Source: Flavobacteriaceae bacterium (GTDB lineage: Bacteria > Bacteroidota > Bacteroidia > Flavobacteriales > Flavobacteriaceae). Taken from it: a stretch of DNA of 64,000 bases. Below are positions 1 to 64,000 of the stretch, piece after piece. Under the pieces are notes generated by a model. The model saw only the letters and a list, made by a program, of their open reading frames with translations, was not told the DNA's origin and did no database searches. Every line of letters starts with the position of its first letter. Positions within the stretch are counted from its first letter, which is position 1. Location of the stretch: positions 1 through 64,000 of the forward strand of contig JAKITV010000001.1 in assembly GCA_021647885.1 (NCBI GenBank). Reading direction: 5' to 3'. Made by a program: the position numbers and the translations under genes.

Positions 1-1
1 A

Positions 2-400
2 AAGCAAAAAAGCATTGCATTTAAAGATGCTATTGAACTTCACATCTTAAATAATGAGAATATAGGAACAACCTTTGATGTTGTGATTAGTAAGCTAGGA
101 AATATTTCAACACTAAACTACACAGATGCTAAAGTTGAAGGAGCATTGACCTTTAGAGTAAAAGCAAACGAGTATTTTGTACCAATGCAAGGCAATATTG
201 ATGTAGAAGCAGAGATTACTAAACTAACGGAAGAATTAAATTACACCGAAGGCTTTTTAAAATCGGTACAAAAGAAACTCACTAACGAGCGATTTGTAGC
301 TGGAGCACCAGAGCAAGTTGTGGTTAGCGAAAAGAAAAAAGAAGCAGATGCTTTAGCAAAAATTGAAACACTTAAAGCGAGTTTAGCAAGTTTAAAGTAA
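2..400 (+). CDS. valS: valine--tRNA ligase, C-terminal coiled-coil region (5' truncated by window)
   Basis: Frame open from base 2 (KQKSIAFKDAIELHILNNENIGTTFDVVISKLGNIS...); C-terminal arm VEAEITKLTEELNYTEGFLKSVQKKLTNERFVAGAPEQVV is typical of ValRS. Confidence 0.93.
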   Translation, partial: KQKSIAFKDAIELHILNNENIGTTFDVVISKLGNISTLNYTDAKVEGALTFRVKANEYFVPMQGNIDVEAEITKLTEELNYTEGFLKSVQKKLTNERFVAGAPEQVVVSEKKKEADALAKIETLKASLASLK

Positions 401-415
401 AGATTTTTAAAGAGT

Positions 416-558
416 CGTTTAACGGTTATGTGTAAGATTTCGTTGCGTGAAATTAGCGATAAACTTCACAAGTACAAAACCAACTTGAAAATCCGATAGG
501 ATTTTCCAAAGTAAGCCAAAACTTAGCAATGAATTTTACACGGTGTTGGCAATAGTTA
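416..558. repeat. cassette A downstream (3') repeat: long imperfect palindrome with inner hairpin GAAAATCC-GATA-GGATTTTC
   Basis: Outer arm TTAACGGTTATGTGTAAGATTT (419-440) pairs imperfectly with AATTTTACACGGTGTTGG (532-549); perfect 8-bp inner hairpin at 487-506; related sequence at 41651-41790 and 13822-13962. Confidence 0.8.
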
Positions 559-1569
559 CTTTTTCAGTTCTATTATCCAATTCACTAAATACTCTTTAAA
601 TGATAAATCAATATCATAAATTTCATTTGTTAGTTGATTAGTTCCTTTTTTGGTCATAAAGTGGTCTAACTTTTCAATTTCTTTAAATTCAACATTCGAG
701 TTTCCAATTCTATTTAGTTCGGTTTTACTTTGTTTTGGGTCAACTAAAATATCTTCTTTTCCAATAATTACTAAAGTTGGAAAATCAATATTCTGATAGG
801 TTTTTGTATTATCAATTCGAGCAAATTCAACATTATGAGGCATAAGGTAATTAGAAAAAGATTTTTTATTTACGTTTACTTTTTTAGATTCTTTCTTTCC
901 AATTTTCCATAAGTCCCAAGCAGTTTTATCTGGATTTTTGTCAATCAATTCATAGACATAATTTAAAGCATTTATTCGTTCTTCTGCGTTTTTACCAATT
1001 ATTAACTTGTCATAATTTTTTATTCCATTTTCAATTTGATATTTCAATAATTCTCTTGGTTTTCCAATTGGTGTTGACCATTGAATTAAGAAATCAGGTT
1101 TTACATTCTGCTCAATTGATAGAGTTGTTACTATTCCACCCAAACTGTGTCCTAAAAAACCTATTTTTTTATTTTTGATAGTTTCTATTTTTTTAAACTC
1201 GCTGTAAATTTCAATGAAATCACTCGTGTAATTTTTTGGTTGATCATTATATTCTCCTGTAGATTTTCCAACTCCTCTTTTGTCAAATTTGAAAACGCTA
1301 ATATTATTTTCAAGTAAAAATTCAGTCAAATAATTATGAGCTTTTTGAGAAATTTTTCCAGTTCCAGATATGATTACAAGGATTTTATTAAAATCGGATT
1401 TTGGGGTTAATAATGTTCCGAAAATTGTAGTTGTTTCATTGATTTTTTTACTTATTCCCTCAACGTTATAGTTTTGAATATTCTTTATTCCTTTTTCATT
1501 GTCGAACTTTTCTTGACAGAAAATCAAATTTGAAATGAATAGTAATAATATTATCGGGATATTCTTCAT
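556..1569 (-). CDS. alpha/beta hydrolase family protein (cassette A cargo)
   Basis: GHSLGG nucleophile elbow, DKRGVGKS; ATG at 1569 preferred over the upstream TTG at 1581. Confidence 0.85.
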   Translation of the reverse strand: MKNIPIILLLFISNLIFCQEKFDNEKGIKNIQNYNVEGISKKINETTTIFGTLLTPKSDFNKILVIISGTGKISQKAHNYLTEFLLENNISVFKFDKRGVGKSTGEYNDQPKNYTSDFIEIYSEFKKIETIKNKKIGFLGHSLGGIVTTLSIEQNVKPDFLIQWSTPIGKPRELLKYQIENGIKNYDKLIIGKNAEERINALNYVYELIDKNPDKTAWDLWKIGKKESKKVNVNKKSFSNYLMPHNVEFARIDNTKTYQNIDFPTLVIIGKEDILVDPKQSKTELNRIGNSNVEFKEIEKLDHFMTKKGTNQLTNEIYDIDLSFKEYLVNWIIELKK

Positions 1570-1655
1570 AATTATTGCCAATATTAAGATAAATTCAGTT
1601 TCAATTGACTTTATTGATAGCTAAACGAAGCTAGTCTTTTTTAGCACAAAGTCAA
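1570..1655 (-). repeat. cassette A upstream (5') repeat
   Basis: Reverse complement TTGACTTTGTGCTAAAAAAGACTAGCTTCGTTTAGCTATCAATAAAGTCAATTGAAACTGAATTTATCTTAATATTGGCAATAATT aligns with 15827-15913, 42575-42662 and 63618-63700. Confidence 0.75.
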
Positions 1656-1657
1656 TA

Positions 1658-4504
1658 TTAATCTATGTTATCTTGCATTTCGATTTCATTTAAAAGCAAT
1701 GGTTTTCCATAGCCTAAAGCTTCAAGTTTTTCCATCTGTGTAGCAGCATCACCAACAAATAAATAATTCATCTTATTAACGTTTAAGTATTTTTCTGCAA
1801 GCTTTTGAATGTCTTCAACAGTCATTTCTTTTACTATTGCTTCACGTTGTTTTGCATAATCGTCAGGAAGATTGTAATTACTAATATTGCTAAGCATACT
1901 TAATTTTGAGCGCATAGTTTCAAATGCTCTGGCATTACTTTTAACCATAAACCCTTTTGTAATATCAAGATCGTTTTGATTATAATTTGTACCATATTGC
2001 TCTACAATCTCTTTAACCAAAGTTGCTGACTCCAAAGTAACGTTAGTTCGTACATTACTGGATATTGTAAAAGGACCTTTAATATTTGTTCCTGAAAATT
2101 CAGACCAAATCCCATAAGTATATCCTTTTCCTTCACGTAATTGCTGTGTAAGTTGAGAAGCAAAACCACCTCCTCCTAAACGGTAATTCATAACTCTTGC
2201 TGTATAATAATCGGCATCAGTTACTGCAAGTGCAGGATAGCCAAACTGAATTACAGATTGTTTGGCATTAGGAACATCATAAAAATAGACTTTTGAAGTT
2301 TCAGGAGCAGTTGGCGTTTTTATTTCAGGGAATACAACATCTTTAATTTCCCAATTATCGTTTAAAGCTACTAATGAATTATTGACATCAGCATTAGAAA
2401 TATCACCAACCACATGAAAATTAGAAACTGTTGGTGATATATTTTGGTTGTAATAGCTTTCTAAATCTTCTATTGTAATTGCATTTACTGATGCTTCTGT
2501 TCCGATATTGTTATGAGATAGAATATGATCTTCGCCATAAATTAGTTTTGCATACTCGTTTGCTGCAATGCTATTCGGATTTCCTTTTTGACGCTGAATT
2601 TGACTCAATGTACTTTGTTTTACTAAATCAAATTCTTTAACATCCCAACGAGGTTCTAATATAATTTCTTGTACAAGATTCATCGTTGCATTATAGTTTT
2701 TTGCTAAAGTATTTCCTGTAATTATTATGGCTTCATTAGTAGCAAACGCATTAATTGAAGCACCTAAACTTTCAATGGCATTCTCTAATTGCTTTGGAGT
2801 TTTGTTTCGTGTTCCTTTTGTAAGCATATCTGCTAAAAGATTTGAAACTCCTATTTTGTTTTGATTCTCGAGAAGCATTCCTCCTTTAATTTGTAAGCGA
2901 AATTGTACTAAAGGCACTTCATTGTTTTCAATTCCGAAGACATTTAATCCAGAAGAAAATGTTTCTTTCCATACTGTTGGCACTTTTACATCAGGACTTT
3001 CTCCATATTCTGGTTCAACAGAACGGTCAAAACTAGAAGGTGTTTTTTCATAAGTAGCTGTAATATTAGCATCAAAAGTATCTTCGGCATTTTCTACTAT
3101 TTGTTCTTCTGTAACTTGAGCTAATTTTGAATCTTTTAAAGCTAGATTCACTTCACCTTTAGGTACAAAACTCGTTGCTACATAATGTTGATCTTTTATG
3201 TAAGTGTTATAAACACGCATAACATCATCGGTTGTTACAGCTAAAATATTTTTAACATCTTGATTAATAAATCCTGGGTCACCAGCAAATATTTCATATT
3301 GCGCTAACTTAAATCCTTTTCCGAGAACACTAGATAAGCCATTATAAAAACGGGTTTCTTGACTAGCTTTAATGCGATCTAAATCTTTTTGTGAAATCCC
3401 TTCAGCTTCAAACGTTGTAAAAGCATTATTTATAGCGCTCTGTACATTGTCTAAATTAGTGTTGTTAAAGGCCGTTACACTTAACATAAACTGTCCAGCA
3501 ATTTCAGAGTTGAATTGAAACATTCTTACATTATCGGTTAATTGATTGTCTTCTACCAAACTTTTATAAAGTGGAGCTCCTTTTCCTTTAGATAAGTAAC
3601 TTGCCAAAACTTCTAAAGCATAAGAATCGGAATGATATTGATATACAGATGGCCATGTTAAAGTTAATTGTGGTAATCGTGCAAAGTTATCTTCATAATA
3701 CAATTTTTTAGTTTCAGATAGTTGTACTGCTCGTTTTTCCATTTCAGGAATATCTTCACCTCTTTTTATTTCGTCAAAGTATTTTTTTACCCATGCTTTG
3801 GCTTGCTTAGTATCGAAATCTCCAGCAATAGTAAGCGTTACATTATTTGGCACATACCAACGATTGTAAAAATCTTTTACATCTTGAAGCGTTGCATTTT
3901 GCAAATCTTCTAAAGAGCCAATAACTTGCCAATTGTAAGGGTGATTTGCTGGATATAAATTTTTGCCTATTACATAAAAGTTATGTCCATAAGGACGATT
4001 ATCTACACTTTGTCTTTTTTCGTTTTTAACAACTTGCTTTTCTTTAGCCAGAACCTGTTCGGTTACAGTATTGATAAAGAAACCTAATTTATCGGCTTCT
4101 GCCCAAATCATTTTTTCGAGTGCATCCTTTGGGACTGTTTGAAAATAATTAGTTCTATCTCTACTTGTAGAACCATTAGCTCCTGAACCTCCAATACGAG
4201 CGCTCATCTTGTCTAAGCCTCCTTTTCCTAAGTTTTCCGATTCTAAAAAAAGTAAGTGCTCAAATAAATGTGCAAAACCTGTACGTCCTTCTATTTCTCT
4301 AGCAGAACCAACATGACTGGTCAGTGCTACAGCAACGACTGGATCTGATCTGTCTATATGAAAAATAACTTGTAGTCCATTATCCAAAGTGAATTTTTCA
4401 AAGTCAACATTAAATTCTGTTGTTCCTGAAGTAGTATCCTTTTCACAAGATAGGATTGCCATAAAAAGTATGACTACTATGTACTTTATTTTGAATAGTT
4501 TCAT
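1658..4504 (-). CDS. M16 family metallopeptidase (two-domain), lipoprotein-like
   Basis: HLFEHLLF zinc motif (HxxEH); Cys near the N-terminus (LSCEKD). Confidence 0.92.
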   Translation of the reverse strand: MKLFKIKYIVVILFMAILSCEKDTTSGTTEFNVDFEKFTLDNGLQVIFHIDRSDPVVAVALTSHVGSAREIEGRTGFAHLFEHLLFLESENLGKGGLDKMSARIGGSGANGSTSRDRTNYFQTVPKDALEKMIWAEADKLGFFINTVTEQVLAKEKQVVKNEKRQSVDNRPYGHNFYVIGKNLYPANHPYNWQVIGSLEDLQNATLQDVKDFYNRWYVPNNVTLTIAGDFDTKQAKAWVKKYFDEIKRGEDIPEMEKRAVQLSETKKLYYEDNFARLPQLTLTWPSVYQYHSDSYALEVLASYLSKGKGAPLYKSLVEDNQLTDNVRMFQFNSEIAGQFMLSVTAFNNTNLDNVQSAINNAFTTFEAEGISQKDLDRIKASQETRFYNGLSSVLGKGFKLAQYEIFAGDPGFINQDVKNILAVTTDDVMRVYNTYIKDQHYVATSFVPKGEVNLALKDSKLAQVTEEQIVENAEDTFDANITATYEKTPSSFDRSVEPEYGESPDVKVPTVWKETFSSGLNVFGIENNEVPLVQFRLQIKGGMLLENQNKIGVSNLLADMLTKGTRNKTPKQLENAIESLGASINAFATNEAIIITGNTLAKNYNATMNLVQEIILEPRWDVKEFDLVKQSTLSQIQRQKGNPNSIAANEYAKLIYGEDHILSHNNIGTEASVNAITIEDLESYYNQNISPTVSNFHVVGDISNADVNNSLVALNDNWEIKDVVFPEIKTPTAPETSKVYFYDVPNAKQSVIQFGYPALAVTDADYYTARVMNYRLGGGGFASQLTQQLREGKGYTYGIWSEFSGTNIKGPFTISSNVRTNVTLESATLVKEIVEQYGTNYNQNDLDITKGFMVKSNARAFETMRSKLSMLSNISNYNLPDDYAKQREAIVKEMTVEDIQKLAEKYLNVNKMNYLFVGDAATQMEKLEALGYGKPLLLNEIEMQDNID

Positions 4505-4533
4505 GTGTTGAAAAATTAAGGTATTAAGTGATA

Positions 4534-7026
4534 TTATAATTCAAACGCATTATTATTTACAAAAAAAATAGCGTTTACGAGAAACAGCTTTCCGTTTTCC
4601 CAAAAGCTTCTAAATAAGGTATTATCGACCATATAAATTATACTTCCTTTACCCAAACGTTCTTCTCCAAAAACAAGCGTATTGTTTAACTCTTCCATGG
4701 CTTCACTTCCAGCAAACCCAGAAACTTTGTTAGGGTTGTTTCCTATGTGTGCAACATTATAACCTTTGTCCAGTAATTTATACGATGCGTTTCCTAATTT
4801 AAGCGAAAAATAAGTATTAGCATAACCAAATGCCATTGGATGTGTATTATCCACTTTGGTTTTAAAAATAGCTCCAGTTATCATTTGTTTGGCTTTTTCC
4901 CGTTCTCTTTCTGCATAAGGAATTAGGTTGTTTTTATCTTCGTTTTCTTCATCATCTTCATCTTTATTACGTTTTAACCCAAACCCTTTTTTGTCGGCAA
5001 AAGCTCTTAATGCACGATCTATAGCAATTACTTTACCACCTTTTTTAATCCATGATTGTAGTTTTTCCATTCCAGCTTCATTTAAAATGCTTTTGTAATT
5101 TCCGCTTGGCATGATAAGTACATTGTATTTATCTAAATTTATTCGGCTAAAGTTTTCGGTGTTTATAGAAGTTACAGGATAATGTAATTGTTGTTCAAAG
5201 AAATGCCATAAAGCTCCATAGCTTAAAGATGATGTTCCTTTTCCAGAGAGTATTGCTATTTTTTGCTTGTTCACCAACTTAACATCAGGCGAACCAAAAT
5301 CAGGCCCATTGGTTGAAAACCCAGAAGCCACAGCTTTGAGTTTACGATTGTATTTGTTGGCAGTATTTACTAACAAATTATCAAAATCGACAACTTTTTT
5401 GTTATCTCCTCTCACAATAATTAGTGAGCCTCTATCAAAGGTATTTCCATCTGCTGTTAACGGTTTTTCGGTAAAACGGACTTTAATGTTTTGCTTTAAT
5501 AAATCAGTTAGAAATTCAGCGTCTTTTAAACTATTCCAACGTGCAATATAACCAGTAGCATTATTGTTCTTGCTATTAGAAACCGTTTTAGAAGTTGAAG
5601 TATTTGAAGCTATAAAACTTGTAGTAGCAATTGCTTCAAGTCCATAAACATAAGGTAAACTCCAGGCAGTAATATCGTAAGTAAGCGAATCGCTTAGTTT
5701 TGAATTTGGTTCAAACAGTACTTTAACCATTTTTCCTTTAGGCTGATTTGTGCTTACTACCAAATCGTTAGACGTTGTGTTCATGCTTCCTTGTGCGTTT
5801 AAAGAATATTTTAAACCGCTAACTTTTCCGTTTGAAGCATTGCCATATTTTATTTCGTGTTTGTCTAATAAAGATTTTAAAGCTTCAATTTTATCAATAT
5901 TTCCTTGTAGCACATAGCTTTTATATTTAAGTCCAGAAGTATTAAAGAACTTTTTAAACTCAGTATTTAATTGTGAAGCGTTTTTAGAAGAAATTTCAAC
6001 GGTCGATAATCCAGTTGTTGTATGATGCGCAACACGATCGACCAAAGTTAAAACCTCTCCTTCATCATTTAAAACACCTAAACCAGCTCGACCATGTCCA
6101 GCTTGTTCGTAAGTCATGCCAATAGCTCCCATAAATGTAGGATAGGTGTCTCCATAACTTGGATAAAATAAATCGAAACGTTCGCGAGTAAAATATAACC
6201 AACCTTCTGCATCAAAATATTTAGCATGATTTTTACCAATTTGTGTTTGAAAATTACTTTGCCAATCACTAACAATTTCATGATAAGGTTCAGAAGCAGG
6301 CGCAAAATAATAAGGTTCGTTTATGCCTTGTTCATGAAAATCAACATGAATATGTGGTAACCATTTGTTATATATTTTTAATCGAGAAGAAGACTCAACT
6401 TGTGTTGCCCAAACCCAATCGCGATTAAGATCAAATAAATAATGATTTGCTCTTCCACCTGGCCAAGGTTCTTTATGTTCGCTTGCTTGTTGGTCTGTGT
6501 TGTAAGGTGTGCTTTTGGTTTCATTGTACCAATTAACATAACGATCACGACCATCAGGATTTATACAAGGATCGATAATAACAACTGTATTTTTTAACCA
6601 ATCTTGTTTTTGGGTCAATAAAGTATAAATCGTTTTCATGGATGCTTCTGCACTCGATGCTTCGTTACCATGCACATTATAACTTAGCCAAACAATAGCA
6701 ACATCGTTTGTGACATTACCTTCAAGAATTCCAATATTTTTAAGGTTGTTTTCTCTTATGGTTTCAAGATTTTTTATATTCTCTTCTGAAGAAATATAAG
6801 ACACATATAAAGGTCGTCCCTCATAAGTTTCTCCATATTGCTCTAACTGTATTTGATTAGGCATTTGCGAAGCCACGTGTTTAAAATAATCGATAACTTT
6901 ATGGTGTCTTGTAAATTGTGTTCCTAATTCGTAGCCTAAAAAATTGTCAGGAGATTGAATTTGCTGTGCAGTTGTAATGTAAATTGAGCTTAATACGACT
7001 AATAGAACTTGATAAAACTTTTGCAT
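4534..7026 (-). CDS. M14 family zinc carboxypeptidase
   Basis: HGNEASSAEA, NPDGRDRYVNWYN, DFHEQG motifs; signal peptide. Confidence 0.9.
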   Translation of the reverse strand: MQKFYQVLLVVLSSIYITTAQQIQSPDNFLGYELGTQFTRHHKVIDYFKHVASQMPNQIQLEQYGETYEGRPLYVSYISSEENIKNLETIRENNLKNIGILEGNVTNDVAIVWLSYNVHGNEASSAEASMKTIYTLLTQKQDWLKNTVVIIDPCINPDGRDRYVNWYNETKSTPYNTDQQASEHKEPWPGGRANHYLFDLNRDWVWATQVESSSRLKIYNKWLPHIHVDFHEQGINEPYYFAPASEPYHEIVSDWQSNFQTQIGKNHAKYFDAEGWLYFTRERFDLFYPSYGDTYPTFMGAIGMTYEQAGHGRAGLGVLNDEGEVLTLVDRVAHHTTTGLSTVEISSKNASQLNTEFKKFFNTSGLKYKSYVLQGNIDKIEALKSLLDKHEIKYGNASNGKVSGLKYSLNAQGSMNTTSNDLVVSTNQPKGKMVKVLFEPNSKLSDSLTYDITAWSLPYVYGLEAIATTSFIASNTSTSKTVSNSKNNNATGYIARWNSLKDAEFLTDLLKQNIKVRFTEKPLTADGNTFDRGSLIIVRGDNKKVVDFDNLLVNTANKYNRKLKAVASGFSTNGPDFGSPDVKLVNKQKIAILSGKGTSSLSYGALWHFFEQQLHYPVTSINTENFSRINLDKYNVLIMPSGNYKSILNEAGMEKLQSWIKKGGKVIAIDRALRAFADKKGFGLKRNKDEDDEENEDKNNLIPYAEREREKAKQMITGAIFKTKVDNTHPMAFGYANTYFSLKLGNASYKLLDKGYNVAHIGNNPNKVSGFAGSEAMEELNNTLVFGEERLGKGSIIYMVDNTLFRSFWENGKLFLVNAIFFVNNNAFEL

Positions 7027-7217
7027 TGGTTTAATTTTGATTTTTTAAAATGAAAGTAAAGATAAAAAGCATAAATGATATAAACTGATTTTAACATTTT
7101 ATTTGCAAAATTTTAGCATTCTTGTTGAAGCTCAAAGTTTTAGATTTTTTTTAACCAAAACAAGAACTTTTAATAGATGAAAGTACATTATATTTACAAA
7201 AGAATTTAATATTTGCT

Positions 7218-8825
7218 ATGCCAACAGACTGTATTCCGTTTAAAGATACCAACTATTTTTCGTCGTTGATTTGTGATTATTTGGATGAAAATCCTGATTT
7301 ACAATCGTTCTATAATCGTTTTCCAAACCTTGAAAATTTTAAAAAGCAAATTGACGAAAAATGTCATTCTGAACTTGTTTCAGAATCTCATAGATTAATT
7401 CTCTCAAAAGTTTTAAAAAAACAATATCAAAATATAAACGCTTCATCGCTTACAAATCAAAATATTGAAGATTTAAAGCAGCAAAACACCTTTACCATTA
7501 CAACTGGTCATCAATTAAATTTATTTACTGGACCTTTATATTTTTTATATAAAATTATTTCCACTATAAATCTAACCAAAGCATTAAAAGCAAAATATCC
7601 AGAGTATAATTTTGTGCCAATCTACTGGATGGCAACCGAAGACCATGATTTTGAAGAGATCAACTATTTCAATTTCAAGGGTAAAAAAATACATTGGAAT
7701 GTTGAATCCAGTGGAGCAGTAGGCGAGTTGGATACAAAAGGATTAGAAGACGTTTTTAAAATAGTTGCTTCGGAAATCGGTCTAGGTGCCAATGCAGATT
7801 TTTTGAAGGATTTATTCAAAAACGCATATCTGCAACATAACAATTTAGCAGAAGCAACACGTTATTTGGCTAATGAGCTATTTAGAGATTATGGTTTGGT
7901 AATCCTCGATGGAAATGATTCAGATTTAAAACGATTATTTATTCCTTTTATTGAAGAAGAATTAGTGAGTCAAACATCATACAAAAAGGTTATTGAAACC
8001 TCTAAACGGCTTAATAGCTTAACATCTAATTACAAGGTTCAAGTTAATCCAAGAGAAATTAATTTGTTTTATTTAAATAAAGGACTTCGTGAACGTATTG
8101 TTGAAACCAATGGTTTGTATAAAGTAAATGACACAGAATTTTCATGGAGTAAAGAAGACTTGCTTAAAGAAGTACATGAGCATCCCGAACGTTTTTCGCC
8201 AAATGTAATTATGAGACCATTGTATCAGGAAGTAGTTTTACCAAATCTCTGTTATATTGGAGGTGGAGGAGAATTAGCCTATTGGTTGCAATTAAAAAGT
8301 TATTTTGAAACTGTAAAGATTCCGTTTCCAATGTTGTTATTGCGGAATTCTGTTTTAATAAGGACAAAAAAGCAAACACAGAAGCTTAAAAAATTTAATC
8401 TAACATTACAAGATTTGTTTTTAAAACAAGACGATTTAATCAATAAACAAATCAATACACTTTCCAAAATTGATATAGATTTTACAAGTCAAAAAGAACA
8501 TCTTAATCAGCAATTCAAAGCTCTTTATAAATTAGCAGAGCAAACCGACAAATCTTTTTTAGGTGCTGTTGCAGCACAAGAAAAGAAGCAAATAAATGGC
8601 TTAACTCATCTGGAGAAACGGTTACTAAAAGCTCAAAAAAGAAAACTAAACGAGCAAATTACAAGAATTATAAATCTTCAAAACGAGCTATTTCCAGGAC
8701 AAAGTTTACAAGAACGCAACCTTAATTTTTCTGAACTTTATCTTGAGTTTGGAGAACAATTAATTCCGAAGTTGATACAAGAATTAAAACCCCTTAAAGA
8801 TGAGTTTTTAATAGTGACTTTTTAG
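7218..8825 (+). CDS. bshC: bacillithiol biosynthesis cysteine-adding enzyme BshC
   Basis: TITTGHQLNLFTGPLYFLYKI, YWMATEDHDFEEINYF, LCYIGGGGELAYWLQLKSYF motifs. Confidence 0.94.
   Translation: MPTDCIPFKDTNYFSSLICDYLDENPDLQSFYNRFPNLENFKKQIDEKCHSELVSESHRLILSKVLKKQYQNINASSLTNQNIEDLKQQNTFTITTGHQLNLFTGPLYFLYKIISTINLTKALKAKYPEYNFVPIYWMATEDHDFEEINYFNFKGKKIHWNVESSGAVGELDTKGLEDVFKIVASEIGLGANADFLKDLFKNAYLQHNNLAEATRYLANELFRDYGLVILDGNDSDLKRLFIPFIEEELVSQTSYKKVIETSKRLNSLTSNYKVQVNPREINLFYLNKGLRERIVETNGLYKVNDTEFSWSKEDLLKEVHEHPERFSPNVIMRPLYQEVVLPNLCYIGGGGELAYWLQLKSYFETVKIPFPMLLLRNSVLIRTKKQTQKLKKFNLTLQDLFLKQDDLINKQINTLSKIDIDFTSQKEHLNQQFKALYKLAEQTDKSFLGAVAAQEKKQINGLTHLEKRLLKAQKRKLNEQITRIINLQNELFPGQSLQERNLNFSELYLEFGEQLIPKLIQELKPLKDEFLIVTF
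7362..7390 (+). repeat. dispersed Bacteroidota repeat TGTCATTCTGAACTTGTTTCAGAATCTCA read in frame inside bshC (CHSELVSESH)
   Basis: Sequence recognised by eye as a common dispersed repeat; translates in frame to HSELVSES. Confidence 0.75.
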
Positions 8826-8960
8826 TAAAACTCTGTCAATCTCTGTGTTGCTTTGAGAAACTCAGTGAGATAACAAAATCACAAAAAAATATTCGTGTAT
8901 TCGTGGCAAAAAAAACATAAATTGTAAATAGTTAATCAAAAATCATTTCTATTTTTGGGC

Positions 8961-10496
8961 ATGCAACACGACAAGGTATTAATTTTAGACTTCGGATCAC
9001 AATACACACAACTTATTGCGCGTAGAGTTAGAGAGCTTAACATCTATTCCGAAATACATCCATTCAATAAAATTCCTGATACTATAGAAGATTATAAAGC
9101 AGTAATTCTTTCAGGAAGTCCTTTTTCTGTAAGAGGTAATGAAGCATTGCATCCAGACTTATCAAAAATTAGAGGTCAAAAACCACTTTTGGCGGTGTGT
9201 TATGGAGCGCAATATTTAGCACACTTTTCAGGTGGAAATGTTTCGCCTTCAAATACAAGAGAATATGGTAGAGCTAACTTATCATATATTAAAAGCGAAG
9301 AATTATTTTTTCAGAATATAAGTGAAGGCAGCCAGGTTTGGATGAGTCATGGAGATACTATTACAGAGCTGCCAACCAATGGCGTTTTGTTAGCAAGCAC
9401 TAACGATGTTAAAAATGCAGCATATAGAATTGAAGGCGAACAGACCTATGCCATACAGTTTCATCCAGAAGTTTATCATACAACAGATGGTAAGCAATTA
9501 CTGGAAAACTTTTTAGTACACATTGCCAAAATAGAACAAGATTGGACACCAGATTCTTTTGTTGAAGAAACAGTTAATGATTTAAAAACAAAATTAGGAA
9601 ACGATAAAGTTGTTTTAGGACTTTCAGGTGGTGTAGATTCTACTGTGGCAGCTATTTTGCTCAATAAAGCTATAGGCAAAAATTTATTTTGTGTGTTCGT
9701 AAATAATGGGTTATTGCGCAAAAATGAATTCGAGAATGTACTTGCTCAATACGAAGGTATGGGTTTAAACGTAAAAGGCGTAGATGCTTCGGCACGCTTT
9801 TTGGATGCATTAGCTGGAATTGAAGAACCAGAGCTAAAACGAAAAGCTATTGGTCGTTCTTTTATAGAAGTTTTTGATGATGAGTCGCATCGTATTGAAG
9901 ATGTAAAATGGTTAGCTCAAGGTACTATTTATCCAGATGTAATCGAAAGTATTTCGGCAACTGGAGGACCAAGTGCCACAATAAAGAGTCATCATAATGT
10001 AGGAGGTTTACCAGATTTTATGAAGCTAAAAGTCGTAGAGCCACTTAAAACAATATTTAAAGATGAGGTGCGACGTGTTGGTGCTTCTTTAGGAATAGAT
10101 CCAGAGATTTTAGGTCGTCATCCATTTCCAGGACCTGGTTTGGCGATTAGAATATTAGGAGATATTACACCAGAAAAAGTTCGTATTTTGCAAGAAGTAG
10201 ATGCCATTTTTATTAACGGTTTAAAAGAGTGGAATCTATACGATAAAGTATGGCAAGCTGGAGCAATGTTGCTCCCTGTAAATAGTGTTGGTGTGATGGG
10301 AGACGAGCGTACTTACGAAAAATGTGTCGCACTAAGAGCTGTAGAAAGTACAGATGGTATGACAGCCGATTGGGTTAATTTACCTTATGAGTTTTTGCAG
10401 AAGGTATCCAACGATATAATAAATAAAGTTAAAGGCGTTAATAGAGTAGTGTACGATATTAGCTCAAAACCACCAGCAACCATTGAATGGGAATAA
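8961..10496 (+). CDS. guaA: GMP synthase (glutamine-hydrolyzing)
   Basis: [54 protein letters not shown] at 8961 preferred over TTG at 8955. Confidence 0.98.
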
Positions 10497-10552
10497 AAGA
10501 AGTTTGCAGTGTTCAGTAGTCTTTAAATAAATAGTTATCGTATATAATTAAT

Positions 10553-12487
10553 ATGAAGAAATTTTTTATAAGTTTTAGTTTAATTTTCTTGTTTTGTGTT
10601 ACTGCAATTGCTCAAGATTACAAAACCCATAAAGTTAAAGCAGGAGAAACCATTGAAAGTATAGCCAAAATCTATTTGGTAACACCTTACGATATTTATG
10701 CCTTAAATCCAGATGCTAAAACAAACTTTCAGCCCAACATCGTTTTAATAATACCAAAATCAAAAGTTTTAAAAAATCCCATTAAAGTTGAAACACAACA
10801 ACTTTTAAATTATAAAACGCATAAAGTTAAGCGCAAGGAAACCTTATATAGCATTTCAAAAAAATATAATATTACGATTGACGATATTAAAAAGCACAAT
10901 ACAAGATTATATTCCGATAATTTGCGAAAAGGGGATAGAATAAATATTCCGCGCTATAAAACAGTTTTGGTTTCAAGTAATGTAGGTAATACTATAAAAA
11001 AGTATAAGGTTTTACCAAAAGAAGGCAAATGGCGTGTGGCTTATAAGTTTGGAATTACGGTTGCTGAATTAGAAAAACTAAATCCAGATTTGGGAGAAAC
11101 TCTTCAAGAAGATGAAGAGATTAATGTACCTAATATAGCAAACAACGAAGAAAAAACAGTAGAAGAAACCTTTGGTTATTATACAGTTTTACCAAAAGAA
11201 GGCTTTTTTAGATTAAAAATAAAATTAGGTTTAACTCAAGACCAACTTGAAACTCTTAACCCAGAATTAGCCGATAGTGGACTCAAAGAAGGCATGATTT
11301 TAAAAGTCCCTTTAGATGTAGCAAGTAATATTGAGAGTGCAGACGTAGAACGCTCAATTTTAGCAGACAGATTAAACAATTTTGAAACTAAACGCATTGC
11401 TGTAATGCTTCCTTTTAGACTGAATCGTGTTGATTTAGATTCGGTTCAGGAAGTAAAAGATATGATTCGCAAAGAAGGCTTATTAAGTGTGTCTTTAGAT
11501 TTTCATACAGGAGTGCTTATGGCATTAGATTCTGCAAAGCAGTTAGGCATATCTACAAAATTAGACGTTTATGATACCAGAGCACAGATTACTCAAGTAA
11601 CAAGTATTTTAAGTAACAATGATTTCTGCAACTATGATGCTGTAATAGGACCATTTACTGCTAATAATTTTGAGCGTGCTGCTTCAATGTTAAAAAGCGA
11701 TAATGTTCCAATAATTTCTCCTGTAACCAAACCTGAAAAGTTATATAATAATGTGTTTCAAACAATTCCTTCCGATGAGTTGTTACGAAAAAAAATAATT
11801 CAATTCGTAAAATCAAGTACAGATACAATACCAAAACACATTCTTATTATTTCAGATTCTAAACATAGAAAGGTAAGTGATATACTTAAACGAGAATTTC
11901 CAACTGCTAAACAAATTTTCTCCAGAAAAGACGAAGATGGAAATGAGAGTCATTACATTTTGTTAGAAGATATTGAAGAGCAGTTTAAAGAAGGACTGAA
12001 TATTGTGTTTTTGGAAACTGAAAATGAAGGATTTGTCTCTAACGTTTCAAGTATGATTAATGGATTTAATGGTGTTGATGAAGAGCTGGAAATAGAACGA
12101 GAAATTATCTTGATGACTACAAATAAAAACAAAGCGTTTGAAGGTGTAAACATTTCAAACTACGATTTATCTAAATTAAAGTTTCACTATCCTTCAGTAA
12201 ATAGAGCGTTCGATATCGAAAAATCAAATAGTTTTGTAACTCGTTATAAACGTGTTTGGAAAACTGAACCTAACAAATATGCCATAAGAGGTTTCGATTT
12301 AACTATGGATGTTTTATTGCGATTGGCTATCGATGAAGATTTGTATAAAGCGTCGAATAATGATATAGAAACTGAATATGTCGAAAATAAGTTCCGTTAT
12401 TCCAAAAAACTGTTTGGAGGCTACTATAACGAAGCCGTTTATATTGTAAAGTATGACGAACTTAAAATTGTTGAAGCTAAACAATGA
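10553..12487 (+). CDS. LysM-domain protein with C-terminal periplasmic-binding-like (type 1 PBP) domain
   Basis: N-terminal LysM repeats (YKTHKVKAGETIESIAKIYLVTPYDIYALNP; YKTHKVKRKETLYSISKKYNITIDDIKKHN) then IAVMLPFRLN...VIGPFTANNFE. Confidence 0.88.
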   Translation: MKKFFISFSLIFLFCVTAIAQDYKTHKVKAGETIESIAKIYLVTPYDIYALNPDAKTNFQPNIVLIIPKSKVLKNPIKVETQQLLNYKTHKVKRKETLYSISKKYNITIDDIKKHNTRLYSDNLRKGDRINIPRYKTVLVSSNVGNTIKKYKVLPKEGKWRVAYKFGITVAELEKLNPDLGETLQEDEEINVPNIANNEEKTVEETFGYYTVLPKEGFFRLKIKLGLTQDQLETLNPELADSGLKEGMILKVPLDVASNIESADVERSILADRLNNFETKRIAVMLPFRLNRVDLDSVQEVKDMIRKEGLLSVSLDFHTGVLMALDSAKQLGISTKLDVYDTRAQITQVTSILSNNDFCNYDAVIGPFTANNFERAASMLKSDNVPIISPVTKPEKLYNNVFQTIPSDELLRKKIIQFVKSSTDTIPKHILIISDSKHRKVSDILKREFPTAKQIFSRKDEDGNESHYILLEDIEEQFKEGLNIVFLETENEGFVSNVSSMINGFNGVDEELEIEREIILMTTNKNKAFEGVNISNYDLSKLKFHYPSVNRAFDIEKSNSFVTRYKRVWKTEPNKYAIRGFDLTMDVLLRLAIDEDLYKASNNDIETEYVENKFRYSKKLFGGYYNEAVYIVKYDELKIVEAKQ

Positions 12488-12891
12488 CATCTAAAGTAAC
12501 ATATTTAGGAAATCTTCGTACTGAAAACACACATCTTAAATCGGGAGACACTTACATTACAGATGCTCCAACAGACAATAATGGGAAAGGAGAAGCGTTT
12601 TCTCCAACAGATACTATTGCTACTGGATTAGCAAATTGTATGTTAACTATAATGGGAATTAAAGCTCGTGATTTGAATATTGATATGTCTGGTACAACTG
12701 CCGAAGTCACTAAAATTATGGCTTCTAATCCTAGACGAATTTCTAAAATTAAAGTTGTTTTAAATTTGCCTTTTCAAGCAGATACCAAGCACAAAAAAAT
12801 ATTAGAAAACACAGCAAAAACCTGTCCAGTACTTTACAGTTTGCATCCAGAAATTGAGAAAGACATATCTTTTAACTGGGTTAATGCCTAA
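12484..12891 (+). CDS. OsmC family peroxiredoxin-like protein
   Basis: SPTDTIATGLANCMLTIMGIKA; C-terminal TCPVLYSLHPEIE. Confidence 0.9.
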   Translation: MTSKVTYLGNLRTENTHLKSGDTYITDAPTDNNGKGEAFSPTDTIATGLANCMLTIMGIKARDLNIDMSGTTAEVTKIMASNPRRISKIKVVLNLPFQADTKHKKILENTAKTCPVLYSLHPEIEKDISFNWVNA

Positions 12892-12910
12892 AAAGTCATA
12901 ATAATTTAAG

Positions 12911-12982
12911 TGTCAGGTTGAGCTTGTCGAAACCAATATTGATTATCTATGTGTTAAATATTTCGACAAGCTCAATATGACA
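12911..12982. repeat. dispersed inverted repeat TGTCAGGTTGAGCTTGTCGAAA...TTTCGACAAGCTCAATATGACA
   Basis: 22-nt arms complementary except ~2 positions; familiar Bacteroidota intergenic repeat. Confidence 0.85.
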
Positions 12983-13051
12983 TAAGATTTTACTTTTTAT
13001 ACAGTTATATTTTTAAATGTTAGTTGATTAAAAAATAATTCAATTGTTACA

Positions 13052-13585
13052 ATGTATAAATTTTTTATCCTTACTTTTTTTACTTGTTTTTTGGTTCAAG
13101 AAGAACAAACCATAACTTGGCAAGAAGATTTAAAACTGGAATGGAACGACTTTAAAGGCGAACCAAAACCAGTTGGAGATGCTGTAGCAACTACAGCTTC
13201 TGGTATTTCGTTTGGCTATTCCACAACTAAAACTTCAAGCAGATTAGTAGATTATTCTTTTAGTATAATAGCACATTTTTATCCAGAAAAATCTTGGAGC
13301 ATTAACGAACCCTTAAGCAATATTGTGTTAACACACGAACGTTTACATTTTGATATTACCGAACTCTATGCACGAAAGTTTAGACAGCGTGTATCTAACA
13401 CTACATTTACAAATGCTATTAACAATGAAATGGAACACATTCATAATGCGATTAATGTTGAGTTAGGCGAAATACAAAAAAAGTATGATGCCGAAACCAA
13501 CCATTCTCAAAATATAGAAAAACAATTGGTCTGGCAAAAGCTTATTGCTATAGAGCTTAACAAGTTGTCTAATTATGGAAGTTAA
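13052..13585 (+). CDS. DUF922-like secreted protein
   Basis: ITWQEDLKLEWNDFKGEP..., LTHERLHFDITELYARKF. Confidence 0.75.
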   Translation: MYKFFILTFFTCFLVQEEQTITWQEDLKLEWNDFKGEPKPVGDAVATTASGISFGYSTTKTSSRLVDYSFSIIAHFYPEKSWSINEPLSNIVLTHERLHFDITELYARKFRQRVSNTTFTNAINNEMEHIHNAINVELGEIQKKYDAETNHSQNIEKQLVWQKLIAIELNKLSNYGS

Positions 13586-13808
13586 ACCAAATCCAGATTT
13601 TTTAATAAAATTAGCCAATACCAAAATGCCTTATGGTAAGTATAAAGACAGATTTCTTATCGACTTGCCAGAACATTATATAGTTTGGTACCATAATAAA
13701 GGTTTCCCAAAAGGGCAATTAGGCACTATGTTGCAAATGGTTTACGAACTAAAATTAAATGGCTTGGAACATTTAATTAGGAATATTAGAAAGTTGGATG
13801 TAAAGTAA
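13575..13808 (+). CDS. DUF3820 family protein
   Basis: MPYGKYKDRFLIDLPEHYIVWYHNKGFPKGQLG. Confidence 0.88.
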   Translation: MEVKPNPDFLIKLANTKMPYGKYKDRFLIDLPEHYIVWYHNKGFPKGQLGTMLQMVYELKLNGLEHLIRNIRKLDVK

Positions 13809-13821
13809 GGATTTTGGGAGA

Positions 13822-13962
13822 TCGTTTATCGGTCTAGTATAAGAATAGTAGCGGATTTTCACGCACTTCCTTTTCGGTTTTACACAGACCTTTTTTATAT
13901 TTACTTCCTTTCGTTTTAGCGATTAAACCGCTATTATTTTTATACATTGTTGGTAGCAGTTA
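13822..13962. repeat. cassette B downstream (3') repeat: imperfect palindrome
   Basis: AGTATAAGAATAGTAGCGG (13836-13854) pairs with CCGCTATTATTTTTATACAT (13928-13947); ends in GTTGGTAGCAGTTA; starts TCGTTTATCGG like cassettes A and C. Confidence 0.75.
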
Positions 13963-14262
13963 TATTTCTTCCAATTTGATATAAAAGTAATAATATAATA
14001 CGATTAAAAAATATCCAATTACACCAAAAATTAGACCAATAAAAAGGGATTTGGCAAGTTTATTTTTTAAAAATATAATACTATAATAGGAAGGTATTAC
14101 TGTGGATAAAAAACCACCAATAAATGTAAGAGTTGTCATTCTTTCAGGTTTCAGTAAAGTATTACATTTGTGGCAATGCCAAGAAGTAGTATTAGACATT
14201 AAGAATAAATGTTTAATTTTTTGTTTTGAATGACAATTGGGGCAAGTATAACTATTTTTCAT
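13960..14262 (-). CDS. small zinc-ribbon membrane protein (cassette B)
   Basis: CPNCHSKQ...WHCHKCNTLLKPE followed by two predicted TM helices; overlaps the upstream gene by 4 nt. Confidence 0.7.
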   Translation of the reverse strand: MKNSYTCPNCHSKQKIKHLFLMSNTTSWHCHKCNTLLKPERMTTLTFIGGFLSTVIPSYYSIIFLKNKLAKSLFIGLIFGVIGYFLIVLYYYFYIKLEEI

Positions 14263-14807
14263 AGTGTTAAAAGTTTGTAGGTTATAAAAACAATAATAAT
14301 AGGTAAAAAAGTTATTAAGAACGTATTTGCAAGAGATATTTTCTTTTCAAAAATCAAATAAAAAAATAGAAATATTGAAGGAATTATATAGACAATATAA
14401 TTTGAAATTATAGATGAAAACTCAAAATCTATAAAAGGTACTATAGATCTATTTTTATATAATATAATACCTTCGACATCAATGCTGTTTAAATCTAAAA
14501 GATAATAAAAATTTAAGATAATAAAAATAAAATTTGGCAACATAGAAAAAGTAATTATCTCACTTAAGCCATCTATTTTTTTATCAATTACAACAAAAGA
14601 ACATACATTAAATAATATATAAAAAAAGGTAAAAAACAGAAAAGGATACATAAAACCAGATACAAAATCAATTGTTAAAATCAACTCCTGCAAACTTGAA
14701 TTAGTATCTGATATGTTAGTTTTAAAAATAAACTCTTTTCTTAATGATGAAATAGAATAACCGAAAACTATTAGAAAAAAAACAATAAAAATTTTATTTA
14801 CTTTCAT
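14259..14807 (-). CDS. multi-pass membrane protein, possibly YIP1-like (cassette B)
   Basis: Five or so hydrophobic segments; start MKVNKIF at 14807 preferred over the ORF-caller start at 14840. Confidence 0.65.
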   Translation of the reverse strand: MKVNKIFIVFFLIVFGYSISSLRKEFIFKTNISDTNSSLQELILTIDFVSGFMYPFLFFTFFYILFNVCSFVVIDKKIDGLSEIITFSMLPNFIFIILNFYYLLDLNSIDVEGIILYKNRSIVPFIDFEFSSIISNYIVYIIPSIFLFFYLIFEKKISLANTFLITFLPIIIVFITYKLLTL

Positions 14808-14808
14808 A

Positions 14809-15318
14809 TTAAATAATGTTTGGAGATACATAAACCTCAATTAAACCAGCCACAAATATGATTAATATTGAGATTATTGTTTTTTTTAATAGTTTAACGA
14901 AATCTAACTTAATCTTTTTTGATAAAAAAATGTAGTTAAATAAAAACAATCCTATTTCAATACCTATTGCACCTGCTAAAATAAAACCTAAAAATTCCAT
15001 TGAATGAGGCAAAAGGATTAAATATAATTTTGTGTCAATAGTATAAATTACTTTTAAAAGATAAGACAAGAAAATACCATTATATAGAAGGTTTACGCTT
15101 GTTAATAAGCCAAAAGTAAGACCTCCAAAGATATTTATTATAACTACCTTCAAATTAGTATATAAAATATTATATAGAGTTAAGTTTTCTTTTAGATTTA
15201 ATGTATTAGAATTGCTAGACTCAAAAGTGTTGATATTTGGCAAATCGTTATTAAAATAGAATAGACCTATGATAAGCCCTAATAAAAAAATGAATATTGA
15301 TATTAAATTATATTTCAT
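14809..15318 (-). CDS. SpoIIM / DUF95-like membrane protein (cassette B)
   Basis: LLPHSMEFLGFILAGAIGIEIG and C-terminal AGLIEVYVSP match the SpoIIM/DUF95 pattern. Confidence 0.8.
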   Translation of the reverse strand: MKYNLISIFIFLLGLIIGLFYFNNDLPNINTFESSNSNTLNLKENLTLYNILYTNLKVVIINIFGGLTFGLLTSVNLLYNGIFLSYLLKVIYTIDTKLYLILLPHSMEFLGFILAGAIGIEIGLFLFNYIFLSKKIKLDFVKLLKKTIISILIIFVAGLIEVYVSPNII

Positions 15319-15380
15319 TTACTCTTATTTTATAAACTACACGAATTAAAGAGAACTTAACTCGTGTAGTCCTATCATAA

Positions 15381-15644
15381 TTATAAGCCAAAGCCAATAC
15401 CTACAGCCCAACCAACAGGTCCTCCAGCAATTGCAGTAGCTAACCAAGAATAAGCAGCTCCTTGACCTACTCCTAAAGCACCCACGAAAGCAGTTTCTCC
15501 ATTTGAATAGCCATTTTCCGCCATATAATAAGTTATAGCTACATAGGCTTTTCCATTTTCAACTTCGTTGTTTGCCAATTTAATCCCTGTTGTAAGGAGT
15601 GCACTAAAGGTAGTTAGTAACACAATTTTTCTTAATAATTTCAT
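15381..15644 (-). CDS. small Gly/Ala-rich hydrophobic peptide, bacteriocin-like precursor candidate (cassette B)
   Basis: 87 aa, N-terminal signal-like segment RKIVLLTTFSALLTTGIKLA; C-terminal GALGVGQGAAYSWLATAIAGGPVGWAVGIGFGL. Confidence 0.6.
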   Translation of the reverse strand: MKLLRKIVLLTTFSALLTTGIKLANNEVENGKAYVAITYYMAENGYSNGETAFVGALGVGQGAAYSWLATAIAGGPVGWAVGIGFGL

Positions 15645-15826
15645 AATAAATGATTTATAAGTTAATATTAGAAAGAATAGATTATTAAGTCGCTATTCTC
15701 AAATTGTGGTCTTTCCACGTTTTCGACTTTTTGTTAATAGTACAATTTTACTTTTCAAAAGAGTAAATTCCTTTTTTATTTTTAATTCCGTAAGTGGGAT
15801 GATCTTAAATTCACTTTCTTCTGTCT

Positions 15827-15913
15827 AATTGCTACCAATGTAATGATATGTTCAGTTTTAATTGATTATATCAAACGATAAACGAATTTAGCTTTTTTTA
15901 ATATAAAAATCAA
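15827..15913 (-). repeat. cassette B upstream (5') repeat
   Basis: Reverse complement TTGATTTTTATATTAAAAAAAGCTAAATTCGTTTATCGTTTGATATAATCAATTAAAACTGAACATATCATTACATTGGTAGCAATT aligns with A, C and D. Confidence 0.75.
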
Positions 15914-15993
15914 TACGTAACCTTACCTAATTTTAGCACAAAAGCAAATTATTTATCCTAGTCTATAAATAACAAATAACAATCAACTAATAA

Positions 15994-17670
<1,677 letters not shown>

Positions 17671-17710
17671 AACGTATATTGGACAGCTTTTTGAGTATTC
17701 AAAATTTGTC

Positions 17711-17757
17711 CTCTCCTTCCGATAGTTATCGGAATTAAGGAGAGATGTCCGAAGGAC
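17711..17757. repeat. intergenic hairpin repeat CTCTCCTTCCGATAGTTATCGGAATTAAGGAGAG + GTCCGAAGGAC
   Basis: Two adjacent inverted repeats; familiar flavobacterial intergenic sequence. Confidence 0.75.
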
Positions 17758-17804
17758 AGAGTGGTTAAAATCCTATTAAAGAAAGGGTTATTAAAAAATA
17801 TAGA

Positions 17805-19712
17805 ATGGAAGAAAAGAAATTAGACATTAATTCAATAATAGGTTTTATACTTATTGCTGCAATATTAATGTACATGCTTTGGCAAAACCAGCCAACACCA
17901 GAAGAATTAGAAGCACAAGCAAAAGCTAAGCAAGAACAGATAGATGCTGAAGCAATAGCACAAGAAAAATCAGCTGAAACATTTGTAGCAACTCCAGAAG
18001 ATTTTTCAGCTATACCAACAAACGACTCAATACAATTAGCCAATTTAAAAAATAGGATTGGAGCTTTTGCATATTCTTCTTCACTATCTTCTACTACTCC
18101 TGAAGAAACTATTATTGAAAATGAAGTATTATACTTAAAAGTAAATAACAAAGGTGGTTATTTATCCGAAGTAAAATTAAAACAATTTGTAAACTACGAT
18201 TCGGTTCCTATTTATTTAATAAAAGACCAAAATGCTATTTTTAATTTAAATTTTAGCACGACTGATAACAGAATATTAAACACACAAGACCTTTATTTTC
18301 AACCAACAATTACAAAAAGTGGAGACAATCAAATATTGTCTATGAAACTTAAAGTTTCTGAAACCCAATTTTTAGAATATAGATACGAGTTAAAACCTAA
18401 CGATTATATGTTAGGGCTTTCAGTAAAGTCTCAAGGTTTAAATAATGTAATTAATAGTTCGCAACAAGTAACTTTAGATTGGAGATTAAAAGGATATCGG
18501 CATGCAAAAAGTGTAGCTTACGAAAACAGATATACCAGATTAACGTATCAGCACGATGGAGGTAAAGTTAGTAAACTTGGGGAAAGGGGAGATGATGATG
18601 AAACTGAAAAAGATATAGAATGGCTATCTTTTAGACAGCATTTTTTTAGTTCAATACTTCTTACAGACAAGCCGTTTAAAACAGCATTTTTAAAATCTGA
18701 AACTCTGGCTATAGATGAAGAAATTGATACTATATTCACTAAAAGCTACGCGGTTTCTATTCCATTAGAGCTTATTGGAGGCGAAATCAATGAGTCTTTA
18801 AATATGTATTATGGTCCTACCGACAGCCAGACTTTAAAACAATACGACAGAAATTTAGAGGAAAGTATTCCATTTGGTTGGGGACTTTTTGGATGGATAA
18901 ATAAAGCACTGTTTATTCCTTTATTTGGATTTTTAAGTGGATTTTTACCTTACGGAATTGCTATTATTGTAATGACAATTTTGGTAAGACTGGTATTATC
19001 TCCTGTACTTTATAAGTCGTATTTATCTCAAGCAAAAATGAAAATTTTAAAGCCAGAGATTGCAGAAATCGCTGCAAAGCACAAAGATAACCCAATGAAA
19101 AAGCAAAAGGAAACGATGGCTTTATACAGTAAGGCAGGAGCAAGTCCTATGGCAGGATGTTTACCAGCATTGGTACAACTTCCTGTGTTTTATGCCTTAT
19201 TTATGTTTTTCCCAACAGCATTCGAGTTACGTCAAAAAAGTTTCCTATGGGCAGAAGATTTATCGTCTTACGATACAATAGCAGAGCTTCCATTTAATAT
19301 CCCACTTTATGGTGACCATGTAAGTTTATTTCCAATATTAGCATCTATCGCTATATTCTTTTATATGAAAATGACTACTGGACAGCAAATGGCATCTACA
19401 CCAACACAAGAAGGTATGCCAGATATGGCAAAAATGATGAAGTATATGATTTACTTATCTCCAATTATGATGCTCTTTTTCTTTAATAACTATGCAAGTG
19501 GATTGAGTTTGTATTACTTCATTTCTAATTTAATTACAATAGGGATTATGTTAGTAATTAAAAACTACATTTTGGATGAAGATAAAATCCATGCACAAAT
19601 ACAAGTAAACAAGAAAAAACCTAGAAAACAGGGCAAGTTCCAAAGAAAAATGGCAGAAATGATGGAGAAAGCCGAAGAACAAAAACAAGCACAGCAAAAA
19701 CGAAAGAAATAA
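17805..19712 (+). CDS. yidC: membrane protein insertase YidC
   Basis: N-terminal TM anchor, periplasmic domain, YGIAIIVMTILVRLVLSP...MAGCLPALVQLPVFYALFMFFP. Confidence 0.97.
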   Translation: MEEKKLDINSIIGFILIAAILMYMLWQNQPTPEELEAQAKAKQEQIDAEAIAQEKSAETFVATPEDFSAIPTNDSIQLANLKNRIGAFAYSSSLSSTTPEETIIENEVLYLKVNNKGGYLSEVKLKQFVNYDSVPIYLIKDQNAIFNLNFSTTDNRILNTQDLYFQPTITKSGDNQILSMKLKVSETQFLEYRYELKPNDYMLGLSVKSQGLNNVINSSQQVTLDWRLKGYRHAKSVAYENRYTRLTYQHDGGKVSKLGERGDDDETEKDIEWLSFRQHFFSSILLTDKPFKTAFLKSETLAIDEEIDTIFTKSYAVSIPLELIGGEINESLNMYYGPTDSQTLKQYDRNLEESIPFGWGLFGWINKALFIPLFGFLSGFLPYGIAIIVMTILVRLVLSPVLYKSYLSQAKMKILKPEIAEIAAKHKDNPMKKQKETMALYSKAGASPMAGCLPALVQLPVFYALFMFFPTAFELRQKSFLWAEDLSSYDTIAELPFNIPLYGDHVSLFPILASIAIFFYMKMTTGQQMASTPTQEGMPDMAKMMKYMIYLSPIMMLFFFNNYASGLSLYYFISNLITIGIMLVIKNYILDEDKIHAQIQVNKKKPRKQGKFQRKMAEMMEKAEEQKQAQQKRKK

Positions 19713-19742
19713 GAATTTTAATTAATAAAATAATATTAAATT

Positions 19743-19776
19743 TAGCTGTCATAATATCATTTTGGCAGCTTTTTTA
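19743..19776 (+). terminator. rho-independent-like terminator after yidC
   Basis: AGCTGTC...GGCAGCT followed by T6. Confidence 0.7.
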
Positions 19777-19779
19777 ATA

Positions 19780-19934
19780 CTCAACAGACCTAACTTTTCG
19801 AGAATTTTAGCAAAATATTTTTTTCTTTATCAAGGCTAAAATTTATAGTATAGTTGTAGCTACAGTATAATATTTTAAACGTAGAGAAAGAGAAAAATAT
19901 GAAGATAAAAAATGGACAAGTTAGGTCTGTTGAG
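19780..19934. repeat. 155-bp MITE-like full-length imperfect palindrome
   Basis: Perfect 17-bp terminal inverted repeats CTCAACAGACCTAACTT (19780-19796) / AAGTTAGGTCTGTTGAG (19918-19934); central TGTAGCTACA at 19855-19864; inner arms also complementary. Confidence 0.8.
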
Positions 19935-19975
19935 GATATTAACAATTTTAGATAGATTATAACGTTAATCAAAAT

Positions 19976-20674
19976 ATGAAGTATATTTCAATAGCCATCT
20001 TGTTTTTTATTTCTACCTCTATTTCCGCACAAGACATCAATCAATTTGATGCTAATGGAAAGCGTCATGGTATCTGGAAAAAAACTTTTGAAGGCACTAA
20101 TCAGTTGAGGTATCAAGGCGAGTTTTCTCATGGAAAAGAAACAGGACTGTTTAAGTTCTATAAATTAATCAAGAAAAAAAGCGTTTTAACTGCTACGAAG
20201 CAATTCAATGAAAGCGACAATACTGCTCATGTGAAATTTTTGTCTTCAAGAGGCAAAGTTATTAGCGAAGGGAAGATGAATGGTAAATTACATGTTGGTG
20301 AGTGGACGTATTATCATAATAATTCTAATAAAATTATGACTCGCGAAACATACGATAATGAAGGAAGATTACAAGGCAAACGTATTGTATATTATGAAAA
20401 CGGACAATTAGCTGAAGAGGTTAATTATGAAGAAGGAAGTATAGAAGGTGTTTCAAAATGGTACTCCTTAAAAGGAACCGTATTAAAGGAATTTGTTTAC
20501 AAAAACAATGAGCTTCATGGTATCGCAAAGAATTATAATGGAAAAGGAGAGATTTTAACTGAAGGCTCTTATAAGCGAGGTAAAAAAACAGGTATTTGGA
20601 AGTACTATGAAGAAGGAACGCTTGTAAAACAAAAAGATTTCACCTACATACCAAAATATAAAAATAAGCAATGA
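19976..20674 (+). CDS. YwqK-like / MORN-repeat family secreted protein
   Basis: Repeated G.W..Y...G.L.....Y..G...G units (GKRHGIWKKTFEG, KLHVGEWTYYHNN, KKTGIWKYYEEG). Confidence 0.8.
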   Translation: MKYISIAILFFISTSISAQDINQFDANGKRHGIWKKTFEGTNQLRYQGEFSHGKETGLFKFYKLIKKKSVLTATKQFNESDNTAHVKFLSSRGKVISEGKMNGKLHVGEWTYYHNNSNKIMTRETYDNEGRLQGKRIVYYENGQLAEEVNYEEGSIEGVSKWYSLKGTVLKEFVYKNNELHGIAKNYNGKGEILTEGSYKRGKKTGIWKYYEEGTLVKQKDFTYIPKYKNKQ

Positions 20675-20689
20675 TTTATTATTATTTTA

Positions 20690-20739
20690 GACCTCACAGG
20701 TTTTAACCTGTACGCCTTAGGCGTAAAACCTGTGAGATC
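20690..20739. repeat. intergenic hairpin repeat AGACCTCACAGGTTTTA...TAAAACCTGTGAGATCT
   Basis: Inverted repeat CTCACAGGTTTTA / TAAAACCTGTGAG. Confidence 0.8.
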
Positions 20740-20846
20740 TCTATTTTCTTGCCTTTTTTTCTGAAATTGATTAAGAATGATTGAAGACATCTTTTTCAAT
20801 AATATTTAATCGTTAATTCATGTTTTTTTATTTGTAAATTTGCCGA

Positions 20847-22034
20847 ATGCAAAGAGTAATTGTAGGACTATCTGGTGGAGTGGATTCTAGCGTTGCAGCT
20901 TATTTATTAAAGCAGCAAGGTTACGAAGTCATTGGCTTGTTTATGAAAAACTGGCACGACGATTCTGTAACAATTTCCGATGAATGTCCTTGGTTAGACG
21001 ATAGTAACGATGCCATGCTCGTTGCTAATAAATTAGGCATACCTTTTCAAACAGTTGACTTAAGTAAAGAATACAAAGAACGTATTGTTGACTATATGTT
21101 TAAAGAATATGAGCGAGGACGAACACCAAATCCAGATGTGCTTTGCAATCGAGAAATAAAGTTTGATGTTTTTATGAAAATTGCTCTCGAACTAGGAGCA
21201 GATTATGTTGCAACAGGTCATTATTGTAGAAAAGGAATTCTTGAAAAAGACGGTAAAAAAATCTATCAGCTTTTAGCTGGAAAGGACGATAATAAGGATC
21301 AATCGTATTTTTTATGTCAGTTATCGCAACAGCAATTAGCAAAAACCTTATTTCCAATTGGAGAGCTAACAAAACCAGAAGTTAGGGAAATTGCTACAAA
21401 AATAAATCTTATAACAGCAGAAAAAAAAGACTCACAAGGTCTTTGTTTTATTGGTAAAGTCAAGCTCCCAGATTTTTTACAGCAAAAACTAAAACCAAAA
21501 GAAGGTGTAATTGTTGAGATTTTTTCAGATAACGATATTTATAAACAAGATGTACCTGATTTCAATTCAGAAGAAGAAAAACTTCAGTATGCATCTCGAA
21601 AATTAACATATTCAATTAGCGATGGTAAAGTTGTGGGCAAACATCAAGGTGCACATTATTTTACTAAAGGACAGCGTAAAGGTTTAGCTGTTGGCGGAAC
21701 GGTTGAACCATTGTTTATTATTGATACGAATGTTGATGAGAATATTATTTATACAGGACAAGGCAAGTCACATCCTGGACTTTATAAAAAAGCTCTGTTT
21801 ATAACGAATGAAGAATTGCATTGGATTCGAGAAGATTTAGCTTTAAAAACAAATGAAACTTTAGACGTTTCAGCAAGAATTCGCTATCGTCAACCTTTAC
21901 AAAAAGCAAGGCTTCATAAAGTTGAAAGTGGTTTGTATGTCGCCTTTGAAAAACCACAGTCTGCAATTACCGAAGGACAATTTGCAGCATGGTATTTAGA
22001 GGACGAATTAGTAGGTTCAGGAGTAATTTCTTAA
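20847..22034 (+). CDS. mnmA: tRNA-specific 2-thiouridylase MnmA
   Basis: [50 protein letters not shown]. Confidence 0.97.
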
Positions 22035-22059
22035 CTTGCAATTGCCTAAATCTATTATT

Positions 22060-23664
22060 ATGATGAAGAAATTACTTTTTATCAGTCTTATTTTCTTTCA
22101 ATTTTTTGCTTTTGCACAAGAAGATGCTTGGGTGTTTTTAAATGCCAAAGCTAATGTTGCTAATGCATTAGCCAACCCTTTAACTATTCTTACGCAAGAT
22201 GCTATTGATAGAAAAAACAATCATGGAGTTGTCATCGATTTTAGAGATGTTCCTGTAGATGAAACCTACATAACTCAACTTAAAAATGCTACAGGAATTA
22301 CTGTAATGGCAAAATCTAAATGGTTTAATGCTGTTCATGTACGAGGAACCGAAACTGATATAAATAATTTATTGTTACTTTCTTTTGTCGATCATATTGA
22401 ATTTGCAAATCGAAGCTTAAATACTGAAAGAAGTTTTGTAGTAAACAATAAGTTTGAAATTGAAGACACACAAATCACATTTGTTTACGGAAACACACAA
22501 AATCAAGTCGAAATGATTAATGCTGATGATTTACATCTGTTAGATTATACAGGAACAGGAATGGTAGTAGCTGTTTTAGATGCTGGATTTCCAAACGTAA
22601 ATACAATGGCTGGTTTTCAACGCTTAAGAGATGCAGGAAATTTACTTGATGGTTACGATTTTGTAAATAGAAATCCAGATGTTTATGCTTCAGCTTCAAG
22701 TAGTCATGGTACAAAAGTATTAAGTACTATGGCTGGGTTTATAGAAAATCAGTTTGTTGGCACAGCACCAGATACATCTTATTACTTATTTTTAACTGAA
22801 GATGTAGGAAGCGAAAACCCAGTTGAGGAAAGCTATTGGGTAGAAGCAGCCGAACGTGCAGATAGTTTAGGTGTAGATGTTATAAACACGTCTTTAGGTT
22901 ATAAAGGTTATGACAATCCTAATTATAGTTATAGTTCGACAGATATGGATGGATTGACTGCTTTTATCACAAGAGGTGCAAATATAGCATTCGAAAAAGG
23001 AATGCTACTTGTTAATTCCGCTGGAAATTCGGGAGCAAGTGGTGTAATTGCACCAGCAGATTCAGCAAATGTATTATCTATTGGTGCTGTAGATTCTAAT
23101 GGTAATTACGCGTCTTTCAGTTCTCAAGGAAGTACAATTCAACCAACACAAAAACCAGATGTTGTAGCTAGAGGAGCTAGTAGTTTTGTTATAGACCAAA
23201 ATAATACTATTGCTCAAAATAGCGGAACCTCATTTAGTTCGCCAATTTTGGCTGGAGGTGTTACCTGTTTATGGCAAGCATTACCAAATAAAACAAATGC
23301 CGAAATTATGCAACTTGTTAGAGAATCTGCTTCACAATACGCAACACCAGATTATTTTTTGGGTTATGGTATTCCTGATTTGCAAATGGCTTTAAATTCA
23401 GCCTTATCTATTGATTTAGATGTAGAAAATGAATTAAGTATTTATCCTAATCCTGTACAACATAAGTTGAATATAGTATTTACAGAAAACACAGAAAATA
23501 TAAAGTTAGAGTTGTATAATATTCTTGGGAAACAAGTAATTTATAAGACTATTTATAAAAATGAACCATCTATTAATTTAGAAAGTTTATCAAGCGGAAT
23601 TTATATTGTAAGACTTCAAGCTGATAACAAAAAATCAAAAACATTTAAACTCATTAAAGAGTAA
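22060..23664 (+). CDS. S8 family serine peptidase with T9SS type A sorting domain
   Basis: VVAVLDAGFP, SSHGTKVLSTMAG, SGTSFSSPILAGG; C-terminal LSIYPNPVQHKLNI...GIYIVRLQADNKKSKTFKLIKE. Confidence 0.93.
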   Translation: MMKKLLFISLIFFQFFAFAQEDAWVFLNAKANVANALANPLTILTQDAIDRKNNHGVVIDFRDVPVDETYITQLKNATGITVMAKSKWFNAVHVRGTETDINNLLLLSFVDHIEFANRSLNTERSFVVNNKFEIEDTQITFVYGNTQNQVEMINADDLHLLDYTGTGMVVAVLDAGFPNVNTMAGFQRLRDAGNLLDGYDFVNRNPDVYASASSSHGTKVLSTMAGFIENQFVGTAPDTSYYLFLTEDVGSENPVEESYWVEAAERADSLGVDVINTSLGYKGYDNPNYSYSSTDMDGLTAFITRGANIAFEKGMLLVNSAGNSGASGVIAPADSANVLSIGAVDSNGNYASFSSQGSTIQPTQKPDVVARGASSFVIDQNNTIAQNSGTSFSSPILAGGVTCLWQALPNKTNAEIMQLVRESASQYATPDYFLGYGIPDLQMALNSALSIDLDVENELSIYPNPVQHKLNIVFTENTENIKLELYNILGKQVIYKTIYKNEPSINLESLSSGIYIVRLQADNKKSKTFKLIKE

Positions 23665-24606
23665 ATGAAAAATAGAATAACCGAACTTTTTAATATACAA
23701 TATCCAATCATACAAGCTGGAATGATTTGGAATAGTGGCTGGCGATTGGCTTCAGCTTCCAGTAATGCTGGAATACTAGGATTAATTGGTGCTGGATCGA
23801 TGTATCCAGAAGTGCTTCGAGAGCATATTCAAAAGTGTAAAAAAGCTACAACAAAACCTTTTGGTGTAAACGTACCAATGCTATATCCAAACATTGAAGA
23901 GATTATGGATATTATTGTAAATGAAGGTGTAAAGATTGTTTTTACATCTGCCGGAAATCCTAAAACATGGACCAAGTGGTTAAAAGAAAAAGGTATTACA
24001 GTTGTTCATGTAGTAAGTAGCGTAAAATTTGCTTTAAAAGCTCAAGAGGCAGGCGTAGATGCTATTGTTGCCGAAGGTTTTGAAGCTGGAGGACATAACG
24101 GAAGAGACGAAACCACAACGCTTACTTTAATACCAATGGTTAAAGAGCAGATAGAAATTCCATTAATTGCTGCAGGAGGTATTGCCACAGGAAAAGCCAT
24201 GTTGGCTACAATGATTCTTGGAGCAGATGCTGTGCAAATTGGAAGTCGGTTTGTGGCAAGCGAAGAATCTTCTGCACATCAAGCCTTTAAGCAAATTGTT
24301 GTTGATGCAAAAGAAGGCGATACACAACTTACCTTAAAAGAACTCGCTCCAGTACGATTGATAAAAAATAATTTTTATTATGAAATTCAGAAACTCTATA
24401 AAACAAGTCCAACACCAGAACAATTAAAAGAATTACTAGGAAGAGCTAGAGCAAAAAAAGGGATGTTTGAAGGCGATTTAGAGGATGGCGAACTGGAAAT
24501 TGGACAAATTTCTGGATTGATACATGATATAAAACCAGTAGCAGAAATAATTAGAGAAATAATTGAGGAATTTAAAAATACTAAAGCAAATATTTTTAAG
24601 TTATAA
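23665..24606 (+). CDS. nitronate monooxygenase / FabK-like flavoprotein
   Basis: YPIIQAGMIW, FEAGGHNGRDE, IAAGGIATGKAM, LGADAVQIGSRF. Confidence 0.88.
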   Translation: MKNRITELFNIQYPIIQAGMIWNSGWRLASASSNAGILGLIGAGSMYPEVLREHIQKCKKATTKPFGVNVPMLYPNIEEIMDIIVNEGVKIVFTSAGNPKTWTKWLKEKGITVVHVVSSVKFALKAQEAGVDAIVAEGFEAGGHNGRDETTTLTLIPMVKEQIEIPLIAAGGIATGKAMLATMILGADAVQIGSRFVASEESSAHQAFKQIVVDAKEGDTQLTLKELAPVRLIKNNFYYEIQKLYKTSPTPEQLKELLGRARAKKGMFEGDLEDGELEIGQISGLIHDIKPVAEIIREIIEEFKNTKANIFKL

Positions 24607-24647
24607 AACAATACAAAAAGTACATTAATAATTTAAACAATAATAAA

Positions 24648-25247
24648 ATGAAAAAAAGAAGCCTAAACCTACTATTAGCTATGATTATTTTAACTGTAAC
24701 GATCAGTTGTGATAATGATAACGATCCTACCAACAATGTGTGTGACGATAATTATGTTTCAGACTTAATTACTACAGCTTTTTCAACTGCAAATGGTTAT
24801 GATGATTTGCCAGAGTGGATGGATTTAGAAACACACGAATATGAAATCCAAATTAATGCCGATGGTGAAATATGTAGCGTAGGCTATCAAAATCCAAGCA
24901 CCTATACAGGAGGTTATACTATCGAAATTATTAATAACACAAATACTTCAGCAACTAGTTATTCTGGAACACATATCTTTTCACAGACCGCTTTGGATTA
25001 CCAAACTATTACTCCAGTACTGGTATCTAGTGGTGATTTTATTACTGTTAAGCGAACCATATTACCTGGATATACCAATTTAAACGAAACAGTTGGACGT
25101 GTTTTAAGACCTACTAACTTATCAAATGTAGCCTATCCGATAACACAAGGAAATGTAGTTTTTCAAGGCTCTGTGTTTTTTGGAGCAGGAGGTCCAGTTG
25201 CAAATATTGCACAGCCATATATAGCTTTAGGGTTTAAAGTGAATTAG
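24648..25247 (+). CDS. hypothetical secreted lipoprotein
   Basis: Signal peptide with lipobox-like TISCDNDND. Confidence 0.65.
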   Translation: MKKRSLNLLLAMIILTVTISCDNDNDPTNNVCDDNYVSDLITTAFSTANGYDDLPEWMDLETHEYEIQINADGEICSVGYQNPSTYTGGYTIEIINNTNTSATSYSGTHIFSQTALDYQTITPVLVSSGDFITVKRTILPGYTNLNETVGRVLRPTNLSNVAYPITQGNVVFQGSVFFGAGGPVANIAQPYIALGFKVN

Positions 25248-25366
25248 TTTATCGGACGATATAAATCATTAAAACGAATCCATATCTTAGCCAATAAGCG
25301 AAACTCCAATTTTTTCTAAAAATACTTCATATTAAAAGTTAATTTTTGCCGTAAAGAGTATAACAG

Positions 25367-26140
25367 ATGAACTCCAGAAAAGACCAACTCAAAGCTTTCG
25401 ACCGCCTATTAACTATAATGGACGAGTTGCGAGAGCAATGTCCTTGGGATAAAAAACAGACCATGCAGTCTTTACGGCATCTTACCATTGAAGAAACGTA
25501 TGAGTTGGGAGATGCTATTTTAGATAACGATTTAAAAGAGATTAAAGGAGAGTTAGGCGATTTATTATTGCATATTGTGTTTTATGCTAAAATTGGTAGC
25601 GAAACCAATGATTTTGATATTGCAGATGTTGCCAATTCTATTTGTGAAAAATTAATAAGTAGGCATCCTCATATTTATAGTGATGTAAAAGTTAAGGATG
25701 AAGTTGAGGTAAAACAAAATTGGGAAAAACTAAAACTAAAAGAAGGTAAAACAAGCGTATTGGAAGGTGTGCCTAAAAGTTTACCAGCACTTGTTAAAGC
25801 AAGTCGCATACAAGAAAAAGTGGCAGGAGTGGGTTTTGATTGGGAAGAACCCAATCAAGTTTGGGAGAAAGTAGAAGAGGAGTTACAAGAATTTAAAGAA
25901 GAAGTAAAAAATGGAAATAAAAATGCCATAGAACAAGAATTTGGAGATGTTATGTTCTCATTGGTTAACTATGCAAGGTTTTTAAAGATTAACCCTGAAA
26001 ATGCTTTGGAGACTACAAATAAAAAATTCACCAAACGGTTTCAATATCTGGAAAATAAAGCCAAAACTTTAAACAAGCCCTTAAGCGAAATGACTTTAGC
26101 CGAAATGGATGTATTTTGGGAGGAAGCAAAAATGTTATAA
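25367..26140 (+). CDS. mazG: nucleoside triphosphate pyrophosphohydrolase MazG
   Basis: LREQCPWDKKQTMQSLRHLTIEETYELGDAI, ELGDLLLHIVFYAKI. Confidence 0.96.
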   Translation: MNSRKDQLKAFDRLLTIMDELREQCPWDKKQTMQSLRHLTIEETYELGDAILDNDLKEIKGELGDLLLHIVFYAKIGSETNDFDIADVANSICEKLISRHPHIYSDVKVKDEVEVKQNWEKLKLKEGKTSVLEGVPKSLPALVKASRIQEKVAGVGFDWEEPNQVWEKVEEELQEFKEEVKNGNKNAIEQEFGDVMFSLVNYARFLKINPENALETTNKKFTKRFQYLENKAKTLNKPLSEMTLAEMDVFWEEAKML

Positions 26141-26192
26141 ATTTTTACTCTAAAACATCCAAAAGCACTTGATTTAGCGTATATAAAATATC

Positions 26193-27574
26193 ACTAGTGT
26201 CCGATAAACATTTTTAAAAGTGGGATTTCCTTGTTTGGATTTCCCACTTTATAGTTAATATTGTTTTGCCACAAATATTGACTATGAACAAAAGTACACA
26301 CTTTAGCGGAATACCAATAATTAAGCAGATTTTAAAATTTATTTCACCTTCAGATATTACTCGGACAGCAAAAACCTTTAATAGCGACAGGTATTATAAA
26401 AAGTTTAAAACATACGATCATTTAGTAACCATGCTTTATGCTACCATAAGTGGCGTGTCCTCACTTCGAGAGCTTTCTACCGTGTTGCTTGCCTGTGAAG
26501 GACGTATCAGCCATTTAAACCTAAAATATTTTCCTAAACGTAGCACATTATCAGATGCCAACAAGAAAAGAAGCAGTGAAGTCTTTGGTGCTATTTATTC
26601 CAAGTTATATAAACGATACGCTTCATTTTTATCGGACAGCAGTCCATTAAGTCCACCTGTTAAGAATCTAAAAATTGTAGATTCTACTACAATCACTCTC
26701 TTTAGTGACATTTTAAAAGGAGTTGGACGCAATCCGGTCAGTGGCAAAAAGAAAGGAGGTATCAAGATGCACACAATGATAAACGCTTTAGAAGATGTGC
26801 CTTGTCTTGTCCGTTTTAGCAGTGCAGCAACACACGACCATACCTTTTTAAAAGAATTGAATTTAGAGAAAGATTCTTTTGTAGTTTTTGATAAAGCCTA
26901 CAATGATTATCTGCAATATTTAGAGTGGACTTTAAATGACATTTACTTTGTAACTCGCCAAAAAGACAATGCTGTATATAAAAGTATTAAAGAGTTTGAT
27001 TTAGCTGATAAAACAAGTGATGCGATATTAAAAGACGAACTTATTTTGGTAGAAAAAGACAGCAAATCCATCCAAATAAGACGTGTAGCTTATTGGGATG
27101 CTGAAAAAGAGAAAATATATGAATTTATCACTAATAATCTAGACATATCACCAGACCAAGTAGCCGATATTTACAAACACAGATGGCAGATAGAAACAAT
27201 GTTTAAAAGACTAAAGCAAAACTTTCCTTTAAAATATTTTTTAGGAGACAACCAAAATGCTATTGAGATACAGATATGGTCTGCATTGATTATTCAACTT
27301 ATAATGCTCGTTATTCAGCGAAAAGTAAAACGTAAATGGGCATATTCAAATATGGTATCTGTTATGAGATTTCACCTAATGACTTACATTGATTTGTTTA
27401 AATTCCTTGAAAACCCTAATAAACAATGGATAGAACTAACAACCAAACCACCAAATGTACAACTCAAATTATTTCAATAGACACCTTGCTATTACAGAAA
27501 TTGAAAAAACAACCCTATTTATGGACATTAATAAACTGTTTTAAGATAATTCGTATTTTAGTCGGACACTAATG
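26193..27574 (+). mobile_element. IS4-like insertion sequence with candidate 10-bp target duplication ATAAAATATC
   Basis: Terminal inverted TAGTGTCCGA at both ends; ATAAAATATC at 26183-26192 and 27575-27584; encodes a DDE transposase. Confidence 0.85.
26284..27480 (+). CDS. IS4-family-like transposase
   Basis: KIVDSTTITLF (D), VFDKAYNDY (D), YKHRWQIETMFKRLKQNFPLKYFLGD (YREK-like E motif). Confidence 0.92.
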   Translation: MNKSTHFSGIPIIKQILKFISPSDITRTAKTFNSDRYYKKFKTYDHLVTMLYATISGVSSLRELSTVLLACEGRISHLNLKYFPKRSTLSDANKKRSSEVFGAIYSKLYKRYASFLSDSSPLSPPVKNLKIVDSTTITLFSDILKGVGRNPVSGKKKGGIKMHTMINALEDVPCLVRFSSAATHDHTFLKELNLEKDSFVVFDKAYNDYLQYLEWTLNDIYFVTRQKDNAVYKSIKEFDLADKTSDAILKDELILVEKDSKSIQIRRVAYWDAEKEKIYEFITNNLDISPDQVADIYKHRWQIETMFKRLKQNFPLKYFLGDNQNAIEIQIWSALIIQLIMLVIQRKVKRKWAYSNMVSVMRFHLMTYIDLFKFLENPNKQWIELTTKPPNVQLKLFQ

Positions 27575-27684
27575 ATAAAATATCTATAATATAGAGTAAT
27601 AAAATTGTATGGATTAATAGCACATCTTATCCAATTTAATAAAAAAAGGGTAACATCAATTTTATTTAGTTAAGTTAGGAGTTA

Positions 27685-27725
27685 ACATCCTACTTGTATT
27701 TTTACAGGTAGGATGTGATTTTTTT
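27685..27725 (-). terminator. hairpin terminator region ACATCCTACTTG...CAGGTAGGATGT + T-tract
   Basis: 10+ bp stem adjacent to a T-rich run. The T-run reads on the + strand, so direction is uncertain. Confidence 0.5.
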
Positions 27726-29916
27726 AATAGAATTGTTTTACTTTTCTTAGTTTACTTTCCCAAGTACCAAGTGCAGCTTTGTGTTTTTCAATATTTTTAT
27801 GAACGTCTTTTACTAAAGGATTCGTATCATCAACATTAGAGAAAAATAGAAGGTTATTTTCCAATTGATTAATCTCTGCTTTAATATCATCAACTTTTTT
27901 GCGTAAAAAGTTATGTTCATTATCTAATAATCTCCTATCATTCGAATTTGCTAAAGATTCTAGTTTATTATCGTATTTTAAGAGTTCGGTTTCAGCTTTG
28001 CTTATATCCAGTTTATTATATAACCCATCAATAGCTTTATTGAATTTTCCATTAATAAAACGCTTATTGTATGGTACTCTACCTAAAGTTTTCCATTCAG
28101 CGATATAGTCTTTTATAAGTGCTAAATTAGTTTTAACATCAGCTGTGACTTCGATAGTTTTAAGTTTTTCCAATAAGGCATTTTTCTTATCTAAAGCTTC
28201 AATTTCATCTTTGTTGGATTCGTTTTGAACATCATGAAACTTATTAAAGTAATGGTTACAAGCGTTTTTAAATTGTTTCCAAATTTTATCGCTATCTTTT
28301 CTTGGAACATGACCAATATTTTTCCAATCACTTTGAATTTTCTTCATTAAAGGCGTTGTAGTTTCAAAGTCTGTATTGTCCTTGTTCTCATCTGCTATTT
28401 TAATAAGGGCTAATTTTTTTTGCAGATTTTCGTACTGGTCTTTTTTTAATCCTTTATAAAACGCATTTTTCTTATGATTAAATTCCCTTACAGCAGTTTT
28501 GAATTTTGTCCAAGTTGCCTCATTTACTTTAATAGGGACTTTACCAGCATTAAAAAATTGATTGCGTAAATCTTCAACACTTTTTATCCTTTTTTGCCAT
28601 ATGGAATGATTATTAGTATCATCTTTGGCTACAGCATCTATCTGGGCAATAATATCATTTTTTACGTCAAGATTTTTTTCGTAAGCCTTATCTAATTCCC
28701 CAAAATATATTTGTCGCTTTTCGTGTATAACTTTAGTTGCAGCACTAAAGCGTTCCCATATCAGTTCGCGCTGTTCTTTATCTACAGGACCAAGCTCTTC
28801 TTTCCAAATTTTGTGTAATACTTGTAGTTCTCTAAAGCCTCTATTGCTGTCATCATCTTGTGCTAATTCTTCAGCACGAGCAATTAATTTTAGTTTTTGT
28901 TCTAAATTATGTTTAAAATCTAAATCTCTTAAATCTCGATTTAAATGTAGAAAATCGTAAAAAATTTCGACATGGTGATGATAGTTATTCCATACATTAT
29001 TATACTTATCTCGCGGAATTGGACCAGCATTTCTCCAGCTTTCTTGTAATGCTTTAAAATGCTTATAAGTGGTGCTAATGTTTTCTTCAACATTTATTAA
29101 ACCTTTTATTTCGGCTATAATCTCTAAACGATTTTCTAAATTTTCTTTTAGTGATTTTTCTAAATTTTTATAATGTGCGTGACGTTTGTCTCTATAAGTT
29201 TTAAAAACACTGTTGAAACGTTTTTTTAATGGGCTATCGAAATAAAAGTCAATGGTATTACCACCTTCAGCAATAAATTCTGCTTTTTTTTCAGCTAACA
29301 AAGCTCCAAATTTAGCAGAAAATCCACTTTTTATGGTATCTACTTGAGATTTTATAGTTTGAATTTTTTCGTTTTCAACTAATCTTTCAAGTTCATCCAC
29401 CAAATCATCCATAGACATGGTATGATAATCTTTTTCTTCAACTTTAGGATGTTTGCTTTTGTCTTCATCTTCAGCTTCTTTTGCATTTTCAGTTTCAATT
29501 TCATTTAAAGCTTCATCACCTTCCTTTGGTGTAGTCTCTTTTTTGTTTTCGGGAAGGTCTTTAGTATTATCCTCTGTTACTGTTTCAGTTTCAGCAATTG
29601 TTTCTTCGGCAACTTCTTCTTTCTTTTCTACTTCTTCAATATTTTCAGTTGAAGCCTCGTCACCATCTTTTGATGTAGTCTCTTTTTGGTTTTTGGAAAG
29701 TTTTTCAGGTGTTTTCTTTGCAACCTTTTCGGTTTCAGTAGTTGTTTCTTCGACCACTTCTTCAATGTCCGAAACAGTTTCAGCTTGTTTCTGTGCAAAA
29801 TTTTCAGTTTTACCTTCTGCAACTGCTTCTACAGTTATATCTTTACTTTTAGGTGTTTTTATATCTTTTTTTCCATCTGCTTTTAGCAGGTTATCTTTCT
29901 CAGACATATCTTTCAA
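27724..29916 (-). CDS. DUF349 domain-containing protein with acidic low-complexity N-terminus
   Basis: Repeated W...G.VP....D..W..F..A....F DUF349 units. Confidence 0.9.
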   Translation of the reverse strand: MKDMSEKDNLLKADGKKDIKTPKSKDITVEAVAEGKTENFAQKQAETVSDIEEVVEETTTETEKVAKKTPEKLSKNQKETTSKDGDEASTENIEEVEKKEEVAEETIAETETVTEDNTKDLPENKKETTPKEGDEALNEIETENAKEAEDEDKSKHPKVEEKDYHTMSMDDLVDELERLVENEKIQTIKSQVDTIKSGFSAKFGALLAEKKAEFIAEGGNTIDFYFDSPLKKRFNSVFKTYRDKRHAHYKNLEKSLKENLENRLEIIAEIKGLINVEENISTTYKHFKALQESWRNAGPIPRDKYNNVWNNYHHHVEIFYDFLHLNRDLRDLDFKHNLEQKLKLIARAEELAQDDDSNRGFRELQVLHKIWKEELGPVDKEQRELIWERFSAATKVIHEKRQIYFGELDKAYEKNLDVKNDIIAQIDAVAKDDTNNHSIWQKRIKSVEDLRNQFFNAGKVPIKVNEATWTKFKTAVREFNHKKNAFYKGLKKDQYENLQKKLALIKIADENKDNTDFETTTPLMKKIQSDWKNIGHVPRKDSDKIWKQFKNACNHYFNKFHDVQNESNKDEIEALDKKNALLEKLKTIEVTADVKTNLALIKDYIAEWKTLGRVPYNKRFINGKFNKAIDGLYNKLDISKAETELLKYDNKLESLANSNDRRLLDNEHNFLRKKVDDIKAEINQLENNLLFFSNVDDTNPLVKDVHKNIEKHKAALGTWESKLRKVKQFY

Positions 29917-30005
29917 TGTTTAGGTTCTCAATCACTTTAATGGTTAAAGATAATATTAACAATTAAAATTACAAAGGTTATAGAGGATTTATGGAGCTTT
30001 TGTAG

Positions 30006-30737
30006 CTAATTCCAAACTTCCCAAGCTTTGTCTGCTTGTAATTCTAACATCTCTAATCCGTTACAGGTTTTAGCGCTTTTAAGCTTACCAATTGTTAAAA
30101 ATTTGGTTTCTTCTGGATTATAAATTAAATCGTATAACAAATGTGATTTATTAATCGCATCATACGGAATAGGCGGACAAACATTAGTGTTTGGATGTGT
30201 GCCAAGCGGTGTGCAATTAATAATAATGTGGTGGTTTTCTATAATTTCGTCGGAAAGCATCTGATATGTAAATGTAGCATTATTTGAAGCTATTCTTGAA
30301 ACATAACTACATTCAATTCCTAAATTTTTTAAGGCAAAAGCAATTGCTTTTGATGCACCTCCTGTTCCAAGAATAAGGGCTTTTTTGTGATGATTTTGCA
30401 AGAAAGGTTCAATAGATTTTTGAAATCCATAATAATCGGTATTGTAGCCAATTAAACTTCCGTCTTTTGTGATTTTTATCGTGTTTACAGCACCAATTTT
30501 TTCAGCTTTTTCATCCAGTTTATCTAAATATGGTATTACTGCTTCTTTATAAGGAATGGTAACATTTAAACCTTTGAGGTCTTGGTTAGACTTAACAATA
30601 TCTATAATTTTGTCAATAGATTCAATATCAAAGTTTTGATATAAATGTGGTAAACCTTCACGTTTAAACTTATTTGTAAAGTATAATTTTGAAAATGAAT
30701 AATCAATATCTTTTCCTATAAGACCAAATTTAGACAT
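30006..30737 (-). CDS. aroE: shikimate dehydrogenase
   Basis: FGLIGKDIDYSFSKLYF, LKGLNVTIPYKE, GAVNTIK, ILGTGGASKAIAFAL; start MSKFGLIG preferred. Confidence 0.95.
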   Translation of the reverse strand: MSKFGLIGKDIDYSFSKLYFTNKFKREGLPHLYQNFDIESIDKIIDIVKSNQDLKGLNVTIPYKEAVIPYLDKLDEKAEKIGAVNTIKITKDGSLIGYNTDYYGFQKSIEPFLQNHHKKALILGTGGASKAIAFALKNLGIECSYVSRIASNNATFTYQMLSDEIIENHHIIINCTPLGTHPNTNVCPPIPYDAINKSHLLYDLIYNPEETKFLTIGKLKSAKTCNGLEMLELQADKAWEVWN

Positions 30738-31749
30738 TTGTTTTTCTTGTTTTTTGACCATACCATTCTAATGCCAGAACAATTAATATTCCTAAAATAA
30801 TATAGGTCATTGCAATTAAAGATTCAGTAGAAAATTCTGGCATAAAACGTTTATAATTTTCTATCACTTTTTCTCCTGTTGAATCTAATAAAAATGAGCC
30901 ATCTTCAATAGTTTTATAAATGGTTTTTTTCCAAGGCCACACCACACCAAGAGAGCCAATAATAAAACCCATAATAACAGAAAGTGTTATGCTTTTATAA
31001 TGTTTTAAAACATAACTGATTAAATGCGAAAAGGTAACCAAACCTGCAAAAGAACCAAAAGTAAAAACACCAATTACTTTTAACATTCTTATCCTAACTG
31101 GGTTTTCTGTAAAGCTAAAATCACCTGTAAAAACATCGAAAATAGTATCGTAAAGTGCATTAACCGAATCCACTAAAAGCAAAACATAATTTCCTAATAA
31201 AATTAAAATAAAAGAACCAGAAAAGCCTGGTAATGTCATGCCAGAAACACTAATAATGCCACAAAAAAACACAAACCAAAGATTATCATTTTCTTTTGCT
31301 GGATCGAGGAAACTTATGCTTATTCCTATAGCTATTCCAACAACCAAAGCTATAATTGTTTTAGTATTCCAATCTTTAAAATCTTTGCTTATATAATAAA
31401 TGGAACCAATAATCATCCCAAAGAAAACACTCCAAACGTACAATTCGAAATTTACAATGAGGTAATCCAGAACTTTGGATACACTAAAATAACTAATAAT
31501 CATTCCTAAAAAAAGGAGACCTAAAAACCTACCATTTACATAGCGATAAAAACTGTTAAATCTTCCATTAATAATAAGCTTAAAAGCTTTGCCATTAATT
31601 TTTTGCAAAGAATAAATAAATTCTTCGTAAAATCCTGCTACAAACGCTACAACACCTCCTGAAACACCTGGAACTTTATTAGCAGCTCCCATGCCAAGTC
31701 CTTTTAAAAAAAGAAAAATTTTATCTGAAAGTGTTCTTGTACTTTGCAT
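30730..31749 (-). CDS. DUF368 domain membrane protein (paralog 1)
   Basis: GLGMGAANKVPGVSGGVVAFVAGFYEE; LPGFSGSFILILLGNY. Confidence 0.93.
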   Translation of the reverse strand: MQSTRTLSDKIFLFLKGLGMGAANKVPGVSGGVVAFVAGFYEEFIYSLQKINGKAFKLIINGRFNSFYRYVNGRFLGLLFLGMIISYFSVSKVLDYLIVNFELYVWSVFFGMIIGSIYYISKDFKDWNTKTIIALVVGIAIGISISFLDPAKENDNLWFVFFCGIISVSGMTLPGFSGSFILILLGNYVLLLVDSVNALYDTIFDVFTGDFSFTENPVRIRMLKVIGVFTFGSFAGLVTFSHLISYVLKHYKSITLSVIMGFIIGSLGVVWPWKKTIYKTIEDGSFLLDSTGEKVIENYKRFMPEFSTESLIAMTYIILGILIVLALEWYGQKTRKTNV

Positions 31750-31819
31750 TTTTAACGTTTTGAGCCTACTTTTTCTAGTATAAAAATAGTTAAAAATCCT
31801 GCAATCATCAACATGATAG

Positions 31820-32758
31820 CTAGAAGTAATTGCGAATCAATACTATTATTAATGTTATATATTGAAATGCCGAAATACTATTTTCTACAACAGTTTTGTA
31901 AGTTTCAAAATCATTGGTTTGCTGTTGATAAATGGACAATGTCCCTAAATTAGATATGTCGGAAAAAGGAATTACTGCTCCTGTTTTTTCATTTAAAACA
32001 GAAACCGTTTCTTTCCAAGGCCAGATTTTATTCAGCGAACCAAATATAAAACCAGTTAAGATTGCTAAGGTTGTATTGTGATAGTTTTTGAAAAGCCATT
32101 TTAAAATTCTACTAAAGCTTAATAAACCAACAATAGCACCAAATACAAACAATGCAATTTTTTTTAAATCAAAATCATGAAATGCATCACTCAAGGTTTT
32201 GTAAGCACCTAAAATAACAAGTATAAAAGATCCTGAAATTCCAGGCAAAATCATAGCGCAAATTGCTATTGCTCCAGCAAAAAACAAGAATAACGGATTA
32301 GAATTACTTGCTAATGAAGGTAAGCTTGTAATGTAGTAAGCAGCAAAAGCACCAAAGGTTAAAGCGATTATTGTGGCTAAATTCCATTTGGTAATTTGTT
32401 TGCCAACAAAATAAATACTGACTGTAATAAGTCCGAAGAAAAAAGACCAGATTAAAACAGGATGTTGCTCAATTAGGAATTTAGCGAGCCTCATAAACGA
32501 AACAAAGCTAATGATGATTCCTGTTAAAAGTGTTACAATAAAATTACCATTTAATTGTGACCAGAATGCTTTAAAACCTTTCTTTTTTAAGGTTTTGAGT
32601 AATGATAAATTGACATTGCTAATAGTTGCAATTAACTCTTCGTAAATACCAGAGATAAAAGCAATAGTTCCGCCAGAAACTCCTGGAACTGCATCTGCTG
32701 CTCCCATTGCAACTCCTTTAAGGGAAATAATAAGGTAATCTAAAAAACGTCTTTGCAT
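31820..32758 (-). CDS. DUF368 domain membrane protein (paralog 2), probably C-terminally frameshifted
   Basis: GVAMGAADAVPGVSGGTIAFISGIYEE; alternate frame downstream reads SIDSQLLLAIMLMIAGFLTIFILEKVGSKR to a stop at 31752. Confidence 0.9.
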   Translation of the reverse strand: MQRRFLDYLIISLKGVAMGAADAVPGVSGGTIAFISGIYEELIATISNVNLSLLKTLKKKGFKAFWSQLNGNFIVTLLTGIIISFVSFMRLAKFLIEQHPVLIWSFFFGLITVSIYFVGKQITKWNLATIIALTFGAFAAYYITSLPSLASNSNPLFLFFAGAIAICAMILPGISGSFILVILGAYKTLSDAFHDFDLKKIALFVFGAIVGLLSFSRILKWLFKNYHNTTLAILTGFIFGSLNKIWPWKETVSVLNEKTGAVIPFSDISNLGTLSIYQQQTNDFETYKTVVENSISAFQYITLIIVLIRNYF

Positions 32759-32813
32759 TTGCTTTTTATTAGGTAAGGTAGGTAAAGGTATGGAATTTTA
32801 GTGTTAAGCGTTT

Positions 32814-34202
32814 TTAAAATTTTGTCAATATTTCCTTTATCGAATTACGCTTATAGACCGTTGGAAATAATTCTTCGATAATAAAAATATAGTCTTTGTC
32901 TAATGCCAAAGCGTTTTTAAGATGAAAACGACCTTTAACAGATTGATTAGTAATAAAATAAACTCCAGCTAGGCGATATTCTACTTCAGCGTGTTCTGAA
33001 TAGAATTCTGCGGTTTGTATCAAGCTAAAACTAGCTGCTTCATATTCGCCTAAACCAATAAGAATATCTGCTCTTGACAGCCAAGTATCCAACTCATAAT
33101 TGCCTAGTTCTAATGTTTTTTTATAACCTCTTTCGGCTTCTTCTAAAAAGTTTAATCGCTGATTAATTTGAGCATATAACTTCCAATAGATAACATTTTC
33201 GGCATCAATATTTATAGCTTTATTTATGTAATACAAGGCTTTTTGATAATTCTTGTTTTTATTATAAAAATTTGTAATAGCAATCCAACCTTTATCTAAT
33301 AACGGATCTTCTTCTACTGTTTTATAATAGTGCTGCACTGCTAAATCATCCTGACCTAATTTCTCGTAACATTTACCAATACGCAGCAAAGCAAACGATG
33401 TAGGATCGTCAAGAGCTAAAGTAATTTTGTAGTTTTCTATAGCCTCATTAAATTGTTTTAGTTTTTCTAAAACTTTTCCTTTTTCTAGGTATGCTCCTAT
33501 AAAAAGATCGTCGGATATTATTGCAAAATCAAAGGCAGCTAATGCTTTTTTATAATCTTTAGTATTAATATATTGTTTTCCTAGTTGGTGCCAAGCCACT
33601 TCACAATAAGGATTTTTTTGCAAGTAAGTGTCTAAATATTCTATGGCTTCGGTGTTTTGTTCTAAATATTCAAAACAATAAATGGCATTGTAAAGTGCCG
33701 AATAATCTTCATAATCTGCTTCCAAACATTTTAAAAAATACAATTTTGCATCTTCAAATTTATCCAAGAATAGATATTCCATGCCAATAAGAGAGAATAT
33801 ATCTGCATTGTATTCCGAAAACTCTAAAGCTTGTTGTAAAATGCTTATTGCTTCTTCGTGATTATCTTTTTTTGATAAAATATTAGCTTTCTGTATAAAA
33901 ACTTCTTCATTTGTAGGCTCTATCTCATATAACTCATTTAAGAGTTGATCAGCCATTTTTATCTTATTTTCGAAGACAAAAACTTCTACCTGGAATAATT
34001 TTAAGCTTATAGATGCAGGATGTTGCTCTATACCTAATTTTATAGCCTTTTTAGCTAAAGCAATTTTTCCAATTTCGAGATAGTGGTGTATAATGTTCTC
34101 AAATTCATTCGAGTCAAAAAACAAAACATGGTTTGTTTTTAACATAGATTCAAATTTTGAAAGCGATAAATTATTGTTGTCGTCGTACTGACTAAACTCC
34201 AT
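32814..34202 (-). CDS. tetratricopeptide repeat protein
   Basis: Many TPR-like units (AVQHYYKTVEEDPLLDKGWIAITNFYNKNKNYQKALYYINKAINID). Confidence 0.92.
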   Translation of the reverse strand: MEFSQYDDNNNLSLSKFESMLKTNHVLFFDSNEFENIIHHYLEIGKIALAKKAIKLGIEQHPASISLKLFQVEVFVFENKIKMADQLLNELYEIEPTNEEVFIQKANILSKKDNHEEAISILQQALEFSEYNADIFSLIGMEYLFLDKFEDAKLYFLKCLEADYEDYSALYNAIYCFEYLEQNTEAIEYLDTYLQKNPYCEVAWHQLGKQYINTKDYKKALAAFDFAIISDDLFIGAYLEKGKVLEKLKQFNEAIENYKITLALDDPTSFALLRIGKCYEKLGQDDLAVQHYYKTVEEDPLLDKGWIAITNFYNKNKNYQKALYYINKAINIDAENVIYWKLYAQINQRLNFLEEAERGYKKTLELGNYELDTWLSRADILIGLGEYEAASFSLIQTAEFYSEHAEVEYRLAGVYFITNQSVKGRFHLKNALALDKDYIFIIEELFPTVYKRNSIKEILTKF

Positions 34203-34341
34203 AGAATTTTTTAAAAGTTCACTAGAATAAATGTAGTACTCTATCTGTCATGGTTGTTGTTTTTTTATTCAATGTTTTCAACAAAATAATTAACAGTTTA
34301 ATTATAAGAAATTATGATTAATTATAAAAAGAATAAAGTTG

Positions 34342-35520
34342 TCATTGAATTTGATCTAGGACATCAATAATAATGTTGCAACCTTCAATAAGCTCATTGT
34401 TTGTAATGGTTAGAGGCGGAGTGACACGAATTGCACGAGGCTCAAAAAGCAGCCAAAACAGGATTAATCCAGCATCCTGACATTTTAAAATAACTTGATT
34501 TGCTATGTCTGCTGAAGGAGTTATTAAAGCTAGCATGAGTCCTTTGCCTCTTATTTCGGTAATAAGTGGATGCATAAGATGCGTTCTAATAACTATTTCT
34601 TTTTCTAAAGCTCCAGCAATAAGAATGGTTGTTGTAATTTCTTTTAAGGTTGCTAAAGCTGCTGCTGCAATTACAGGATTGCCTCCAAAAGTGGTAATAT
34701 GTCCTAGTTTTGGATTATCCATTAAACAATCCATCATTTCTTTTGAAGCTGTAAAAGCACCTATTGGTAAACCACCACCAAGACCTTTTCCCGTTACAAC
34801 AATATCAGGCACACAATTATAGTGTTCGAAACCAAACAATTTTCCTGTACGACCTATTCCAGTTTGTATTTCGTCTAATATTAAAAGTGCACCAACAGCT
34901 TTACAACGTTGTCTCACTTTGTTTAGATAATCATTTTCTGGTACAATAAATCCAGCTCCTCCTTGTATGGTTTCTAAAATTACTGCAGCAGTTTTTGTTG
35001 TAATTTGTTGTAAATCTGTTTCATTGTTAAATTCGATAAAATTTACATCAGGAATTAATGGTCGGAAAGCTTGTTTCTGTTTCTCAAAACCCATAACACT
35101 CATTGAGCCCATTGTATTGCCATGATAGGCGTTTTTAGCTGAAATAATTTGAGAGCGACCAGTAAACCGTTTTGCTAATTTTAAAGCCCCTTCAATAGCT
35201 TCGGTTCCAGAATTTGTTAAATAGGTACTCTCTAATGGTTCTGGTAAATGTTGGGCCAATAATTTAGTGAGTTCTACTGCTGGTTCTTGAATGTATTCGC
35301 CATAAACCATGACATGCAAATACTTATCTAATTGAGTTTTTATGGCTGAAACAACTTTTGGATGTTTATGTCCCAAACTACAGGCAGAAACTCCTGCGAC
35401 AAAATCGAGATATGCTTTATTATTTTGGTCATAAATATAACTGCCTTCAGCATGAGAGATTTGCATCGCTAAAGGATGTGGTGTTGTTTGTGCTTGGTAT
35501 TTAAAAAAATCTGTTTTAAT
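34342..35520 (-). CDS. class III PLP-dependent aminotransferase (acetylornithine/ornithine-type)
   Basis: NSGTEAIEGALKLAKRFTGR, ILDEIQTGIGRTGKLFGFEH, VTGKGLGGGLPIGAF; N-terminus extended upstream of 35466 with an in-frame conserved-looking sequence. Confidence 0.88.
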   Translation of the reverse strand: MKTDFFKYQAQTTPHPLAMQISHAEGSYIYDQNNKAYLDFVAGVSACSLGHKHPKVVSAIKTQLDKYLHVMVYGEYIQEPAVELTKLLAQHLPEPLESTYLTNSGTEAIEGALKLAKRFTGRSQIISAKNAYHGNTMGSMSVMGFEKQKQAFRPLIPDVNFIEFNNETDLQQITTKTAAVILETIQGGAGFIVPENDYLNKVRQRCKAVGALLILDEIQTGIGRTGKLFGFEHYNCVPDIVVTGKGLGGGLPIGAFTASKEMMDCLMDNPKLGHITTFGGNPVIAAAALATLKEITTTILIAGALEKEIVIRTHLMHPLITEIRGKGLMLALITPSADIANQVILKCQDAGLILFWLLFEPRAIRVTPPLTITNNELIEGCNIIIDVLDQIQ

Positions 35521-37324
35521 TATCTTCTTTTTTTTCTTTTAGACGATCCTTTCTTGCTATGGTTTTTGCTTCCAGTAATTTTTTTGGAATATTTCGAGTC
35601 GCTCTGTTTTCTTTCTTTGATGGCTTATCTTCTTTTAAGGTTTTAGCTTCTTTGTCGGATGCTTTAGCTCTTTTAATTAAAGACTCATCAAAAAATTCTT
35701 TTTGCGGAATATAATCTTCCAAACCTTTAATAATAGGAAGGTTTAAAGGAGGATCGTCTTTAAATAAATCTTCAACACTCATTGGACGTTCTTCTTCACG
35801 CCAATCGAAACCGCGAAGGACTTTATTGTTCTTTGGGAATTGATCTTCAGGATAAGTATCACCATCAACTTGATTAATTTTTCTAACTTCATCAATCGTA
35901 TTATTGGTAATCCAAATTTTAATTTTTCCGGATTTAGATTTATCTATGCCTACCAATTCGTTTTTGTCATTTCTTAAATAATAGATGGATTCTGCATTTT
36001 TAATAATATCTATTGTATATAACTCATTATCCTTAAATAAACCAAATAGTTTTAACCCTTTGATTTGATTGTAGCCATCTCCAAGCGAATCTTTACTAAT
36101 AATAAATGAATTATCGAATACTTTTAAAGAGTCTAATTTTTTGGTTTCCGGATTAGAAATTAAATGTATGGTGTCTCCAGTTATTTGATTTTCAATATTC
36201 CAAAGGATAGGATTACGTTTAGTAGTGAAAGCATCACTGGAAGAAAATCGACTTATATTAATAAGTTGAGTGAGTCCAGCTTTATGATCAACATGAATGG
36301 AGTCTGCTTTACCACTTAAATCCGATTTGTACCATTTGGCATTATAAAATGCTTTAGTAATTCGATGTTCTGGTGGGCCAGTAACTCTAATGGTATCGCT
36401 ATGTATGTAAATTGAATCGTTTTCCTGAACACTTATAGCCAAGGCACGTTTGGTTATAAAAACAGAATCTTTTTCTCGAAAGACTTCAGCATAATGACCT
36501 TTTACAATAAAGTTATTTATTGTGTCCGTAACTTTTATATTGTTTGTGGCTGATGCAAAACTTCGGTTTCGGTCATAATATATGCTGTCGCCTTCAATAA
36601 TACGATCATCGTAGTCTATCCTTGATTTTTTTACAAAATAACCTACATCATTATTTGTGTCGTAAAACCCTTTTTCGCAATAAATTTTGCTGTCTTCTCC
36701 AGTTATTGTTGTTGGTCCATATAAATAAGCATGACCAGATTCAGAATAAAAATCTAACTGTTCAGAATCAATAATATAATCTGGGTTTACCAATTTTACA
36801 TTTTGTACAAATTGATATTTTTTAGTTTCCATGTAGTATCTTCCAATCTGGCTTGTAATAGTACCAGAAGTATCTTTTACGACTTTCCCTTTAGATTTGT
36901 AAAAAGCCTCTTGTTTTACACGATCAAAAAATAAAGTATCTGTTGTGATTACAGAGGAAGGGTCTGTTAACACAACATCTCCACTGGCAAACGCAAGTTT
37001 TGTTCGTGCACTATATTCCACATATTTTGAAGTCATAGTTATGGTATCACCTTGTTTAATAAGGACGTTACCATAAGCTTCAATAAAATCTTCTTTAGTA
37101 TAATGAATAGCTTGGTCACACCACATGATAACACCATCATGCGAAATTTTAACTTGGTTCATATCGTCTCTAGTTAAAATAGTGGCATCAGGATATTTAG
37201 CTTCGTCCTTATCTAAAAAGCCAGAATAATCAATTTCAATTCTTCGTCTTTCTTGTGCATACGAAAGACTTGATAGAAGTAATGTAAAAAGTATTAATGT
37301 GTATAAGGATTTATGCGGCTTCAA
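35516..37324 (-). CDS. OstA/LptA-like organic solvent tolerance family protein
   Basis: Repeated LptA-like pattern (YIEAYGNVLIKQGDTITMTSKYVEY; LAFASGDVVLTDPSSVITTDTLFFD). Confidence 0.85.
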   Translation of the reverse strand: MKPHKSLYTLILFTLLLSSLSYAQERRRIEIDYSGFLDKDEAKYPDATILTRDDMNQVKISHDGVIMWCDQAIHYTKEDFIEAYGNVLIKQGDTITMTSKYVEYSARTKLAFASGDVVLTDPSSVITTDTLFFDRVKQEAFYKSKGKVVKDTSGTITSQIGRYYMETKKYQFVQNVKLVNPDYIIDSEQLDFYSESGHAYLYGPTTITGEDSKIYCEKGFYDTNNDVGYFVKKSRIDYDDRIIEGDSIYYDRNRSFASATNNIKVTDTINNFIVKGHYAEVFREKDSVFITKRALAISVQENDSIYIHSDTIRVTGPPEHRITKAFYNAKWYKSDLSGKADSIHVDHKAGLTQLINISRFSSSDAFTTKRNPILWNIENQITGDTIHLISNPETKKLDSLKVFDNSFIISKDSLGDGYNQIKGLKLFGLFKDNELYTIDIIKNAESIYYLRNDKNELVGIDKSKSGKIKIWITNNTIDEVRKINQVDGDTYPEDQFPKNNKVLRGFDWREEERPMSVEDLFKDDPPLNLPIIKGLEDYIPQKEFFDESLIKRAKASDKEAKTLKEDKPSKKENRATRNIPKKLLEAKTIARKDRLKEKKEDN

Positions 37325-37402
37325 GTGTAAAATATTTCTGGTAAAAATAACTATTATATTATTCTTTTATTGCGAGTTATAAAATATTTAAGATTTATTA
37401 AT

Positions 37403-37584
37403 CAGTACTTAAAGTGTGCTAAAGTTACAAGTACTTAAAGTTATTCAATCACTGAAAAATTTGATATATTAACAGCAGATAGATTAGTTTTAAAGAAAAA
37501 CACCTTAATAATTTCTAAAAGTCAATTTTAGCTAAAAAAAGCACTCACTTTAGGCACTCTAAATACTTTTAACTTTAGGCACTA
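37403..37584. repeat. short dispersed repeat cluster (AAGTACTTAAAGT x2 and ACTTTAGGCACT x2, opposite orientation)
   Basis: Direct copies at ~37405-37417/37429-37441 and ~37548-37559/37573-37584 in the ostA-purA intergenic region. Confidence 0.65.
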
Positions 37585-37594
37585 AAAATAAAAT

Positions 37595-38866
37595 CTATCT
37601 AAAAATAGTTTGCTTCCTATCTGGACCAACAGATACAATTTTAATAGGAATGTCTAGTTCCTCTTCTAAAAAAGCGATATAATCGTTTAATTCTTTTGGG
37701 AGTTGAGAAGCGTCATCCATTGTTGTTAAATCTTCACTCCAGCCTTTAAACTCGGTATATATTGGTGTTACATTTTCGGCTTCAATATTATAAGGTAAAT
37801 GTGTAATAACCTTACCTTTATAGTTATATGCTGTACATACTTTTAAGGTTTTAAAACCAGAAAGCACATCGCCTTTCATCATCATTAGTTGTGTTACACC
37901 ATTTATTTGACAAGCATATCTTAAGGCTACAAGATCTAACCAACCACAACGACGGCTTCTTCCTGTTGTTGCTCCAAATTCTTGTCCAACACGTCCCATA
38001 GTTTCGCCATCTTCATCAAACAATTCGGTTGGAAAAGGCCCAGAACCAACTCTTGTGGTGTAGGCTTTAAAAATGCCAAAGACATCACCAATTTTATTTG
38101 GAGCTACACCTAAACCTGTGCAAGCACCTGCAGCAGTAGTATTGGATGAGGTTACAAATGGATAGGTTCCAAAATCGATATCCAGTAATGAGCCTTGAGC
38201 GCCTTCAGCTAAAATAGATTTTCCTTCTTTTAAGGATTGATGGATATATTCTTCGGAGTCTATAAAGGTTAGCGCTTTTAAAGTTTCGATAGCTTTAAAA
38301 AATTCGGTTTCTAACTCATCAAGATTATATTGTAAATCAACTTTATAGAAAGCTATCATACGTTCATGCTTATTCGCTAATGCACGATATTTTTCTTTCC
38401 AATTAGTTAATTCTAAATCACCAATTCTAATGCCGTTACGTCCAGTTTTGTCCATGTATGTTGGGCCAATACCTTTTAATGTAGAACCAATTTTTGCTTT
38501 TCCTTTTGCAATTTCGCTTGCTGCATCAAGTAGTCTATGTGTAGGTAAAATAAGATGTGCTTTACGCGAAAGACGTAGTGACTTTGTATAGTCTAAATTT
38601 TGGTCGTCTAGTTTTTCTAATTCATTTTTAAAAATCACAGGATCTATAACTACTCCATTACCTACTAAATTTATGGCATCATCATGAAATATTCCTGACG
38701 GAATAGTATGTAAAACATGTTTCATGCCATTAAAAACAAGTGTGTGTCCGGCATTTGGACCACCTTGAAAACGTGCAATGATATTATAGTTAGGGGTTAG
38801 TACATCAACAATTTTTCCTTTGCCTTCGTCTCCCCATTGTAACCCAAGTAGTAAATCTACTGCCAT
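37595..38866 (-). CDS. purA: adenylosuccinate synthase
   Basis: LLLGLQWGDEGKGKIVD, QGGPNAGHT, GVAPNKIGDVFGIFKAYTTRVGSGPFPTE. Confidence 0.98.
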   Translation of the reverse strand: MAVDLLLGLQWGDEGKGKIVDVLTPNYNIIARFQGGPNAGHTLVFNGMKHVLHTIPSGIFHDDAINLVGNGVVIDPVIFKNELEKLDDQNLDYTKSLRLSRKAHLILPTHRLLDAASEIAKGKAKIGSTLKGIGPTYMDKTGRNGIRIGDLELTNWKEKYRALANKHERMIAFYKVDLQYNLDELETEFFKAIETLKALTFIDSEEYIHQSLKEGKSILAEGAQGSLLDIDFGTYPFVTSSNTTAAGACTGLGVAPNKIGDVFGIFKAYTTRVGSGPFPTELFDEDGETMGRVGQEFGATTGRSRRCGWLDLVALRYACQINGVTQLMMMKGDVLSGFKTLKVCTAYNYKGKVITHLPYNIEAENVTPIYTEFKGWSEDLTTMDDASQLPKELNDYIAFLEEELDIPIKIVSVGPDRKQTIFR

Positions 38867-38873
38867 TATGTAA

Positions 38874-39341
38874 TTAGTTATTTGGTTGTTTTTTGGTCCC
38901 GTAAAAGTAGAGTGAGTGGTTATGAATATCTATATCAAAAACTTCTTCAATGGTTTTTTTAATAGAATGAATCCTAGGATCGCAAAACTCGATAACTTCA
39001 CCAGTATCTGTAAGAATTACATGGTCGTGTTGTTTATCGAAATAAGATTTTTCGTAATGTGCTTGATTTTGCCCAAACTGATGCTTTCTTACCAAAGAGC
39101 AGTCTAGTAATAATTCAATAGTATTGTAAAGTGTTGCACGAGATACACGATACTTTTTATTCTTCATATTTATGTATAAAGATTCTATATCGAAATGATT
39201 TTTACAAGCATATATTTCTTGAAGAATAGCATAGCGTTCAGGAGTTTTTCTGTGACTATTATCCTCTAAAAATTTAGTAAAGACATTCTTTACAATTTCT
39301 TGATTTTTATTTTCCTTTTTAACACTCATAATTCTACACAA
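38874..39341 (-). CDS. Fur family transcriptional regulator
   Basis: [47 protein letters not shown]. Confidence 0.93.
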
Positions 39342-39355
39342 ATTTAAACTAATTT

Positions 39356-41566
39356 TTAAACTCTGTGTACTTTTTCTATGCCATTAATTTTTTTGATTCT
39401 ATCCATTAGTTTTTTAACCAAATTGTTGTTTTTTACCACTACAGTTACTTTTCCTGTAAATAAGCCATGATTAGTTTCAAAACGGATGTTTTTTATATTA
39501 ACATGCATGTTTCCAGAAATGACTTTTGTTATTTCACTTACTAAACCCATGTTGTCTATTCCAGTCATTTGTATGCTTGCTGTAAATTCTTGTTGGGACG
39601 AATCTATCCATTTTGCCAGCATTATACGATAGGCATAATTGGATTGTAAGCTTAAAGCGTTAGGACAGTTTTTTTTATGGATCTTAATTCCGTCATTAAT
39701 AGTTAGAAACCCGAAAACTGAATCTCCAGGAATTGGATTGCAACAATTAGATAATTTATAATCCAGTCTTTCTTCTTCTTTGCCAAACACAAGCATATCA
39801 AATTTAGAAGTAATTTCGTCTTTTTCTAAATCAGAAATTTTGGTTGGTTTCCGAATCTTACTTTTAATATAACTCACAAAAACATTACTACGAGAGCTCG
39901 CAAAAGCCTTAAGCATTTTGTTGTCTATTGAGCTTATTCCTACACGATAAAATAAGTCTAGGCTTGTTTTTAGTTTAAAATAATTTACAAGTTCGTTTAT
40001 GGATTTTTCGTTAAGAGAAATTTTAAGTTGCTTTAGTTTACGTCTTAAAATCTCTTTACCTTCTTTAGCAATTTCTTTTGTTTCTTCTTTTAATGAAGAT
40101 TTTATTTTACTTCTAGCTCTAGATGTTGTTGCATAATCTAACCAGTTAGAGTTTGGTTTGGCTTTATCGGAAGTTAAAATATCTACCTGATCTCCACTTT
40201 CCAATGTATGACTTAAAGGCACCAATTTACCGTTTACTTTTGCGCCACGAGTTTTCATACCAACTTCGGTATGGATACTAAACGCAAAATCTAAAGGAGT
40301 GGCTCCTTTGGGTAGAGATTTTAAGTCTCCTTTAGGAGTAAACACAAAAATTTCTTTCGAGTATAAATTGAGTTTAAACTCTTCAACAAAATCCACAGCA
40401 TTTGTTTCAGGATTTTCTAGAGCTTCTTGTAGTTTATTAATCCATTCATCAAGTGTATCGTCTTTATTAGTTTTACCTTGCTTGTATTTGTAATGAGCTG
40501 CATATCCTTTTTCTGCAATTTCATTCATCCGTTCGCTACGAATTTGCACCTCTACCCAACGCCCTTTTGGGCCCATTACAGTAATGTGCAATGCCTCGTA
40601 ACCTGTAGATTTTGGAGAAGAAATCCAATCTCGTAATCTTATTGGGTTTGGTCTAAAATGATCGGTTACAATAGAATAAATTTTCCAAGCAATAAACTTT
40701 TCATTTTCAATATCACATTTATAAATAATTCTAACGGCAAACTTATCATACACTTCATCAAATGAAACGCCTTGTTTTACCATTTTACGACGAATAGAGT
40801 AAATAGATTTTGGTCTTCCTTTTATTTCGTAATCTAGCTTTTCTTTATTAAGTGATGACTTAAGAATTTTATTAATTTCTTTTATATAAGCGTCTTGTTG
40901 TTCTTTACTGTCTTTTATTTTGGTAAAAATGTCATCATATACTTCAGGTTCGGTGTATTTTAAACCATAATCTTCAAGTTCGGTTTTAATATTATAAAGC
41001 CCTATGCGATGTGCTAAAGGTGCATAAATGTATAAAGTTTCAGATGCAATCTTAACCTGTTTGTCTGGTCTCATAGATTCCATAGTTTGCATATTATGAA
41101 GTCTATCGGCAATTTTAATGATGATTACACGCACATCATCATTTAGTGTTAGTAGCATTTTACGGAAGTTTTCTGCTTGCATGGAAACATCCATATCTTT
41201 ATTAAGCGAAGATATTTTGGTTAAACCATCCACAATTCGTGCTACTGCTTCTCCAAAGAGTTGCTGTATATCGTCTATTGTATAATTGGGATTATCTTCT
41301 ACAACATCGTGAAGTAGAGCTGCTGCAATAGAAGTAGCATCCATACCAATCTCTTGTGCTACAATTTTTGCAACAGCAATAGGATGAAAGATATAGGCTT
41401 CGCCAGATTTTCTTCGTTGTTCTTTATGCGCATCTACAGCAACATCAAAAGCACTTCTAATTAGTTTTTTGTCTTTCGCAGAAAGGGTTAAGTAACTAAC
41501 CTTTAATAGCTCTTTGTACTGTTTTGCAATAGCAGCATTTTCTTTATCTATCTCAACATCTGTCAT
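39356..41566 (-). CDS. bifunctional (p)ppGpp synthetase/hydrolase RelA/SpoT
   Basis: HD region [11 protein letters not shown], synthetase RIIYKCD...[12 protein letters not shown] and ACT domains. Confidence 0.97.
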
Positions 41567-41650
41567 AAAACTAAAGTAGTGTAAAGAATTTTAATGGGCA
41601 ATAGTTTTGTTTGTGAATTTGAAATTAAAGGAATAAGATTTTTGTTGAGG

Positions 41651-41795
41651 TTCGTTTAACGGTTTTGTGTATGATTTCGTTGTGTATGCAAGCTCTAAAA
41701 TAGCAAATAATAACGAAGTAGAAAATCCGAGAGGATTTTCAGAAGTAGGCGAGAAGAAGCAATTACTTATAGCCGTCCTAAGTTTGCTTTCGTTA
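41651..41795. repeat. cassette C downstream (3') repeat
   Basis: TCGTTTAACGGTTTTGTGTATGATTTCGTTG (41652-41682) identical to the cassette A arm at all but 2 of 31 positions; inner hairpin GAAAATCCGAGAGGATTTTC (41721-41740) differs from A at 1 of 20. Confidence 0.8.
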
Positions 41796-42557
41796 TTTTG
41801 TTTCATCCTCGATTAGTTTAATCAACTCTTTTGTTTGAATAATCATTTGAGAATATTTTTCAATCAAAATGTTGGTATTAAAATCTGAAAGTGAAAGTCC
41901 ATTTCTATAAAGTTTACTTTTTTTAAGAGATTCAAAATCATTCCTTTCAATTTTAATATCTGATTTGTTTTGACCTTTAGATAGTTGCTCTTCAAAATTC
42001 TCAATTGATGACTTAAAGTCTACAGAATTGAAAAAAACTTCATAAAGATAACGTTCGTAGTCTTGCTGCATTTCTGCTTCAACAAAGGCGATACTTTTAT
42101 AACTAGTTTGCATATTCTGAAGCTTGTACTTTATTTCTATGTTAGAAATTAATGACAAATTTCCTGCGTTTAAAAGTTCATCATAAGTATTGTTATTTTG
42201 AATGAAAGGATACCATTCAAGAACATTAAGATTGTGATAGTTGAATTTATTTAAATCTACAAGACTATCCATTTCAAAATATTTTAAAACAAATTCAGTG
42301 GATCTTAATTCGTCAGTTCTTATACTAATAAAATCATCAAGAGCTTTTAAATTTTGAATTTGATCAATTCTAATATTGATTAAATATATTATCTCTTTAT
42401 CCCTTGTTTTTTTCTTTTCATTTAAATTGTTAATCTGTAGTGCAATTAAAATTCCAATAACAACAAGAATGATTTCTCCAAGTGCATATTTAAAATACTT
42501 TCCAGTTTTTCCTTGTGAAAGCAAATTTCGTCTAATTTTTCTAAAGAATTTTATCAT
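41793..42557 (-). CDS. DUF6090 family membrane protein (cassette C cargo)
   Basis: MIKFFRKIRRNLLSQGKTGKYFKYALGEIILVVIGILIALQINNLNE. Confidence 0.9.
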   Translation of the reverse strand: MIKFFRKIRRNLLSQGKTGKYFKYALGEIILVVIGILIALQINNLNEKKKTRDKEIIYLINIRIDQIQNLKALDDFISIRTDELRSTEFVLKYFEMDSLVDLNKFNYHNLNVLEWYPFIQNNNTYDELLNAGNLSLISNIEIKYKLQNMQTSYKSIAFVEAEMQQDYERYLYEVFFNSVDFKSSIENFEEQLSKGQNKSDIKIERNDFESLKKSKLYRNGLSLSDFNTNILIEKYSQMIIQTKELIKLIEDETK

Positions 42558-42574
42558 TGGTTAATGGTTTGTCA

Positions 42575-42662
42575 TAATGAAGCACAATATTAAGCTAATC
42601 AGAGTTTTAATTATTATAAGTGTCTGTTAAACGAATTTCGACTATTTTTTCGACAAAGTCAA
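42575..42662 (-). repeat. cassette C upstream (5') repeat
   Basis: Reverse complement TTGACTTTGTCGAAAAAATAGTCGAAATTCGTTTAACAGACACTTATAATAATTAAAACTCTGATTAGCTTAATATTGTGCTTCATT aligns with A, B and D. Confidence 0.72.
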
Positions 42663-42675
42663 GCTTCTAAATATG

Positions 42676-43908
42676 TTATAATTTCAAATTCCTAATGCGT
42701 TCCAATAGTGTTGGATGCGAATAATGCATAAACACATAAGCAGGATGTGGTGTTAAATTGCTTAAACTATTTTTGGAGAGTTTTTTTAACGATGTAATTA
42801 AAGGTTCGGCTTTATAGGTTTGTTTGGCATAATCATCGGCTTGATATTCAAACTTGCGAGAGAAATGATTCATAATTAAACCTGTAATTTCACTTATTGG
42901 ACTATACAGCATTCCAAAAGCAATTAAACCAATATGAAAACTTGGAATGGCTACACCTAAAGCATTTGAGAGTAATGGGTTTGAAATAAAGATAGATAAG
43001 ATGTATAACGTTAATCCTGTTAGTAAAATTGAAGATATTAAGTTAAAAATAATATGCTTTTTCTTATAGTGTCCAACTTCGTGAGCTAAAACAGCTACGA
43101 TTTCTTCGTCTTCTAAATCGTTAATTAAAGTATCATAAAGCGTAACACGTTTTTCGCTTCCAAATCCAGAAAAATAGGCATTGGCTTTGGTGCTGCGTTT
43201 AGAACCATCAATCACAAATATTTTATCGAGTTTAAAACCAACAGATTTGGCATAGTCTGAAATTTTATTTCGCAATTCGCCTTCTTCCAAAGGTGTTTGT
43301 TTGTTAAATAATGGCACTATTAAACGAGAGTAAAACATATTCATAAAAAGCGTAAATGCAGCAACTGTTACCCAAGCATAGAGCCAAAACAGGTTTCCAG
43401 TAAACTCATAAAACCAAACAATGAGTGCTAAAATTCCGCCACCAATAATTGCCATCATGAGCAATCCTTTAATTTTATCTAAAACAAAAGTCTTTTTTGT
43501 GCTTTTATTAAATCCGAATTTTTCTTCAATCACAAAGGTTTTATAATACGCAAAAGGCGTTGTAATTATGTCGCTTCCTAGCATAATAATTCCAAAGAAA
43601 ATTAAGGCTATTATGATGTTGTTGTCGCTATAGCTTCTTGCGATATTATCTACAAATTCAAAACCGTCAAAAAAGAAAAAGGCTAAAGTTAATACTAAAG
43701 AAAACAGCGATGTATAGTTAGAGAATTTGTAATTTGTCTTTTTATATGCTTGTGATTTTTTATATTCATCTTCATCGTAAACATCTTGCAATTCTGGTGG
43801 TAATGCATCATTAAAATGTTTGGCATTTAATGTGTCTAGAATTTTATCAATGATGAAGTTGATGATTAAAATGGCAATGATTATGTAGAATAAACTTGTT
43901 GCACTCAT
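42676..43908 (-). CDS. M48 family metallopeptidase (Ste24-like)
   Basis: AVLAHEVGHYKKKH zinc motif; multi-TM N-terminus. Confidence 0.94.
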   Translation of the reverse strand: MSATSLFYIIIAILIINFIIDKILDTLNAKHFNDALPPELQDVYDEDEYKKSQAYKKTNYKFSNYTSLFSLVLTLAFFFFDGFEFVDNIARSYSDNNIIIALIFFGIIMLGSDIITTPFAYYKTFVIEEKFGFNKSTKKTFVLDKIKGLLMMAIIGGGILALIVWFYEFTGNLFWLYAWVTVAAFTLFMNMFYSRLIVPLFNKQTPLEEGELRNKISDYAKSVGFKLDKIFVIDGSKRSTKANAYFSGFGSEKRVTLYDTLINDLEDEEIVAVLAHEVGHYKKKHIIFNLISSILLTGLTLYILSIFISNPLLSNALGVAIPSFHIGLIAFGMLYSPISEITGLIMNHFSRKFEYQADDYAKQTYKAEPLITSLKKLSKNSLSNLTPHPAYVFMHYSHPTLLERIRNLKL

Positions 43909-43995
43909 AATTTTGAAATTCCAATATTAAAAATTCCAAATTCCAAACACGTTCATTTGGAATTTAGATTTTGGTTTTTGTTTATTGCGAAATTT

Positions 43996-44793
43996 TCAGA
44001 GAAAATTTCGTTGTCTTTTAGCTTCAAAAATAAGAATTCCTGCAGCAACCGAAACATTCATGGAGTCTATTTCGCCTTGCATTGGTATAATTATATTTTG
44101 AGTTGCGTTTTGCAACCAATCATCACTTAATCCTGTAGCTTCTGTACCAACAACAATTGCTGTTGGTTTTGTGTAATCTTGAGTATAATACTCTACTGAA
44201 GCCTGTAAAGAAGCACAAAAGATATTAATGTTGTTCTCTTTTAAAAATGAAATGATTTCCAGAGTGCTTCCTGTAGCTATTTGATTGGTAAAAATACAGC
44301 CAACACTTGATCGAATAATATTAGGATTGTACAAATCGGTTTTTGGATTAGCAATAATTACAGCATCTACATTAGCAGCATCAGCAGTACGCAAAAGCGC
44401 ACCAATATTTCCTGGTTTTTCGGGAGCTTCGGCAATGAGAATTAAAGGATTTTTTGTTTTGAAAGAAATAGTTGCAATCGATAAATCTTTAGTTTTTGCA
44501 ACCGCAATAATACCTTCGGTGGTTTCACGATAGGCTAGTTTTTGGTAGACTTCTTTGGAAACTTCTATAGTGTTGAGTTGTTTATTTGTTAAGTTGTTGA
44601 TTTGTTCTTCTGAAAATATTTCGGGATAAAATAAAATGGTTTCAATATAGTAATCTCCTTTTAAAGCCAAGGTAATTTCACGTTCACCTTCAATTAAAAA
44701 TAAGCTAGATTTTTTTCGTCCTCTAGATTTTTCTTTAAGCTGTACTAACTGCTTAATTAAGGAATTTTGAATACTACTGATTTGCTTTGCCAT
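43996..44793 (-). CDS. TrmH/SpoU family RNA methyltransferase
   Basis: EKPGNIGALLRTADAANVDAVI, VVGTEATGLSDDWL, IIPMQGEIDSMNVSVAAGILIFEA. Confidence 0.93.
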   Translation of the reverse strand: MAKQISSIQNSLIKQLVQLKEKSRGRKKSSLFLIEGEREITLALKGDYYIETILFYPEIFSEEQINNLTNKQLNTIEVSKEVYQKLAYRETTEGIIAVAKTKDLSIATISFKTKNPLILIAEAPEKPGNIGALLRTADAANVDAVIIANPKTDLYNPNIIRSSVGCIFTNQIATGSTLEIISFLKENNINIFCASLQASVEYYTQDYTKPTAIVVGTEATGLSDDWLQNATQNIIIPMQGEIDSMNVSVAAGILIFEAKRQRNFL

Positions 44794-44837
44794 AGTCGAC
44801 AGCAAAAATATGAATTATATAATGATTCTATCAAACC

Positions 44838-44868
44838 AAAAAAAGCGAGACAATTGTCTCGCTTTTTT
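44838..44868. terminator. bidirectional terminator hairpin
   Basis: AAAAAAGCGAGACAATTGTCTCGCTTTTTT. Confidence 0.85.
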
Positions 44869-44892
44869 GTTTCATCGAAATAACAAAAAATG

Positions 44893-46203
44893 TTATTCTC
44901 CTTTATACTTATTACTATAACGTTTCCAAAGCTCGGTTTGATGACTTTCTAAACTAATTGCTCTACCATCAATAAAAGCATGCGTTAATATATTTGTACG
45001 CATATCTAAAGCGTCACCTTCACTAATAAATAAGGTTGCACTTTTACCAGCTTCCAAAGTTCCGTAATCTGAATCAATACCTAATATTTTTGCAGTATTA
45101 GAGGTAATCAGCTTTAATGCTTCTTCTTTATTCATTCCTTGTCCAACAACTTGTCCAGCTTGAAATGGTAAATTACGAGCATTTGCACGTTCCATACCAC
45201 CACTATTTTGTAAGCCAACAAGAATTCCTTGGTCAACTAAAAGTTTTGCCAACTTATAAGGGAAGTCGTAATCGTCATCATCACTGTTTGGTCTGCTTTG
45301 TGTTCTCATTACTAACACAGAAATATTATTAGCTTTTAAAAGGTCTGCAACCTTATTAGCTTGATAGCCACCTACAATTATCATATTTGTGATGCCATTG
45401 GTTTTAGCAAAATCTACAGCATCAGTAATTCCTTTTTCATCATTAACATGAACAAATAATTTTTGAGAACCATTAAAAAGACCTTGCATGGCATCATAAG
45501 GTAGATTTTTTGTTGCTTTGTTGCCTTTTAGATATGCTTTACTCTCTAAAATAAAAGCATTAATATTTAAAACTTGTTTTGTGTAGTTTTTGTTTGCTTT
45601 AAGTCCAGGATCTTCTCCTAACCACCATCGACCACGAGTGAAACTTCTAGGCCAGTTTAAGTGGATTGCATCATCAACTTTTAGAGTAGCGTCTTCCCAA
45701 TTCCATGCATCAAATTGAACAATAGAAGAGGTTCCTGAAATAGTACCACCTCTTGGAGTAATTTGCCCAATAAGAACACCATTAGGTCGCATACTTTCTA
45801 CAACTTTAGATTCGGCATTATAAGCAATAATACTTCTAATATGAGGATTCATAGTTCCGATTTCCTTAGTATCATTAGTAGCTCTTACAGCTCCAATTTC
45901 TTGTAATCCAAGTGTTGTGTTTGGCGCAATAAAACCTGGATATACATGTTTGCCTTTTGCATCAATAACTTTTCCTTTATAGGCTATTTTTGATGTTAAT
46001 CCATTAGCACAAGCTGTTATTTTTCCGTTTTCTACAATTATGATACTGTTTTCTATTATTTTACCATTGCCAATATGAGCAGTAGCTCCCACAATAGTGA
46101 AAGCTTCTGTTTGCACTGGAGCTGGAGTTTGTTGCGCAAAAGTTAATGTGAGACATAACATTAAAATTGCTGATATATATTTATAATTATTCATAATTAA
46201 CAT
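44893..46203 (-). CDS. amidohydrolase family protein (secreted)
   Basis: GKVIDAKGKHVYPGFIAPNTTLGLQEIGAV; NTAKILGIDSDYGTLEAGKSATLFI. Confidence 0.88.
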   Translation of the reverse strand: MLIMNNYKYISAILMLCLTLTFAQQTPAPVQTEAFTIVGATAHIGNGKIIENSIIIVENGKITACANGLTSKIAYKGKVIDAKGKHVYPGFIAPNTTLGLQEIGAVRATNDTKEIGTMNPHIRSIIAYNAESKVVESMRPNGVLIGQITPRGGTISGTSSIVQFDAWNWEDATLKVDDAIHLNWPRSFTRGRWWLGEDPGLKANKNYTKQVLNINAFILESKAYLKGNKATKNLPYDAMQGLFNGSQKLFVHVNDEKGITDAVDFAKTNGITNMIIVGGYQANKVADLLKANNISVLVMRTQSRPNSDDDDYDFPYKLAKLLVDQGILVGLQNSGGMERANARNLPFQAGQVVGQGMNKEEALKLITSNTAKILGIDSDYGTLEAGKSATLFISEGDALDMRTNILTHAFIDGRAISLESHQTELWKRYSNKYKGE

Positions 46204-46211
46204 TTTTAAGA

Positions 46212-49178
46212 TTAAAGTGAATCACAGTGTAATTCTGGTTTATCTTTCTTTTTAACAGGTTGTGTTTTTAAGCCTTTATTTTTATCTTTTAGCATCATAG
46301 AAATAAGTTCGCTTTTCTCTTTCTTAATGTCTTCACGTGATTGTTTATCATGTTCAATATCAAAATAAGTAACACCTTCTATTATTGTTTTTTCGGCTTT
46401 AGCATAAACCGATAATGGGTTGTCACTCCACAAAACAACATCAGCATCTTTTCCAACTTTAATGCTACCAACTTTATCATCAATATGTAACAATTTTGCA
46501 GGATTAAGGGTTACAAATTTCCATGCATCTTCTTCGCTAACACCTCCATATTTAACCGATTTTGCGGCTTCTTGGTTTAAACGTCTCGACATTTCAGCAC
46601 TATCGCTATTAATTGCAGTAACAACTCCTACGTTATGCATTATTGCAGCATTATATGGTATGGCATCATTTACTTCAAATTTATAAGCCCACCAATCGCT
46701 AAAGGTTGAAGCTCCAACACCATGCGCTTTCATTTTATCGGCAACTTTATAACCATCAAGTATATGTGTAAATGTGTTAACTTTAAAGTTGAATTTATCA
46801 GCAACTTTCATCAACATATTAATTTCACTTTGAACGTAAGAATGACAAGTAATATAACGCTCTTTATTTAAAATTTCTGACAAGACATCCATCTCAATAT
46901 CCTTTCTATAAGGTTTGCCGCTTTTCTTTCTGGCATCATATTCTTTTGCTCTTGTAAAGTAATCGATATATAGTTGTTCAACTCCCATTCGTGTTTGTGG
47001 GAAACGACTAAAGCTTTGCCAGTTAGATTGTTTTACGTTTTCCCCCAAAGCGAATTTTATAAATTTTGGTGAGTTTTTATAGAGTAGATTATCGGCAGAT
47101 TCGCCCCATTTTAATTTAATAATAGCCGAACGTCCACCAATTGGATTGGCCGAACCATGTAAAATTTGCATTGAGGTAACTCCTCCAGCTAAATTTCTGT
47201 AAATACCAATATCTTCAGGATTAATAACATCTTCAATGGTTACTTCGGCAGAAGAGTTATGTCCAGCCTCATTTACTCCAGATGTTGCAATATGTGTATG
47301 CTCATCTATAATTCCAGATGTTAAATGCTTTCCTGTGGCATCGATAACCTTTGCTCCTTTAGAACTTAAGTTGTTTCCTATTGCTGCTATTTTTCCATTC
47401 TTAATTAAGACATCTGTGTTCTCTATAATACCTTCTTTTTCATTAGTCCAAACGGTTGCATTTTTAAATAAAATGGTTTCCTGTTTTGGTAATTCAGAAA
47501 AACCATAAGCACCATTTGGATAGGTTAGAGGCATTGTTTTTACATCTTTATCTGTGTCAGGTTTTTCCCCTTTCTTTTTGTCTTCAGTATCTTCTTTTGG
47601 AGCTTTTTTAGCAAAGAAGGAAGTTTCATTACCATTTGGAAGAATTACCTTTCCGCTTAAATTTTCTGTATTATTCACTTTGGAAGTAAGCCTAAAATAT
47701 TCTTGTTTAGTGGTATCTGTACTTGTGAACGTTAGGTTAATCCAATCATCTTTATATGATAATTTTGAACCTAACTCGTTGTCACCACTTTTTACTTTCG
47801 ATTTCAGTTTGTTTAGTTCTCCTGAAATAGATAAATCATAAGACTTATTCCCAAAATTAAAAGTATAATCACCACGAATATCTTTAACTGTCATAGATTC
47901 TAAAACATTTTTATGTCCTTTCACCCAGTTTTCATAAAGTGTTGTTTTCTTGTCAAAAATTTCTCCAGAGGTAATTAAAAAATTCGCATAAGCACCATTT
48001 TTTAAAGACCCTAAACTATTCGATTTCCCTAAAAGTTGAGATGGAACAGTCGTTAATGCTTCCAATGCTTTAGTTTTATCTAAACCATATTTTAAAGCTT
48101 TTAAAAGATTAGGTTTAAAATCCTTTGGAGATTTTAAAGAATGTGTTGTTAATGCAAAAGAGATTCCGTTATCGGCTAAAGCTTTTGGGTTTGAAGGTTT
48201 TTGATTCCATTCTCTCATATCATCTAGCTCTAAAACACTTGCTAAAAATGTATTTTCAACATCATAAGCTTTTGGGAAATTGATAGGAAGGATATATGCA
48301 GCATTAGTAGCTTTAATTTCGTTGATGCGTTCGTACTCATCGCCACCACCAAGAATAACATATTGTATGCCAAACTGGTCACCAACTTTGTCAACACGAA
48401 CATCATTCAACTTACTACCTGCAGCAATGATCTGAACCAGGTTTTTGTTAGTATTTAAAGCTTCTAAAGATCTATCTTTTGCTTTCGAACCACCTTTAGC
48501 ATACCAATCGGCATCGTAATACATTTGCCTTAATAATGCTAAAGCTCCCATTGTTGAAGTTGGATACGACTGTTTTGACTTTACGCTTTTACTTAATGAT
48601 AAGTATTGTCCAGAACGTCCATCAATAATACGTTCGGAGTCGCCACCTTCATCTGTAAGCGCAACTAATATACCTGTTCCTCTAACAATACCATCTTGCA
48701 TATGTGAGTTTACAACACCAAAACCGGCTTTTCTCAATTCGGAAGCTGATTTTTCGTTAAATTTAAAATCGTCAATGGCATCTTGTTCAGGCATGACATG
48801 GTCATTCCAATAAAACCCTTCGCGACTTGCGTCATATTGTGAAGCTCTACCACTTCTAGCTGGACGCTTTGGTTTTTCAATACCAAAACCTGAATACATG
48901 TCAATAAATGAAGGATAAATACTTTTTCCTGAAATATTTATGATTACAGAATTCTTCGGAATTGTTACTGAAGTTCCTGAAGCAACAACTTTTCCATCCT
49001 TAATAAGTAGTGTGCCTTTTTCAATTATTTGAGTTGGCGTGACATAAATTTTCGCATTTGTAAATGCTGTGTAATTTGTGTTCTTTGATTTTACGCCATC
49101 ATTTTTTGGGAAGTGCTCTTGTGCAATTATCGTAAAACTACACAAAAGCATCATTAAAATAAGATACTTTTTATACAT
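46212..49178 (-). CDS. amidohydrolase family protein (two-domain, secreted)
   Basis: VIDATGKHLTSGIIDEHTHIATSG; LNPAKLLHIDDKVGSIKVGKDADVVLWSDNPLS. Confidence 0.9.
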   Translation of the reverse strand: MYKKYLILMMLLCSFTIIAQEHFPKNDGVKSKNTNYTAFTNAKIYVTPTQIIEKGTLLIKDGKVVASGTSVTIPKNSVIINISGKSIYPSFIDMYSGFGIEKPKRPARSGRASQYDASREGFYWNDHVMPEQDAIDDFKFNEKSASELRKAGFGVVNSHMQDGIVRGTGILVALTDEGGDSERIIDGRSGQYLSLSKSVKSKQSYPTSTMGALALLRQMYYDADWYAKGGSKAKDRSLEALNTNKNLVQIIAAGSKLNDVRVDKVGDQFGIQYVILGGGDEYERINEIKATNAAYILPINFPKAYDVENTFLASVLELDDMREWNQKPSNPKALADNGISFALTTHSLKSPKDFKPNLLKALKYGLDKTKALEALTTVPSQLLGKSNSLGSLKNGAYANFLITSGEIFDKKTTLYENWVKGHKNVLESMTVKDIRGDYTFNFGNKSYDLSISGELNKLKSKVKSGDNELGSKLSYKDDWINLTFTSTDTTKQEYFRLTSKVNNTENLSGKVILPNGNETSFFAKKAPKEDTEDKKKGEKPDTDKDVKTMPLTYPNGAYGFSELPKQETILFKNATVWTNEKEGIIENTDVLIKNGKIAAIGNNLSSKGAKVIDATGKHLTSGIIDEHTHIATSGVNEAGHNSSAEVTIEDVINPEDIGIYRNLAGGVTSMQILHGSANPIGGRSAIIKLKWGESADNLLYKNSPKFIKFALGENVKQSNWQSFSRFPQTRMGVEQLYIDYFTRAKEYDARKKSGKPYRKDIEMDVLSEILNKERYITCHSYVQSEINMLMKVADKFNFKVNTFTHILDGYKVADKMKAHGVGASTFSDWWAYKFEVNDAIPYNAAIMHNVGVVTAINSDSAEMSRRLNQEAAKSVKYGGVSEEDAWKFVTLNPAKLLHIDDKVGSIKVGKDADVVLWSDNPLSVYAKAEKTIIEGVTYFDIEHDKQSREDIKKEKSELISMMLKDKNKGLKTQPVKKKDKPELHCDSL

Positions 49179-49263
49179 GATTGATTAGTAATAAAATTAG
49201 AATTTTAAAAGTACTGATTTTGAACTATAGAAAAACAAATTAAGATTTATTTAACTTTTATTG

Positions 49264-50322
49264 TTATAGGTTGTCATTAAAATAATTCACAAATAAAGCC
49301 ACAGCATAATTATAGCTTTCTATACCTTTTTCTTGGTTGTTTGCTTTTAAGAAGATGTTAAATGTACTTTTAAATATAGGTTCTAAAGGATTTTGATAAG
49401 ACATCCAAAAGTCATAAGATTCCTGATAATTTTTAAGGATGCCTTTATTAACAGTTTCAACTAATTCTTCATAACAACCTTCGTCACGTCGAAACAATTC
49501 ATTTAAACAATGTCGTAAAGCAAAAATATACCCAGAATATTTAAAGTAAATATCTTCATTGTTAATTGCTGCTAAACCACCAATAAAATTGCTTTCATTT
49601 TCAGCAGCATAACCAATTTGGTGTGCTGCTTCGTGCGAAATTGTTGTTGGATATTTATACAACGGAATTAAACCATCTATTTGTGCTTCGTTAGTAAAAG
49701 GATTTAAATAACCACTAAAACCCATATACGTTAGTGGTAAACTGTAAATAGAAAGTTTTATACTGCTAGGAGCGTATTCTAGATGTGGATATATTTTAGC
49801 TAATGCATCATATCCATTTGCTGTTTTGTTTAAAAGTTCTTTTTTACGATATGGCATTACTATTTTTAGTGAATCATTTTCGCTTATACTTCCATGTGCT
49901 TCATTAGATTTATGAATTAATTTTTTGGTGGTAGTTACCAGTTCTTCGGTTGTATATTCATTGTCTATTCCTAATGTTTTATGTAATGGAAGTCTGTAAT
50001 AATTCATTCCCCAAAACAAATAAAAAGCAAAATACACCAAAGATGCTGCTGCAAAAACATCAATTAACCAAGCTTTAGTGTCTTTAGTTATGCGGTTTCT
50101 ATTAATGATGAACCATCTAAGAATATAAATTCCTGCAATAGTATATAATATATCTCCAACCGAAAAAGGCAGCCAGCCAAACACATAACGCATGGCTTTT
50201 GATGTAAATTGATACAAGCCATTGCTGTAATAGGTTTCTATAAAATCAGGATAATTAGAAAGCAACTTTACAATAAGATATTGAGGAATTATACTTAAAG
50301 CGATTATTGTTTTTTTCTTCAT
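49264..50322 (-). CDS. DUF3810 family membrane protein
   Basis: TISHEAAHQIGYAAENESNFIG motif, N-terminal TM helices. Confidence 0.88.
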   Translation of the reverse strand: MKKKTIIALSIIPQYLIVKLLSNYPDFIETYYSNGLYQFTSKAMRYVFGWLPFSVGDILYTIAGIYILRWFIINRNRITKDTKAWLIDVFAAASLVYFAFYLFWGMNYYRLPLHKTLGIDNEYTTEELVTTTKKLIHKSNEAHGSISENDSLKIVMPYRKKELLNKTANGYDALAKIYPHLEYAPSSIKLSIYSLPLTYMGFSGYLNPFTNEAQIDGLIPLYKYPTTISHEAAHQIGYAAENESNFIGGLAAINNEDIYFKYSGYIFALRHCLNELFRRDEGCYEELVETVNKGILKNYQESYDFWMSYQNPLEPIFKSTFNIFLKANNQEKGIESYNYAVALFVNYFNDNL

Positions 50323-50571
50323 TACTGCCTAGTTGGGAATAGTTGATTTTTTATAAAACGTCTTATTTTTGATGATATTTGGATTTCATTTTTATGAAAT
50401 GATGCCTTTGTATCAAGTGATTAAAAATAAATTCAAAGATTGCAAAAAGAAGCGTTCTTTAATTTTAAGTATTTCCAACGAGTCACTTATTTGCATCTTT
50501 CAAAAATACATAATTGTTTTATAAAATTTTGCTTGTAATGGCTACCTTTGTGAAACATTTATAAAAACATT

Positions 50572-52032
50572 ATGAATACTGAAATAAGACAATTACGACC
50601 AAAACAACTTTGGAATAAATTTGCAGACCTAAATGCTGTACCAAGACCTTCAAAAAAGGAAGAGCGTGTTATCGCTTTTATGAAAGATTTTGGAAACAAA
50701 CTTGATTTAGAAACGATTGAAGATGAAGTCGGGAATGTCATCATAAAAAAACCAGCAACTGTTGGTATGGAAGATAGAAAAACTATCGTATTGCAGTCGC
50801 ATCTCGATATGGTACATCAAAAAAATGCAGATACTAATTTTGATTTTGCCACGGAAGGCATCGAAATGTATATTGATGGAGATTGGGTGAGAGCAAAAGG
50901 CACAACGCTTGGAGCAGATAATGGGTTAGGAGTTGCTACCATTATGGCAATTTTAGAAAGTAATACTATTCCGCATCCTGCTATTGAAGCCTTGTTTACT
51001 ATTGATGAAGAAACAGGAATGACAGGAGCTATGGGTTTAAAAGGTGGATTGTTACAAGGCGAAATCCTTTTAAATTTAGACACTGAAGAAGATGACGAAA
51101 TTGGAGTAGGTTGTGCAGGAGGAATAGATGTTACAGCAACGAGAACTTATATTGAAGAAAATGTTTCAGAAAATTGTATTGGATATAAAATTGAAGTGAA
51201 AGGATTAAGTGGAGGACATTCAGGAATGGACATTCATAAAGGATTAGGAAATGCCAATAAGATTATGAACCGTTTGTTGTTTGATGGATTTGAAAACTTC
51301 GGATTGAGAATTTCGGAAATTGATGGAGGAAGTTTGCGAAATGCTATTCCGCGAGAAAGTGTTGCCAATGTTGCTATTGATGCAATTCATGAAACTGCTT
51401 TTGAGAGTGAAATGCAAGAACTTGCTCAGGATATTAAGACCGAATTAAAAACTATGGAGCCAGGTTTAGAAATTTTCTTTTCTAGAGGTGAAACACCAAC
51501 AAAGATTATGGATTTAAGTACGCAAGAAGGTCTAACAAGAGCTTTGTATGCTGCTTACAATGATGTGTATAGAATGAGTGCGGATATTCCTGAACTGGTA
51601 GAAACGTCGAACAATATAGCAAGAGTGATTGTTAAAGATGGAAACATTAAAATAGCGTGTTTAACACGTTCATCGGTTGAATCTTCTAAAATGGATTTGG
51701 CTAATATGTTACGTGCAACTTTTGAACTCATGGGTTGTGATGTGGAGTTTTCTGGAAGTTATCCTGGATGGACACCAAATATGGATTCGGATATTTTAAA
51801 AGTAATGTCTAAACTTTACGAAGATATTAATGGAGAAAAAGCACATGTTGCTGCTTGTCATGCAGGCTTGGAATGTGGCATTTTAGGAACCAATTACCCA
51901 GAAATGGATATGATAAGTTTTGGGCCAACTATTCTGGGAGCGCATTCTCCCGATGAACGTGCAAGTATTTCTTCTGTACAAAAATATTGGAAATTTGTGT
52001 TAGAGATTTTAAAAAATATTCCCCAAAAATAA
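50572..52032 (+). CDS. pepD: aminoacyl-histidine dipeptidase (PepD-type, M20)
   Basis: VLQSHLDMVHQKN, GTTLGADNGLGVA, LGAHSPDERASISSV. Confidence 0.94.
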   Translation: MNTEIRQLRPKQLWNKFADLNAVPRPSKKEERVIAFMKDFGNKLDLETIEDEVGNVIIKKPATVGMEDRKTIVLQSHLDMVHQKNADTNFDFATEGIEMYIDGDWVRAKGTTLGADNGLGVATIMAILESNTIPHPAIEALFTIDEETGMTGAMGLKGGLLQGEILLNLDTEEDDEIGVGCAGGIDVTATRTYIEENVSENCIGYKIEVKGLSGGHSGMDIHKGLGNANKIMNRLLFDGFENFGLRISEIDGGSLRNAIPRESVANVAIDAIHETAFESEMQELAQDIKTELKTMEPGLEIFFSRGETPTKIMDLSTQEGLTRALYAAYNDVYRMSADIPELVETSNNIARVIVKDGNIKIACLTRSSVESSKMDLANMLRATFELMGCDVEFSGSYPGWTPNMDSDILKVMSKLYEDINGEKAHVAACHAGLECGILGTNYPEMDMISFGPTILGAHSPDERASISSVQKYWKFVLEILKNIPQK

Positions 52033-52132
52033 TTTTAAAACTTCATTATTAAGAGTGAAGCGACGTGTTAATATCACTTAAAAGAAAAAGATTGCCACAA
52101 TTTTTCAAGAAAAGTTTCGCAATGACATAAAC

Positions 52133-52163
52133 AAAAAAAGCAGCTCCTCATTGAGCTGCTTTT
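52133..52163. terminator. terminator hairpin
   Basis: AAAAAAAGCAGCTCCTCATTGAGCTGCTTTTT. Confidence 0.85.
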
Positions 52164-52185
52164 TATCTACTGTAGTTGAGAGAAT

Positions 52186-53358
52186 TTATTTTACAATTTC
52201 TATCATTTCTATAATAAAAATCAAATCTGTATTAGGACGTATTTGTCCACGTCCATTTTCGCCATAAGCTAAATGTGAAGGAATGTACAAATAAGCTTTA
52301 TCGCCAACACGCATGGCTGCTGCACCTTCTTTAAAACCTGCAATCATTTGCGCATCTGGACTTATCTTCATGGTCATTGGACCATAATAACCACTTTCGT
52401 CTTTTCGAGGATTATACATACCATATTTTTCTTCAAGTTCTTTTCGGCTAGAATCAAATAATCTACCATCGGTAAAATAACCTTCGTAATGTATTTTAGC
52501 ACTTTGTCCTTGTTTTGGTTTTACACCATTGCCTTTTGTAATGTAGTGTATCATTAAACCAGAAGCTAATGTAGTTGCCTTACTCTTATAATCGGTAAGG
52601 ATTGGTAAAATTTCTGCAGCAGCAGCTTCAGTTTTTTCAGCTTTAATTTTTTTTGCTTCTTCAGCTTTTTTACGAGCTTCTTCTTCACGTCGTTTTTTAC
52701 GTTCTTCAAGTTTAGGTAATTCGGTTTCCCAAACTTTTACAGCATCAAAATTACGAGCATCAAAACCTTGACGAATAATATTTAATTCTTCAATTATAAC
52801 ATCTTCAACTGGTTTATTTCTTGCTGCTGTTTTTACATTAGATATAGTGTCTTGAATCTCTAAACCTAAAACTAATTCTCCAAACACAGTATGTCTATTA
52901 TCTAAATTGGGTTTTGGAACTTCAGTAATAAAGAATTGGCTGCCATTTGTTGCAGGCCCACTATTTGCCATCGATAAAATACCTGGTTTGTCGTGTTTTA
53001 AGGTGTCATCAAACTCATCACCAAAACGATATCCTGGACTCCCAGAACCTGTTCCTGTTGGATCACCACCTTGAATCATAAACTTATCCATAACACGATG
53101 GAAGGTTAATCCGTTATAGAAAGGTTTCCCTTTATAAATGCTGTCAACCATTGGGTGATTTCCTTCAGCTAATGCTACAAAATTTGCAACTGTGACAGGT
53201 GTCTTTTCAAAAGTAAGTTTTGCTACCATTGTACCTTTATTAGTTACAAACTCTGCAAAAAGACCGTCGCCAAGATCTGGATATTTCTCATTGCAAGAGC
53301 TTAAACTTAAAAATAAAATTAGGGCTGTAATTTTCATAGTATGTTTTAAAGTGTTCAT
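52186..53358 (-). CDS. peptidylprolyl isomerase, cyclophilin + FKBP fusion lipoprotein
   Basis: Cyclophilin FHRVMDKFMIQGGDPTGTGSGSPGYRFGDEF and C-terminal FKBP AKIHYEGYFTDGRLFDSS...LAYGENGRGQIRPNTDLIFIIEM. Confidence 0.92.
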   Translation of the reverse strand: MNTLKHTMKITALILFLSLSSCNEKYPDLGDGLFAEFVTNKGTMVAKLTFEKTPVTVANFVALAEGNHPMVDSIYKGKPFYNGLTFHRVMDKFMIQGGDPTGTGSGSPGYRFGDEFDDTLKHDKPGILSMANSGPATNGSQFFITEVPKPNLDNRHTVFGELVLGLEIQDTISNVKTAARNKPVEDVIIEELNIIRQGFDARNFDAVKVWETELPKLEERKKRREEEARKKAEEAKKIKAEKTEAAAAEILPILTDYKSKATTLASGLMIHYITKGNGVKPKQGQSAKIHYEGYFTDGRLFDSSRKELEEKYGMYNPRKDESGYYGPMTMKISPDAQMIAGFKEGAAAMRVGDKAYLYIPSHLAYGENGRGQIRPNTDLIFIIEMIEIVK

Positions 53359-53359
53359 T

Positions 53360-53905
53360 TTAATTTGTTTCTTTTTGGGTTATTGTATTGATTGTTACTT
53401 TACATATTATAGGAATGTTTGTTCCTATTTTGTTTTCATCACCATAATAGCCATAAGCTTTATTTGAAGGAAATAAAAACGTGATTGTTTCTCCAGCTTT
53501 CATTAATTTTAAACCTTCACGAAGCCCAGAGAATAATTCCTCTTGATCCATTGAATAATTTCGTGTTTTAAGTTCTTCTTTAGTATAAATGGTATTGTTG
53601 TTAAAATCTGAAATGCTATAATTAAAGTTTACAAGGTCACCAAATTTAGGCGTTATAGAATCCCTTTCAATTTTTACATTATAATAATACCAAAATCCAT
53701 TTTGGGAAGCAATAAATTTTTTGTTAGGATTGTTTTTAATTATTTCTTGAATAAGCTCATGTTGTTGGCTATTTATTTTTTTGTTGAGTTCAACAGATTT
53801 ATCAATATACGAACCAGTTTTTACTGATACAGGTCTTCTTGCTTCAGGTGAGTTACAGCTTGTAAAAGTTAACATAACTAATAATATGGTTATTAGTTTC
53901 TTCAC
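53360..53905 (-). CDS. gldI: gliding motility-associated FKBP-type PPIase GldI
   Basis: Lipoprotein with FKBP-like GLREGLKLMKAGETITFLFPSNKAYGYYGDENKIG. Confidence 0.85.
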   Translation of the reverse strand: MKKLITILLVMLTFTSCNSPEARRPVSVKTGSYIDKSVELNKKINSQQHELIQEIIKNNPNKKFIASQNGFWYYYNVKIERDSITPKFGDLVNFNYSISDFNNNTIYTKEELKTRNYSMDQEELFSGLREGLKLMKAGETITFLFPSNKAYGYYGDENKIGTNIPIICKVTINTITQKETN

Positions 53906-54918
53906 TATTTGAGGTCAATTTTATAATTAGGTAATATACTAATAAATTTTTCAATGGTTTCATTTAGACTTATTTCACTACGTCCTCCAGCTGCATTTAT
54001 GTGTCCTCCACCATTAAAATGATTGCGAGCAAATGTATTTACATTAAAATTGCCTTTTGAGCGGAAAGAAATTTTAACTATACCTTCTTTTTTGTGCTCA
54101 ATAAAAATAGCTGCAAAAACCACATTTTCTATAGAGAGTCCATAATTTACTACTCCTTCGGTATCTCCTTTTTTAAAATTAAATTGATTTAACTCGTCTT
54201 GCGATAAATAAATGTATGCTGTTTTATATTCTGTAATAACTTTTAAATTGTTTAATGCACAACCCAATAATTGAAGTCGTCCATAACTATTATTATCGTA
54301 AACATTATCATGGATTTCTGCATTATTAGCACCTTTATCTATAAGGTCTGCCACAACACGATGCGTTGTGCTGGTTGTTGACGCAAAGCGAAATGAACCA
54401 GTATCTGTCATAATACCAACATATAAACATGTGGCGATTACTTTATTTATGGCTTTTACATCATCTAACATTTCTAAAAAGTGATATACCATTTGGCAAG
54501 TAGAACATATTGAAACGTCAGAATAGACATATTTAGCATAGTCTTCAGGTTGTGGGTGATGGTCTATTAAAATCTTAATAGCTTTAGCTTTTACTAATGC
54601 TGGTTCCATACCACCAGTTCTGTTCAAGGCATTAAAATCTAATGTAAAGATAAGTTCAGCATTTTCAATGAGTGCTTTAGATTTAATGACTTCAGACTCA
54701 TATTGCATAATGGTTTCTTCTCCGGGAATCCATTTTAAAAAATCAGGATAATCGTTAGGAGTGATGACAACAACATTGTGATTTTTTGCTTTTAAATAAT
54801 GATATAAACCAAGGGTAGAACCAATAGCGTCACCATCAGGATTTTTATGTGGTACAATAACAATACGCTTTGGTGTTTTTAGCAATTGTTTTATCTCAAT
54901 AATGTCTTTATTTGTCAT
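53905..54918 (-). CDS. DHH family phosphoesterase (NrnA-like bifunctional oligoribonuclease/PAP phosphatase)
   Basis: VPHKNPDGDAIGSTLGLYHYL, LIDHHPQPEDYA, NGGGHINAAGG; start MTNKD at 54918. Confidence 0.93.
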   Translation of the reverse strand: MTNKDIIEIKQLLKTPKRIVIVPHKNPDGDAIGSTLGLYHYLKAKNHNVVVITPNDYPDFLKWIPGEETIMQYESEVIKSKALIENAELIFTLDFNALNRTGGMEPALVKAKAIKILIDHHPQPEDYAKYVYSDVSICSTCQMVYHFLEMLDDVKAINKVIATCLYVGIMTDTGSFRFASTTSTTHRVVADLIDKGANNAEIHDNVYDNNSYGRLQLLGCALNNLKVITEYKTAYIYLSQDELNQFNFKKGDTEGVVNYGLSIENVVFAAIFIEHKKEGIVKISFRSKGNFNVNTFARNHFNGGGHINAAGGRSEISLNETIEKFISILPNYKIDLK

Positions 54919-55006
54919 AAGGCAGCGAAGATACAATTTTTTACTTTTTTTAAGTCTTGTTTTTAACAACTAATTAGCTATTTTGCATTAAATTAAAATC
55001 ATTAAA

Positions 55007-56047
55007 ATGAATTATTATAAATACCTTTTCTTCTTATTTATAATTCTTGCTTCTTGCAAAACTAACACTAAACAGCAAGATGAAATAGTAAGCCCTCAAG
55101 TATCTGTTAATGATTTTATTATTGCCTTTGGTTCATGTAATCATCAAGATGCACCTAACCTTTTATGGAAAGAAATAGAAAAAAACAAACCTAATGTTTG
55201 GATTTGGGGAGGAGATATTATTTATGCAGATACTGAAAATATGGGTTTAATGGAGCAAGATTACCAAAAACAGAAAACAAAGTCTGACTATGCAAACTTT
55301 ATAAAAAATATTGATGTTCTTGCCACTTGGGACGACCATGATTATGGTTTAAATGATGGAGGTGAAGAATACAGCAAAAAGGCAGAAGCGCAAGACTTAT
55401 TTTTAGATTTTATTGATGTAGAAAAAGATGATAAAAGAAGGCAACAGGAGGGCGTGTATTTTTCAAAAGATTATATAGTAAATGAAGAAACCATTAAAAT
55501 TATTTTGCTTGACACACGCTATTTTAGAACTGCACTTACTCAAGATACCATTACAAAAAAGAGGTATAAACCTAATGTTTATGGCGAAGGAAGTATGCTT
55601 GGAGATACACAGTGGGAATGGTTAAAGAATCACCTTCAAAATTCTAAAGCATCTTTTAATATTATTGTTAGCAGTATTCAGGTTTTATCATCTGAACATG
55701 GTTATGAAAGTTGGGGAAACATGACTCATGAAGTCGATAAACTAGAAGATCTTATTAAAGCGAGCAATGCAAACAATGTTATTATTCTTTCTGGAGACAG
55801 ACATCTTTCGGAAATTTCGAAAAAGAATGTGGATAGTTTGGCTTATCCTTTAATTGATTTTACCTCTAGCGGAATGACACATTCTTATAGTAGTTTTCAA
55901 GGAGAACCCAATAAATTTAGAGTTAAAGATGTGGTTTTTCAAAAGAGTTTTGGTGTTTTAAAATTTAATTTTGAAAATAAAACAGTTACCATGCAAATGA
56001 GAGGTGAAAATAATGTTTTACAGCAGGAATTAATACAGGCATATTAA
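55007..56047 (+). CDS. alkaline phosphatase D family protein
   Basis: FGSCNHQDAP, WGGDIIYAD, ATWDDHDYGLNDGG, ILSGDRHLSE. Confidence 0.93.
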   Translation: MNYYKYLFFLFIILASCKTNTKQQDEIVSPQVSVNDFIIAFGSCNHQDAPNLLWKEIEKNKPNVWIWGGDIIYADTENMGLMEQDYQKQKTKSDYANFIKNIDVLATWDDHDYGLNDGGEEYSKKAEAQDLFLDFIDVEKDDKRRQQEGVYFSKDYIVNEETIKIILLDTRYFRTALTQDTITKKRYKPNVYGEGSMLGDTQWEWLKNHLQNSKASFNIIVSSIQVLSSEHGYESWGNMTHEVDKLEDLIKASNANNVIILSGDRHLSEISKKNVDSLAYPLIDFTSSGMTHSYSSFQGEPNKFRVKDVVFQKSFGVLKFNFENKTVTMQMRGENNVLQQELIQAY

Positions 56048-56098
56048 TACTTGCAAATTTATTTAAAAGCGTTATTTTTGCGCAAAATTATATATAAA

Positions 56099-56518
56099 AT
56101 GGCAACAAACAGAACATTTACAATGCTTAAACCAGATTCGGTTGAAAAAGGAAACATTGGTGCAATATTAGAAAAAATTACAGCTTCAGGATTTAGAATT
56201 GTAGCTATGAAATTAACGCAAATGACGATAGCTGATGCACAAGCATTTTACGCAGTACACAGAGAGCGTCCTTTTTATGGAGAGTTGGTAGAATATATGA
56301 CACGTGGGCCAATTGTAGCTGCTATTTTAGAAAAAGATAATGCAGTTGAAGATTTTAGAACTTTAATTGGAACTACTAATCCTGCAGAAGCTGCCGAAGG
56401 GACAATACGTAAACTGTATGCTGATTCTATTAGTGAGAATGCAGTACATGGTAGTGATAGTGATGATAATGCTGCTATAGAAGGAGCATTCCATTTTTCT
56501 GGAAGAGAACAATTTTAG
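56099..56518 (+). CDS. ndk: nucleoside-diphosphate kinase
   Basis: [38 protein letters not shown]. Confidence 0.97.
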
Positions 56519-56545
56519 TTTTAAGAGCTAAAAGTGGCTTAATAA

Positions 56546-56578
56546 AAAAACCTGAAACATTATGTTTCAGGTTTTTGT
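56546..56578. terminator. bidirectional terminator hairpin
   Basis: AAAAAACCTGAAACATTATGTTTCAGGTTTTT. Confidence 0.85.
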
Positions 56579-56603
56579 TTCAAAAAAAGTTAACTAGTAT
56601 ATG

Positions 56604-56795
56604 CTAAATTACTTTTACGTTTACTGCGTTTAATCCTTTTTTACCTTCCTGTAGATCAAATTCAACTTCATCGCCTTCACGAATTTCGTCGATTAATCCA
56701 GAAATGTGTACAAAGTGGTCTTTGTCTGCTCCTTCTTCTGTGATGAAACCAAAACCTTTAGAATCATTGAAGAATTTTACTGTACCTTTACTCAT
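56604..56795 (-). CDS. cold-shock protein
   Basis: GTVKFFNDSKGFGFITEEGADKDHFVHISG. Confidence 0.97.
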   Translation of the reverse strand: MSKGTVKFFNDSKGFGFITEEGADKDHFVHISGLIDEIREGDEVEFDLQEGKKGLNAVNVKVI

Positions 56796-56913
56796 TGTTA
56801 ATATATTAAATTAATTTAAGCCGCAAAGATAGTATTAAATTACGTAACTACCTCGTTTTTTATAACTTATCACAAATTTAACAACTTTTACATTTTCAGT
56901 TGAGATTATAAAA

Positions 56914-56946
56914 ACAAAAAGCCTTACTATAGAGTAAGGCTTTTTG
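56914..56946. terminator. terminator hairpin downstream of the tRNA pair
   Basis: ACAAAAAGCCTTACTATAGAGTAAGGCTTTTTGT. Confidence 0.85.
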
Positions 56947-57020
56947 TGATCGCGACAGGATTCGAACCTGTGACCGTCTGCTTAGAAGGCAGATGCTCTA
57001 TCCAGCTGAGCTACGCGACC
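56947..57020 (-). tRNA. tRNA-Arg (anticodon TCT)
   Basis: GGTCGCGTAGCTCAGCTGGATAGAGCATCTGCCTTCTAAGCAGACGGTCACAGGTTCGAATCCTGTCGCGATCA folds as a cloverleaf; CTTCTAA anticodon loop. Confidence 0.97.
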
Positions 57021-57071
57021 ATTTAAGGATTATATCCTGAAATGTTTTGCTGCAAAAAGCTTTGCTTTTTG

Positions 57072-57146
57072 TCGGGGTGGCAGGATTCGAACCTGCGACC
57101 TCCGCGTCCCAAACGCGGCGCGATAACCGGGCTACGCTACACCCCG
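57072..57146 (-). tRNA. tRNA-Pro (anticodon TGG)
   Basis: CGGGGTGTAGCGTAGCCCGGTTATCGCGCCGCGTTTGGGACGCGGAGGTCGCAGGTTCGAATCCTGCCACCCCGA; TTTGGGA anticodon loop. Confidence 0.97.
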
Positions 57147-57328
57147 AATTTAATAAAAGATGAATTTTAAATAAACTTCTAACCCTATTATTTACTTAAA
57201 TTTCTTAAACGTAGTATATATAAAACTTAAATATTATATTACATCTTTAGAAATAAGGCTGCAAATATATAGCTTTCTTTTGAAAGCAAACAAATATTTA
57301 TTTGTAAATTCATGACAAATTTTTAACA

Positions 57329-58435
57329 ATGAAAACACAGAAAATAATTGTATCAATATTTGTTTTAATTAGCTTTTTTTCTTGTGCTCAAGATAAAAAC
57401 CCTACTAATAAAAAACATAATTACGAAGTTATAGTACCTGAACTGTCGATTCCTTGGGGATTTGTATTTCTTCCAGACCAATCTATGTTAATTACAGAAA
57501 AAAAAGGAGAACTCATTCATTTTAAAAACGGAAAGAAAACCATTATTAAAGGATTGCCAGAGATTAAAGTTCTTGGTCAAGGTGGTTTGTTAGATATAGA
57601 ACTTCATCCAGATTATGCAACTAATGGATGGATTTACATCTCTTATGCTTCTCCAGATGGTGAAGGCGAAGGAGCAAATACAGTAATTATGAGATGTAAA
57701 CTCAAAGATGACACTTTAATTGAAAAGCAAACCCTTTATAAAGCATCTCCTAATAGTAAAAGAGGGCAACATTTTGGTTCTCGAATTGAGTTCGATAATG
57801 AAGGTTATTTATATTTTTCTATTGGAGATCGTGGTAATCGAGATAAAAATCCGCAAGATATTACAAGAGATTCTGGAAAAATTTACCGCCTTAACGATGA
57901 TGGATCTATTCCAAAAGACAATCCATTTGTTAATGAGGCCAATGCAAAAAAAGCAATATATTCTTATGGACACCGTAATCCACAAGGCATGGTTTTACAT
58001 CCTGAAACTGGCGAGTTATGGACACACGAACATGGACCACGTGGTGGCGATGAAATTAATATAATTAAAGCTGGTAAAAACTATGGTTGGCCTTTAATTA
58101 GTTATGGTATAAATTATAGTGGTACTTCCTTTACAGATTATACCGCATTGCCAGGAATGGAGCAGCCTTTACATTATTGGGATCCTTCAATTGCACCAAG
58201 CGGAATGACTTTTGTTACAAGTGATATTTATCCTGAATGGAAAGGTAATTTGTTAGTTGGATCTTTAAAGTTTCAGTACTTAAATCGTTGTGTATTAAAA
58301 AATAACAAAGTTGTTAAAGAAGAAAAATTAATTGATGGTTTAGGTCGTGTAAGAAGTGTTAGGCAAGGTCCAGATGGTTATATATATGTTGGTGTGGAAA
58401 ATGTTGGTATAGTTAAAATTATTCCGAAGAAATAA
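57329..58435 (+). CDS. PQQ-dependent sugar dehydrogenase (glucose/sorbosone-type), lipoprotein
   Basis: PWGFVFLPDQSMLITEKKG, GGLLDIELHPDY, YGHRNPQGMVLHPETGELWTHEHGPRGGDEIN. Confidence 0.93.
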   Translation: MKTQKIIVSIFVLISFFSCAQDKNPTNKKHNYEVIVPELSIPWGFVFLPDQSMLITEKKGELIHFKNGKKTIIKGLPEIKVLGQGGLLDIELHPDYATNGWIYISYASPDGEGEGANTVIMRCKLKDDTLIEKQTLYKASPNSKRGQHFGSRIEFDNEGYLYFSIGDRGNRDKNPQDITRDSGKIYRLNDDGSIPKDNPFVNEANAKKAIYSYGHRNPQGMVLHPETGELWTHEHGPRGGDEINIIKAGKNYGWPLISYGINYSGTSFTDYTALPGMEQPLHYWDPSIAPSGMTFVTSDIYPEWKGNLLVGSLKFQYLNRCVLKNNKVVKEEKLIDGLGRVRSVRQGPDGYIYVGVENVGIVKIIPKK

Positions 58436-58466
58436 TCTTAAATTTGTTGAATCTAAATAACTAAAC

Positions 58467-59072
58467 ATGTTTATTATTGGAATTGCTGGTGGAACAGGTT
58501 GTGGTAAAACTACTGTTGTAAATCAAATTTTAAATGAACTTCCCGAAGGTGAAGTTGGTGTTATCTCACAAGACTCGTATTATACAGATACTTCTCACTT
58601 AAATTATGAAGAGCGTGTAAAGATAAATTTTGATCATCCAAGATCTATAGATTTTAAATTGCTCACTAATCATTTAAAAAAACTTAAAAAAGGGAAACCC
58701 GTTCATCAGCCAGTATATTCGTTTGTAAAACATAACCGAACTGGAGATGCCATTTTAACACATCCAAGAAAAGTAATGATTGTTGAAGGTATTTTAATTC
58801 TAACTAATCCAGAATTAAGAGAAATGTTCGATATAAAAGTATTTGTTCATGCCGATAGTGATGAACGCTTAATACGAAGATTAAAACGTGATATTTCTGA
58901 ACGCGGAAGAGATCTCGACGAAGTTCTTTCTCGCTATCAAAATACTTTAAAACCAATGCATGACCAATTTATAGAACCTATGAAAGAGTTTGCAGATATT
59001 ATAATTCCAAACAATAAATACAACACAGTAGCCGTAGATATTGTAAGAACTATTATTAATGAAAGATTATAA
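58467..59072 (+). CDS. udk: uridine kinase
   Basis: IGIAGGTGCGKTTVVNQI, SQDSYYTD, FDHPRSIDF. Confidence 0.96.
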   Translation: MFIIGIAGGTGCGKTTVVNQILNELPEGEVGVISQDSYYTDTSHLNYEERVKINFDHPRSIDFKLLTNHLKKLKKGKPVHQPVYSFVKHNRTGDAILTHPRKVMIVEGILILTNPELREMFDIKVFVHADSDERLIRRLKRDISERGRDLDEVLSRYQNTLKPMHDQFIEPMKEFADIIIPNNKYNTVAVDIVRTIINERL

Positions 59073-59408
59073 ATGTCTAAATCTCAACATAAATATAAGC
59101 GTTTAATAAAGCCTTTCAAAAACATTTTCTTCCTTGTATTAATTGTTTTTTCTGTTTGGATGCTTTTTTTTGATAGCAATTCATGGCTTATCCATAACGA
59201 ATTAAATAATGATATTGAAGATTTAGAAGAAGAAAAAAAGTATTATAACAAAGAAATTGAAAAAGATAATAAAGAGATTAAAAAATTGAGTGACGAAGAA
59301 GGTATAGAAAAATATGGTCGCGAAAAATATTATATGAAAAAGGATAGTGAAGAAATTTATTTAATCGAATACGAAGACAGCATTGTAAAACAAAAAGAGG
59401 ATGAGTAA
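59073..59408 (+). CDS. septum formation initiator family protein (FtsB/DivIC-like)
   Basis: Single TM + coiled coil; EEGIEKYGREKYYMKKDSEEIYLIEYED. Confidence 0.85.
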   Translation: MSKSQHKYKRLIKPFKNIFFLVLIVFSVWMLFFDSNSWLIHNELNNDIEDLEEEKKYYNKEIEKDNKEIKKLSDEEGIEKYGREKYYMKKDSEEIYLIEYEDSIVKQKEDE

Positions 59409-60783
59409 ATCATTGTTTGATGAGTTTGATGGTGTTTCAGCAAAAGCATGGAAACAAAAAATCCAGTTAGATTTAAAAGGAGCCGATTATAACAAAACCT
59501 TAATTTGGAATTCTCCTGAAGGCATAGACGTAAAACCATTTTACCATGCTGATGATTTTGAAAAACTTCCAGAAACTTCTGCTACCAAAGCAACATCATG
59601 GAAAATTTGTCAAACCATATATGTTTCAGATTCAGAAAAAGCTAATCAAAAAGCATTAGAAGTATTAAATCGTGGAGCAGATAGTATTAAGTTTATTATT
59701 CCCTCAAAAGATGTTTCAATCGAAACCTTACTCAAAGAAATTGACTTGTCTTCTACTCAAACTCATTTTGAATTACAGTTTCTTTCAGAAGAATTTGTAA
59801 ATCAGCTTTTTGTCATTCCTGCTAAGGCTGGAATCTATGTTTATACAGATATTATTGGCAACCTTGCTAAATCTGGAAATTGGTATTACAACCTAAATAA
59901 AGACCATAATATATTAGAATCTATTATTAAAAACTCTACTTCAAATAAATCGTTTATAAGTGTAGATGTTTCTTTATATCAAAATGCAGGAGCTAATATG
60001 GCGCAGCAATTGGCATACGCAATGGCACATGCAAATGAATACTTAAATCATCTGGATAACGTCAATGCGAGTAAAACGAAGCAATCTCTTCAAATTACCT
60101 TTAACGTTTCAATCGGCACAAACTATTTTTTCGAAATCGCAAAACTTAGAGCATTACGCATACTATGGAAAATTTTAGCTTCCGAATATAATTTTAATTC
60201 AAGTTGTCACATTATTACCACGCCAACAAAACGCAACAAAACATTATACGATTATAATACCAATATGCTACGTACTACAACCGAATGTATGAGTGCAATA
60301 CTTGGAGGAGCAAATACAATTTGTAATTTACCTTATGATGCGATTTATCATAAAGACAATGAGTTTGGTGAACGTATTTCTCGAAACCAATTATTAGTGC
60401 TAAAACATGAGAGTTATTTTAATAAAGTAAATAATCCAGCGGATGGTGCTTATTATATTGAAACCTTAACACAGCAAATGGCTGAAAAAGCATTGGTGTT
60501 ATTTAAAGATATTGAAGCCAATGGTGGATTTTTAAAACAACTTAAAGAAGGTACTATTCAAAGAAAAATAAAAGAAAGTGCTGAGAAAGAACAAGAACTA
60601 TTTAATAATGGAGAAGACATTTTATTAGGAACCAACAAACATCCCAATCCAAATGATAAAATGAAAAATGAATTAGAACTTTATCCTTTTGTAAAACAGA
60701 AAAAGAGGAAAACACTTATTGAACCAATTATAGAAAAACGATTAGCTGAAACTTTAGAACAAAACAGATTACAAACTGAATAA
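59401..60783 (+). CDS. mutA: methylmalonyl-CoA mutase small subunit
   Basis: MMCM fold: GANMAQQLAYAMAHANEYL, TECMSAILGGANTICNLPYD, NPADGAYYIETLTQQMAEKA. Confidence 0.93.
   Translation: MSKSLFDEFDGVSAKAWKQKIQLDLKGADYNKTLIWNSPEGIDVKPFYHADDFEKLPETSATKATSWKICQTIYVSDSEKANQKALEVLNRGADSIKFIIPSKDVSIETLLKEIDLSSTQTHFELQFLSEEFVNQLFVIPAKAGIYVYTDIIGNLAKSGNWYYNLNKDHNILESIIKNSTSNKSFISVDVSLYQNAGANMAQQLAYAMAHANEYLNHLDNVNASKTKQSLQITFNVSIGTNYFFEIAKLRALRILWKILASEYNFNSSCHIITTPTKRNKTLYDYNTNMLRTTTECMSAILGGANTICNLPYDAIYHKDNEFGERISRNQLLVLKHESYFNKVNNPADGAYYIETLTQQMAEKALVLFKDIEANGGFLKQLKEGTIQRKIKESAEKEQELFNNGEDILLGTNKHPNPNDKMKNELELYPFVKQKKRKTLIEPIIEKRLAETLEQNRLQTE
59812..59837 (+). repeat. dispersed repeat GTCATTCCTGCTAAGGCTGGAATCTA read in frame inside mutA (VIPAKAGIY)
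   Basis: Sequence and its translation VIPAKAGI match a widely dispersed repeat type. Confidence 0.75.
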
Positions 60784-60794
60784 AAAAAATACTT

Positions 60795-61409
60795 ATGAAA
60801 ACATTAATCAAGCTACTTATAGTAATACTTGTTATTAATTTATCTAGCTGTAAAAAACCATTAGAATACAAATATTCCGATAAAGATGATTTATTTGAAT
60901 GTGAATCCATAGACATGGTCTTAATAAAAGAAGCCTTATATACTTTTGAAGACTATATAACCCAATATTATATTGCTGAACCACCAAATACACTTAGCAA
61001 AGGTTATGCCTTTTATAGGGAGATTGCTTTAAGAGACCTGCAACCTGCTGTAGAACTATTTGACGATCACTTAATTCAATTAGTAAAACAACTAAAAAAA
61101 GAAAATGAACTTTGGATTGTTTCTAAAGACAAAACAATTCTTAATTACAATCACCCAATATTGTTATGTATTGCTAAAAACATAAAGGATGAAGGAATTA
61201 ATAAAACCCTTAATGTATTATTAGAAACCAAATCGTTTCGTACTGAAATATTTTTACCAACATTTTTAATGGAAACTCAAATATTAATAGACGATAAAGC
61301 ATTGGCTACATATTTTGCTTTAGAAATGTTTTATGCTAGAGTATTAAACGTAGATTTTGATAATATAAAAAGAAAAGAAGAGGCTAATAGTAACAAAAAT
61401 GATTATTAA
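60795..61409 (+). CDS. hypothetical lipoprotein between mutA and mutB
   Basis: Lipobox-like NLSSCKK; ORF in operon context. Confidence 0.7.
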
Positions 61410-61419
61410 ATTTAGTTTG

Positions 61420-63612
61420 ATGTCACGCAAAAATCTTCAACATATTACAATAAAGCCTGAAGTTAAAAGACAGAAGATTGAAGCCACTGAAACTTTTCAA
61501 ACTGCTGAAAATATTCTAGTTAAATCAAACTACACCAAAGAAGATGTCGCAAATTTAAAACATCTCAACTTTGTTGCTGGTATTGCGCCTAACCTTCGTG
61601 GACCTTATAGCACAATGTATGTTCGAAGACCTTGGACAATCAGACAGTATGCAGGTTTTAGTACTGCCGAAGACAGCAACGCATTTTACAGACGAAATTT
61701 AGAAGCTGGACAAAAAGGGCTTTCAGTTGCATTCGATTTAGCAACGCATCGTGGTTATGATAGTGATCACGAACGGGTTATTGGTGATGTCGGAAAAGCT
61801 GGAGTTGCTATAGATTCGGTTGAAGACATGAAAATTCTCTTCGACCAGATTCCTCTCGATAAAATGTCGGTTTCAATGACTATGAATGGAGCAGTATTGC
61901 CAATTATGGCATTTTATATTGTCGCAGCAGAAGAACAAGGCGTAAAACCTGAACAACTTTTGGGAACCATTCAAAATGATATTTTAAAGGAGTTTATGGT
62001 AAGAAATACATATATCTATCCACCTTCTCATTCTATGAAAATTGTTTCAGATATTTTTGAGTTTACCAGCAAGAATATGCCAAAATTCAATAGCATTAGT
62101 ATTTCTGGTTATCACATGCAGGAAGCAGGAGCTACTTGCGATATAGAATTGGCTTACACACTTGCAGATGGCATAGAATATATACGAAAAGGATTAGAAG
62201 CAGGAATGGACATCGATACTTTTGCACCTCGTATTTCATTCTTTTGGGCAATTGGCATGAATCATTTTATGGAAATTGCTAAACTGCGTGCTGCTCGTAT
62301 GCTTTGGGCAAAATTAGTAAAGCAATTCAATCCTAAAAACCCAAAATCGTTAGCACTTCGTACACATTGCCAAACTTCTGGTTGGAGTTTAACAGAGCAA
62401 GACCCTTTTAATAATGTGGCACGAACTTGCATTGAAGCTACTGCTGCTGCTTTTGGTGGCACACAAAGTTTACATACAAATGCATTAGATGAAGCCATCG
62501 CTTTACCAACAGATTTTTCGGCAAGAATAGCAAGAAATACACAAATATACTTACAAGAAGAAACCAAAATCACAAAAACGGTCGATCCTTGGGCAGGAAG
62601 TTTTTATGTAGAAAGTTTAACAAACGAGATTGCTCAAAAAGCTTGGTCGCTCATTAAAGAAATTGAAGAATTGGGTGGAATGACAAAAGCCATTGAAGCT
62701 GGAATACCCAAAATGAGAATCGAAGAAGCTGCAGCTCGCAAACAAGCTCGTATTGATTCTGGTAAAGACATTATTGTTGGAGTAAACAAATATAGATTAA
62801 AAGAAGAGGAACCTTTACATATTTTAGAAGTTGATAATCAAACCGTTCGCTCACAACAAATAGAACGATTAAATAGAATAAAATCTGAAAGAGATAGTAA
62901 TAAAGTTAAACAAGCATTATCAAGATTAACCGAAGCTGCTAAATTTTCCTTAAATTCGAATGATCCTAATGCTAAAGAAAACCTAGAAATAAATTTGGAA
63001 GACTCTCACTTTCGTGAGGATTATAATTTATTAGCTTTAGCAGTTGAAGCTGCTCGAGAACGAGCCACATTAGGTGAAATTAGTGATGCGCTTGAAGCAG
63101 AATTTGGACGTTACAAAGCACAAATAAAATCATTTAGCGGAGTGTATAGTAAAGAAATAAAAGACGATAGTTCCTTTAAAAAAGCAAGAGGACTTGCTGA
63201 TAAATTTGCAGAGCAAGAAGGCAGAAGACCACGTATTATGATTGCCAAAATGGGACAAGATGGTCATGATCGTGGTGCAAAAGTTGTAGCCACAGGTTAT
63301 GCAGATGTTGGTTTTGATGTAGATATTGGTCCACTGTTTCAAACACCGCAAGAAGTAGCCAAACAAGCTATAGAAAACGATGTACATATTTTGGGTGTAT
63401 CTTCTTTGGCAGCAGGACATAAAACTTTAGTGCCTCAAGTAATAGAGGAACTTAAAAATTATGGTCGAGATGATATTATGGTTATTGTTGGTGGAGTCAT
63501 CCCAAAACAAGATTACCAATATTTATTCGATGCTGGAGCAGTAGCTGTTTTTGGCCCAGGAACTAAAATTAGCGATGCTGCGATTAAGATTTTAGAGATT
63601 TTGATTGATTAG
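61420..63612 (+). CDS. scpA: methylmalonyl-CoA mutase large subunit
   Basis: [35 protein letters not shown]12-binding domain [35 protein letters not shown]. Confidence 0.97.
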
Positions 63613-63617
63613 TTAGT

Positions 63618-63700
63618 TTGATTCTTAAATAAAAAACTAATATCTTCGTTTAACATCAGATATAATCAATTAACACAGACTATATCAAACCTTTACCAAA
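63618..63700 (+). repeat. cassette D upstream (5') repeat; downstream end outside window
   Basis: TTGATTCTTAAATAAAAAACTAATATCTTCGTTTAACATCAGATATAATCAATTAACACAGACTATATCAAACC closely matches cassette B (GATATAATCAATTAAAACTGAACATATCATTAC). Confidence 0.7.
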
Positions 63701-63724
63701 CAGTTGAAAACCAATCTTAATATA

Positions 63725-64000
63725 ATGAAAGAAATTCTTATCCTGACAGGAGCTTGTGGAGTTGGAAAATCAACTATTTCGAAAAAATGGGCGAAATTGA
63801 AAAAAGGAGTGGTAATAGAATCTGACTATTTTAGGAACTGGATATATAACGAAATCTACGACAAATTTTCAAAAAATGAGGAAATGTTGGTGGCGAATTT
63901 GACCTTTGTTTCGGCTAAAGAATATCTAAAACATAATATGTCTGTTGCAATAGAAAACGTTTGGACTCCTTTAGGATTGGATAAACTCAAAAATGCCTTT
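63725..64000 (+). CDS. P-loop kinase / AAA-type ATPase, partial (cassette D cargo, 3' truncated by window)
   Basis: MKEILILTGACGVGKSTISKKWAKLKKGVVIESDYFRNWIYNEIYDKF: Walker A GACGVGKST. Confidence 0.85.
   Translation, partial: MKEILILTGACGVGKSTISKKWAKLKKGVVIESDYFRNWIYNEIYDKFSKNEEMLVANLTFVSAKEYLKHNMSVAIENVWTPLGLDKLKNAF

Follow-up and report, generated by a model that had tools for sequence, protein, structure and literature searches.

What kind of unit carries the hydrolase gene that lies between the valS stop (400) and the stop of a convergent M16 gene (1658)? The window, the whole stretch of DNA analyzed here, comprises 64,000 nucleotides of a Flavobacteriaceae genome (contig JAKITV010000001.1, positions 1 to 64,000). 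An earlier note had described the unit, cassette A, as a cargo cassette bounded by terminal inverted repeats (TIRs), with an outer pair of TCGTTTAnC copies and an inner pair flush with the cargo. All of these repeats were found in a sequence check at the positions given for them. TCGTTTAnC occurs seven times in the window (1.8 expected; 0 of 100 shuffles reached seven). The note's recurrence of the repeats at other loci holds as three full pairs (415/1620, 13822/15877 and 41652/42626) and a fourth copy at 63646, whose downstream end lies outside the window, with an attC-like site at 64249-64393. The 3' side of cassette A is, as described, an imperfect palindrome of ~130 nt with a perfect central hairpin (487-506).

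The roles assigned to the two pairs have to be revised. The inner pair, TTGGCAATA (1573-1581) and TATTGCCAAC (545-554), is the cassette boundary itself, since cassette A has the layout of the array cassettes described below, with cognate ends. The cassette is the inner unit, 423-1581, and not the outer unit bounded by TCGTTTAnC. The inner pair differs between cassettes and keeps its complementarity inside each one. The outer pair is part of the target, its two repeats being the arms of a docking site (dock), and remains in empty sites. The homology noted beyond TCGTTTAnC is, on the 1629-1658 side, promoter-like sequence of the dock rather than an element end. Cargos are indeed unrelated between copies, but not always single genes, as cassette B has several ORFs. 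Two models were used, R1 for attC-like sites (built from 37 sites, that of cassette A among them) and R2 for the left part of the dock only (dock B among its building sequences). The features of the window are listed with strand in parentheses.

1582..1658 (-): dock A, left part; R2 80.8 bits, dock alignment and covariation
TTG 1653-1655 and TAGCTTCG 1626-1633, 19-nt spacer (-): promoter-like sequence of dock A; pattern match
1620-1629 (-): outer arm of dock A, TTCGTTTAGC, then an attI-like inner hairpin and the crossover at 1582/1581
423..1581 (-): cassette A, beginning TTGGCAATA and ending CCG; junctions from empty docks (A/TTAAACGA) and array cassettes
1573..1581 (-): R' of cassette A, the start TTGGCAATA; 9/9 complement of the R'' 1027 nt downstream
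556..1569 (-): cargo of cassette A, alpha/beta hydrolase (Hydrolase_4, S33); Pfam E 1.1e-18, ATG 12 nt past the crossover
545..554 (-): R'' of the attC-like site, TATTGCCAAC; sequence and site alignment
423..554 (-): attC-like imperfect palindrome of cassette A, hairpin 487-506; R1 117.5 bits, E 1.6e-22, match 414-554
415..422 (-): dock A, right arm TTAAACGA (TCGTTTAA on the + strand); both outer arms are kept in empty docks
15839..15916 (-): dock B, left part; R2 82.6 bits (member of the R2 building set)
13830..15838 (-): cassette B, TTGGTAGCA ... TGCTACCAAC, several ORFs, one of the SpoIIM family (PF01944); sequence and Pfam
13821..13958 (-): attC-like site of cassette B; R1 69.4 bits, right arm ATAAACGA at 13822-13829
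42588..42665 (-): dock C, left part; R2 79.3 bits, ortholog in the sister genus with another cassette
41660..42587 (-): cassette C, DUF6090 protein at 41793-42557; Pfam E 7.5e-8
41651..41787 (-): attC-like site of cassette C; R1 90.9 bits, right arm at 41652-41659
63615..63692 (+): dock D, left part, degenerate, with approximate crossover; R2 54.4 bits
63693..64000 (+): start of cassette D, AAA/kinase-like cargo; Pfam AAA_18, continues outside the window
Contig 64249-64393: attC-like site of cassette D; R1 38.7 bits

Cassette arrays and attC-like sites

In the closed genome G018, matches to the 3' palindrome lie mostly on one strand and form two dense clusters, which are tandem cassette arrays. 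Cassettes in tandem and in one orientation, mostly with one ORF each and separated by attC-like sites, were found there as well as in G132, G088, G065, G140 and others, and arrays reach 90+ cassettes in other Flavobacteriaceae. Each unit is laid out as GTT-xxxxxxx-ORF-xxxxxxxAAC-hairpin-CG, its start being complementary to the sequence before AAC within the same unit. Among 302 adjacent pairs from nine array stretches in eight genomes, cognate start-to-site complementarity averaged 6.06 of 7 positions, and 87% of pairs matched at 6/7 or better; non-cognate combinations averaged 2.70 of 7, with 4.9% at that level. No target-site duplication was found at the cassette junctions.

The attC-like sites are mostly 135-141 nt long. 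In their main stem, both sides have changed in a compensatory way in 8 of 13 pairs, as against one change confined to one side; for 35 of 37 sites the bottom strand folds better than the top strand. An imperfect palindrome, an AAC/GTT core, R''/R' and L''/L' arms and folding that favors the bottom strand are the anatomy of an integron attC. At E <= 1e-3, R1 matched 135 of the 151 Flavobacteriaceae genomes sampled; other families of the class have matches too, more thinly spread. Arrays of other genera contain cassettes related to dock cargos, with DUF6090 in G065 and, at 48% identity, a Fic-like protein in G132, so docks and arrays share one pool.

Within the G018 arrays (L075-L081), sites with TGTACATAAC accompany a near-identical short cassette, a ~557-bp repeat present in about a dozen copies across both arrays. 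A cassette of the second array (L080:3493-4773) codes for a 426-aa tyrosine-recombinase-like protein. Several attC-like sites per contig were seen on four contigs of the viral collection IMG/VR (L324-L327), reflecting either phage carriage or misassigned host DNA.

Docks and their occupancy

In the window's genome, solitary cassettes with a findable start almost all lie in one context: TTGACTTT-N-AAAAAA-nCTAnCTTCGTTTAAC-hairpin-TTAACA, then the cassette, then TTAAACGAAnnnAAAAA. Bacteroidetes promoters follow the pattern TTG-N19-TAnnTTTG. The docks carry TTG-N19-TAnnTTCG; their first part fits this pattern and is promoter-like. The dock hairpin covaries (GATATA/TATATC versus GCTAAT/ATTAGC), and the outer arms differ from dock to dock and match inside each dock. 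In docks C19:46454, C21:54493, C30:1345, C52:92728 and C51:34023, the inner hairpin is longer and includes an additional segment, e.g. CTCAACTTGATTGAGTATAAA. Several docks of this genome (e.g. window 1658, C15:39597, C7:14626 and C1:31112) start 0-13 nt past the stop of an upstream gene on the same strand. A convergent gene would read the A-run of the promoter spacer as a T-run, so that an empty dock might also serve as the terminator of that gene.

With R2 (left part only), 30 docks were detected in the window's genome at E < 1e-3. Five of them are empty (C18:19511, C15:60385, C15:39597, C20:523 and C51:34023). As predicted, each has an uninterrupted junction, A/TTAAACGA or the matching arm variant, and each retains the promoter-like part and both arms; only the inner unit is gone. 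The repeat models and genome scans therefore bear out the earlier note's expectation of a repeated cargo-cassette family with many paired copies and clean empty sites.

An initial restriction of docks to the genus of the window and a single sister genus was overturned by the family-wide search, in which 36 of 151 genomes had docks. In nine other genomes (three of them single-contig), 20 docks were retrieved with the left part as sole query. A downstream attC-like site followed in 16 of the 20, and of these 16, 12 had a start complementary at 8/9 or better at the crossover, while in 13 the right junction was exactly TTAAACGA. Retrieval by nothing but the left part makes these docks an independent test of the model. 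A further dock, in G090:C1, is empty.

Contents were compared using 25 docks from congeners and a sister genus, 12 of which have flanking genes in common with docks of the window's genome. A common cassette was found in none of the 12 orthologous pairs. Both docks are filled, with different cassettes, in seven pairs and both are empty in one; in two pairs the dock is empty only in the window's genome, and in two only in the relative. In the case of dock A, the congener G002 has, ahead of the same valS end (82% DNA identity), CCG/TTAAACGA, a different cassette (TTGTGTGTC...GTCACACAAC) and a dock. When relatives were searched with the M16 flank for a place that has no dock, the sole close match was in G003, where the contig ends inside the locus and yet another cassette is present. 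The counterpart of dock C in G010 also holds a different cassette, whose product we take, judging by eye, to be a putative alpha-L-fucosidase. The empty sites anticipated in the earlier note are thus present as empty, filled and exchanged docks at orthologous places. At the level of sequence, docks are positionally stable and cassettes are not, related species having different contents. The orthologous docks G000:C15:39597 and G003:C88:9478 have near-identical left flanks and quite different inner hairpins, each self-complementary.

The array-head recombinase and the nature of the system

A tyrosine recombinase, usually of 370-400 aa, heads arrays in six genomes. Among 80 loci from named genomes, chosen by recombinase similarity, there were 43 attC matches, 43/43 on the recombinase strand and all in Bacteroidota, including Winogradskyella, Algibacter, Seonamhaeicola, Mesonia, Lutibacter, Zunongwangia and Arcticiflavibacter. 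At the nine loci with an identified start (8-9/9 complementarity), the first cassette begins 37-162 bp past the recombinase stop, which is the integron arrangement of an attI by the recombinase gene with the first cassette there. One type of attI is a hairpin followed by TTG/TT or ACG/TT, in a subgroup that apparently includes the recombinase of the window's genus (G000:C13 and G003:C97, both placed by sequence and left out of the tree described below). The other, ATATAAC..AG/TT, occurs in other array genomes. Docks resemble the first type; most array genomes have an attI that lacks the dock's hairpin. The window's genome itself has a relative of the array-head recombinases (G000:C13:70-1062) whose C-terminal catalytic part is lost at the contig end, and its full-length 376-aa homologue in the congener (G003:C97) is likewise at a contig end. 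Most attC-bearing loci have no recombinase within the stretch read, and many recombinases of the same group have no array in the fetched loci. Because of such array-less relatives, and because each genome has several tyrosine recombinases, the assignment of the recombinase rests on linkage.

The IntI-specific domain around patch III is required for integron-mediated recombination and is part of IntegronFinder's test (PMC9668308), by which the array-head recombinases do not qualify as IntI. No protein in 40 genomes exceeded the TIGR02249 cut-off of 265, sub-threshold matches being the only ones, as in all 14 control genomes. The array-head proteins score 184-204 bits against that cut-off and are missing the profile stretch ~180-238, and the IntI motif is present in 0 of 14 of them versus 7 of 8 IntI controls. 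In an unrooted 40-row tree, the eight proteobacterial IntI group together (98/95); a supported branch separates them from the 14 array-head proteins, which are intermixed with Bacteroidota relatives in whose fetched loci arrays were not found. Similarity to XerA-type recombinases (NF040815, 'site-specific tyrosine recombinase/integron integrase') is greater: the array-head recombinases score 201-230 bits, the cut-off of 220 being reached by 3 of 6. In contrast to that type, most have an extra ~100-aa N-terminal region and are linked to cassette arrays. The earlier note had recognized no named element family, yet cassette, attC, attI and adjacent recombinase make up the anatomy of an integron. 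Since the IntI test was made and came out negative, the system is integron-like by anatomy and not an integron by the usual definition.

Taken together, cassette A is very probably a mobile gene cassette of an integron-like Flavobacteriaceae system. The limits of cassettes and docks, the empty and filled states, the species-specific contents and the recombinase linkage are read directly from the DNA; for the recombinase and the movement, we infer their part. A transposon- or MITE-like element with TCGTTTAnC as its TIRs, whose promoter, cargo and two ends would all move together through a transposase supplied in trans, would explain why the outer arms are inverted repeats, why the left part recurs as a dispersed family and why the unit has no enzyme. 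Such an element would leave an empty site with the whole unit and its TIRs gone, but only the inner unit is lost and the outer arms stay. As these arms vary among copies and agree within a copy, and identical types of inner units stand head-to-tail in arrays that have no outer repeats, we consider this origin highly improbable.

It is unlikely, too, that these are ordinary IntI integron cassettes (SALIN/CALIN) whose integrase was merely missed. The attC anatomy, array structure, attI position and TIGR02249 scores of the array-head proteins would agree with this, but nothing rises above 265 in the 40 genomes, the ~180-238 stretch and the IntI motif are missing, the proteins fall outside the IntI group of the tree, and closed array genomes have a non-IntI gene heading the array. 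Almost no weight can be given to the palindromes being RNA elements or terminators, i.e. UTR structures of unrelated genes, conserved as RNA and immobile. They do fold, they lie close behind ORFs, and an empty dock could terminate its convergent neighbor; however, G-U replacements are almost absent from the covarying stem, the strand opposite to the transcript folds better, and cassette boundaries are exact, with empty/filled pairs. An Rfam search returned two tRNAs only, the attC-like palindromes matching no Rfam family.

For the integron-like system, we propose that the XerA/IntI-like tyrosine recombinase at the array head would recognize a folded single strand of the attC-like site, presumably the bottom strand because it folds better, as in integrons. 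It would excise cassettes as circles, out of arrays or docks, and insert them into attI or a dock, at the GTT/ATT point. Each dock promoter would then drive its own cassette, which would make the genome a 'distributed integron' with many single-slot expression sites instead of, or beside, one long array. Docks would thereby supply each cassette with its own promoter, in contrast to the one-promoter array. More broadly, it seems likely that Flavobacteriaceae have an integron system of their own whose tyrosine recombinase does not belong to the IntI group. It would comprise large arrays, present in many genera, and attI-like docks in about one genus in four, where up to dozens of them are dispersed, keep their positions and bear promoters; the cassettes of these docks would be exchanged between species, and IntI-domain detection would miss the system.

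Sedentary chromosomal integrons (IntI, attI, Pc and attC array) are alike in many respects: promoterless-looking cassettes in a single orientation; attC-like hairpins with an AAC...GTT core, cognate R''/R' arms and a better-folding bottom strand; and a recombinase gene at one end of arrays of up to 90+ cassettes, adjoined by an attI-like site and the first cassette. They differ in that the present recombinase is without the IntI-specific stretch and outside the IntI group, its gene and the cassettes usually share one strand, many attI-like docks are dispersed, each with promoter-like sequence, and the sites are 135-141 nt with a GTT(A/G) core and variable outer arms of ~10 nt. SALIN and attG insertions are lone cassettes outside an integron that IntI places at non-classical sites of the genome. 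Single cassettes scattered over the chromosome are common to these and to our system; the targets here, however, are one repeated hairpin- and promoter-bearing family at orthologous positions rather than scattered weak sites (attG is named in PMC12901181).

Integrons have been reported as nearly absent from Bacteroidetes, with one complete case, Salinibacter ruber (PMC9024848), in contrast to the arrays (up to 90+ cassettes) and dispersed docks that were found here across most of the genera sampled from a single family. No description of this system was found in the open-access literature (subscription papers and preprints lay outside the search). Should the array-head recombinase be the integrase of the cassettes, folded-site capture either arose outside IntI or needs no IntI-specific domain, and both alternatives would bear on integron evolution.

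Relatives of the system were also observed on plasmids. On pHH1107 (L331:6600-6910) and Acinetobacter indicus p80-1-2-tetX3 (L328), tet(X3) is closely preceded, on its own strand, by a short recombinase of the array-head group that has 44% identity to the G018 protein across 60% of its length. A search behind tet(X3) gave no intact attC-like site. Between recombinase and tet(X3) lies a hairpin, GTGGATATATACGCCATTTGGCGTATAGCCACTTG/TTATGTGCCA, that resembles the attI of Winogradskyella-type arrays. A recombinase relative and an attI-like hairpin upstream of tet(X3) on Acinetobacter-type plasmids suggest that other bacteria may have received genes from the system. On the Flagellimonas marinaquae plasmid NZ_CP092416, which also has erm(F), xerA and a Tn3-family transposase, a 126-bit attC-like site (L330:5877-6013) lies directly 3' of a DHFR-family gene.
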